Shown piece by piece: positions 1-41,013 of a DNA stretch of 41,013 bases (its first letter is position 1; every line of letters starts with the position of its first letter). The notes beneath the pieces are model-generated. The model was not told the DNA's origin. It was given only the letters and a program-made list of their open reading frames with translations, and searched no databases. The position numbers and the translations under genes are program-made. Source of the stretch: an uncultured Pseudomonadota bacterium (GTDB taxonomy: Bacteria; Myxococcota_A; UBA796; SXON01); NCBI GenBank assembly GCA_903959175.1, contig CAJBVW010000112.1:1-41013 (forward strand). Reading direction: 5' to 3'.

Positions 1-1
1 A

Positions 2-1021
2 GCCGAGGCGGCCGACGCCATCGCCGCCGGTGTGCGCCGTGCATGCCCCGACGCGGAGGTGGTCCTGCGCCCGGTGGCCGACGGCGGCGAGGGCACGCTC
101 GACGTGCTCGGGCTCCCGACCCGCACGGTGCGCGTCCACGACGCCTGGGGCATGTCCCGGCTGGTGCGGCTCGGGGAGGATGGCCCCGGGCTCGTGATCG
201 AGCTTGCGCGCGTCTGTGGGTTCGATCCGGCGCGGCGGGAGGTCATGTCCGCGAGCACGCGCGGCGTCGGCGAGGCGCTGCGCGCCGGGCTCGACATGAC
301 GTGCGGGCGCTACCTCGTGGCCCTCGGCGGAAGCGCGACGTGCGACGGCGGCACCGGGATGCTGCGCGCGCTCGGCGCGGGCTTCTGGGACGCCGACGGG
401 AACGTGCTCCCCGAGGGGGGCGCCGCCTTGGAGCGGCTCGCGCGCTTCCAGCCGCCGCGCATCCCCGTCGTCGCGATCGACGTGGCGTGTGATGTCGACG
501 CGCCGCTGCTCGGCCCGAGCGGTGCCGCCCGCCGCTTCGCGCCCCAGAAGGGCGCCACCGCGGAGGACGTGGAGCGCCTGGAGCGCGGCCTCACGCGCTG
601 GGCGGACGTGCTGGAGGACCTCACCGGCGCCCGCCTCCACGACGTGCCCGGCGGCGGCGCGGCGGGCGGCACCGGCGCGGCGCTGGCGCTCCTCGGCGGC
701 CGCCTGCGGCCGGGCGCGGAGCTGATCCTCGACCGCGTGGGCTTCGACGCGCTGCTCGCGGGCGTGGACCTCGTGGTGACGGGCGAGGGGAGGGTCGACG
801 CGGGCTCGCTCCAGGGCAAGGCCCCGGCGGTGGTGGCCCGGCGGGCGGCGCGGCGGGGCGTGCCCGTCGCGCTCGTGGCGGGCGCGATCGAGGTGGAGGT
901 GCCCGGGGTGACGGCGGCGTGGGCGCTCCCGGCGGGCGATCCCGCGGAGGGCGCGGCGGCGGCCCTCACGGCGCGGGTGGCGGCTGGGCTCGCGGCCTGG
1001 ATCAGCGATCGGGCGCGCTGA
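2..1021 (+). CDS. glxK: Glycerate 2-kinase, GlxK/GarK family (5' end cut by window)
   Basis: Phosphorylates D-glycerate with ATP to 2-phosphoglycerate in the cytoplasm, linking glyoxylate/hydroxypyruvate metabolism to lower glycolysis. The frame is open from the first bases of the window with no convincing start, and the family is usually about 370-380 residues, so roughly the first 30-40 residues lie upstream. Recognisable family blocks run in order: PVADGGEGT near the visible start, then GGSATCDGGTGMLRALG, DVDAPLLGPSGAARRFAPQKGA, a glycine-rich PGGGAAGGTGAAL loop, and LVVTGEGRVDAGSLQGKAP near the C-terminus. The stop codon TGA lies inside a hairpin shared with the convergent lipoprotein gene. 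Upstream operon partners are not visible. Type assignment (the E. coli-like 2-kinase rather than the GLYCTK type) rests on these blocks. Confidence 0.93.
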   Translation, partial: AEAADAIAAGVRRACPDAEVVLRPVADGGEGTLDVLGLPTRTVRVHDAWGMSRLVRLGEDGPGLVIELARVCGFDPARREVMSASTRGVGEALRAGLDMTCGRYLVALGGSATCDGGTGMLRALGAGFWDADGNVLPEGGAALERLARFQPPRIPVVAIDVACDVDAPLLGPSGAARRFAPQKGATAEDVERLERGLTRWADVLEDLTGARLHDVPGGGAAGGTGAALALLGGRLRPGAELILDRVGFDALLAGVDLVVTGEGRVDAGSLQGKAPAVVARRAARRGVPVALVAGAIEVEVPGVTAAWALPAGDPAEGAAAALTARVAAGLAAWISDRAR

Positions 1022-1033
1022 GCGTCAGCGCGC
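1013..1033. terminator. Hairpin at the end of the glycerate kinase gene
   Basis: A perfect 9-bp inverted repeat, GCGCGCTGA / TCAGCGCGC, is separated by GCG. The TGA in the left arm is the glycerate kinase stop codon. No T-tract follows, so it is a strong structure rather than a classical intrinsic terminator. It can fold in transcripts from either strand. Confidence 0.5.
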
Positions 1034-1077
1034 GGTGAACGTCAGCGCGCGCTGAGCGTCAGCGCGCGGTGAGCGTC
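1019..1077. repeat. 17-bp tandem repeat, about 3.5 copies
   Basis: Units of TGAGCGTCAGCGCGCGG start at 1019, 1036 and 1053, with a partial fourth copy at 1070. They differ only at one internal base and the last base (TGAACG in the second unit; final G or C). Every full unit carries TGA on the plus strand and TCA (TGA on the minus strand), so the array can supply stop codons to both convergent genes. Confidence 0.85.
1046..1068. terminator. Second hairpin, at the end of the convergent lipoprotein gene
   Basis: A 10-bp stem (CGCGCGCTGA / TCAGCGCGCG) closes on a GCG loop. The TCA in the right arm, read on the minus strand, is the stop codon of the lipoprotein gene. It is a near copy of the hairpin at 1013-1033. 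The two together form a bidirectional end-of-transcript structure between convergent genes. Confidence 0.5.
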
Positions 1078-1694
1078 GCCGTCGCGAACGACATGCCGTA
1101 GCCGATGTCCGGTGCGCTGCCGTTGATCTGGAAGTTCATGCCGAGGGTGGCGCCGGTGCCGCCCGCGCTGACCTCCAGCGCCCACTCGGTGGTGGTGGGG
1201 TGTTTCTCGAAGGCGGCGGCCTCGGCGAGGTCAACGAGGTTCGCGGGCGCCGACTCCAGCGTCGCCCAGGTGTCGTCGGTCTCGAAGAGGATCAAGGCAA
1301 CGTCGAGCTGGTTGGCGGCGACGTACCCGCGCGCGCTCACGACGAGCGTGCCCGCGTCGTTCGCGACGGTGAGGTCGACCGGCGCATAGAGGAACGTCCC
1401 CGCGGTCGGGCACTCCGTGTCGGCGTCCGCGCTCTCCTGAATCCACGCGGGCATGGACGTACGCGTCACCGTGGTGCGGAACGTCGCGAGGGCGGGGTCG
1501 GCGAGCCCGGCGTCCCGGAACTGCCAGTCGGCGTCCCACGTCTGGCCGTCGACCAGGCCGACCATCTCCGCCACGGAGAAGCCGAGCGCGGCGTCATCGT
1601 CGTCCACGGGCGCCTGGTCGAGGACCTCGCAGCGCTCGATGTACACGAGGCCGGTACACGCGGGGAGCAGAGCGGCGAGCAGGAGCATGGGCAT
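1059..1694 (-). CDS. Putative exported lipoprotein, function unknown
   Basis: A 211-residue protein beginning with a short hydrophobic signal and a lipobox-like LLPAC (Cys13), so probably lipid-anchored in the envelope. The mature part is acidic and predicted beta-rich, with a few cysteines (around Cys22 and Cys95) that could form a disulfide. I recognise no catalytic motif or named family. A second in-frame ATG two codons downstream is equally possible as start; neither has a strong ribosome-binding site. It lies 45 bases downstream of the TonB-C-like exported protein on the same strand and may be cotranscribed with it. Its last codons are encoded by the 17-bp tandem repeat, giving a Thr-Leu-Thr-Ala-Arg end. 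Confidence 0.7.
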   Translation of the reverse strand: MPMLLLAALLPACTGLVYIERCEVLDQAPVDDDDAALGFSVAEMVGLVDGQTWDADWQFRDAGLADPALATFRTTVTRTSMPAWIQESADADTECPTAGTFLYAPVDLTVANDAGTLVVSARGYVAANQLDVALILFETDDTWATLESAPANLVDLAEAAAFEKHPTTTEWALEVSAGGTGATLGMNFQINGSAPDIGYGMSFATATLTAR

Positions 1695-1739
1695 CCGTGA
1701 CGTTCAAACTCTACACGGTCCCGCGCCGCACCACCCGGA

Positions 1740-2402
1740 CTACCGCACCGGCGCCGGCTCGAAGCGCACGGGGAGGTCGAGCTCGACGGGCGGCGCCTCG
1801 CCCTTCGCGAGGTCCAGCTTCAGCTTCTTCGTGGCGGCCAGCGAAGCCTCGGCCAGCGCGTCCACGCAGCGGAGCGCCCGCGCCTTCGCGACGGTGCCGT
1901 CTGCGGCAAAGCCGAGGCGCACGAGGCACGTCCCCGCGGTGACGCCCGCCGTGACCGCAGCCTTCGGCAGCTTCGGGCTCGGGAGCTTGCCCGTGAACGT
2001 GTAGGCGGGGGTGCCGTCCGCCTTCGGCGGCAGGGCGGCGAGCAGGTCCATCGGGCGCAGCAGGTAGACGAGGCGGCGCGGCGTGCTCTCGGCCTTCGGC
2101 TCGGGTTCGTCGGCGTTGAGCGCCTTGAACACGACCTCCATCTCCTCGGCGTGCGGCGCCGCGGAGGGCTCCCACTTCCAGGCCTGCCCGAGCGTGCGCG
2201 CGGTCTCAACGAGGCCGCTCGGGCAGCCGGGTGCGACCTTCACGTCGGTGATGGCGCCCATGCCGTCGACCTCGAGCGTGAGCGCGCACGGCCACGCGCC
2301 GGACTCGGGCAGCAGGTCGAGGTCGGCCACGGTGGGGACGGGGGCGTCGAGCGAGGCGGTGGCCATCGTGGCGGCGAGGGCGGAGGCGGCGAGGAGGAGC
2401 AT
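1740..2402 (-). CDS. Exported protein with two TonB C-terminal-like halves
   Basis: A 220-residue protein with a very short hydrophobic N-terminus ending in ALA-A, a probable signal peptide. Residues about 35-110 and 150-220 each look like a TonB_C-type fold. Both have a strand, a D-G-x-I/V turn (VDGMGAITDVKVAPGC and FAADGTVAKARALRC), a Cys, a helix with LVETARTLGQAWKW or LAEASLAATKKLKL, and a final strand. In true TonB this domain contacts outer-membrane receptors, but here there is no TonB transmembrane helix or long proline linker, so it is probably a soluble periplasmic relative. The paired Cys in each half may form a disulfide. It starts about 175 bases beyond atpC on the same strand, but a terminator-like hairpin lies between them. 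Function unknown. Confidence 0.7.
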   Translation of the reverse strand: MLLLAASALAATMATASLDAPVPTVADLDLLPESGAWPCALTLEVDGMGAITDVKVAPGCPSGLVETARTLGQAWKWEPSAAPHAEEMEVVFKALNADEPEPKAESTPRRLVYLLRPMDLLAALPPKADGTPAYTFTGKLPSPKLPKAAVTAGVTAGTCLVRLGFAADGTVAKARALRCVDALAEASLAATKKLKLDLAKGEAPPVELDLPVRFEPAPVR

Positions 2403-2460
2403 GGGGCTCGTCTATCCGCGTGGGGCGCGGGTCGCAGCAGGTCGGGCGCGCGCGCTGCAT

Positions 2461-2488
2461 CCGGGCGTTGCGGGGCGGGCCCCGCCCC
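2461..2488. repeat. Dispersed GC-rich hairpin element, copy 1
   Basis: On the minus strand this reads GGGGCGGGGCCCGCCCC followed by GCAACGCCCGG. It matches the element at 18386-18417 almost base for base over about 28 positions. The first part is a near-perfect palindrome of about 8 bp per arm. It sits in the intergenic region between atpC and the next gene. Confidence 0.6.
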
Positions 2489-2515
2489 AAGAACATCCCC
2501 CCCAAAACGGCGCGA

Positions 2516-2556
2516 GGCCCACCTCCTGGCACCCTTTCGGAGTGCGGAGATGGGCC
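2516..2556 (-). terminator. Terminator hairpin of the atp operon
   Basis: Starting 22 bases past the atpC stop (minus strand) is an 11-bp stem, GGCCCATCTCC / GGAGGTGGGCC, with one G-T wobble. An inner hairpin GCACTC-CGAAA-GGGTGC caps it. A CGTTTTG run follows 8 bases later. This is the most convincing terminator structure in the window, and its place at the end of the ATP synthase operon fits. Confidence 0.7.
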
Positions 2557-2577
2557 CCTCTACGATCCCGGCGGGAG

Positions 2578-2838
2578 CTACTTGATCTCGTCGCAGCTGT
2601 CGACGAGGAGCACCACGCGGTCGGGGCCCGCCTCGGCGAAGCCGGCGCCGACCTGGAAGCGGAGCACGCCGCTGGGGCCGCGCACCTTCACGATGCCCGG
2701 CTGGAGCACCGTGAGGAACGGGATGTGCCGCGGCAGCACGCCGAACTCGCCGAGCTCACCCGGCGCCTGCACGTCCGTGGCGGTGCCCTTCCAGGCGACC
2801 TTGCGGGGCGTGACGATCTCGACGTGGAGGTCCGACAT
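2578..2838 (-). CDS. atpC: ATP synthase F1 epsilon subunit, short form
   Basis: Central-stalk subunit of F1, joining gamma to the c-ring. The 86 residues cover only the N-terminal beta-sandwich: it starts LHVEIVTPRKVAWKG, carries the hallmark GELGEFGVLPRHIPFLT, and ends shortly after GAGFAEAGPDRVVLLVD. Epsilon in E. coli has about 138 residues; the missing part is the helical hairpin that inhibits ATP hydrolysis. The stop codon is followed by a strong terminator, so this looks like a natural short form, not a frameshift. Short epsilon proteins are known from some other bacteria. It is the last gene of the atp operon, three bases after atpD. Confidence 0.95.
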   Translation of the reverse strand: MSDLHVEIVTPRKVAWKGTATDVQAPGELGEFGVLPRHIPFLTVLQPGIVKVRGPSGVLRFQVGAGFAEAGPDRVVLLVDSCDEIK

Positions 2839-2841
2839 GGG

Positions 2842-5198
<2,357 letters not shown>

Positions 5199-5215
5199 CG
5201 GTGCCTCCTAGCGGC

Positions 5216-6736
<1,521 letters not shown>

Positions 6737-6774
6737 TGGGTCCTCGGTGGCGGGAGTGGCGTCCCGCCGCGGCT

Positions 6775-7326
6775 TCAGGCCTGGGAAGGGTTGACGAGGG
6801 TGAGCTGGAGGCGTTCGAGGCGGGTGCGGAGCGAGGCGTCGTAGACGCGGCCCCCCACCTGGGCGACGAGCCCGCCGAGCAAGGAGGGATCGACCCGCGA
6901 CTCGAGCAGGACCTTCTTGCCCGTGGTCTGCGTGAGGGCGCTGTTGACGGCCTCGCGCATCGCGGGGGAGAGCTCGCTGGCGGTCGTGACGGTCGCGCGG
7001 ACGCGGCCGGCTTCGGCGTCGGAGAGGGCGCGGTACTCGCGCACGACGCCGGGGAGCGCGGCGAAGCGGTCCTTGTCGAGCAGGAGCCGCAGGAAGTTGA
7101 CCGTGTGCGGGTGCAGCGCGAGGCCGGGGATGAACCGGTCGAGCACGGCGCGCCGCTCCGACTGGGTGAACACCGGGTTCGACATCACGTTGCCGAGCTC
7201 GGGCGTGCCCTCGATGAGCCGGGAGAAGCGGAGGAGGTCGTCGCCGAAGCGGTCGACCTGGCTCTCTTCACGGCCGATCTCGAGCAGCGCCTTCGCGTAG
7301 CGACGGGCGAGGGATCCCTCAACCAT
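6775..7326 (-). CDS. atpH: ATP synthase delta subunit
   Basis: Stator subunit linking the b/b' peripheral stalk to the top of F1 (OSCP family). The 183 residues are normal. The N-terminal helix [16 protein letters not shown] and the C-terminal [25 protein letters not shown] block (family pattern G-G-x-x-x-x-x-G-x-x-x-x-D-x-S) are clear. Its start codon lies inside the last codons of the b-subunit gene (8-base overlap), indicating tight translational coupling. The gene order b'-b-delta-alpha-gamma-beta-epsilon is the standard F1/stalk order. Confidence 0.97.
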
Positions 7327-7921
7327 TGGGCGTCTCCTTCTCGACGGCGGCGAGGAACTCGCGCGCGAGGCGATCCTGGTCGTCCGCGGTGACGGAGCGC
7401 TTCAGGGTCTCGCGGGCGAGGGCCACGGCGAGGCGGGCGGCCTCTCCGCGGAGCTCGTTGCGGGCCCGGGTGGACTCCTCGCGGATGGTGCGCTCGGCGG
7501 TGTCCTTCACGCGCGCGGCGTCGGCGTGGGCGCGCTCCTCGATGCGCATGGCCTCGCGGTCGGCCTCGACGGCGGCCTCGGCCTTCATCTCCTCGACCCG
7601 ACGGTCGAGGGTGGCGAGCCGGGCCTCGATGTCGGCGTTGGTCGCGGCGGCCTCCGCCTTGAGGCGGGCGGACTCGTCGAGCTGCTTGCTGACGGCGAGC
7701 GAGCGGTTCTTCAGCGCGTCCCGAATGGGGCCGCGGGCGAGCCACGCCAGCGCGATGCCGAAGAGCACCACGTTGGCGGCCTGCAGGCCGATCATCTCCC
7801 AGGGGATGCCGTGCACTTCGTGCCCGGCGGCGGCGGCGCCCTCGTGAGCGGCCTCGACCGCCTCGGCGCCGTGTTCGGTGCCGGAGGCCCAGGCGAGCGC
7901 GTGGAGCAGGAGCAGGTGCAT
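7319..7921 (-). CDS. atpF: ATP synthase F0 b subunit with N-terminal signal-like extension
   Basis: Peripheral-stalk subunit. The single membrane segment is unusually late, at residues about 45-62 (MIGLQAANVVLFGIALAWLA). It is followed by a long charged Ala/Glu/Arg-rich helix typical of b subunits. In front is a hydrophobic stretch MHLLLLHALAWASG resembling a signal peptide, and a His/Ala/Glu-rich segment. Such an extension on one of two b-type subunits is known from some proteobacteria, but I cannot say whether it is cleaved. Its ATG overlaps the stop of the b' gene by one base (TGATG), and its own 3' end overlaps atpH by 8 bases. Confidence 0.93.
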   Translation of the reverse strand: MHLLLLHALAWASGTEHGAEAVEAAHEGAAAAGHEVHGIPWEMIGLQAANVVLFGIALAWLARGPIRDALKNRSLAVSKQLDESARLKAEAAATNADIEARLATLDRRVEEMKAEAAVEADREAMRIEERAHADAARVKDTAERTIREESTRARNELRGEAARLAVALARETLKRSVTADDQDRLAREFLAAVEKETPNG

Positions 7922-8367
7922 CAGGCCTCCAGCTGGGGAAGGGCGCGACCCAGTACCTGGGCGGCGACCTCACGGGAGAGGGCGCGGGACGTGGCGTCCA
8001 GCTCCGACCGGGCCGCGGTGGCCTCGGCGCGGATCACGTCGATCGCCTGGGAGAGGTGGGCCTCGGCGACGCCGCGGGCCTCCCCGACGATGCGGGCGTG
8101 CTGGGCCTGGGCAGCGGCGCGACGCTGGGCGCGGAAGTCGGTGACTTCCAGGCGCGCCTTCGCGAGCGCAGCTTCCCATTCCGCGAGGCGGACAGCCGCC
8201 TGGGCTTGAAGGGACTCGGCCTCCTTACGGGCACCGACCGTCGCGTGAGCACGGGCGTCCAAGTAGGCGAGCATGGGCTTGTAGAGGACGAAGTGAAGGC
8301 CGGCCACGAGGACCAGGAAAGGCACCATCAACGTGCCGACCAGCACCAGATCCGGGATGATGTTCAT
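7921..8367 (-). CDS. atpF2: ATP synthase F0 b' (second b-type) subunit
   Basis: First gene of the visible atp operon. The 148 residues start MNIIPDLVLVGTLMVPFLVLV, a membrane helix of about 20 residues, followed by YKPMLAYLDARAHATVGARKEAE, the entry to the long stalk helix. The Pro and the L-x-x-R pattern after the membrane span are typical of b/b' subunits. Two different b-type genes in tandem imply a heterodimeric stalk, as in photosynthetic and several deltaproteobacterial lineages. The frame stays open upstream, but the hydrophobic N-terminus fixes the ATG at 8367. Subunits a, c and AtpI, which often precede this gene, are absent; the next gene upstream is divergent. Confidence 0.93.
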   Translation of the reverse strand: MNIIPDLVLVGTLMVPFLVLVAGLHFVLYKPMLAYLDARAHATVGARKEAESLQAQAAVRLAEWEAALAKARLEVTDFRAQRRAAAQAQHARIVGEARGVAEAHLSQAIDVIRAEATAARSELDATSRALSREVAAQVLGRALPQLEA

Positions 8368-8514
8368 CGCATCGACCCTAAAGGGGCGCCCGACTATCGC
8401 AGCGCGCGCGTCCGGGCAAGGGGACGAAGGGGATCCGGCGATCCGCGGCCCGCGCGGCGGAGGATGAATGAAAGCACGGCGCCGTTCGTGGTAGAAGGGT
8501 CGCCTGAGGACCCC

Positions 8515-9537
8515 ATGCGCCTGCTTCGTACGATCCTTCCGCTCGCCGCCGCCCTGCTTCTTCTCGTGCTTCCGACGGCCGAAGCGGAGACCGTCGCCAC
8601 CCTGAAGATCGCGACCGTCGCCCCCGAAGGGACGCCCTGGGCGGACGGACTCACGCGCCTCAAGGCGCAGGTGGAGAAGGACGCCCCGGGCCGCATGGTG
8701 GTCCGCCCCTTCCTCGGCGGCGTGCTCGGGGACGAGAACGAGTCCGTCCAGGCTTGCCAGCGCGGCCAGATCCAGGGCGTCGGCGCCTCCACGGGCGCGC
8801 TCGCCTCGATCGTGCCCGAGCTCGCCGTGCTCGAGCTGCCCTACCTCTTCCGCAGCGAGGCCGAGGCCGACTACGTCCTCGACAAGGTCATCCTCACCTC
8901 GGTGGAGAAGGCCTTCCGGGACCGCGGGCTCGTCCTCGCGTTCTGGTCGGAGAACGGCTACCGCGCCTTCGGCAGCAGCTGGGGCCCGGTCAAGACCCCG
9001 GCCGACCTCGTGGGCCACAAGATGCGGTCGCAGGAGCACAAGCTGCACCTGCAGATGTACCGATCTTTCGGCGCGTCCCCTCAGCCGATCCCGGTCACGG
9101 AGGTCCTCACCTCGATGCAGACTGGCGTGATCGACGGCTGGGACAACACCCCGCTCTTCGCCTTCGCCGCCCAGTGGACCAGCGCGACCAAGTACATCTC
9201 GCTGACCAACCACATCTATCAGCCCGCCGCCATCGCCTACAACGAGGCCTGGTTCGACGCGCAGCCGAAGGACCTCCAGGCCATCCTGATGAAGGCCCGC
9301 ACCGGCCTCGCGCCGCAGATGCGGCAGGAGATCCGGGCGTTGAACCCGATCCTCATCCAGAACCTGAAGGACATGAAGGTCAGCGTCTACAAGCCGAGCG
9401 CGACCGAGATGGCCGCCTTCGAGGCCCCCGCCAAGCAGGCGCGCGACGCCTACATGGCGACCGCGTCCGCCGGCGAGAAGGCGCTGCTCGTGCAGGTCCA
9501 GAAGGGCCTCGAGGCCTACCGGGCGGGCGCGCGTTGA
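8515..9537 (+). CDS. dctP: TRAP transporter substrate-binding protein, DctP family
   Basis: Periplasmic receptor that captures an organic acid and hands it to the DctQM membrane complex. The 340 residues begin with a signal peptide (residues 1-24, cleavage after AEA). The mature protein opens LKIATVAPEGTPWADG and contains FLGGVLGDENESVQACQRGQIQ. Arg171 in GHKMRSQEHK corresponds to the family's conserved carboxylate-binding arginine. The block LTSMQTGVIDGWDNTP is the usual one before the hinge. A GAGG site precedes the ATG. Its TGA overlaps the start of dctQ. The substrate cannot be deduced; most DctP proteins bind C4-dicarboxylates, other carboxylates or sialic-acid-like compounds. Confidence 0.95.
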   Translation: MRLLRTILPLAAALLLLVLPTAEAETVATLKIATVAPEGTPWADGLTRLKAQVEKDAPGRMVVRPFLGGVLGDENESVQACQRGQIQGVGASTGALASIVPELAVLELPYLFRSEAEADYVLDKVILTSVEKAFRDRGLVLAFWSENGYRAFGSSWGPVKTPADLVGHKMRSQEHKLHLQMYRSFGASPQPIPVTEVLTSMQTGVIDGWDNTPLFAFAAQWTSATKYISLTNHIYQPAAIAYNEAWFDAQPKDLQAILMKARTGLAPQMRQEIRALNPILIQNLKDMKVSVYKPSATEMAAFEAPAKQARDAYMATASAGEKALLVQVQKGLEAYRAGAR

Positions 9538-10286
9538 TCACGTTCTTCGAGCGGGTGGACGCCGTCATCGTCCGGGCCGAGCAGTTCGTGGTCGCCGCGT
9601 TGCTCTCGGTGATGGGGTTCGTCGTCTTCCTGGACGTCGTCCATCGCGTGAGCACCCGGGTCGACAGCCCGCTCAACAACCCCCTGGTCGTCTCGATCGG
9701 GGGGGCCGTCGTCGCTGCCGCCGCGTTCAACACGCGCGGCTCCCGTCTCCCGGTGCCGAAGGGCGTCGGCGTCGGGGTCGCGGTGGCGCTGGGACAGATC
9801 CTCTTCGTGAAGCTCGTGCCGAACGGCCTCGTCTGGTCACAGACGCTCGCGCTCGCCCTGACGCTCTGGCTCGGCACCATGGGCGCGTCGCTGGCAGCGC
9901 ACTCGCGCCGCCACCTCGCGCTCGACATCGGCAGCAAGCTCTGGCCCGCCTCGATCGCCCCGAAGATCGCGGCGATCGGGCACCTATGCACCGCCGCGTT
10001 CTGCCTCGGCCTCATCTTCCTGGCCGGCCGCTCCATCTTCGGCTTCGAGCTCTCGGGCACCCACGTCCCCGGCCACCTCGACATCTGGCGCGACAGTGAC
10101 GGCGCGGGCGGGACCCTCTCCGGCACCGGCATCCCCAAGTGGCTGGCTTCTCTGGCCATCCCCTACGGTATGGCGGTGATCGCGTTCCGCTTCACGCTCG
10201 ACGCGTACCGCACCTGGACCGGCCAGCTCGCCATCGGCGAGGACGACACCCTCCACCAGCTCGGCATCACCGAGGAGCCTTCGTGA
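9534..10286 (+). CDS. dctQ: TRAP transporter small membrane subunit, DctQ-like
   Basis: Small integral membrane partner of DctM. With a TTG start in the TTGA overlap with dctP it has 250 residues; GTG at 9555 is an alternative start. It has four or five hydrophobic segments, including residues about 18-38 (FVVAALLSVMGFVVFLDVVH) and a late span near residues 220-235. This is longer than the usual 160-190 residues: a soluble-looking insert (GTHVPGHLDIWRDSDGAGG) lies before the last helix and may face the periplasm. The family pattern R-x-H-L-A-x-D is present as RRHLALDIGSK. The stop overlaps the dctM start (GTGA), so all three genes are translationally coupled. Confidence 0.9.
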   Translation: MITFFERVDAVIVRAEQFVVAALLSVMGFVVFLDVVHRVSTRVDSPLNNPLVVSIGGAVVAAAAFNTRGSRLPVPKGVGVGVAVALGQILFVKLVPNGLVWSQTLALALTLWLGTMGASLAAHSRRHLALDIGSKLWPASIAPKIAAIGHLCTAAFCLGLIFLAGRSIFGFELSGTHVPGHLDIWRDSDGAGGTLSGTGIPKWLASLAIPYGMAVIAFRFTLDAYRTWTGQLAIGEDDTLHQLGITEEPS

Positions 10287-11818
10287 GCGCGCTCATCCTC
10301 GTCGTCGTGATGCTCCTCCTCGCGCTCATCGGGGCGCGCCTGTTCGTGGTGGTCGGCGTCGCCACGGCGATGTGCTTCCTCCTCTTCACGGACGTGCACT
10401 CGGCGATCGACGCCGTCCTCCAGCTCGACCGCATCGTCACGAAGATCGAGTCGCTCACGACGAAGAACGTGTTCCTCTCGATCCCGTTCTTCATCGCGTC
10501 CGGCTCGATCATGACCAAGGGCGGCATCGCCCGCCGCCTGACGGACCTCGCCCTTGCCGCCGTCGGCTGGCTCCCCGGGGGCCTCGCCGTCGCCTCGATC
10601 GTCGCGTGCATCGTCTTCGCGGCGATCAGCGGCTCGTCGCCGGTCACGCTCGTCGCCGTCGGCAGCGTGATGTTCCCGGCCCTCGTCGCGAGCGGCTACC
10701 CCAAGTCCTTCTCCATCGGCCTCATCACGAGCGCCGGCAGCCTCGGCTGCATGATCCCGCCGGCCATCGCGATGCTGATCTACTCGATCAGCGTCCAGGG
10801 CGTCGATCCCGCGGATCTCTTCTTCGCGGGCATCGTCCCGGCGCTGTTCATCGCTGGCTCGCTCGCGGTGTATGCGGTGTGGGTCGGCCTCAAGGTGCCC
10901 GGCTCCCGCAAGCCCTTCGAGGCCGCGAAGCTCTGGGAGGCGCTCAAGGGTGCGGGCTGGGCGCTCACGCTCCCGTTCCTCGTGCTCGGGGGCATCTACG
11001 GCGGCGTGTTCACGCCCACCGAGGCCGGCGCCGTCGCCTTCGCCGCCAGCCTCCTCGTGACCTGCGCCATCCACGGCGACGTGCCCTGGAGGAAGGTCCC
11101 CGCCATCCTGGTCGAGTCCGCCACGCTCATCGGCTCGCTCATCCTCATCGTGGTGCTCGCCTTCGGCCTCAACGACTTCCTCGCCGAGATCGACGCCCCC
11201 GGCGTCATCCGCGCCTGGGTCGAGAGCGCGGACCTCAACGCGTGGCAGTTCATGCTGCTCGTGAACGTCGTCCTCATCGTGCTCGGCGCGCTGATGGACA
11301 GCATCTCCGCCACGCTCGTGTTCGCGCCCATCCTCGCGCCCGTCGCGGTCCAGCACTACGGCATGGACCCCATCCACTTCGGGATCGTCTTCGTGGTCAA
11401 CATGGAGATCGGGTACATCGCCCCGCCGGTCGCGACGAACCTCTTCGTCGCCGCCGCGATCTTCCGCGAGCCCTTCGTCAACGTCGCCAAGGCCATCGTG
11501 TCGACGCTGCTCATCATTTGCGCGGCGCTCGTCGTGATCATGTACGTGCCCACCATCTCGAAGGGCCCGATCAACCTGCGGGAAGGCCTCGCCTTCTACG
11601 AGCCGTTCCCCTGGGACGGCAAGGCCGTCGCCGCCGATGTCGCCGCGCCCGACGCGGGGACCGACGCCGGCACCGAGCCCGCCGCGCCTGCCGGCCGTCC
11701 GCTCACGATGCAGGAGATGATGGACAAGGCCAAGCGGGACGCCGCCGCCCCCGCGCCGGAGGGCGCCGCCGCCGAGGAGGCCCCCGCGCCGACGCCCGAG
11801 GCCCCGGCCGCCCCGTAG
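10283..11818 (+). CDS. dctM: TRAP transporter large permease, DctM, with extended C-terminal tail
   Basis: The large membrane subunit that carries out sodium-coupled uptake. It has 511 residues from a GTG start overlapping the dctQ stop, against about 425-450 in typical DctM. The core has around a dozen hydrophobic helices. Its hallmarks are SIPFFIASGSIMTKGG, FAAISGSSPVTLVAVGSVMF and GSLGCMIPPAIAMLIYS, then GALMDSISATLVFAPIL and IGYIAPPVATNLF in the second half. After the last helix (IMYVPTISKGPI) comes a cytoplasmic or periplasmic tail of about 55 residues, rich in Ala, Pro, Glu and Asp and with a short amphipathic stretch LTMQEMMDKAKRDAA. The tail is an oddity with no assigned function. Confidence 0.95.
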   Translation: MSALILVVVMLLLALIGARLFVVVGVATAMCFLLFTDVHSAIDAVLQLDRIVTKIESLTTKNVFLSIPFFIASGSIMTKGGIARRLTDLALAAVGWLPGGLAVASIVACIVFAAISGSSPVTLVAVGSVMFPALVASGYPKSFSIGLITSAGSLGCMIPPAIAMLIYSISVQGVDPADLFFAGIVPALFIAGSLAVYAVWVGLKVPGSRKPFEAAKLWEALKGAGWALTLPFLVLGGIYGGVFTPTEAGAVAFAASLLVTCAIHGDVPWRKVPAILVESATLIGSLILIVVLAFGLNDFLAEIDAPGVIRAWVESADLNAWQFMLLVNVVLIVLGALMDSISATLVFAPILAPVAVQHYGMDPIHFGIVFVVNMEIGYIAPPVATNLFVAAAIFREPFVNVAKAIVSTLLIICAALVVIMYVPTISKGPINLREGLAFYEPFPWDGKAVAADVAAPDAGTDAGTEPAAPAGRPLTMQEMMDKAKRDAAAPAPEGAAAEEAPAPTPEAPAAP

Positions 11819-11820
11819 GG

Positions 11821-12459
11821 CTACCGGATGAGCTCGAGGACCACCGCGGCCTCGCTCGTCACGACGGTCGAGACGCGGACGCCCTCCTCGCCGCCTTCCT
11901 GGCCGCGATAGCCGCGGACGAGCCAGCGCACGCCGACCGCGACGGCGGGGCGGCCCTTCTTGTCGCCGAGGAGGTACTCCGCGCCGAGGCCGCCCTGGAG
12001 CCCGAGGCCCCCGATGCGCGCGCGGTTGGCGGCGGCGCCCTCGTCGGCGTCCGCTTGCTCCTGCACGGTGTAGGCGCTGTCGGTCGTGGCGGCGGTGGGG
12101 AGGATGCCGAAGGCGCCGGCGTCCCCGTAGAGGTTGACCGCGCCGGCCTCCCGCGCCCACAGGTAGCGGCGGTAGTCGGCGCCGAGCCGCAGCCCACCCA
12201 CGGAGGAGACGGCGTTGCCCTCGGCGAAGCGCGACGTGGCGAGGAAGACGACCGACGCGTTGCCGAGCACCGCGTCCCGCGCGCCGACCCAGCCGCCGTG
12301 GGCGGTGAGCGGCGTGCGCAGGAGGCCGTCGTACTCGCCGGCGAGCGTGCCGGAGAACTTCCCGGCGTCATCCCAGGCGAGGGTGCCGATGCCCGCGGGG
12401 GACCAGGCCCCGCCGAACAGGACGGCGGCGTGAGCGGTGCCGGCGAGGAGGAGGAGCAC
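11821..12459 (-). CDS. Exported beta-barrel-like protein, function unknown
   Basis: A 212-residue protein with a short signal-like N-terminus ending in TAHA-AV. The rest alternates polar and hydrophobic residues in short stretches (GGLRLGADYRRYLW, LGLQGGLGAEYLL, VAVGVRWLVRGY) separated by turns. That pattern suggests a small outer-membrane barrel, perhaps eight strands. It is not a recognisable named family. I chose the GTG at 12459 because no ATG lies upstream in the frame before the divergent gene; this leaves a minimal signal peptide, so the start is uncertain. Its stop lies two bases from the dctM stop (convergent). A 51-base region separates it from the divergent gene at 12511 and must contain both promoters. 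Confidence 0.6.
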   Translation of the reverse strand: MLLLLAGTAHAAVLFGGAWSPAGIGTLAWDDAGKFSGTLAGEYDGLLRTPLTAHGGWVGARDAVLGNASVVFLATSRFAEGNAVSSVGGLRLGADYRRYLWAREAGAVNLYGDAGAFGILPTAATTDSAYTVQEQADADEGAAANRARIGGLGLQGGLGAEYLLGDKKGRPAVAVGVRWLVRGYRGQEGGEEGVRVSTVVTSEAAVVLELIR

Positions 12460-12510
12460 GCCGCAGCGTATCTCCCGGAGGGCGGGGTTGTCTTCGGTTA
12501 GAGGGAGGGC

Positions 12511-13434
12511 ATGTACATCGAGCGGATCGAGGTGAGCGGCTTCGGCGGTTTGCGGAAGTTCGACGCGGCGCTCGAGCGGACGGCGCGCTTCGACGGGCCG
12601 CCCCGCGCGCTCGTGGCGCTGCAGGACGCGGTGCAGCTGGCGTTCGCGGCGTGGGATCCGGACTCCTTGCGCGCGCTCCTCCACCGCTGGGGCTGCGTCA
12701 ACCCGGTGGTCGCCGGCGAGGGCCTGCCCGAGGGCGCCCAGTGGGACAGCGCGCCGGGCCTCGGCGCGGTGCTCGACCGCGGCGCGGACGGCCTGCTGGT
12801 CGTCGGCGTCACGTTGAGCCTGGATCCTCCCCAATACGGCAAGCTCCGGCGCCTCGCCGCGCGCGACGGCCGCCTCATCGACGCGCTCGCCGAGGGCGCC
12901 CGCCTCTCCGTCCGCGTCGGCGCCCGGTTCAGCCCCGCGCTCGACGCCGTGGCGCTCGACCCCCTCGGCTTCGTGCTCGGCGCCGAGGCCTTCCCCATCG
13001 CGGGCGCCGAGCGGCCGAAGTGGATGACGCCCTTCCTCCTCGGGCTGCGCGGGCGCCTCTGGCGCGGACCGCTGCCCGCCGCGACGTGGGGCGAGCGCGC
13101 GCGCTCGTATCGCGCCTCCGACCACCGCTCCCTCCGCCGCGCGCTGGACGCCCTGGCGGCCCCGCCCGCGTCGTTGGGAGAGGCCGTGGCGCTCCCGGAC
13201 GGCCCCGCCGTCTACGAAGAGGACGACCTCGTCCCCGCGCGGCACCTCGGGCGCGCCGCGGTCGACGCCGCGGGCCTCGTCGGCGCGGTTCACCTCTCCG
13301 AGGCCGAGATCCTCATGGTCGACGGGCCGCCGCCCGCGTGGGTCGAGTGGCTGGCGGAGCAGGCCGAAGCCGACGCCTCCCCGCTGGAGCAGGTCATCCT
13401 GATGGGCGTCCCCGGCGGGCACACCCTTGGCTGA
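12511..13434 (+). CDS. RecF/SMC-like protein with degenerate ATPase motifs
   Basis: The 307 residues begin MYIERIEVSGFGGLRKF, the typical first strands of RecF/SMC/OLD-type ATPases. In those proteins a P-loop of form GPNGSGKS should follow at about residue 30. Here the stretch reads GPPRALVALQDAVQLAF (residues 29-45), with the helix kept but Gly-Lys-Ser/Thr lost. Near the C-terminus ILMVDG (267-272) sits where a Walker B with Asp-Glu is expected, and QVILMGVPGGH (294-304) where the usual threonine-histidine switch is found. It thus looks like a non-hydrolysing remnant lacking the coiled-coil middle. This is my reading of patterns, not an alignment. A GGAGG-like site precedes the ATG. The next gene overlaps its end by 8 bases, so the two are coupled. 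Confidence 0.6.
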   Translation: MYIERIEVSGFGGLRKFDAALERTARFDGPPRALVALQDAVQLAFAAWDPDSLRALLHRWGCVNPVVAGEGLPEGAQWDSAPGLGAVLDRGADGLLVVGVTLSLDPPQYGKLRRLAARDGRLIDALAEGARLSVRVGARFSPALDAVALDPLGFVLGAEAFPIAGAERPKWMTPFLLGLRGRLWRGPLPAATWGERARSYRASDHRSLRRALDALAAPPASLGEAVALPDGPAVYEEDDLVPARHLGRAAVDAAGLVGAVHLSEAEILMVDGPPPAWVEWLAEQAEADASPLEQVILMGVPGGHTLG

Positions 13435-13885
13435 GTCGCTCGCCCTCTGCCCCCGCTGCGGCGCCGAGAAGGACCTCCCCCTCGGCCGCTGCGGCGCCTG
13501 CGGCGTCGTCCCCGTCGACGCCGAGCGCGAGATCGCCCTCCTGTGCTCCACGCGCATCCTCGACGTGCCCGCGCTCCGCGCCGCGCAGGAGCGCATCCGC
13601 CGCGGCGAGCCCCTGCGCCCCACCGAGGCCCTCCGCGCCCGCGCCCGCGCGCTCCTCCTGGGAGAGGAGGTCGCCAGCGTCACGTTCACCCGCGGGCAGA
13701 TCGCCGGACTGGCGCTCGCGAACCTGCTCCTGACACCGCTCCTCGGGTACGCCGTGTGGTTTCGCTACCGGACGCGGCCGGGCCCCGCCGCGCGGCAGGC
13801 GCTGTTCGCGACCGTGCCGGTGTCGCTCTTCCTGCTGGTCGCGCTCGTGGCCTGGCGCGTCGCCCTGCTCACGGGAAACGCTTAG
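13427..13885 (+). CDS. Zinc-ribbon protein with two membrane helices
   Basis: A 152-residue protein from a TTG start inside the end of the preceding gene. Residues 8-25 form a rubredoxin-type zinc ribbon (CPRCG ... CGACG, Cys8, 11, 22 and 25). A charged helical linker follows, with LRAAQERIRRGEPLRPTEALRARARALLLGEE. Two hydrophobic helices at about 91-112 and 123-146 anchor the C-terminus, with a basic loop between them (WFRYRTRPGPAARQ). Such ribbon-plus-membrane proteins are common and mostly uncharacterised. Coupling to the RecF-like gene suggests they work together, perhaps the first as a soluble partner. The stop codon overlaps the stop of a small gene on the other strand. Confidence 0.75.
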   Translation: MAESLALCPRCGAEKDLPLGRCGACGVVPVDAEREIALLCSTRILDVPALRAAQERIRRGEPLRPTEALRARARALLLGEEVASVTFTRGQIAGLALANLLLTPLLGYAVWFRYRTRPGPAARQALFATVPVSLFLLVALVAWRVALLTGNA

Positions 13886-14061
13886 TTCAACGGGCGGTGC
13901 AGCGCGCGGAGCGCGTCGGGATCCACGAGGATCACCCGGCGCTCGTGCCAGTCCAACGGCATCTCGTGGGCCTGTCGGAGCTGCGGGCTCGTGTCCGCCA
14001 CGCGCGCGAGCACGGCGTCGAGGCGCCGCTCGAGGAGCGCGCCGAAGGGGATGGCGGACAC
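13882..14061 (-). CDS. Small hypothetical protein, 59 residues
   Basis: A short frame starting at GTG one base after the stop of the pseudokinase-receiver gene, with a GGAG ten bases before the start. The protein runs MSAIPFGALLERRLDAVLAR and ends DPDALRALHRPLN. It is amphipathic and helical at the N-terminus, with a conserved-looking middle MPLDWHERRVILVD. It is not recognised. Support comes from the position, the ribosome-binding site and codon use like its neighbours. Its TAA overlaps the TAG of the convergent zinc-ribbon gene. It may be a partner or small effector of the protein encoded just upstream. It could also be a chance frame. Confidence 0.45.
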   Translation of the reverse strand: MSAIPFGALLERRLDAVLARVADTSPQLRQAHEMPLDWHERRVILVDPDALRALHRPLN

Positions 14062-14062
14062 G

Positions 14063-15262
14063 TTAGTCGAGCTCCAGGAGCGCCCGCACCCGATCCGTCA
14101 GCGCCCGCGCCCCGAACGGCTTCGGAAGGATGGGGAGGTCGTCCACGTCGGCGGCGCCGAGCAGATCGCTGGAGTGGCCGCTGACGAGCAGCACCGGCAG
14201 CCGCGGCGCGCTGCGACGGGCCTCGGCCGCGAGCTCGACCCCGCTGCGGCCGGGGAGCACGGCGTCGGCCACGATGGCGACGAGCTCGGAGAGGTGCACG
14301 CGCAACAGCACCGAGGCGGCGACGCCGTCCTCCGCAGTGAGGACGTCGAAGCCGGCGCGGCGGAGCACGGCGCCCATCATGGCGAGGGAGGACTCGTCGT
14401 CGTCCACGATGAGGACGGTTCCCTTGCTGGCGCCCGCGCGGAGACCGGAGGCCAAGGCGGGGAACTCGATGACGACGGCCACATGGGGCTCGACGAGCAT
14501 GCGCCCCCCGGCCGCGGTGACGAAGCGCCGGGCGGCGTCGATGGCGCCGAGGTCTCCTGCGGGGAGCGAGGCGGGGGCGAGGCGGACGCGCACGGAGTCG
14601 CCGCCGCGCAGCTCGACGTGGAGGGGCGCCTCGGGGGTGGCGGTGCCGGCGAGGTCCGCCAGGAGGCCGACCAGGAGCGGGAAGAGGCGCGCGCGGTCGA
14701 CCTCGACGGTGAAGTCGCTGTCGGTGGCGTGGATGGTGACGGGCAGCGGCCGCAGCGCCGCGGCGGCGTCGCGCACGAGCACGCCGAGGCAGACGGGCAC
14801 GCGCTCGCTGGAGGTGGGGGCGCCCAGGGCCGCGATCTGGAGGCGGAGGACGCGCAGCTCCTCGGCACCGGCGAGGGTCTCGCGGAGGCAGCGCGCCACG
14901 GGCTCCGAGGGGCCCTCGAGCAGGCCGATCTGGGCGTTCCCCTCGAGCGAGGCCTCGAGCCGCTCCAGGCGCTGGGCGACCGCGGCGGTCACGGCGTTGA
15001 CGACGCCCTGGCTCTCGCCGGCGGCGCCGAGGGCGAGCCAGGTGCCGTCCACGAGGGGGCACATGTTCAGCGGGCGCGGGGGGCGGCCGGCGGCGAGCAG
15101 CGCGCCGCGGGTGCCCAGGATCTCGATGCGATGCCCCACCACCGGGCCGGCCCAGGCGGTGAACGGCTCGTTGCACGCGACGACCGCGCCGTAGGCGTCA
15201 CACCACGCGGCCGGCGTCGCGAAGCTCGAGAGCAGGAACGGCGGCGGGGCGAGGTGTGCCAT
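14063..15262 (-). CDS. Degenerate sensor kinase fused to a response-regulator receiver domain
   Basis: A 399-residue cytoplasmic protein. Residues 1-80 look PAS-like (WCDAYGAVVACNEPFTAWAG). Residues 95-270 resemble a histidine kinase core that has decayed: no H-box His is seen, and the N-box equivalent reads LLVGLLADLAG (after VEVDRAR), without the Asn pair. The glycine-rich ATP-lid motifs are absent. Residues 281-399 are an intact receiver: acidic triad Asp287-289, phospho-acceptor Asp333 in VADAVLPGRSG, Ser361 and Lys381 in PKPFG. It probably acts as a phospho-accepting adaptor served by a kinase encoded elsewhere. It lies just downstream of the ABC exporter genes on the same strand and just upstream of a 59-residue protein. 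Confidence 0.75.
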   Translation of the reverse strand: MAHLAPPPFLLSSFATPAAWCDAYGAVVACNEPFTAWAGPVVGHRIEILGTRGALLAAGRPPRPLNMCPLVDGTWLALGAAGESQGVVNAVTAAVAQRLERLEASLEGNAQIGLLEGPSEPVARCLRETLAGAEELRVLRLQIAALGAPTSSERVPVCLGVLVRDAAAALRPLPVTIHATDSDFTVEVDRARLFPLLVGLLADLAGTATPEAPLHVELRGGDSVRVRLAPASLPAGDLGAIDAARRFVTAAGGRMLVEPHVAVVIEFPALASGLRAGASKGTVLIVDDDESSLAMMGAVLRRAGFDVLTAEDGVAASVLLRVHLSELVAIVADAVLPGRSGVELAAEARRSAPRLPVLLVSGHSSDLLGAADVDDLPILPKPFGARALTDRVRALLELD

Positions 15263-15267
15263 GCGGA

Positions 15268-16086
15268 TCAGGGTACATCCATCCTATGGAATCGTGCAAC
15301 GGCAAACACTGCCGACACGACGATGTACACCCCGAGGGCCCCGAACTGGACGGGATCCCAGCCCTTCTCGGAGCCGATCCAACAGCCGAGCGCGTTCCCC
15401 AGCGTGTAGGGCACGACGAGCGCGGCCTCTTCCACGCCGACCGCGCCGAGGAGCTTGAGCAGGAGGCCGAGGCCGAAGTCGAGGATGAGCAGCAGGAGCA
15501 TCGCCACCACGACCCCGCCCACCGAGGAGACGAGCATCGAGGCGAGCATCGTGAGCGAGATGAGCCCCACGTCGGAGAGGAAGCTGGCCGCGTAGCCGAG
15601 GAGGAGCGACGAGAGCGCGCCCCCGGCGGTGTCGAGGCCGAAGAAAGCGGCGCCAAGGCCGAGGCTCAGCGTGAGGGTGACAACGAGGGTCACGATGGAG
15701 AGCGCGCAGAGGGCCAGCAGCTTGGCCGCGAGGATGCTCCAGCGCGGCACGGGGCGGACGACCAGCTCGCGGAGCGTGCGCTCGCCGAGCTCGCCGGCGA
15801 CGGAGCCGGCCGTCGCGAGGAGCAGGAACAGCGGCAGGAGGAAGAAGTTGCGCGCCCAGAGCGCCCAGCCGGCGACGTACTCGCCGGAGGACGTGAAGTT
15901 CGAGACGGTCTCCTGCCCGTTCACCGACGCGCTGAACGAGTCGCGCATGTGGCCCCACTGCCACACGCCGAACACGGCGCCGATCGCGACGAGGACCGCG
16001 ATCGTGATCGCCGCGATGGCGCTGCCGCTGGTGAACACCTTCCGCGTCTCCGCGAGGACCATCCTGGGGAACTGCCGGGGGATCAT
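15268..16086 (-). CDS. ABC-2 type exporter, membrane subunit
   Basis: A 272-residue permease of the ABC-2/NosY type. The N-terminus (MIPRQFPRMVLAETRKVFTSG) gives the cytoplasmic helix typical of this family, followed by about six hydrophobic helices. A periplasmic loop (NGQETVSNFTSSGEY) lies between the first two, and the family-like segment GELGERTLRELVVRPVPRWSILAAKLL falls between helices 2 and 3. Its ATG overlaps the stop of the ATPase gene (ATGA), so the two form one transporter. The substrate is unknown; relatives export drugs, lipids or proteins, or affect copper-enzyme assembly. The next gene begins after its stop with a 5-base gap. Confidence 0.9.
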   Translation of the reverse strand: MIPRQFPRMVLAETRKVFTSGSAIAAITIAVLVAIGAVFGVWQWGHMRDSFSASVNGQETVSNFTSSGEYVAGWALWARNFFLLPLFLLLATAGSVAGELGERTLRELVVRPVPRWSILAAKLLALCALSIVTLVVTLTLSLGLGAAFFGLDTAGGALSSLLLGYAASFLSDVGLISLTMLASMLVSSVGGVVVAMLLLLILDFGLGLLLKLLGAVGVEEAALVVPYTLGNALGCWIGSEKGWDPVQFGALGVYIVVSAVFAVARFHRMDVP

Positions 16087-17021
16087 GCGCGCTCCTCGAC
16101 GCCGGGCTCGGCGGAGGTGACGGAGAGGAAGAGCTCCTCGAGGGAGCCGCTGCGGGAGACCAGCTCGCTGACGCCCACGCCCGCGAGCACCAGCGCGCGG
16201 TTGAGCCCGGCGGCGTCCATCTGGTCGAGCGAGACACGGATGCGGCCGTCGGCGCCGTCGCCCACGATCTCGGCGCCGGGGATGCCCGCGAGCGCGAGCA
16301 CGGCGGTGGCGCGATCCTCCACCGCGATCTCGACCTCGCGGCGGCCGGCGGCGCGCGCCAGCAGGTCCTCCATGCGGCCCTCCGCCTTGAGCACGCCCTT
16401 GTCGATGATGCCGACGCGGTTGCACATGGCCTCGACCTCCGAGAGGAGGTGGCTCGACACGAAGACGGTCAGCTTGTCGCGGCGCGCGAGCTCCACCAGC
16501 AGGTCCCGCACCTCGCGCATGCCGCGCGGATCCAGGCCGTTCGTGGGCTCGTCGAGCACGAGGAGGCGGGGCTGCCCCACCAGCGCGCGGGCGATGCCGA
16601 GGCGCTGCTTCATGCCGAGGGAGTAGCCCTTGACCTTGTCGTTCTTGCGCGGGCTGAGGCCCACGCGGTCGAGCGCGCGGTCGATCTCGGCGGAGTCCCC
16701 CCGGCCGGCGTAGGCGCAGGCGATCTCGAGGTTGGCGCGGCCGGACATCCACTCGTGGAAGCGGGGGGTCTCCACCATCGCGCCGACGCCCGCGCGCTGG
16801 GCGACGGGATCGGCGTTGCCGAAGATCTCGACTGTCCCCGCGTCACGACGGATGAGGCCGAGGATGCAGCGGATCGCCGTCGTCTTTCCTGCGCCGTTCG
16901 GGCCGAGGAATCCGTAGAGATCCCCAGGGCGTACGTCCAGGTTGAGGCTGTCCACCGCCGAGCGGCTCCCGTACCGACGCGCGAGGCCTCGGACGTAGAG
17001 CGCAGAATCGTCGCTTGTCAC
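16083..17021 (-). CDS. ABC exporter ATP-binding protein
   Basis: ATPase of the exporter encoded with the adjacent ABC-2 permease. It has 312 residues from the GTG at 17021, chosen because GGAGG lies five bases upstream; the frame remains open for 13 more codons. Walker A is GPNGAGKTT (residues 40-48), the signature is SLGMK within YSLGMKQRLGIARAL (134-138), Walker B is LLVLDEPTNGLDP (153 onward) and the switch His is 191. The C-terminal 100 residues form the accessory domain seen in the CcmA/NosF/BcrA-type group. No motif is missing. The divergent lipoprotein gene begins about 100 bases away. Confidence 0.95.
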   Translation of the reverse strand: MTSDDSALYVRGLARRYGSRSAVDSLNLDVRPGDLYGFLGPNGAGKTTAIRCILGLIRRDAGTVEIFGNADPVAQRAGVGAMVETPRFHEWMSGRANLEIACAYAGRGDSAEIDRALDRVGLSPRKNDKVKGYSLGMKQRLGIARALVGQPRLLVLDEPTNGLDPRGMREVRDLLVELARRDKLTVFVSSHLLSEVEAMCNRVGIIDKGVLKAEGRMEDLLARAAGRREVEIAVEDRATAVLALAGIPGAEIVGDGADGRIRVSLDQMDAAGLNRALVLAGVGVSELVSRSGSLEELFLSVTSAEPGVEERA

Positions 17022-17127
17022 CCGTTCCTCCGCCGTGTAATGAGCGGCAGCCCGCCCCATGGCCCGACGCGCTTCCCAGACGGGGCGGCGCGCGCCCGGC
17101 GGGTCCTTCTACATCCTCGGAGGCGAC

Positions 17128-18363
17128 ATGCCAACCACGAAGCCCGCGCTCCTCGCCCTGTTCCTCCTCGCCGGCTGCCTCGATCCCAAGACGTTCGACG
17201 ACACCGCCGGTACGGACGACACCGGCGGCAGCGACGTGACCGTGTTCGACGTGAACGACGGCACCGCCCCCGAGGACGTGGCCGTCACGCTCGAGGGCCT
17301 CGTCGTCACCAGCCTCGTCAATCGCTCCGGGGAGGGCTTCTTCGTCGCCGACCCCGCCGGCGGGCCGAACAGCGGCCTCTACGTGTGGCGCCAGCTCGGG
17401 ATGGACGGCCTCGAGGTCGCCGTGGGCGACGAGGTGCGCATCACCGGCACCCCCAGCGAGTTCTACGGCTGGATGGAGCTCGTCATCGGCGGCGTCGACG
17501 CCGTCGAGGTCACGGGGGAGGCCACCCCGCCCGCCGCGGTCGACCTCGGCGATGGCTCCGGCGTCGACTGGGAGGACTACGAGAGCGTCGTCGTGACCCT
17601 CCAGGACCAGACCGTCACCGCGATCGACGGCTTCAACACCGGCACCCTCTCCGCCGGCATCAAGCTGGACGACGGCTTCCAGTACCTCGAGTACGACTGC
17701 CGTGGCGCCTTCGAGAGCGTGAGCGGCGTCGTCTTCTACGAGTACGAGGCCCACTCGCTCAACCCCCGCACCGACGCCGACCTCGGCGCCTACTCCGCCC
17801 CCTCCGCCCAGGCCGGCACCATCGCCGCCATCCAGGCGGGCGACGTGTGCGGCCCCGTCACGCTCGAGGGCGTGGTCGTCACCGGGCAGGGCGCGCAGAA
17901 GGACGGTTCGACCACCTTCTTCATCCAGGATGCGGGCGGCGGCCCCGGCACCGGCATGGCCGTCTACACCCCCGACGCCGAGGTCGACCCCCAGGTCGGC
18001 GAGGTCTACACCCTCTCCGGCTCCGCCGAGGAGTTCTACGACTTCACCCAGCTCCGCGTCGCGGACACCACCACCGACATGACCCTCACCGGCACCGGCA
18101 CCCCGATGGCCGAGTCGCTCTCCGAGGCCCCCGCCGACTGGGAGCCCTACGAGGGCGCGCTCCTCACCCTCGCCGACGTGACCGTCACGAGCGTCGCCGA
18201 GTTCGGCGAGGTGTCGACCAACTACAACATCGGCATCGACAACCTCTACTACGAGCACGAGTCCGCCAACGGCGACACCTTCGCGACCGTCACCGGCGTG
18301 GTCTACTACTCCTTCTCGGAGTGGAAGATCGAGCCGCGCGACGCCGCGGATCTGGTCCCTTAG
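17128..18363 (+). CDS. Lipoprotein with two OB-fold-like repeats
   Basis: A 411-residue secreted lipoprotein. LFLLAGC gives a lipobox with Cys17, followed by a short Asp/Thr/Gly linker (DDTAGTDDTGGSD). The mature part has two similar halves. Each begins with a strand such as VTLEGLVVTS or VTLEGVVVTG, then a strand with FFVADPAGGP / FFIQDAGGGP, a GLYVW / GMAVYTP strand, VGDEVRITGTPSEFY / VGEVYTLSGSAEEFY, and a C-terminal part with VSGVVFYEYEAHSLNPR / VTGVVYYSFSEWKIEPR. This is the OB-like unit found next to secreted nucleases such as YhcR and ExeM, but no nuclease domain is present. A GGAGG site lies six bases before the ATG. Function unknown; DNA or polysaccharide binding is only a guess. Confidence 0.8.
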   Translation: MPTTKPALLALFLLAGCLDPKTFDDTAGTDDTGGSDVTVFDVNDGTAPEDVAVTLEGLVVTSLVNRSGEGFFVADPAGGPNSGLYVWRQLGMDGLEVAVGDEVRITGTPSEFYGWMELVIGGVDAVEVTGEATPPAAVDLGDGSGVDWEDYESVVVTLQDQTVTAIDGFNTGTLSAGIKLDDGFQYLEYDCRGAFESVSGVVFYEYEAHSLNPRTDADLGAYSAPSAQAGTIAAIQAGDVCGPVTLEGVVVTGQGAQKDGSTTFFIQDAGGGPGTGMAVYTPDAEVDPQVGEVYTLSGSAEEFYDFTQLRVADTTTDMTLTGTGTPMAESLSEAPADWEPYEGALLTLADVTVTSVAEFGEVSTNYNIGIDNLYYEHESANGDTFATVTGVVYYSFSEWKIEPRDAADLVP

Positions 18364-18364
18364 T

Positions 18365-18395
18365 CTCTTGGGGCAGGGGTCTCCTGGGGCAGGGG
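18365..18395. repeat. Direct repeat of 15 bases, two copies
   Basis: CTCTTGGGGCAGGGG (18365-18379) and CTCCTGGGGCAGGGG (18381-18395) differ at one base and are spaced by one T. The second copy runs into the hairpin element that begins at 18386. The pair lies directly behind the stop codon of the OB-fold lipoprotein gene. Confidence 0.7.
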
Positions 18396-18417
18396 CTCCG
18401 CCCCCGCAACGCCCCGG
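18386..18417. repeat. Dispersed GC-rich hairpin element, copy 2
   Basis: Reads GGGGCAGGGGCTCCGCCCC followed by CGCAACGCCCCGG, matching the minus-strand reading of 2461-2488. GGGGC-TCC-GCCCC forms a short hairpin. It sits in the 93-base gap between two plus-strand genes and may also serve as a weak terminator. Confidence 0.6.
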
Positions 18418-18456
18418 AGCCACGGTCCCGTCGACATCCTCCCTCACGGAGCCCCC

Positions 18457-19821
18457 ATGCGTCGCGTCGGCATTCTCGTCCCGTCCCGTCGTGAGGCCCT
18501 CGTGGGGGCCGCCGCCTCCGTCGCCGCGTGCACCGGCCCCTCCGGGGACACCGGCGGGGACACCGCCGGGCCGGCGGCCGCCACCATCGACACCGTCGTG
18601 GTGCTGATGATGGAGAACCGCAGCTTCGACCACTACCTCGGCGCGCTCCGGCTCGCTGAGGGCCGCGCCGACGTGGACGGGCTGGACGCCACCATGTCCA
18701 ACCCCGACGCCGCCGGAGTGGAGCACGCCGTCGCGCCCGCCGCGGTGGACTGCGTGACGGACCCGCCGCACTCCTGGGACGCCGCGCACGCCCAGTTCAA
18801 CGACGGCGGGAACGACGGCTTCGTCACCGAGTACGAGGGGCGCACCGACCCCACGCTCGTGGGCGAGGTCATGAGCTACCAGAGCCGCGACACGCTCCCC
18901 ATCCACTACGCGCTCGCCGACAGCTTCACGGTGTGCGACGCCTACTTTGCCGCCGTGATGGGCCCCACCTGGCCGAACCGCTTCTACGGCCACGCCGCCA
19001 CGAGCGACGGCCAGAAGGACAACGACTTCCCGAGCGGCGGCGCCTTCACCTTCCCGACCGTGTGGACCAAGCTCGACGAGGCCGGCGTCCCCTGGAAGTA
19101 CTACTACTCGGACGTCCCCTTCATCGGGCTGTTCGCGAACCACTTCCGCCCCGAGACCAGCGGCGTCATCGAGGACTTCCTCGCCGACGCCGAGCGCGGC
19201 GCGCTCCCGCCGGTCGTGTGGATCGACCCCGCCTTCAACTACAACGACGACCACCCGCCCCACCACGCGGGCCTCGGGCAGGAGTTCATCGCCCTCGTCT
19301 ACAACGCGTTGGCCCGCTCGCCCCAGTGGGGGAACTGCCTGCTCGTCATCACCTACGACGAGCACGGCGGCTTCTACGACCACGTCGCCCCGCCCACCAC
19401 GGACGACGACTTCGCGGCGAGCGGCTTCGACCAGATGGGCTTCCGCGTCCCCACCCTCCTCGTCGGGCCCTACGTGCGTCCGGGCGTGGAACACACGACC
19501 TTCGACCACACGAGCTGGATCAAGTTCGTGTGCGAGCGCTTCGGGATCGAGCCGTGGAACGCCCGCCTCCGCGCCTCCAACTCCATCGGTGTCGCGCTCG
19601 ACACCAACCGCATGGCCCGCGCCGACGCGACCCCCCCGATCACGCTCCCCACCTGGGACATCGACGAGACGCTCCTCGGCGCCGAGTGCACCTACGGCGG
19701 CGGCCCCACCGCCCCCCCGACGGAGCTCCACGCGTTCGTCCGCACGTTCACGCCCGAGCGCGACCGCACGGCGGACATCGAGGCGATCTTCGCGGCGATC
19801 CGGGCCGGCCGCCCGGCGTAG
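18457..19821 (+). CDS. Tat-type lipoprotein of the phospholipase C / acid phosphatase (AcpA) family
   Basis: A secreted phosphoesterase that likely cleaves phospholipids or phosphomonoesters outside the inner membrane. The 454 residues begin with a twin-arginine-like signal (SRREALVGAAASVAAC), with Cys25 as a possible lipid anchor, then a Gly/Asp/Thr linker. The metal-site motif MMENRSFDHYLG (Glu53, Asn54, Asp58, His59) opens the catalytic domain. It is followed by DPPHSWDAAHAQFNDGGNDG, PTWPNRFY and VITYDEHGGFYDHVAPP, all family hallmarks. Length is in the range for the shorter non-haemolytic types without the C-terminal accessory repeats. It follows the OB-fold lipoprotein on the same strand after 93 bases, so they may be coexpressed. 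Confidence 0.9.
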   Translation: MRRVGILVPSRREALVGAAASVAACTGPSGDTGGDTAGPAAATIDTVVVLMMENRSFDHYLGALRLAEGRADVDGLDATMSNPDAAGVEHAVAPAAVDCVTDPPHSWDAAHAQFNDGGNDGFVTEYEGRTDPTLVGEVMSYQSRDTLPIHYALADSFTVCDAYFAAVMGPTWPNRFYGHAATSDGQKDNDFPSGGAFTFPTVWTKLDEAGVPWKYYYSDVPFIGLFANHFRPETSGVIEDFLADAERGALPPVVWIDPAFNYNDDHPPHHAGLGQEFIALVYNALARSPQWGNCLLVITYDEHGGFYDHVAPPTTDDDFAASGFDQMGFRVPTLLVGPYVRPGVEHTTFDHTSWIKFVCERFGIEPWNARLRASNSIGVALDTNRMARADATPPITLPTWDIDETLLGAECTYGGGPTAPPTELHAFVRTFTPERDRTADIEAIFAAIRAGRPA

Positions 19822-19825
19822 GCCC

Positions 19826-21031
19826 TCAGGCGGAGACCGGCGGCGCGCTCCACACCAGCTCCAGCACGCTCTCCTCCGCCGGCACCCCGATGCGCAGCGG
19901 GAACCCGTAGTGGCCGTTGGTGCGGTGCACGTAGAGGCGGTTGTCGCGCTGGCCCCACGCGCCGTGGTCGGGGATGCCCGCGAGCGCCCGCACTGCGGTC
20001 CAGTCCAGGCCGAGCGACACGAGCCCGACGTGGCCGCCGTGCGTGTGCCCGGCGAGGACGAGGTCCGCCGCGTCGTCCGGGAGGTGCTTGAAGGCGCCCG
20101 GGTCGTGGAGGAGCACGATGCGGAGCCCCTCGCCGCGGGGCGGGCGCACGAGGTCGACCAGGACGCCGCGCATCGTGCGCGCGCGGTCCCGCCAGTGGAA
20201 GTCCATCCCGACGATCTGCACCCGGCCAACACGCGTTTTCACGGTGACCGCCTCATCGATGAGGAGGCGGACGTTCGCGGCGGCGAGGCCCTCCGCGACG
20301 GCCTCGGGCGTCTCGAGGTCGTGGTTGCCGCGGCAGGCGTAGACGTGCGGGTGGGCGCGTAGCGGGGCGAGGGCGCGGCCGAGCATGGCGGCGTCGCCGT
20401 GGGTCTCGCGGGTGAAGTAGTCGCCGGTGAGGAGGATGAGGTCGGGCGCGGCGGCCACGGCGCGGGCGCAGATGCGGCGCAGGCGGGCCTCGGTCATGAA
20501 GGGGCCGAGGTGGGGGTCGGAGATCTGCACGACGCGGAGGCCCTCGTGGCCGGGCGCGGAGAGGCCGCGGCGGCGTCGGACCATCGCGGGGAGGCGCGCG
20601 AGCTCGGGCGGCGTGGGGGCGGAGAGATCGAGGGTGACGGTCTCCCGGCGGGCGGTGACGCTCCAGAGCACGCCGAGGGCCGCGAGGACGAAGGGCACGG
20701 CCGCGCCGAGGGTGAGACCGGTGACGGTCCACGGGAGCGCGAGGAAGCTGCCCACGAGGAACCAGGACGCCGGCCAGCTCACCGCCGCGCGCCAGCCTGG
20801 GGGGAGCGGGCGGGCGCGGCCGAGGGCGATGCCCATCGCGTAGACGGCGGCCTGGAGGTACCAGACCGCCGGGGTGAAAGGCCCGGCGATGCGGTAGACG
20901 CCGATCGCGAGCAGCCCCTCGATGGCGAGCACCACGCCGATCGGTACGGCGAAGCGAGGCCCGCTCGTGGACGCCGTGGCGGCCGTCAGCAGGACGGTGG
21001 CGACGAGACACGCGGAGGCGAAGGCGAACAT
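19826..21031 (-). CDS. Membrane-anchored metallophosphoesterase (YkuE/YaeI-like)
   Basis: A calcineurin-type dinuclear metal phosphoesterase. The N-terminal 140 residues hold four or five hydrophobic helices. The catalytic domain (residues about 170-401) has all motifs: VQISDPHLG (Asp, His), LTGDYF (Asp), CRGNHDLE (Asn, His), LLHDPGAF (His) and LAGHTHGGHVG (two His). Such proteins have been linked to lipid A or UDP-sugar lipid metabolism and to peptidoglycan regulation; which applies is unknown. I prefer the ATG at 21031, placing the first helix at the N-terminus; a GTG 33 bases upstream is also possible, and neither has a good ribosome-binding site. It is the last gene of the murJ operon. 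Its stop lies 4 bases from the convergent phospholipase stop. Confidence 0.88.
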   Translation of the reverse strand: MFAFASACLVATVLLTAATASTSGPRFAVPIGVVLAIEGLLAIGVYRIAGPFTPAVWYLQAAVYAMGIALGRARPLPPGWRAAVSWPASWFLVGSFLALPWTVTGLTLGAAVPFVLAALGVLWSVTARRETVTLDLSAPTPPELARLPAMVRRRRGLSAPGHEGLRVVQISDPHLGPFMTEARLRRICARAVAAAPDLILLTGDYFTRETHGDAAMLGRALAPLRAHPHVYACRGNHDLETPEAVAEGLAAANVRLLIDEAVTVKTRVGRVQIVGMDFHWRDRARTMRGVLVDLVRPPRGEGLRIVLLHDPGAFKHLPDDAADLVLAGHTHGGHVGLVSLGLDWTAVRALAGIPDHGAWGQRDNRLYVHRTNGHYGFPLRIGVPAEESVLELVWSAPPVSA

Positions 21032-21103
21032 CGGGAGGACCGGGCGGGCCCTCAACGTACGCACCGGCCCGGCGATCCGCCGGAGAACCGCGTCTCGTTC
21101 GGT

Positions 21104-21637
21104 CTACAGGGTCTTGACGCCCCGCTTCATGCGTTCGAGGGCCTCGGCCGCCTTGGGGGCGTCGGGATGTTCGGCGTCCTTCGCGGCGCGCCCGAGCAGG
21201 TCGATGGCCTCGTCGCGACGGCCGGTCACGCGCAGCAGCACGCCGAGGTGGTAGAGCGCGGCGGTGTCGTCGGGCTTCATCGCGAGGGCCTCGCGGTACT
21301 TCGCCTCGGCGGAGTCGACCTCGCCGGCGGCGAAGTAGTCCTGCCCCTCACGCACGCGCTCGGTGGCCTCGTGGATGAACTCGACCTCGATGAAGCTGCG
21401 CACGCCGAGGTTCACCAGGAGGAAGCGCAGCGGGCCGGCCAGGGCCAGCGAGAGGCCCTCGGCGGCCACGATCGCGGCCAGGGGCAGGTCCGGGAGGAGG
21501 GGCTTGCCCTTGTAGGTGAAGCGGACCTTGGTGTAGCGCCCCTGGTCGAACAGCTTCTTGAGCCGCTCGCGGAGCTGCTTGATCGACTCGTCGATCGCGT
21601 CGGGGTCGATCTCCCACCGAAATGCGTCCTGGGCCAT
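21104..21637 (-). CDS. TPR protein with a DUF4342-like N-terminal domain
   Basis: A 177-residue cytoplasmic protein. Residues 12-85 (IKQLRERLKKLFDQGRYTKV, then TYKGKPLLPDLPLAAIV and a hydrophobic Ala/Leu stretch) resemble the small DUF4342 domain, where a strand-strand-hydrophobic hairpin follows an N-terminal helix. Residues 90-165 make two tetratricopeptide units: EATERVREGQDYFAAGEVDS with AEAKYREALAMKPDDTAALY, and LGVLLRVTGRRDEAIDLLGR. TPR units usually mediate protein-protein contact, so this may be an assembly partner for a neighbouring gene product. GGAG lies 5 bases before the ATG. It follows the FabL-like gene by 16 bases. The DUF4342 link is a resemblance only. Confidence 0.75.
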   Translation of the reverse strand: MAQDAFRWEIDPDAIDESIKQLRERLKKLFDQGRYTKVRFTYKGKPLLPDLPLAAIVAAEGLSLALAGPLRFLLVNLGVRSFIEVEFIHEATERVREGQDYFAAGEVDSAEAKYREALAMKPDDTAALYHLGVLLRVTGRRDEAIDLLGRAAKDAEHPDAPKAAEALERMKRGVKTL

Positions 21638-21653
21638 GCGTGCTCCGAAGGGG

Positions 21654-22364
21654 CTAGACGAGCGAGAGACCGCCGTCCGCCACGATCACCTGGCCGGTGA
21701 TCCAGGAGGCGCGGGGGTCGAGGAGGAGGGAGACGACGCGGGCGATGTCGTCGGGCTCGCCGACGCGGCGCATCGGGGTGAGCTTCTCGGCCGCGGCGAC
21801 CATCTGCTCGCCCTCGGGGAAGTAGCGGAGGGCGTCGGTGCGCACGAGGCCGCCGCAGACGGTGTTGACGCGCACGGCCGGCGCGAGCTCGACCGCGAGC
21901 TGGCGCGTGAGGGCCTCCATCCCGGCCTTGGCCGCGCCGATCGCGGCGTAGCCCGGGGTGTACTGTCGGCTGCCGAGGCTGGTGATGCCGATGACGGACG
22001 CCCCCGGCCTCAAGGTAGCGAGCTTCGTGAGCAGCCAGAAGGGGCGGAGCGAGCTCTCGAGGGTCAGGTCCCACTGGGAGGTGCGGATCTTGTCGTAGGG
22101 CTTCATCACGCCGACGGCGGCGTTGTGGATGAGCGCGTCGAGCGGGCCGGCGGCGTCCGCCAGGCGCTTGAGGTCGGGCTCGCTCCGCACGTCCCCCTGG
22201 ACGATGAGGGCCTCGCCCCCGAGCGCGACGACCTCGGCCGCGACGCCCGCCGCGGCGGCCTCGTTCTGGAGGAAGTTGAGGACGACGCGCGTGCCGGGGC
22301 CGGCCACGGCGCGGGCGATGGCGGCGCCGATGCCCCGCGAACCACCGGTGATCAGGATGTTCAT
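21654..22364 (-). CDS. fabL: FabL-type enoyl-ACP reductase (SDR family)
   Basis: NADPH-dependent reductase of the short-chain dehydrogenase family, 236 residues. It resembles Bacillus FabL in three places: GGSRGIG cofactor loop (residues 7-13), the active-site Tyr139 and Lys146 spaced Y-x6-K (YAAIGAAK) instead of the usual SDR Y-x3-K, and the C-terminal run GGLVRTDALRYFPEGE with GQVIVADGGLSLV. FabL catalyses the last step of the fatty acid elongation cycle, reducing trans-2-enoyl-ACP, and is insensitive to triclosan in Bacillus. Its ATG overlaps the murJ stop (ATGA), so the pair is cotranslated. A related SDR with another substrate cannot be excluded. Confidence 0.82.
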   Translation of the reverse strand: MNILITGGSRGIGAAIARAVAGPGTRVVLNFLQNEAAAAGVAAEVVALGGEALIVQGDVRSEPDLKRLADAAGPLDALIHNAAVGVMKPYDKIRTSQWDLTLESSLRPFWLLTKLATLRPGASVIGITSLGSRQYTPGYAAIGAAKAGMEALTRQLAVELAPAVRVNTVCGGLVRTDALRYFPEGEQMVAAAEKLTPMRRVGEPDDIARVVSLLLDPRASWITGQVIVADGGLSLV

Positions 22365-23899
22365 CGCCGGACTCTCCGCAGGACGATCGTGCCTAACTCG
22401 CGGACCTCCGCCACGCCGAGCGCCCAGGCCGCGCCCACGAACGCGGCGCCGCCCACCCCGCCGAGGACGGCCGTGCGCACCAGGGCGTCCACCCGCGTCC
22501 ACTCCGGGGGGCCGAGCGAGGGCCGGAGGGCGAGGCCCACGACGATGCCGACGCCCGCGGCGGGGAGGACGCGGAGGAGGAAGTCGCCGAAGCCGGGGCT
22601 CTGCGGGGTGCCGATCTCCTTGCGGAGGATCGCCGCGAGCAGGACGACGTAGACGGTCATCCCGGTACTCGACGCCACCGCGAGCCCGGGGGGACCGTAG
22701 AAGTGCGCGCCCGCCCAATACAGGGGGAGCGAGGCCACCAACACGAGGAAGCCGAGGCCGGTCGGGAGCCAGGTGCGGGCGCGGGCGTAGAAGCCGCGGG
22801 AGAGCACCATCTGCACGCTCCAGGCGCCGAGGCCGAGCGAGAAGCAGCCCAGGCACGCGCCGAGGACGAGCTGCTGCTCCGGGGCGATGCGCGCGGTGCC
22901 GAAGACGGCGGCGCCGATGTCCGCGCCGGTGACCGTGAGGACGACCTGCGCGCCGAAGGCCAGGAGCAAGGTGAGCTTCGAGGCGCGGAGGATGGTGCGC
23001 CACGCCTCCGCCGTGTTCCCCTCGGCGCAGAGGCGCGAGAGCGTCGGGTAGGCGGCCATGCCCGCGGCCATGCCGAACACGCCGATGGGCACCATCGCGA
23101 GCCGCTTGGCGTACTGGAGCGTCGCGACCGAGCCCTCGGGGAGCACGGAGGCGAAGCGGGTCCACACCCAGTCGTCCACGCCGACGATGCCGAAGGCGAG
23201 CATAATCGGAAGCGCGGGTAGGAGGTACCTGCGAAAATCCGGATCCCGGAGCGAGAGGATCAGCCGCCAGCGAAGGCCGCCGCGTGTCGCCGCGATCAGC
23301 GGGAGGAGGAAGGGCCCGAGGAAGGCGCCGACGAGCACGCCCCACGCGAAGCCCTCGGCGCTGCCGAGGAGGAGGCCGCCGACGATGATCGCGGCGTTGT
23401 AGACGAGCGGGGCGATCGCGGGGATCGCGTGCTTGTCCTTGGCGAGGAGCGCGGCGGACAGCAGCCCTGAGAGCAGGTGGAAGACCTGCGCCGGCAGGAG
23501 GATGCGCGAGAGGTGGACCACCAGCGCCGTGCGCTCGGCGTCGAAGCCGGGGACGAACCACGCGACGAGCTCGGGCGCGAACCACCACATCACCGGCACG
23601 ACGACGGCCGTCAGAACCAGGATGAAGTTCGCCACGAGGCTGAACGCCCGCCAGGCACGCTCCTCCTCGCCGCGGGCCAGAAAACCGCTGAACATCGGGA
23701 TGAACACGATGGAGAGCGCTCCGCCGGAGACGATGAAGGACACGAGGTCGGGCACGCGGAAGGCGGCGGCGTAGGCGTCGGCGTCGGGGCCCACCCCGAG
23801 GATGCTGCCGAGCGCGGCGTCCCTCACGAGGCCCATGAGCCGGGAGGCGAGCAGCGCGACGGTCCAGATGGCGCCGGCGACGGCGATCTTGCGGGTCAC
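22361..23899 (-). CDS. murJ: Lipid II flippase MurJ
   Basis: Flips lipid-linked peptidoglycan precursor (lipid II) to the periplasmic side of the inner membrane. The 512 residues have about 14 hydrophobic helices. MATE/MurJ hallmarks include RLMGLVRDAALGSILGVGPD near the N-terminus, DADAYAAAFRVPDL, SGGALSIVFIPMFS, LQYAKRLAMVPIGVFGMA and AAYPTLSRL. The start is GTG, with no strong ribosome-binding site, 112 bases from the divergent Cas2-like gene. The downstream fabL-like gene overlaps by 4 bases and TPR and phosphoesterase genes follow, so the operon connects cell-wall, lipid and phosphate-ester enzymes. Confidence 0.96.
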   Translation of the reverse strand: MTRKIAVAGAIWTVALLASRLMGLVRDAALGSILGVGPDADAYAAAFRVPDLVSFIVSGGALSIVFIPMFSGFLARGEEERAWRAFSLVANFILVLTAVVVPVMWWFAPELVAWFVPGFDAERTALVVHLSRILLPAQVFHLLSGLLSAALLAKDKHAIPAIAPLVYNAAIIVGGLLLGSAEGFAWGVLVGAFLGPFLLPLIAATRGGLRWRLILSLRDPDFRRYLLPALPIMLAFGIVGVDDWVWTRFASVLPEGSVATLQYAKRLAMVPIGVFGMAAGMAAYPTLSRLCAEGNTAEAWRTILRASKLTLLLAFGAQVVLTVTGADIGAAVFGTARIAPEQQLVLGACLGCFSLGLGAWSVQMVLSRGFYARARTWLPTGLGFLVLVASLPLYWAGAHFYGPPGLAVASSTGMTVYVVLLAAILRKEIGTPQSPGFGDFLLRVLPAAGVGIVVGLALRPSLGPPEWTRVDALVRTAVLGGVGGAAFVGAAWALGVAEVRELGTIVLRRVRR

Positions 23900-24011
23900 G
23901 GCGCGTCGCGTATCCCAGGGGCTCGCCGGGTGCCGCTCTCCGAGAGGAGCCCGCCCCTGGTTGTGCGGCGGCGCGCTACCTCATAAGAGGGCGCCCGGAG
24001 ATATTTCCCTC

Positions 24012-24305
24012 ATGATGTTCCTCATCCTCCTCGAGCTCAACGGCCGTCCGGCCGACCAGTACGGTGACCTCGAGCGCGCGATCAAGGCGCTGGGCAACTG
24101 GTCCAACCGCGTGCGCGGCCAGTGGGTCGTGGAGAGCCGCTTCAACGCCTCCCAGGTCCGCGACCTCCTGAAGCCGCACCTCGACAACGGGAAGGACCGC
24201 CTCTTCGTGGCGCGCATCTCGAAGAACTGGGCCGGCACCGGCATGGGCGACGGCTTCCAGGAGTGGATGAACCGCCGCAACTTCGACGCGCCGAAGGTCG
24301 GCTAG
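24012..24305 (+). CDS. Orphan Cas2/SinR-like small protein
   Basis: A 97-residue protein (ATG at 24012; another ATG is the next codon). GGAG lies 11 bases upstream. The pattern is a beta-alpha-beta ferredoxin-like fold: MMFLILLELNGRPADQYGDL as the first strand and turn, a helix LERAIKALGNWSNRV, a strand QWVVESRFNASQV, a helix LLKPHL, the strand DRLFVARISKNWAGTG, then an end helix. I associate this order (strand with D/N near the N-terminus, W-V-V-E-S and D-R-L-F-V segments) with the SinR/Cas2-like family. No cas1 or repeat array is near, so CRISPR adaptation is unlikely. Its function is unknown. A hairpin follows the stop. Confidence 0.65.
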   Translation: MMFLILLELNGRPADQYGDLERAIKALGNWSNRVRGQWVVESRFNASQVRDLLKPHLDNGKDRLFVARISKNWAGTGMGDGFQEWMNRRNFDAPKVG

Positions 24306-24327
24306 TCGCTCCGTCTCCGCGGTGAGC

Positions 24328-24353
24328 CCCTCCCCGGTCCAGGCCGGGGAGGG
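24328..24353. terminator. Bidirectional hairpin between convergent genes
   Basis: A perfect 10-bp stem CCCTCCCCGG / CCGGGGAGGG with loop TCCAGG lies in the 54-base gap between the convergent Cas2-like gene and the membrane-protein gene. There is no T-tract. Its symmetry lets it act on transcripts from both sides. Confidence 0.6.
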
Positions 24354-24359
24354 CGCTCC

Positions 24360-26108
24360 CTACCTGACGACCCACACGGTCACGCCCGTGCCGTCGTCGA
24401 AGTGCTGCTCCGCCACGATGTGTGTGGCGAAGGGCAGTCGGGCCAGCGCGAGGCCCTCGACCCCGTAGGCCTCCTCGTCGAGCGCGACGAAGCGGAGCCC
24501 CTGCGCGATGAGGCGACCGGCCGCGGCCGCCCGACGCGGCGGCTCCTGCGTGGCGGACGGGGGGATCGCCCGCCCCTGGGTCATCGGGATCGTGAGGTCG
24601 TCGAGGTCCCGGAGGAGCTTGAGGTTCTCCGGGTGGCGCGCCGTGCGGCGCTCCATCGTGCGCATCCCCTCGGGGATGTAGACGGTGGCCCGGCCCGTCG
24701 CGAGCTGGATCCAGAGCTGGTCCGCGGAGCGGATCGCGGGGTCGAGCCCGGCCCAGAGGGGGATGTCCTCGCGCTTCTCGGCGATGGTGTTCGCGCCGCG
24801 GATGGTGGGCAGCGCGAGCAGCGCGCCCTTGCCGGGGTAGGTGCGGATGTAGTCGGCGAAGGCGGCGGACGGCGCGATGAACGTCGGGAGCGACGTGCGG
24901 TAGCCGGTGAGCGCGAGCGTGTGGTGGACGGTCGCGACGGCGAGGGGGAGCGCGAGGACGAGGCGCGGCCAGCCGGCGGGGAGGCGGGAGACGCCGATGC
25001 CGGCGGCCGTCGCGAGGGCGAGCGCGCCGGGGACCAGCCAGCGGCGGGGGAAGCGCACGACGGGGACGGGCAGGGCGTCGTTGAGCGCGGCGACGGCGCG
25101 GCCCACGGAGCCCGCGGAGGCCCCGTAGGCGCGGGCGAGGAATTGCGCGTTGTCGAGGGCCGGACCCATCGCGAGCGCGAAGCACACGAGGGCCACGAGG
25201 ATCCAAGGGAGCGCGCGCACGGGGCGAAGCAGCGCGACGGCGAGCGCACCGGCGATCGTCGCGACCGGGACGAAGCCCGGGGCGAGGGTGTAGTCCCACG
25301 CCTTGCCGTTCCCGCCGGTCTCCCACTGGTGCCACACCGAGAGCTGCACGGCGTTGGCGCCGCGGCGTTGGTCCTCGACGTCCCCGATGGGCAGGCCCCA
25401 GTAGAAGGCGACGAGGACGCCGCCCGCAGCGAGGCCGGCGAGCACGAACGCCGCGAGGCGGCGCCACGACATGCCCCACGCCACGATCGGCAGGAACGGG
25501 GCGCCGAAGACGAGGTGGTAGGGGCTGTCCAGCGCGACCGCGCCCCAGGAGAGGCCGGCGAGCAGCGCGAGGCGAACGGAGGTGCCCGGGGCACGCGCGG
25601 CGGCCCAGGTCGCGAGCAGGGCCACGGGCAGCGGCCAGAGCGCGACGTACTCGGGGGTGCCGTCCGTGATCGCGAGGAGCAGCATCGGCTGCACCACGAG
25701 CGCGCAGCCCGCGAGCACCCCGGCGGCCGCGGAGCCGCTGACCCGGCGCACGAGCAGGGCCGTCGCGAGGCCCGAGCCCCACAGCAGCAGGAGGACCCAC
25801 ACGTCGTACGCGGCGACGGGCCCGAGGAGCAGGCGGAGCGGCGCGCCGAGGAGGGTCGAGAGCGTCGGCAGGACGAGGATCTTGACGCCCTCGGGGAAGC
25901 CGACGCGATCGGTCCAGAACGGCAGGCCGGGCAGGGCGCTCGCCTGGTGGTCGAGGCCCCAGATCGCGCGGATGATGTCGGTCCCCGGCGCCCCGAGCAC
26001 CTGCCCCGCGCGCAGGCCGGGGAGGTGCATGAAGGCCACCACTCCCGCGATCGCGACGGCGATCCAGGAGGCCGGGGCCCGGAGGAGCGTGTGGAGGCGG
26101 GCGAGCAA
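24360..26108 (-). CDS. Large polytopic membrane protein (GT-C glycosyltransferase-like)
   Basis: A 582-residue protein with ten to twelve hydrophobic helices in the first 400 residues and a mostly soluble C-terminal 180 residues (YIRTYPGKGALLALPTIRG onward). The order of many helices, then a periplasmic tail, plus acidic residues in the first large loop (GAPGTDIIRAIWGLDH and WTDRVGFPEG), is reminiscent of GT-C glycosyltransferases such as the YfhO/dolichyl-phosphate mannosyl type. No diagnostic motif is certain. It may transfer a lipid-linked sugar to an envelope polymer. It stands alone on the minus strand, separated from its neighbours by 38 bases at the 5' end and a hairpin at the 3' end. 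Confidence 0.7.
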   Translation of the reverse strand: MLARLHTLLRAPASWIAVAIAGVVAFMHLPGLRAGQVLGAPGTDIIRAIWGLDHQASALPGLPFWTDRVGFPEGVKILVLPTLSTLLGAPLRLLLGPVAAYDVWVLLLLWGSGLATALLVRRVSGSAAAGVLAGCALVVQPMLLLAITDGTPEYVALWPLPVALLATWAAARAPGTSVRLALLAGLSWGAVALDSPYHLVFGAPFLPIVAWGMSWRRLAAFVLAGLAAGGVLVAFYWGLPIGDVEDQRRGANAVQLSVWHQWETGGNGKAWDYTLAPGFVPVATIAGALAVALLRPVRALPWILVALVCFALAMGPALDNAQFLARAYGASAGSVGRAVAALNDALPVPVVRFPRRWLVPGALALATAAGIGVSRLPAGWPRLVLALPLAVATVHHTLALTGYRTSLPTFIAPSAAFADYIRTYPGKGALLALPTIRGANTIAEKREDIPLWAGLDPAIRSADQLWIQLATGRATVYIPEGMRTMERRTARHPENLKLLRDLDDLTIPMTQGRAIPPSATQEPPRRAAAAGRLIAQGLRFVALDEEAYGVEGLALARLPFATHIVAEQHFDDGTGVTVWVVR

Positions 26109-26146
26109 CGGCGTTTCCTATCCGGACGGCGTGATGGGCGCCGCGC

Positions 26147-26761
26147 TCACCGCGCGTAGGTGTAGGCGAGGTCGGCGAAGATCATCTCGTAGTCGATGTC
26201 CCCGCCCTCGTCCCCGCCCGGGTCACCGTGGACCTCCGCGAGCGCCCACGGCGCCCACCCGATCGTGCCGCCCTCGTCCACGCCGAGGAGCAGCACGGGG
26301 CCGTAGGTGTAGTCCGCGGCGGCGTAGAAGTAGCTGGGCGCGTAGGCGTAGAACCAGCGGTCCTCGTCGAACATGTCGGCGAGGAAGCCGAGCGTCCCGC
26401 AGGCGTCACCCGTGGTCGTGCCCGCGGAGAGCGTGACCTCGAAGGCGTAGGTGCAGGTGGGGCAGGGCAGGTCGGCCGGGACGCCGAGGGTCGTGTTGGT
26501 CACGCGGCAGAGCTCGACCGCACCGTCCAGCGAGGTGGCGACGTAGTCCTCGGAGCCCTCCCAGGTCGTGAGGGTGAGGCCGGCGCTGCCCTCCGTGTAG
26601 ACGAGGGCGAGGCCGGTGTCGAAGACCTCGACGTCGGTGTCGGTGTCGGCGTCGGCGTCGGCGTCGGCGTCGGAGTCGGCATCGGCGTCCGTGTCGGGGG
26701 CGTCGGCCTCCGTCGCGGGCGCGCAGGCGACGGCGAGGAGGAGGAGGGCGAGGCAGCGCAT
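26147..26761 (-). CDS. Lipoprotein with Asp/Ala repeat linker
   Basis: A 204-residue lipoprotein: MRCLALLLLAVAC gives a lipobox-like end with Cys13, followed by a linker in which DADADADAD and TDTDTD alternate, encoded by a hexanucleotide-type repeat. The mature domain has clustered cysteines (LPCPTCTYAF and TTGDACGTL) and a Tyr/Phe-rich end (YAYAPSYFYAAADYTYGP). No known domain is recognised. The linker likely spaces the domain from the membrane and varies in length by slippage. It follows the pyrophosphatase gene on the same strand after 24 bases; the two may share transcription. Confidence 0.7.
   Translation of the reverse strand: MRCLALLLLAVACAPATEADAPDTDADADSDADADADADTDTDVEVFDTGLALVYTEGSAGLTLTTWEGSEDYVATSLDGAVELCRVTNTTLGVPADLPCPTCTYAFEVTLSAGTTTGDACGTLGFLADMFDEDRWFYAYAPSYFYAAADYTYGPVLLLGVDEGGTIGWAPWALAEVHGDPGGDEGGDIDYEMIFADLAYTYAR
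26632..26706. repeat. Microsatellite-like (GTCGGC)n coding repeat
   Basis: Roughly 12 units of GTCGGC, GTCGGT or near copies in a row, in frame within the lipoprotein gene, encoding the alternating Asp-Ala/Asp-Thr linker on the minus strand. The unit is six bases, so slippage would change linker length by two residues without a frameshift. Confidence 0.85.
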
Positions 26762-26785
26762 GGGTCGGCCGAGGAGGAGGGGATC

Positions 26786-27214
26786 CTACCCAGGCGCGGG
26801 CGAAGGGAGGCGGTCCACGCCGAGAAACCGGGTGTCGCCGGTGCGGCCGCGGGCGCGGTTCATCCAGGCGCGGGCGACCGCGTACACCCGGAAGAAGCGC
26901 TCGATGTTCGCCAGCTCCCGGTCGGTCGGCGGCGCTCCGCACACGAGCTTGTCGTCCACGGCGCCGTCGTCCAGGAAGCGCACCACGGCGTGCACCGCCA
27001 CGTCCACCTCCGCGCCGATCGCGAGGCGCGGGCCGAGGACGAGGGCGTCCAGAGGGTCCCCGTCGGGGGCGGGCCGATCGGGCACGCAGCCGTAGTTGAA
27101 CGGGCAGGGGACCGGCGAGATGTACTCGATCCGCGTCGCGTCCCGCTTCACGAAGGACCCCCGCGGCACCTCGATCCGGACCCGCACCCGCCCCGATGGG
27201 CCGATCGTGGACAT
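26786..27214 (-). CDS. ppa: Compact inorganic pyrophosphatase (family I)
   Basis: Hydrolyses pyrophosphate to phosphate in the cytoplasm, driving biosynthetic reactions. The 142 residues are shorter than the usual 170-180: the loop between the first strand (EVPRGS) and NYGCVPD is missing about 15 residues. The metal ligands match E. coli: Asp51, Asp53 and Asp56 in DGDPLDAL, Asp82, Asp87 and Lys89 in DDGAVDDK. Tyr111 corresponds to the family's Tyr141, but the neighbouring Lys is Ala. GGGAG lies seven bases before the ATG at 27214. It is divergent from a lipoprotein gene with a 45-base gap. Whether this short form is fully active is open. Confidence 0.85.
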   Translation of the reverse strand: MSTIGPSGRVRVRIEVPRGSFVKRDATRIEYISPVPCPFNYGCVPDRPAPDGDPLDALVLGPRLAIGAEVDVAVHAVVRFLDDGAVDDKLVCGAPPTDRELANIERFFRVYAVARAWMNRARGRTGDTRFLGVDRLPSPAPG

Positions 27215-27235
27215 GCGCGCGCTCCCCGGATCATC

Positions 27236-27241
27236 TACACT
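27236..27241 (+). promoter_or_regulatory. Candidate -10 element TACACT
   Basis: TACACT lies 18 bases before the ATG at 27260, giving a leader of about 12 bases that includes the GGAG ribosome-binding site. The same hexamer and context (CTACACTG) occurs in the M16 protease promoter. No matching -35 was found at normal spacing, so this is weak. Confidence 0.25.
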
Positions 27242-27259
27242 GCGCCGCTGGAGACCGAC

Positions 27260-27739
27260 ATGCACATTCTCGCGCTCTCTCTCTTGGTGGGCTGCTCGCC
27301 GCAGGACACCGGCCTGTCGAACGGGCCCGACGACCAGGAGCTCGCCACCGGCACCGGAAAGATGGAGCTGGACGTCACCGAGATCGTCATCTCCGACATC
27401 GTGCTCGGCTACTCGAAGAGCGCGCAGTTCACCGTCACGAGCACGGGGGACGCCAACCTCCAGATCTACGAGATCCGCATCGTGGCGGACGAGTCGGACG
27501 TGTTCTTCTTCGAGGAGGTCGAGGACATCGAGTTCGCCCCCGGGCAGGGCGACACGTTCACGGTCGTCGCCGACCTCGACGTCGCCGACGCCGCCGACGG
27601 CTCCCTGCGCCTCCGCACGAGCGACCCCGACAACGCGACCGTCACCCTCCCGCTCCACGCCTTCCCCGAGGGCTACGTGCCCCCCGAGGACACCGGCGAC
27701 ACCGCCGACACCGGCGGGGACTCCGGCGGCGGTTCGTGA
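27260..27739 (+). CDS. Lipoprotein with an Ig-like (ASPM/HYDIN-type) domain
   Basis: A 159-residue lipoprotein. MHILALSLLVGC gives a short signal and lipobox with Cys12. After a linker, residues 35-130 form one Ig-like domain of the kind used as a spacer in surface proteins: strand FTVTSTGDANLQIYEIRI, then SDVFFFEEVEDIEFAPGQGD, FTVVADLDVADAADGSLRLR and a final strand with NATVTLPLHAF. The C-terminal 20 residues are an Asp/Thr/Gly linker (PPEDTGDTADTGGDSGGGS). GGAG lies six bases before the ATG. The beta-propeller gene starts inside its stop codon (GTGA). A related Ig-like domain is fused to vWA in the two lipoproteins at 30281-32933. Confidence 0.8.
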   Translation: MHILALSLLVGCSPQDTGLSNGPDDQELATGTGKMELDVTEIVISDIVLGYSKSAQFTVTSTGDANLQIYEIRIVADESDVFFFEEVEDIEFAPGQGDTFTVVADLDVADAADGSLRLRTSDPDNATVTLPLHAFPEGYVPPEDTGDTADTGGDSGGGS

Positions 27740-28941
27740 ACGGGACGGTGGGGGTCGGCGCGGCGCGGCTCCCGACCCGCTTCGCGGTGCCCTCGGGCCC
27801 CGCCGACACGGTGCTGGACGCCCTCGACGGCTCCGCGCTCGGGCTCGCGCGCGCCCGCATCGCCGCGCGCCTCGGCCAGCCCGACCCCTTCCACGTCCGG
27901 GCCGCGCTCGCGCACGAAGGGACCGCCCCGGTGGACGGCAACACGGGGGACGCCCTCACCGCCGACGCCGCGGACGCCGCGCTCCTCCGCGCGGACCTCG
28001 CGTCGGGCTCCGCCCCGGACCCCGCGCTCGCCGGTCTCTTCGCCGGCCGGCCGCCCGGCCCCCTCGCCCGCGGCGTGCCCCTCGACGATCCGCGCCGGAG
28101 CTGGCTCCGGTGGCAGTCCCGCCCCACGCGGCCCGCCCGCGTCGGCGCCGTCTCGTCCTGGACCTGCAAGGAGATCGGCGACACCGAGGTCGCGACGATC
28201 CGCTGCGTCGCCGGCCTCCCGGGCGGCGCCGTCGCCCTCGGCTCCGACTACGGCCTGACCACCCACAAGAACGGCGTCTTCACGCCCTTCCCCTGGCCGC
28301 TCGGCTCCCGCCGCGAGGCCCGTCGCGTCGAGGCGATGGCGGTGCACCGCGGTCACCTCCACGTCGCGACCAGCCAGACGCTCTACGTGTGGGACTTCGC
28401 CGGGAAGGTGAACTCCCGCCGCCACGGCCCCGACCAGGAAGACGGCTACGACGACCTGAACGCGCTGCTCTCCGACGGCGACCGCCTCTACGCCGGCTAC
28501 CGCACCCGCTTCGAGGGCGGCGTCGGGCCCGCGGACGCCCTCTCGCTCGCGGCCGACGCGTCCGGCGTCGTCTACGCGGGCACCCGCGCCGGCGAGGTCC
28601 ATGTCGTGGACGGCGGCGGCCCGATCCGCACCTTTGCCGACCATAAGCCCCGCCCCGTGCGCCACCTCGCGCACGCGGAGGGCGCGCTCTGGGTGGCCGC
28701 GCTCGGCGCCCTCCACCGCTTTGACGGCGCGTCCTGGAGCGCCCGCGGGCCGGAGCCCACCGCGCTCTCGGTCGATCCAGAGGGCCGCCTCTGGGCGCTC
28801 GCGGAGGGCCGCCTCCACGTCCTCTCCGGCGGGGAGCTCGTGCGCGTGGACGTCGCCCTGGAGCGCCCCTGGAGCCTCGTGGCGGTGCCCGGCGCGCTCT
28901 GGATCGGCGGGCGCGAGCGCGTGTGGAAGGTCACGCTCTGA
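27736..28941 (+). CDS. Beta-propeller protein, function unknown
   Basis: A 401-residue protein from a GTG start overlapping the preceding stop. No signal peptide is evident. The first 110 residues are Ala/Pro/Asp-rich. From about residue 135 there is a series of blades of 40-50 residues, with motifs such as GGAVALGSDYGLTTHKNGVF, VHRGHLHVATSQTLYVW, ASGVVYAGTRAGEVHVVDGG, AEGALWVAALGALHRFDGAS, PEGRLWALAEGRLHVL and PGALWIGGRERVWKV. The small-x-hydrophobic-A/G pattern is that of seven-bladed (YVTN-like or two-component-regulator) propellers. It may bind a ligand or partner protein. Coupling to a lipoprotein gene suggests a joint function in the envelope, but the missing signal is puzzling. Confidence 0.7.
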   Translation: MNGTVGVGAARLPTRFAVPSGPADTVLDALDGSALGLARARIAARLGQPDPFHVRAALAHEGTAPVDGNTGDALTADAADAALLRADLASGSAPDPALAGLFAGRPPGPLARGVPLDDPRRSWLRWQSRPTRPARVGAVSSWTCKEIGDTEVATIRCVAGLPGGAVALGSDYGLTTHKNGVFTPFPWPLGSRREARRVEAMAVHRGHLHVATSQTLYVWDFAGKVNSRRHGPDQEDGYDDLNALLSDGDRLYAGYRTRFEGGVGPADALSLAADASGVVYAGTRAGEVHVVDGGGPIRTFADHKPRPVRHLAHAEGALWVAALGALHRFDGASWSARGPEPTALSVDPEGRLWALAEGRLHVLSGGELVRVDVALERPWSLVAVPGALWIGGRERVWKVTL

Positions 28942-28990
28942 GCGGTGGCGCCGCCGCCTCCGAGCCGAGCCGGGGGTTATGCGGCGCGGC

Positions 28991-30280
28991 ATGACCAACC
29001 TCAGCCAGCACCTCTCCGCAGACGCCGCCGCCTTCGGCGCGAGCGCCCTCACCACGACGGCCCGCGAGATGCAGGGCTCGTTGATCCTCGGCATCGCGGC
29101 CGAGGTGCGCGCGCTCGCCGCGTCGGGCGCGCAGGTGTGCAACCTGACCGTCGGCGACTTCGACGCGAAGCAGTTCCCCGTGCCCATCGAGCTCCGGGAC
29201 GCCACGGTCGCGGCGATGGACGCCTACCAGACCAACTATCCGCCGTCCGAGGGCATCCCCGAGCTCCGGAAGGCCGTCGCCGGCTGGTACAAGCGCGAGC
29301 TCGGCATCGAGATCTCGCCGGACTGGGTCGTCGTCGCCAGCGGCGCCCGCCCGGTGATGTACGCGACCTACCGCCTCTTCCTCGAGCCGGGTGACACCCT
29401 CGTCTTCGCCGTTCCTTCCTGGAACAACGGCTACTACGGGCAGCTCACCGGCGCGAAGATGGTGCCGCTGGAGACGAAGGCGGAGGACGACTTCTTCCCC
29501 ACCGTCGAGCTCCTCGCGCCGCACATCCGCACCGCGCGCCTCTTCACGCTCAACTCGCCGCTGAACCCCACCGGCACGGTCATCCCGCCCGAGCGCCTCG
29601 CCGGCCTCGCCCACGCCATCGTCGCGGAGAACACGCGCCGCGCCGGCACCGGCGAGAAGCCGCTGCTCTGGATGTGGGACCAGGTCTACTGGCAGCTCAC
29701 CTTCGGCGGCGCGGTGCACGCGCACCCGGCGGCCCTCGTCCCCGAGGTCACCCCCTACGTCATCACGGTGGATGCCATCTCCAAGGCCTTCGCCGCCACC
29801 GGCCTCCGCGTCGGTTGGGCGGTGCTCCCGCCGGTCCTCGCGGAGCGCATGAAGGCCCTCATCGGCCACATCGGCGCGTGGGCGCCCAAGCCCGAGCAGG
29901 TCGGCACGGCCGCGCTCCTGGACGACCCCGCCGCCATCGCCCGCTTCGGCGAGACCTTCCGCGCCGCCCTCGCGGAGCGCCTCGATCTGCTCGACGCGGG
30001 CCTGACTCGCCTCGGCGTCCAGCACCTCGTGCCGCGCGGCGCCATCTACCTCTCGGTGTGCTTCGACGGCCTTTTTGGCCGCCCCGGCCTCGACGGCGCC
30101 CCGATGACCACGAACGAGGACATCCGCCGCTTCCTGCTCCACCGCGCGGGCGTCGCCGTCGTGCCCTTCCAGGCCTTCGACCTCGCGGGCGAGAGCGGCT
30201 GGTTCCGCATGAGCGTCGGTGCGGTCTCGCCGGCCCAGCTGAAGGACGCGCTGGAGCGCCTCGGCACCGCGCTCGGGTAG
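28991..30280 (+). CDS. Class I/II PLP-dependent aminotransferase
   Basis: A cytoplasmic transaminase of fold type I, 429 residues from ATG 28991; ATG 28979 is an alternative start adding four residues. The PLP lysine is Lys265 in DAISKAF (family SxxK), with NSPLNPTG (188-195), WDQVYW (Asp230, Tyr233) and the substrate arginine block near the end (GWFRMSVGAV). The N-terminal NLTVGDFD and PSEGIPELRKAVAGWYKRE are typical of the aspartate/alanine aminotransferase group. The amino donor cannot be deduced. Its stop is immediately adjacent to the stop of the convergent vWA lipoprotein gene, with no bases between. Confidence 0.92.
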   Translation: MTNLSQHLSADAAAFGASALTTTAREMQGSLILGIAAEVRALAASGAQVCNLTVGDFDAKQFPVPIELRDATVAAMDAYQTNYPPSEGIPELRKAVAGWYKRELGIEISPDWVVVASGARPVMYATYRLFLEPGDTLVFAVPSWNNGYYGQLTGAKMVPLETKAEDDFFPTVELLAPHIRTARLFTLNSPLNPTGTVIPPERLAGLAHAIVAENTRRAGTGEKPLLWMWDQVYWQLTFGGAVHAHPAALVPEVTPYVITVDAISKAFAATGLRVGWAVLPPVLAERMKALIGHIGAWAPKPEQVGTAALLDDPAAIARFGETFRAALAERLDLLDAGLTRLGVQHLVPRGAIYLSVCFDGLFGRPGLDGAPMTTNEDIRRFLLHRAGVAVVPFQAFDLAGESGWFRMSVGAVSPAQLKDALERLGTALG

Positions 30281-31540
30281 TCACTCGCAGGGGTTGTCGA
30301 CCGGGTACCGGATGACGATCTCCGCGCCCACCGGCGGCGCGGCGTCGAAGACCACGTTGTTGGCGAGCGGATCGTAGGTCCACCCGCCCGCGGGGACGCC
30401 GTCCACCCACACCTCGAGCATCGACGGCACGCCGGGCGTCTCGGAGAGGTCGAAGGCGCGCACGTAGAGCGTGCTCTCGAAGCCGATCCGTTCCATCGCC
30501 GGGGCGAGGGTGCAGGTGCAGATGCTCTCCTCGAAGCCGCCGAAGGTCTCGGCGAGGTCCAGGTAGCGCGAGCCGTCTCCCGCCTTGGCCTGCTCCGCGC
30601 CGCAGTCGTTCGAGCAGCCCTCGCCGCGGTCCCCGACGATGGCGGCGATGAAGATGTCGGCGGGATCGAGCTTTAGAGACGTGAGGAAGCTCGCGTAGCC
30701 GGGCACGTCCAGCGGCGAGTGGTCCGGCTCGTCCGAGAGGAAGATGACGGCGAGTCGCGCGTCGTCCCGGTAGAAGCCGGCGTTGTGGCCGGAGGCGAGC
30801 GGCTCGGTGAGCGCCCACCGCATCGCCTCGAGCCCGGCCTCGTCGCCCATCTCGATGTGGCCCACGTCGATGGCCCGCGCGAGGGTGCCCTGCGGGTCGA
30901 TCGTGTCCGGGGTGACGTAGGTGGGGGTGCCGACGAGCTGGCCGGAGTAGATGGGGTTGACGATGTCGGTGGTGACCACGCCCATGTGGTAGTCGAGGTC
31001 AAGCGCCACGAACCACTGGAAGAACTTCTCGATCTCGGTCATCACGCGGTCGCGTTCCTGGTACATCGAGCCCGAGTTGTCGATGACCCACAGCACGTCG
31101 ATGCGATCCGGCTCCTGCTCGAACACGTCGAGCGTCCAGGTGGGGTCGAAGCTGGCGCCCACGACGGGGACGCGGAGGCGGGGCTCGTCGGGGTCGTCCG
31201 AGTCCACGACCACCTCGGCGAGGGCGTCCCAGACGAAGGAGGGCCGGAAGCGGAGCTGGATCGTCTGGCTCTCGCCGGGGACGAGGGTGCCGGTGAGGGG
31301 CTCGAGCTCGTAGTCGGCGAGGCTCTCGTCCTCGCCGTCCAGCCAGGTGCCCGACACGTCGAGCGGCCCCGAGCCTACGTTGGTGAGGGTCACCCGCGCG
31401 CGGTCCTCACAGCCCACGGCCAGCGGAACGAAGCGCACCGAGGGCGGGTCGACCTGGATGTCGGGCTCCGCGTCCGACGGATCGGGCCGTAGTAGCGCTA
31501 AACCCTGGTCCGTACAGCCCAACACCCAGAACAGGAACAT
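30281..31540 (-). CDS. vWA-domain lipoprotein with N-terminal Ig-like domain (copy B)
   Basis: A 419-residue outer-envelope lipoprotein: MFLFWVLGC has a lipobox with Cys9. Residues 30-130 are an Ig-like module (VRFVPLAVGCEDRARVTLTN). A von Willebrand factor A domain starts at about residue 147 with MIDAS Asp154-x-Ser156-x-Ser158 in VIDNSGSM, continuing with FFQWFVALDLDYHMGVVTTD and DARLAVIFLSDEPDHSPLD (third MIDAS ligand region). The Cys-rich segment GEGCSNDCGAEQ and ICTCTLAP and a terminal strand domain follow. Residues run parallel to the neighbour at 31686-32933, clearly a tandem duplicate. A weak leader hairpin lies upstream. It may bind a ligand or partner through the metal site. Confidence 0.9.
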   Translation of the reverse strand: MFLFWVLGCTDQGLALLRPDPSDAEPDIQVDPPSVRFVPLAVGCEDRARVTLTNVGSGPLDVSGTWLDGEDESLADYELEPLTGTLVPGESQTIQLRFRPSFVWDALAEVVVDSDDPDEPRLRVPVVGASFDPTWTLDVFEQEPDRIDVLWVIDNSGSMYQERDRVMTEIEKFFQWFVALDLDYHMGVVTTDIVNPIYSGQLVGTPTYVTPDTIDPQGTLARAIDVGHIEMGDEAGLEAMRWALTEPLASGHNAGFYRDDARLAVIFLSDEPDHSPLDVPGYASFLTSLKLDPADIFIAAIVGDRGEGCSNDCGAEQAKAGDGSRYLDLAETFGGFEESICTCTLAPAMERIGFESTLYVRAFDLSETPGVPSMLEVWVDGVPAGGWTYDPLANNVVFDAAPPVGAEIVIRYPVDNPCE

Positions 31541-31564
31541 GGCGTGGCCCCCCCGTTGGCCGCC

Positions 31565-31582
31565 CCCCGGGTCAACTCGGGG
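31565..31582. other. Hairpin in the leader of the vWA gene (copy B)
   Basis: CCCCGGG / CTCGGGG with loop TCAA forms a 7-bp stem with one G-T pair, 25-42 bases upstream of the ATG at 31540. A perfect 5+1+5 palindrome AGCACCGTGCT lies at 31613-31623, further upstream. Either could be a regulatory structure; nothing more is supported. Confidence 0.25.
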
Positions 31583-31685
31583 GAGGTAACTTGCTTGGTC
31601 GCCATTGAGATAAGCACCGTGCTACCGGGCTGTTTCTCGCGCGGTGGGGTGGGTGTCCGGGCGGGTGGCGGCGGGGGCCGGGCCG

Positions 31686-32933
31686 CTACTCGCAGGTCAT
31701 CGTGGTGGGGTAGCGCACGATGATCTCGTCCCCGTTCAGTGGCGGCAACGTGAACACGATCTCGTTGGTCGCGGCCTCCCACGTCCAGTCCGTGTTCTCG
31801 GCCCCCTCGACGAAGACGGCGATCGCGGTGGGGTCCGTCGGGACGCTGGAGAGGGCGAAGGTGCGCACGTAGCGGGTGGCCTCCAGGCCGATCTCCGACA
31901 GGATCGGGGCGAGGTCGCAAGTGCAGATGCTGCCGAAGACCCCGGAGAAGGCGGTGACCACGTCGAGGTACTTGTCGCCGGGCTGGGCGTCCTGCGCGGC
32001 GCCGTCGCAGGTGTTGCTGCAGCCGGTGCCGTAGTCGCCCACGATGGCGGAGACGAGGATGTCGGAGGGGTCGGCCTTGAGGCCCTGGAGGAAGGAGATG
32101 TAGTGCGCCGAGTCGGGCGCGGAGAACTCGGGCTCATCGGAGAGGTAGACGATCACGAGGTTGGCGTCGGGCCGCATGAAGCCGGCGTTCTCCGCCGAGA
32201 GAACCGGCTCGGAGAAGGCGAGCTCCGTGGCGGCGAGCCCGGACTCGTCCCCCATGTCCTCCGTGCCGACCTGGATCGCCTCGGCCAGCTCGGCCTCGGG
32301 GCTCGGCGTGGCGGGCGTGATGAAGGTGGGCGCGCCGACGAGGCGGCCCGAGTACACGGGGTTCACGACGTCGGTGGTGATGACGCCCATCTGGTAGTCG
32401 AGGTTCAGCGTGGTGAACCACGCGAAGAAGGAGTTGATCGCGGCGGACACCCGCGCCTGCTCCTGGGCCATGGAGCCGGAGTTGTCGATGACCCACACCA
32501 CGTCGACCGGCGAGGCCTCCTGGATGAACCGGTCCGACACGAGCCCCTCGGCGACCGCGGTGCCCTCCGAGGGGACCTCGACCTGCGGCTCCTCGGGGTC
32601 GTCCGAGTGGACGACGATGGTGCCCTCCTGGTCGCCGGGGGCGGCCGGCGAGAAGCGCACGGTGAACGTGAGGCTCTCGGCGGGGGCGAGCGTGCCGGTG
32701 GCCATCTCGGCGGTCCAGGCGGGGTTGCCCTCGGCGTAGGTCCCGGAGACCGTGAGCGGGCCCGCGCCGATGTTCGTGACCGTGACCACCTGCTCGTCGA
32801 CGCAGTTGAGCCCCAGCGTGTCCCAGTCGAGCTGGGAGGGCTCGACCAGGATCTCGGGCAACGGCACCTCGGGCTCGGGTGACCGCTTGTCGAGCTCGTA
32901 GTCCGAGCAGGCGGTCAACAGGGCGAGCAGCAT
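31686..32933 (-). CDS. vWA-domain lipoprotein with N-terminal Ig-like domain (copy A)
   Basis: Tandem paralogue of the next gene, 415 residues, from the ATG at 32933. GGAGG lies five bases upstream and the lipobox (MLLALLTAC, Cys9) follows at once, so the longer in-frame start is rejected. Residues 30-125 form the Ig-like module. The vWA domain has MIDAS Asp150-x-Ser152-x-Ser154 (VIDNSGSM), then INSFFAWFTTLNLDYQMGVI and a Cys cluster (GTGCSNTCDGA and ICTCDLAP). The C-terminal domain ends MTCE. The two copies share order and nearly all landmarks but diverge in many positions, which suggests an old duplication with separate ligands. It lies 145 bases downstream of the ExbD gene on the same strand. 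Confidence 0.9.
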   Translation of the reverse strand: MLLALLTACSDYELDKRSPEPEVPLPEILVEPSQLDWDTLGLNCVDEQVVTVTNIGAGPLTVSGTYAEGNPAWTAEMATGTLAPAESLTFTVRFSPAAPGDQEGTIVVHSDDPEEPQVEVPSEGTAVAEGLVSDRFIQEASPVDVVWVIDNSGSMAQEQARVSAAINSFFAWFTTLNLDYQMGVITTDVVNPVYSGRLVGAPTFITPATPSPEAELAEAIQVGTEDMGDESGLAATELAFSEPVLSAENAGFMRPDANLVIVYLSDEPEFSAPDSAHYISFLQGLKADPSDILVSAIVGDYGTGCSNTCDGAAQDAQPGDKYLDVVTAFSGVFGSICTCDLAPILSEIGLEATRYVRTFALSSVPTDPTAIAVFVEGAENTDWTWEAATNEIVFTLPPLNGDEIIVRYPTTMTCE

Positions 32934-32950
32934 GGGGGCCTCCGGCTGGT

Positions 32951-32959
32951 ATAATAGCA
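32951..32959 (-). promoter_or_regulatory. Extended -10 element upstream of the vWA pair
   Basis: On the minus strand TGCTATTAT (extended TGn plus TATTAT) stands out as one of the few A/T-rich hexamers in the region. It would start transcription near 32944, eleven bases before the ATG, just before the GGAGG site. No convincing -35 is seen. It suggests the vWA genes can be transcribed apart from the exb genes. Confidence 0.4.
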
Positions 32960-33032
32960 AGGTCCATGCCACCCTACACCCCCGCGCGTATCGGCCGCGC
33001 GGGACGTTCGCCCTTCGGGCCGGCGCGTGGTT

Positions 33033-33048
33033 GGGGCAGCCGTGCCCC
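33033..33048. terminator. Weak hairpin after the second ExbD gene
   Basis: GGGGCA / TGCCCC with a four-base loop lies about 30 bases past the stop of the ExbD gene in the direction of transcription. A short GCCC-GAA-GGGC hairpin follows. There is no T-tract. It may end the exb operon partly. Confidence 0.3.
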
Positions 33049-33078
33049 GAGAGGTGCGGCAGGGTTGCTACAGGTCCG

Positions 33079-33534
33079 TCACAGGCTCGACGTGCTGGCG
33101 GCCACGAGTGAGAGGTCTTCGAAGCCGGCGGTGCGCGCCGTGTGGAGCACGCGTTTGAGCACGCCCCAGGGGATGGCGCGATCCGCGTGGACCTCGATGC
33201 GCTTCTTGCCGCGCATGAGCAGGAGCGGGTCGTAGATCTCGCGGACCAGCAGCTCCTCCGGCAGGTAGTTCACGGCGATGACGCGCCGCCCGTCGATGTA
33301 GACGGCGTCCTTGGAGACCAGGACGACGACGGAGCCGGTCGAGCGGGCGGCCTCGGAGGTCGTGCCCGCGAGCTCGAACCGCCCCTCCGGCGGCATCGGC
33401 GCCGACTCCGTGGAGTAGGAGCGCAGCAGGAAGACCAGCATCAACGTCATCATGTCGACGAGCGGGGCGAGGGCGCCGACGTCGAGCCCCGGGGTGATCC
33501 CGCCCGCGTCGCCACGGAACATGCGGCGCCTCAT
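33079..33534 (-). CDS. exbD: ExbD/TolR-family protein, canonical
   Basis: Proton-channel partner of ExbB-type proteins, 151 residues. The single membrane helix reads PLVDMMTLMLVFLLRSY and includes the Asp that takes up protons in ExbD and TolR. A periplasmic domain follows (SVVVLVSKDAVYIDGRRVIA, then KRIEVHADRAIPWGVLKRVL and VLHTARTAGFEDLSLVA), the standard ExbD fold. Its ATG overlaps the stop of the upstream, degenerate ExbD gene (ATGA). The set ExbB-ExbD-ExbD without a nearby TonB suggests energy coupling to another partner, perhaps one of the proteins encoded beside it. Confidence 0.93.
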   Translation of the reverse strand: MRRRMFRGDAGGITPGLDVGALAPLVDMMTLMLVFLLRSYSTESAPMPPEGRFELAGTTSEAARSTGSVVVLVSKDAVYIDGRRVIAVNYLPEELLVREIYDPLLLMRGKKRIEVHADRAIPWGVLKRVLHTARTAGFEDLSLVAASTSSL

Positions 33535-34055
33535 CCCGCGCTCCCGGTGAGCGCGATCTTGCTGAAGAGCGGCGCGGCCTCGGGGCCGTGCAGCACGTCC
33601 ATCACGGCGATGATGGTCTCGGGGGTGACGGCGTCGTCGGGGGCGAGGCTGGCGCGCTCCTGCGAGGGGTCGATGGCGTGGAGCTCCTCAAGCGCGGCGA
33701 GGAGGCCGGCGAGATCGGGGCGCCCGGCGACGCCGGGGAGGTCCTTCTGGCGCTGCTCCACGGTGGTGGAGGCCGCCGAGATGTCGGTGGACTGGAGCGT
33801 GTAGACGACGGTGAGCGTCGACCCGGAGAGGGTCACCGCCACGTCCTTGACGAGGCCGGCGTGGGGCAGCGGCGCGAGGTCCGACGGGGAGCCGAGGCGA
33901 AGGTCGAGCACGCCGAGGCGCTGGCCGGAGGAGGTCGTGAGCAGGAAGAAGAGCAGGAGGAACATGAGCGTCACCACCCCGAGCAGGGTGGGACGGACGT
34001 CGGCCTCGGCGGCGGGCTCGCCGGCAGAGCGCCCGAAGAGGCCGCGTCGGCTCAC
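33531..34055 (-). CDS. ExbD/TolR-like protein lacking the membrane aspartate
   Basis: A 174-residue protein from a GTG start overlapping the ExbB stop. Its membrane helix reads TLLGVVTLMFLLLFFLLT; compared with the neighbouring ExbD (PLVDMMTLMLVFLL) the key Asp is replaced by Gly. The outer domain is longer and rich in Ala, Asp and Pro (KDVAVTLSGSTLTVVYTLQS, then PDLAGLLAALEELHAID). ExbD acts as a dimer inside a pentameric ExbB, so a dimer of one active and one inactive chain would be unusual. It could also form a structural partner only. It shares strand and overlaps with both neighbours. Confidence 0.85.
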   Translation of the reverse strand: MSRRGLFGRSAGEPAAEADVRPTLLGVVTLMFLLLFFLLTTSSGQRLGVLDLRLGSPSDLAPLPHAGLVKDVAVTLSGSTLTVVYTLQSTDISAASTTVEQRQKDLPGVAGRPDLAGLLAALEELHAIDPSQERASLAPDDAVTPETIIAVMDVLHGPEAAPLFSKIALTGSAG

Positions 34056-34663
34056 GATTGGCGCGCCGCCTTCAGGGAGAGGATGAGGCGGGTCGCGACG
34101 CGCTCGATGTTGCCGAGGAGCTCGCGGGCGTTGGCGTCGGCCACGGCGTGGGCGGCGAGGGCCGGGATGGCGACGAGGAGGCCGAAGGCGGTGGTGGCCA
34201 TGGCGGTCGAGCTGCCCTCGGAGAGCTGGGCGGCGCGCTCGGCGGCGGCGACGTCCCCGAGGGCGCCGAACGCGAGGATGAGGCCGTAGACCGTGCCGAA
34301 GAGGCCGATCATCGTGGCGATGGAGGCGACGGCGGAGAGGTAGGGGATGCGGCGGCGCACCTTGAGCTCGGCCGCGACGGACGCGGCGCTCATGGCCTCC
34401 CAGGCGAGGTCGGGGTCCCGGTAGGCGAGGCCGGCGCGGACGACCTCCTCCATCGGGGTGGTGCCGAGCGTCACATCGGCGGTGCCACCGGTCTTCACCG
34501 CGGCCTCGACCTTCAGGATCATCGCCTCCGGGTCGCACTGGTAGCGGAACAGGCTGAGCGTGCGCTCGATGACGACGGCGAGCGCGAACGCCATGACCGC
34601 GAGCAGCGCGTACATGAAGATCGCCGCCGAGCCCGAGAAGGCGGTCATCAGGTAGGTCAGCAT
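34052..34663 (-). CDS. exbB: ExbB/TolQ/MotA-family protein
   Basis: The proton-channel scaffold of an Exb/Tol-type motor, 203 residues with three membrane helices: residues about 12-31, 105-130 and 158-178. The second helix includes SAVASIATMIGLFGTVYGLI, the classic GLxGTVxG motif, and the third TTAFGLLVAIPALAAH. The cytoplasmic loop between helices 1 and 2 is about 70 residues, as in ExbB and TolQ. Its stop overlaps the first ExbD-like gene (GTGA). It stands 4 bases after the gene for the Cys-repeat protein and probably belongs to one operon with it. Confidence 0.93.
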   Translation of the reverse strand: MLTYLMTAFSGSAAIFMYALLAVMAFALAVVIERTLSLFRYQCDPEAMILKVEAAVKTGGTADVTLGTTPMEEVVRAGLAYRDPDLAWEAMSAASVAAELKVRRRIPYLSAVASIATMIGLFGTVYGLILAFGALGDVAAAERAAQLSEGSSTAMATTAFGLLVAIPALAAHAVADANARELLGNIERVATRLILSLKAARQS

Positions 34664-34667
34664 GGGT

Positions 34668-35606
34668 TCATCTCTTGAGGAACACGAGGCAACGCTCGCG
34701 GATCGTGGAGGTTGCGATGCTCTCGCACAGGGCGACGCCGCGCGCGGGGTCGAAGCGCTTGAGCTGGTGGGCCACGCCCTGGCGGCAGTTGTCTTCGTAC
34801 GGGGTCACGGTGGCGCAGGTGGCGAGCGTCGCGTCGGGGTCGCGCTCGGCGGCGCCCCAGCCGACGCCGTGGAAGCAGTTGCCGCGCCAGGCGTCGGTCG
34901 CGCGGCCGCAGGCGGCGGCGGCCTCCTTGAAGTCCCGCCGCGCGAGGTACTTGCCGATGCCGTGCCAGCAGGTCTTGCGGGTGAGCTCGTCGCCCTCCTC
35001 GCGGCTGCAGAAGGTGACCGCGGGCTCGAGGCCCTCGAGCGCGACCTCGCCCACGACGTCGTGGCGGCAGAAGTCCCGGAAGGCCTCGGCGTGCTCGCAG
35101 CGTCCGAGCGCGTAGACGGGGTCGAGCTCGGCGAGGGCCAGCCCCATGCCGAAGTGGCACTGGCCGCGCCACTTCACGGCGGGGATGCCGTCACAGATGC
35201 GCTCGGCGGCGGCGCGGTCGATCGGCGCGACGGCCTCGGCGACGTCGGCCTCGCACTCGAGCATCAGCTCGGTGCCCGCGATGCGCTCGCACACCTGGAG
35301 CGCGCCCTGGGGGTCCCGCGCGGCGGACTGCCGGGCGAGGGCCTGGAGGCACACGTCCTTCACGTCCTTCGCCATCGCGCCGCACGCCTCGAGCGTCAGG
35401 AGCGCGACGCCCGCGCCTCCGCCGTCCTCCGACACGGGGCGCTCGGCGCCGTCGGGCTTCGGCGGGAGGGCCATGAAGCCGTCCGACGAGGCCGCGGGCG
35501 CGACGACGGCCGCCACGTGCACGGCAAACGACTCCAGCCCGAACCGGAGTCCGAGCAGAACGGCCATGCAGGCGACGACTAGGAGGGTGAAGGGGAGGGA
35601 GCGCAC
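34668..35606 (-). CDS. Membrane-anchored protein with eight Cys-pair helical repeats
   Basis: A 312-residue protein with one N-terminal hydrophobic segment (residues 5-22; VVAC could also be read as a lipobox) and a Gly/Asp-rich linker. Residues 70-312 form eight similar units of about 30-36 residues. Each has a Cys, about 11-14 residues later a second Cys, then a GxGxxLAxxD-type helix pair and the next Cys: EAC/DVC, QVC/LEC, RIC/GQC, GRC/DFC, TFC/KTC, AAC/GNC, ATC/DNC and ALC/ERC. The spacing suggests one disulfide per helical hairpin, like Sel1 or TPR but oxidised, hence periplasmic. GTG start; it follows the small membrane protein gene with one base between. No close family is recognised. 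Confidence 0.75.
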   Translation of the reverse strand: MRSLPFTLLVVACMAVLLGLRFGLESFAVHVAAVVAPAASSDGFMALPPKPDGAERPVSEDGGGAGVALLTLEACGAMAKDVKDVCLQALARQSAARDPQGALQVCERIAGTELMLECEADVAEAVAPIDRAAAERICDGIPAVKWRGQCHFGMGLALAELDPVYALGRCEHAEAFRDFCRHDVVGEVALEGLEPAVTFCSREEGDELTRKTCWHGIGKYLARRDFKEAAAACGRATDAWRGNCFHGVGWGAAERDPDATLATCATVTPYEDNCRQGVAHQLKRFDPARGVALCESIATSTIRERCLVFLKR

Positions 35607-35607
35607 G

Positions 35608-35784
35608 TCATTCGGTGTAGCCGAGGTCCTGCATCCACTTCTCGTACTCGGCGCGCTTGATGTCCTCGTACTTCTGCTCCACCGTTACGGGCGGGGGCGG
35701 TTCGGGGCGGAGCTGCCAGTACGCGAGGGCGCCGGTGCCGAGCGCGGCGACGAAGCTGCCGCCGAGGATGAGAACCTTGCGCAT
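35608..35784 (-). CDS. Small single-span membrane protein, 58 residues
   Basis: First gene of the exb-type operon. A basic start MRKVLILGGSFVAALG leads into one membrane helix (residues 4-22) and then a soluble tail with a Pro run (RPEPPPPVTVE) and QKYEDIKRAEYEKWMQDLGY. It is not recognised. A longer reading with an upstream ATG gives a chain without hydrophobic start, so the ATG at 35784 is preferred. Its position before the Cys-repeat and ExbB/ExbD genes makes it a likely minor component of the same system. Confidence 0.65.
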   Translation of the reverse strand: MRKVLILGGSFVAALGTGALAYWQLRPEPPPPVTVEQKYEDIKRAEYEKWMQDLGYTE

Positions 35785-35873
35785 GGGTGCTAATGTGGCA
35801 TGGGACGCCCCGTCCGGCAAACGCGCCGAAGCGTGCGTGCCACCGGCCACGGCGCGGAGCGGAACCGCGCCAA

Positions 35874-35902
35874 TCGACCGTGCGTGGAACATGCGCTACA
35901 CT
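35874..35902 (+). promoter_or_regulatory. Sigma-70-type promoter of the M16 protease gene
   Basis: A -35 TCGACC (35874-35879) and -10 TACACT (35897-35902) are spaced by exactly 17 bases, 4 of 6 matches each. Transcription would begin near 35909, giving a leader of about 60 bases ending in GGAG five bases before the ATG. It also lies opposite the start of the exb operon. Confidence 0.5.
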
Positions 35903-35969
35903 GGCGCGCTCTCCCCTGCGCGGCCGCGAGCCGTAGTTCCGGTATCCGCTGCGTCCCCACGGAGTCTCC

Positions 35970-38939
35970 ATGCGCCGTATCCCCCTCCTGCTGACGCTCG
36001 GCGTCCTCCCCTTCATGGCGTTCGCCGACGCGCCCCCGCGCGCCAAGATGGAGGTCAAGTACAAGCAGTACGACGTGAAGATGCGGGACTTCAACTTCCC
36101 GTCCGGGCTCCGCATCATCTTCCAGGAAGACGACAGCCAGCCCATCGTCTCGATCACCTCCGTCATCGACCGCGGCAGCACCTCGGATCCCGAGGGCCTC
36201 GAGGGCATCGCCCACGTGGCCGAGCACATGTGGTTCCGCTCCAAGCAGAAGGACGCTGACGGCAAGCCGCTCCCGAAGGTGTGGGACCTCCTCCGCGAGA
36301 TGGGGGCGAACCTCAACGCCTCGACCGCGGACGACTGGACCAACTACATGACGGTCGCGCCGGTCGACAAGCTCGTGCCGCTCCTCCGCCTCGAGTCGCT
36401 CCGCATGAAGTCGGCGTGGGAGGGCATCGAGAACGAGGTGCTCCTCACCGAGCGCGAGGTCGTCCGCAACGAGCTCCGCATGCGGTACGAGAACGCGCCG
36501 CAGGCCGCCTTCGGGTACATGATGGTCAAGTTGTTCCCGTCTAACCACGTCTACGGGCGTGCTGCCTACGCGGGCATCGGCAACAACGACTCGCTCAACG
36601 CGATCACCATGCCGGACGTGAAGAAGTTCTTCCAGGACAACTACGGCCCGGCGAACACCACGATCGTCGTCGTCGGCGACTTCAAGCTCGAAGACGCCCC
36701 GAAGTTCCTCGACGAGTTCGCGATCGACCAGCTGGTCGACCCGAAGAACCCGACGGACGAGATCAAGCTCGTCGAGCCGAAGGTGCGCGTCGCCGGCGCC
36801 TCCGCCGAGCCCCCGGCGCCCCCGGCCCCCCTCCTCGTGAAGGGCGACATCACGGGCCTCACCACCGAGCACGGTGCGGTCGAGAAGCCCACGCTCATCC
36901 TCGGTTGGACGCTGCCCGGCGGCTACCGCGACAACGAGCCGATGATGAACCTCGCGGCGTTCCAGCTCACCCTGGCCATCCGCCAGGAGATGTTCCCGAG
37001 CTGGGACTACAAGCAGGACCGCTCTGACATCGAGAGCCTCGGCTGCTTCCTGCAGCCGCAGAAGGAAGCCTCGATGGCCTGGTGCTTCATCGAGATCAGC
37101 GACGAGAAGGAGGCCCCCCGCCTCGCCGAGAAGGCGCTCGACGGCCTCTACCGCGTGTGGAGCGCCGACGAATACTACCGCTCCTTCCAGGAGTACCTGT
37201 TCTCCTACACGAAGACCCAGCAGCTCGCCTCGGTGTTCCAGAACGTCGACCTCGTCTCCTCCATCGGCAACGGGCGCGCGGCGGACACGGCGAACTTCGT
37301 CCACTACACCGGTGACCCGCTCTACTACTCGCGTCAGTTCGAGTGGATCAACAAGATCACGGCCGACCAGGCCCGCAAGCTCGCGGAGAAGTACCTCAAC
37401 CGCGGCCGCGCGGCGGCGGTGCTCATGCTGCCCTACGAAGAGGGCGATCTCGCGATGGACACGGCCGACGCGCAGTACCGCGGCGCCCGTCGTGAGGACG
37501 TGCTCGACACGAGCCTCACCGCCGCCCAGCTGACCCCGGCCGCCATCGAGGCCGCCGTCATCCCGCCGGACGTGTCGAAGCTCAAGGAGACCACCCTCCC
37601 GAGCGGCGTCAAGCTCGTCTCGATGGCCCACTCGAACGCCCCGCTCGTGCAGGTGCGCCTCGTGTTCGGCGGCGGCCAGGACAGCCTGCCCGACGGCTCG
37701 GCGTCCTTCGCGTCCAGCATGTGGAAGAACGAGAGCGTGGTCGACGCCCTCCGCATCGTCGGCTTCGACAACTTCTCGATGGGCGGCCTCTCGACCGAGT
37801 TCGACATCTCGTCCTCGGCCGGCAACCTCGAAGACGCGCTCTACGTCATCCGCGACCGCATCGACAACCTCAAGGCCTACACCGACGGCCGGATGGACTG
37901 GGTCAAGGACCGCAAGAGCGGCGTCCTCGGCTGGATGAAGGACCCCGCCGAGTGGGCGTCGCGCACGTCCCTCGAGCGCGTGCTCCCGAACCACCCGTAC
38001 TCCCGCTGGTACACCCACGGCGACTACGACACGATGAACGCGTGGACCACGAAGGTCTCGAACGACGTGTTCTCCCACGTGCTCCGCCCCGAGAACGCGA
38101 CGCTGTTCATCATCGGGAACGCCACGCAGGAAGAGGCCAGCAAGGCCGCGAACACCTACTTCGGCGGGTGGACCGGCTGGGGCAAGGCGCCCACCGACGG
38201 CAAGACGCTCCTCACGAGCTACCCCGCCGCCACCGAGCCCCCGGCCCGCCAGGTGTTGCTCTTCAACAAGGACAACTCCAGCCAGTCGAACGTGTCGTAC
38301 TCCTGCCAGCTCGGCGAGGTCACGGACAAGAACATCGCCGCGGCGCAGATCCTCGGTGACGCGCTCTCCGAGGACACCTGGCTCGCCCTCCGCGAGCAGA
38401 CCGGCGCGTCCTACGGCGCCTACGCCGGCGCCAGCATGCAGCGCGGCGGCGTCGCGTTCCTGAACATGGCCAGCCTCGTGCAGAACGACGCCTCGCCCCT
38501 CGCGGTGAAGGTGTTCCTCGAGCTCGGCGAGAAGGCCAAGCGCGGCGACATTCGGGAGAAGACCCTCCAGATCGTCAAGTACAACCGGGCCCAGGGCTAT
38601 GTGGCCGGGCACCAGTCCACGGCGCAGATGATGGGCCGCATCGCGGGCACCTTCGCGCTCGGCTGGGGCTCCGACTACTTCCGCAGCTACCCGAAGCAGC
38701 TCGCCAACGTCACGATCGACCAGATCAAGCCGCTGCTCGACCGCTGCGTCGGCCACGAGGTCGTCACGGTCGTCGGCCCGGTGGACGCCATCAAGCCGCT
38801 CTTCGACAAGCAGGGCATCACGTACGAGGTCTTCGACTGGAAGCAGGCGAAGCTCGACTACGCCACGAAGTTCGGTCTGAAGGACGTGCTCAAGGCCGAC
38901 GAGAAGAAGAAGAAGGAAGAGGCGAAGAAGGGCAAGTAA
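35970..38939 (+). CDS. Exported M16 zinc metalloprotease, two-domain fused form
   Basis: A 989-residue secreted protease of the pitrilysin/insulinase type. A signal peptide (MRRIPLLLTLGVLPFMAFA, cleavage before DAPP) sends it to the periplasm. The first half has the inverted zinc motif HVAEH (His82, Glu85, His86) and EREVVRNE (Glu161, Glu168), with Glu168 as third zinc ligand. Two pairs of M16 domains follow; the second half (from about LPSGVKLVSM) lacks HxxEH and has DGSASFASSM there, so it is structural. The C-terminus is Lys/Glu-rich (KADEKKKKEEAKKGK). It may process peptides or proteins in the envelope. GGAG lies before the ATG. Confidence 0.95.
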   Translation: MRRIPLLLTLGVLPFMAFADAPPRAKMEVKYKQYDVKMRDFNFPSGLRIIFQEDDSQPIVSITSVIDRGSTSDPEGLEGIAHVAEHMWFRSKQKDADGKPLPKVWDLLREMGANLNASTADDWTNYMTVAPVDKLVPLLRLESLRMKSAWEGIENEVLLTEREVVRNELRMRYENAPQAAFGYMMVKLFPSNHVYGRAAYAGIGNNDSLNAITMPDVKKFFQDNYGPANTTIVVVGDFKLEDAPKFLDEFAIDQLVDPKNPTDEIKLVEPKVRVAGASAEPPAPPAPLLVKGDITGLTTEHGAVEKPTLILGWTLPGGYRDNEPMMNLAAFQLTLAIRQEMFPSWDYKQDRSDIESLGCFLQPQKEASMAWCFIEISDEKEAPRLAEKALDGLYRVWSADEYYRSFQEYLFSYTKTQQLASVFQNVDLVSSIGNGRAADTANFVHYTGDPLYYSRQFEWINKITADQARKLAEKYLNRGRAAAVLMLPYEEGDLAMDTADAQYRGARREDVLDTSLTAAQLTPAAIEAAVIPPDVSKLKETTLPSGVKLVSMAHSNAPLVQVRLVFGGGQDSLPDGSASFASSMWKNESVVDALRIVGFDNFSMGGLSTEFDISSSAGNLEDALYVIRDRIDNLKAYTDGRMDWVKDRKSGVLGWMKDPAEWASRTSLERVLPNHPYSRWYTHGDYDTMNAWTTKVSNDVFSHVLRPENATLFIIGNATQEEASKAANTYFGGWTGWGKAPTDGKTLLTSYPAATEPPARQVLLFNKDNSSQSNVSYSCQLGEVTDKNIAAAQILGDALSEDTWLALREQTGASYGAYAGASMQRGGVAFLNMASLVQNDASPLAVKVFLELGEKAKRGDIREKTLQIVKYNRAQGYVAGHQSTAQMMGRIAGTFALGWGSDYFRSYPKQLANVTIDQIKPLLDRCVGHEVVTVVGPVDAIKPLFDKQGITYEVFDWKQAKLDYATKFGLKDVLKADEKKKKEEAKKGK

Positions 38940-38959
38940 ACCCGCTCCGAGCCCTGGCA

Positions 38960-38991
38960 GGGGAGGTCGTCGCAGCCGCGGTGACCTCCCC
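38960..38991 (+). terminator. Hairpin after the M16 protease gene
   Basis: A perfect 9-bp stem GGGGAGGTC / GACCTCCCC with a 14-base loop lies 21 bases past the stop. No T-tract follows. It ends immediately before a potential GTG start of plsC, which argues for the later ATG at 39022. Confidence 0.55.
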
Positions 38992-39021
38992 GTGACAGCG
39001 GAGGACTACGGTCTCCCCACG

Positions 39022-39804
39022 ATGCCGCTGTCCCGCCTGTCGAGTGTGATTCGCCTCCTCTCGTGCCTGCTCCTGATCGCGGTCGGCACGTTCGTCTTCG
39101 TGCTGGTCTGCCTGCTCCTCCTGCCGAGCCGCAGCCTCCGGATCAAGGCCTGCAACGTGTACGGGCACGTCGTCGGTCGCGGCTGCCTCTGGCTCGCCGG
39201 CGCGACGGTGCCGGAGGGGATCCCGGAGCAGGTCCGGGCGGACCACCCCGCGATCTACATCTCGAACCACACGTCGATGCTGGACATCTTCATGGGGATC
39301 TGGCTCGCCCCCGTCGGCACGGTGGGCGTCGCGAAGAAGCAGGTCGTCTGGTACCCCTTCTTCGGCCAGCTGTACGCGGTCTCCGGGCACATCCTGCTCG
39401 ACCGCTCCAACACCGCGTCCGCGATCGACGCGCTGAAGGAGGCCGCCGCCATCATCCACACGCACCGCATCGGCGTGTGGATGTGGCCGGAGGGCACCCG
39501 CGCGAAGGACGGCCGCCTGCGCCCGTTCAAGAAGGGCTTCGCGCACCTCGCCATCGCGACCCGCCTGCCGATCGTGCCGGTGGTCGTGACCGGCGCGCAC
39601 CACGCGATGCAGAAGAACTCGCTCACCATCCGCCCGACGGTCATCGGGATGCGCGCGCTCCCCGCGATCCGGACGGACGACTGGACGCTGGAGAACCTCG
39701 ACGAGAAGGTGGCGGAGGTCCACGCCGCGTTCGACGCCGCGCTGCCCGACGAGCAGAAGTCCCTCCCGGTCGCCCCCGCCGCCGGTCGGCGGACGGGCTC
39801 CTAA
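39022..39804 (+). CDS. plsC: 1-acyl-sn-glycerol-3-phosphate acyltransferase PlsC
   Basis: Transfers an acyl chain to lysophosphatidic acid, making phosphatidic acid for membrane lipids. The 260 residues have an N-terminal membrane helix (residues 10-34) and the catalytic HX4D (SNHTSMLD, His83 and Asp88), a second block PEGTRAKDG (156-160), and LPIVPVVVTGA, the usual order. I choose the ATG at 39022; a GTG at 38992 would add ten residues but starts right after a hairpin, and neither has a good ribosome-binding site. Its stop overlaps the stop of the convergent FabH-like gene (CTAA). Together they place lipid synthesis at this end. Confidence 0.93.
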   Translation: MPLSRLSSVIRLLSCLLLIAVGTFVFVLVCLLLLPSRSLRIKACNVYGHVVGRGCLWLAGATVPEGIPEQVRADHPAIYISNHTSMLDIFMGIWLAPVGTVGVAKKQVVWYPFFGQLYAVSGHILLDRSNTASAIDALKEAAAIIHTHRIGVWMWPEGTRAKDGRLRPFKKGFAHLAIATRLPIVPVVVTGAHHAMQKNSLTIRPTVIGMRALPAIRTDDWTLENLDEKVAEVHAAFDAALPDEQKSLPVAPAAGRRTGS

Positions 39805-40826
39805 CCTTCCCACTCCATGGCGATGCTCGCCATGACGAAGCCGCTGGCGGCCGCGGTGAGCACGACCTTCTTGCCCGGAGCGACGCGGCCGGTCTGGAGC
39901 GCGTGGCGCAGGGCGATGGGCACGGAGCTCTCGGCGCAGTTGCCGTAGAGGCTGTGCAGGCCGGGGATCATGTCGGCCTCGAGCTCCAGGGCCCCGGCGA
40001 TGGCGCGCAGGACGCTGTTGGAGGGCTGGTGGCTCACGAACACGTCGACGTCACCGACCTCCCAGCCGGCGCGGGCGCACACGCGGCGGACCAGCCCCGG
40101 GATGTGGCGGGCGAGCGCGAAGATGGCAGGGCCGTCGCTGACGAAGTGCCCGTGGATGTCCGCGCGGCAGAGGTTGTGGTGCTCAGAGAGGCCCTCGGCG
40201 AGCATGGCCTTGATGCGGCCGCCGCCCGCGGCCGGGCGCTCGCGGGTGAGCGTCATCGCGGTGGCGGCGTTGCCGAGGGTGAGGCCGGCGCCGAGCAGGG
40301 CGACCTCTTCCGGGGTCTGGATACCGTACTTCACGAAGCCGGGGGGCGTCATCGTGGAGGTGCACACGAGGCCGGTGCGGAGGTCGTCGTCCACCGCGGC
40401 GCGGGCGACGAAGTCCTGGATGGCGAGGAGGCTGCCGGCGCAGGCGGCGGTCACGTCGAGCGCGAGCGCGCGGTTGGCGCCGAGGAGGAGGGCGACCTCG
40501 GAGGCGGTGGCGGGCTCGAAGTACTCGCGGGCGAGGGAGCCGTAGAGGACGAGGTCCACGGCGTCGGGCGAGAGGCCGGCGGTGGTGAGGGCCTCGGCGG
40601 AGGCGCGGGCGGCGTGCCCGGCGAGCGGGAGGGGGTTGGCCTCCCAGTGCCGCCGGCTGGTGCCGCAGGCGCGGAGCAGCGAGCGGATGCGACGGTTGAC
40701 GGGGCCCCACTCCTCTTCGGTGCCGCGGAACTCGGCGTGTACGAGGTGCAGGATGTCGTCGTTCGTGCGGACGATCTCCGGGAGGTGGACCGTCGGCGCG
40801 GAGAGCCAGACCTCGGGGAGGGTCAT
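39801..40826 (-). CDS. FabH-like beta-ketoacyl-ACP synthase III
   Basis: A thiolase-fold condensing enzyme of 341 residues. The catalytic triad Cys129 (VTAACAGS), His266 (VSHQPSNS) and Asn296 (YGNCAESS) is complete, in the order and spacing of KAS III. FabH itself begins fatty acid synthesis from acetyl-CoA and malonyl-ACP; relatives make polyketides, alkylated hydrocarbons or biotin precursors, and the specificity is not clear here. The ATG at 40826 has GAGGAG 11 bases upstream. The upstream gene overlaps it by 4 bases (ATGA). Its stop overlaps plsC at the 3' end. Confidence 0.88.
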   Translation of the reverse strand: MTLPEVWLSAPTVHLPEIVRTNDDILHLVHAEFRGTEEEWGPVNRRIRSLLRACGTSRRHWEANPLPLAGHAARASAEALTTAGLSPDAVDLVLYGSLAREYFEPATASEVALLLGANRALALDVTAACAGSLLAIQDFVARAAVDDDLRTGLVCTSTMTPPGFVKYGIQTPEEVALLGAGLTLGNAATAMTLTRERPAAGGGRIKAMLAEGLSEHHNLCRADIHGHFVSDGPAIFALARHIPGLVRRVCARAGWEVGDVDVFVSHQPSNSVLRAIAGALELEADMIPGLHSLYGNCAESSVPIALRHALQTGRVAPGKKVVLTAAASGFVMASIAMEWEG

Positions 40827-41013
40827 GTCGGGGAGATCTCCTCGCCGGAGTGCACGACGGTCAGGAACGGCGGCGCGGGGTTGGCGCACGCGGTGCAGCG
40901 CAGCGCGATGAGCCAGAGGGAGCCGCCGCCGAAGCCGGAGAAGGCCTCGCCCGCGCTGTTGGTGGCGAGGGAGAGGTCCGCCTTGTAGTCGACGACGTCG
41001 TACACGTCCGCCG
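40823..41013 (-). CDS. Unknown protein, C-terminal 62 residues (5' end cut)
   Basis: The frame is open to the window edge with no required start inside. The visible C-terminus contains a Gly-rich GFGGGSLWLIALRCTACANP with a CxxC pair, perhaps binding metal or ligand. No family is recognised from this fragment. Its stop overlaps the start of the FabH-like gene, so both are in one operon running from beyond the window. Confidence 0.6.
   Translation of the reverse strand, partial: ADVYDVVDYKADLSLATNSAGEAFSGFGGGSLWLIALRCTACANPAPPFLTVVHSGEEISPT

Follow-up and report, generated by a model that had tools for sequence, protein, structure and literature searches.

Energy systems that link a 5:2 motor of the inner membrane to the outer membrane are few, with TonB/TolA-type and, tentatively, vWA-type transducers having been described. 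The vWA class was proposed in 2025 for a TM-anchored vWA protein, often carrying an SHLS motif, that is encoded together with a tolQ-like gene, a TPR gene and a pair of dissimilar tolR-like genes (PMC12204202), and these clusters are the nearest published parallel to the locus described here. The AglRQS motor of Myxococcus xanthus is also built as one unit from one MotA/TolQ/ExbB and two ExbD/TolR subunits (PMC3169522), and its published description leaves undecided whether AglQ and AglS pair each with itself or with one another (PMC9389320). In published rotary models two Asp residues act in turn (PMC12215075), and a natural ExbD pair with a single Asp would make the question of two-Asp alternation testable.

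Like the vWA-transducer clusters, the present locus combines a single ExbB/TolQ gene with two ExbD/TolR genes that differ from each other, and it also encodes a helical-repeat protein and a candidate transducer other than TonB. It differs from them in that its TM-anchored conserved protein is CysR, a cysteine-repeat protein without a TPR family match, whereas its vWA proteins are lipoproteins that have no TM segment and whose linkage is not conserved. One ExbB-like and two ExbD-like genes are also the composition of AglRQS, from which, judged by the published descriptions of that system, the locus departs in the missing TM Asp of ExbD1 and in the presence of CysR and of a related small lipoprotein, CysL, neither of which is described there. 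With Tol-Pal and Ton it shares the ExbB/TolQ and ExbD/TolR homology and a third inner-membrane protein organized as TM segment, linker and folded domain; in contrast to them, no TolB, Pal or TonB-dependent receptor stands beside the module, and CysR carries neither the SHLS motif nor a TonB/TolA C-terminal domain.

The window, that is the whole stretch of 41,013 nucleotides analysed, contains seven open genes that follow one another on the minus strand between positions 30281 and 35784, from tm58 to vwaB, in agreement with the original prediction of seven genes on one strand. The unit begins with tm58 (35608-35784), which encodes a 58 aa protein with one N-in TM segment, followed by cysR (34668-35606; 312 aa, GTG start, TM segment at residues 6-24, eight-repeat Cys protein), exbB (34052-34663; 203 aa), exbD1 (33531-34055; 174 aa) and exbD2 (33079-33534; 151 aa). 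These five genes had been described as lying within four bases of each other or overlapping, and the measured spacings are +1, +4, -4 and -4 bases. A gap of 145 bases separates exbD2 from vwaA (31686-32933), and a second gap of 145 bases separates vwaA from vwaB (30281-31540); the separate promoter proposed for the vWA pair could not be recovered, as the consensus scan gave 0 sites. The divergent neighbour on the plus strand encodes an M16-family protease (35970-38939; PF00675/PF05193). No TonB, TolA, TolB or Pal genes were found in the window, which bears out the predicted absence of TonB and TolA/Pal. The conserved core is tm58-CysR-ExbB-ExbD1-ExbD2, and the vWA pair lies outside it. The tm58 protein has no Pfam or NCBIfam match; its homologues precede cysR throughout the window's family (f1) and also in f2/f5 (L051, L058, L062); its periplasmic tail is Pro-rich and acidic and has the C-terminal end WMQDLGYTE.

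For the motor subunits, ExbB has the features of a proton channel, namely a PF01618 match (1.9e-23), three TM segments and, when aligned to TolQ structures, the FGTV and TTAFGL motifs with conserved pore Thr residues. In the ExbB tree, the window protein and its orthologues form their own clade (support 99/97), which is sister (98/93) to the exbB genes of other exbB-exbD-exbD triplets and separate from the TolQ and TonB-ExbB of the same genome. ExbD2 is a regular ExbD/TolR member with a PF02472 match (2.3e-11) and a TM Asp in LAPLVDMMT, and the VD motif is present in all of its aligned orthologues. ExbD1 reaches PF02472 at 7e-4 with 20.1 bits, below the cut-off of 25.4, and the mid-TM Asp is missing in all 31 of the 31 aligned orthologues. 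Its AlphaFold2 (AF2) model resembles the ExbD periplasmic domain of 8vgc/8p9r (target TM 0.68-0.70), with RNase H-like and ribosomal folds ranking above the ExbD matches in the same search. ExbD1 is an ExbD-like, non-standard member of the family. Its lack of the proton-carrying Asp was overlooked in the original prediction. Pairs that combine an Asp-less with an Asp-bearing ExbD are likewise present in at least one further triplet clade of these genomes (C560 type), so this trait is not unique to the module.

Ten MotA/ExbB-family genes are present in the genome. The other motor sets, assigned by sequence inspection and synteny, include a tolQ-tolR-TonB/TolA-like-tolB set on contig C318, an exbB-exbD-tonB set beside a receptor, a flagellar pair and further triplets. 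No tolB or pal was recognised beside the module in the window or in the L031-L064 neighbourhoods. Use of the window motor by the canonical Tol or Ton system was considered and rejected, as those sets own adjacent motors and are separated from the window motor in the ExbB tree; a known TonB/Tol set already using these ExbB/ExbD proteins was thus not encountered.

CysR contains 17 Cys residues, 16 of which are arranged in eight pairs, and in the window protein consecutive pairs are evenly spaced: all seven gaps, measured from the second Cys of a pair to the first of the following pair, are exactly 20. All 16 are invariant across 25 aligned homologues with identities down to 38%. Seven identical gaps and 16 invariant residues place this pattern far from chance, and the eight-repeat Cys protein of the original prediction is confirmed. 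The AF2 model (pLDDT 87, with most of the solenoid above 90) comprises a TM helix (residues 4-34), a disordered region (36-67) and an alpha/alpha solenoid (72-311), a layout similar to that of TonB and TolA with their N-terminal TM segment, disordered linker and folded periplasmic domain. In the model, the first Cys of most pairs is located towards the end of a helix and the second shortly after the start of the following one, so that eight disulfides between adjacent helices would be expected, with the predicted pairs 75-86, 106-118, 138-150, 170-180, 200-213, 233-244, 264-274 and 294-306. The disordered linker includes an invariant PP[KR]P motif preceded by a mostly hydrophobic run, and further invariant positions are three C-x-H motifs, C180xH, C213xH and C244xH (180/182, 213/215 and 244/246), together with W146, Y220 and W250.

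No Pfam or NCBIfam family and no PDB chain matched the CysR sequence, no family matched more than 2 of 25 CysR members at E 0.5, and Foldseek returned nothing at E 0.001, only generic solenoids. Assignment of CysR to a known repeat family was ruled out on these grounds. The cysteine-rich (Hcp) Sel1-like proteins of Helicobacter are likewise alpha/alpha repeats with paired Cys residues; CysR differs from them in being membrane-anchored and motor-linked and in its lack of a PDB-chain, Pfam-repeat or E 0.001 fold match. The SHLS motor-binding motif is absent from all 25 aligned CysR rows, and Pfam and NCBIfam searches revealed no TonB_C or TolA C-terminal domain.

Within the phylum, CysR is restricted to the order of the window genome. 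A single-sequence search at E 0.001 identified homologues in 37 of 58 relatives, a profile search of 379 genomes from the phylum detected them in 36, each belonging to this order, and a scan of 84,980 species genomes yielded 35 CysR loci, all in uncultured MAGs. The titles of those MAGs name Myxococcota, Deltaproteobacteria or Proteobacteria/Pseudomonadota, and some are plainly wrong. The cysR gene adjoins the exb trio in 27 of the 36 genomes in several gene orders: tm58-cysR-exbB-exbD1-exbD2 is co-directional in 16 of 22 genomes of f1, the trio is convergent with cysR in most loci of f2, f4, f5 and f6, and G024 exhibits a third order. The linkage outlives rearrangement, as cysR stands beside the trio in all three arrangements, and the conservation of the Cys-repeat gene beside exbB-exbD-exbD, which the original prediction had left to a neighbourhood search, extends to five families of the order. 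In the other 9 of the 36 genomes cysR was not seen beside the trio, and those with an orthologous ExbB set elsewhere in the genome are G003, G006, G008, G010, G012, G022 and G034.

No orthologue of the window ExbB scores below 219 bits, and no other full-length ExbB exceeds 137 bits. CysR and the window-type ExbB occur together in 35 genomes, neither occurs in 19, and 4 genomes, all incomplete, are discordant: G014 (79% complete) has cysR without exbB, and G033, G040 and G043 have exbB without cysR. Without the all-negative family f3, the co-occurrence gives a Fisher p of 0.007, a value that is only indicative because the genomes are related and the counts are not independent. Within a single genus, g11, the two genes are jointly present in G030 and jointly absent in G026 and G035. 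The M16 protease neighbour is kept within f1 only and is not beside cysR in f2, f4, f5 and f6; it was discarded as a part of the module, as was the aminotransferase, both being conserved only within f1. Given the conserved neighbourhood, the separate Tol and Ton motors and the distinct ExbB clade, the description of the locus as an undescribed envelope system is fair, and no described ExbB/Cys-repeat pair was found in the literature searched, which was not exhaustive.

The favoured reading, with chances that seem about even, is that tm58-CysR-ExbB-ExbD1-ExbD2 form a Tol/Ton-like trans-envelope module driven by the proton motive force, with CysR in the transducer role. By homology, protons would pass between ExbB and the ExbD pair to produce rotation or a power stroke, and the suggested role of the proton motive force derives from the same homology. 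Five ExbB subunits would surround a putative ExbD1/ExbD2 heterodimer, a stoichiometry in which the proton-binding Asp would be located on ExbD2 only. From its inner-membrane anchor, CysR would be coupled through the PP[KR]P segment of its linker to the periplasmic domains of ExbD and would hold a rigid alpha-solenoid, presumably stapled by disulfides between its paired Cys residues, in the periplasm in place of TonB or TolA. A contact of CysR with CysL, likeliest to be the outer-membrane end of the module, may complete the path, and the cellular job may be outer-membrane maintenance or a surface function. The module may represent an undescribed energy route to the outer membrane, as a disulfide-rich protein and a related lipoprotein accompany the motor where TonB or TolA normally stand. 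The fuller proposal of a further transducer class, in which the CysR solenoid and a heterotypic single-Asp ExbD1/ExbD2 motor act on outer-membrane CysL, is more tentative and appears to fall somewhat short of an even chance; if true, a disulfide-rich solenoid as transducer would widen the known range.

The suggestion that the Cys-repeat protein receives the force remains plausible with regard to its TM anchor, disordered linker and periplasmic domain, whereas the missing SHLS motif and TonB/TolA C-terminal domain argue against a transducer role. The main rival, which appears rather unlikely, is that the motor has CysR as an obligate partner but not as its force arm; CysR would then serve as a scaffold, as a plug or activator, or as a sensor in the periplasm, while the ExbD pair itself works, for example on peptidoglycan, with tm58 or CysL as adaptors. 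In favour of this rival, the SHLS motif is missing, CysR is modelled as a compact solenoid instead of a long extended linker, the invariant C-x-H motifs and aromatic residues, located on repeats 4-6, suggest a binding surface, and the TPR genes in published tolQ-tolR-tolR clusters are not the transducer (PMC12204202). However, like TonB and TolA, CysR is anchored by a TM segment of its own and carries a conserved linker motif after that segment, the position at which the "motor box" of TonB and TolA is found (PMC12204202), and no other TonB, TolA or vWA transducer is conserved with the trio. A transducer encoded elsewhere in the genome is the premise of another, improbable reading, by which the motor serves a distant TonB/TolA-like protein and CysR and CysL have an unrelated envelope job. 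Eleven TonB_C-like matches exist in the genome, many in long open frames, and exbB-exbD need not adjoin tonB (PMC12204202). In addition, the trio of G022 is followed (L111) by a TonB-like gene that has an exbB-exbD pair to itself, so the motor of that genome could serve another transducer. Nevertheless, motor genes stand directly beside those Ton and Tol sets that could be recognised, the one short free-standing TonB_C match that was inspected (C19) displayed no obvious TM-linker layout, and CysR co-occurs and is mostly linked with the window ExbB clade and no other.

The combination of one ExbB and two ExbD genes also recalls AglRQS (PMC3169522), and the vWA proteins match the MIDASAdhsBdello and gliding_CglD models, although at 45 bits (cut-off 700) and 42 bits (cut-off 400), respectively, these matches are far below the cut-offs. 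An AglRQS-like role in gliding or adhesion, for which the vWA lipoproteins would act as adhesins of the CglB/MIDAS type, is nonetheless quite improbable: AglQ and AglS have both been described with a mid-membrane Asp (PMC9389320), which ExbD1 does not have, no neighbouring gene was recognised as a Glt gene, other exbB-exbD-exbD triplets in the genome could be the Agl homologue, and the vWA pair, which belongs to a multicopy family, is not conserved with the motor. Very improbable, finally, is chance or lineage hitchhiking, by which the genes would be co-inherited neighbours without a shared function. All carriers do belong to one order, and f3, which is without both genes, drives much of the co-occurrence. 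Yet the genes stayed together through an inversion and a change of neighbourhood, being on the M16 side in f1 and on the tatA/hutI side in f2/f5, the vWA, M16 and aminotransferase genes did not travel with them, and presence and absence are joint even within g11.

For the outer-membrane end of the proposed CysR-based module, the original prediction had suggested the vWA lipoproteins as possible ligands, a role that the distribution of these genes does not support. Both proteins have choice-of-anchor D and weak vWA matches, lipobox-like N-termini (MLLALLTAC in VwaA, MFLFWVLGC in VwaB) and, by hydropathy, no TM segment, and VwaB is 47% identical to VwaA. Outside genus g1 the pair is not beside the motor, and G004 has a single vWA gene there; in G019, the aminotransferase gene directly follows exbD2, and a vwaA relative (53%) lies on a different contig from the exb set. 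The window genome contains 32 vWA homologues, and 17-33 members of the family were matched in every one of 13 genomes, even in G042, where the module is absent. The vWA lipoproteins were rejected as core parts in view of this base rate and the lost linkage. CysL appears to be the better outer-membrane candidate and the likeliest outer-membrane end. This small lipoprotein carries an invariant RPH motif and two pairs of Cys residues, its repeat corresponds to the C-terminal repeat of CysR (hhalign probability 88, E 3e-6), and 39 matches were found in 58 relatives, none of them in f3. In sister families cysL adjoins exbB and is divergently transcribed. The window genome carries cysL on a contig apart from the window (C435:17762-18085), next to p250, tatA and hutI. 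In some f2/f5 genomes tm58-cysR is located beside the same p250-tatA-hutI block, and the ancestral module was therefore likely split in f1. A stand-alone response regulator is often encoded near cysL, and several genomes have another vWA paralogue close to p421/cysL.

Single-Asp ExbD pairs are also seen in another clade of exbB-exbD-exbD triplets, represented by L117 in the genome of the window (G000, contig C560) and loci L091-L096. In these triplets one ExbD carries Ser in place of the transmembrane Asp and its partner ExbD is Asp-bearing, and such pairs may be widespread across the order to which the window belongs. Only in the related genome G022 is the exb trio (exbB-exbD1-exbD2) immediately followed by a gene for a TonB-like protein, which has the transmembrane motif S-x3-H and its own exbB-exbD pair (L111, G022:C123, 4823-7040).

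The small lipoprotein gene cysL, encoding the same type of Cys repeat as CysR, lies at G000:C435:17762-18085 (L195, about 5001-5324), unlinked to the tm58-CysR-ExbB-ExbD1-ExbD2 module, and its neighbours are tatA, hutI and the gene for p250. The p250 protein, conserved and roughly 250 aa long, is encoded between tatA and cysL or cysR (L195 5468-6247; L051 8334-9086) and had no matches in Pfam. A stand-alone response-regulator receiver gene also recurs near cysL or exbB (L051, L052, L055, L110, L198, L199, L203, L204). Weakly related to CysL is a lipoprotein of 213 aa (L205 4302-4943, G000:C15), which also has spaced pairs of Cys.

The module is also encoded in four MAG records (CAMAXZ010000030.1, CAMAWH010000068.1, CAMBIK010000165.1 and CALQBK020000002.1) titled Klebsiella pneumoniae or Bifidobacterium breve, which looks like mislabelling. 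The vWA/choice-of-anchor D proteins form a large family of uncertain role in G000, with at least 32 homologues genome-wide.
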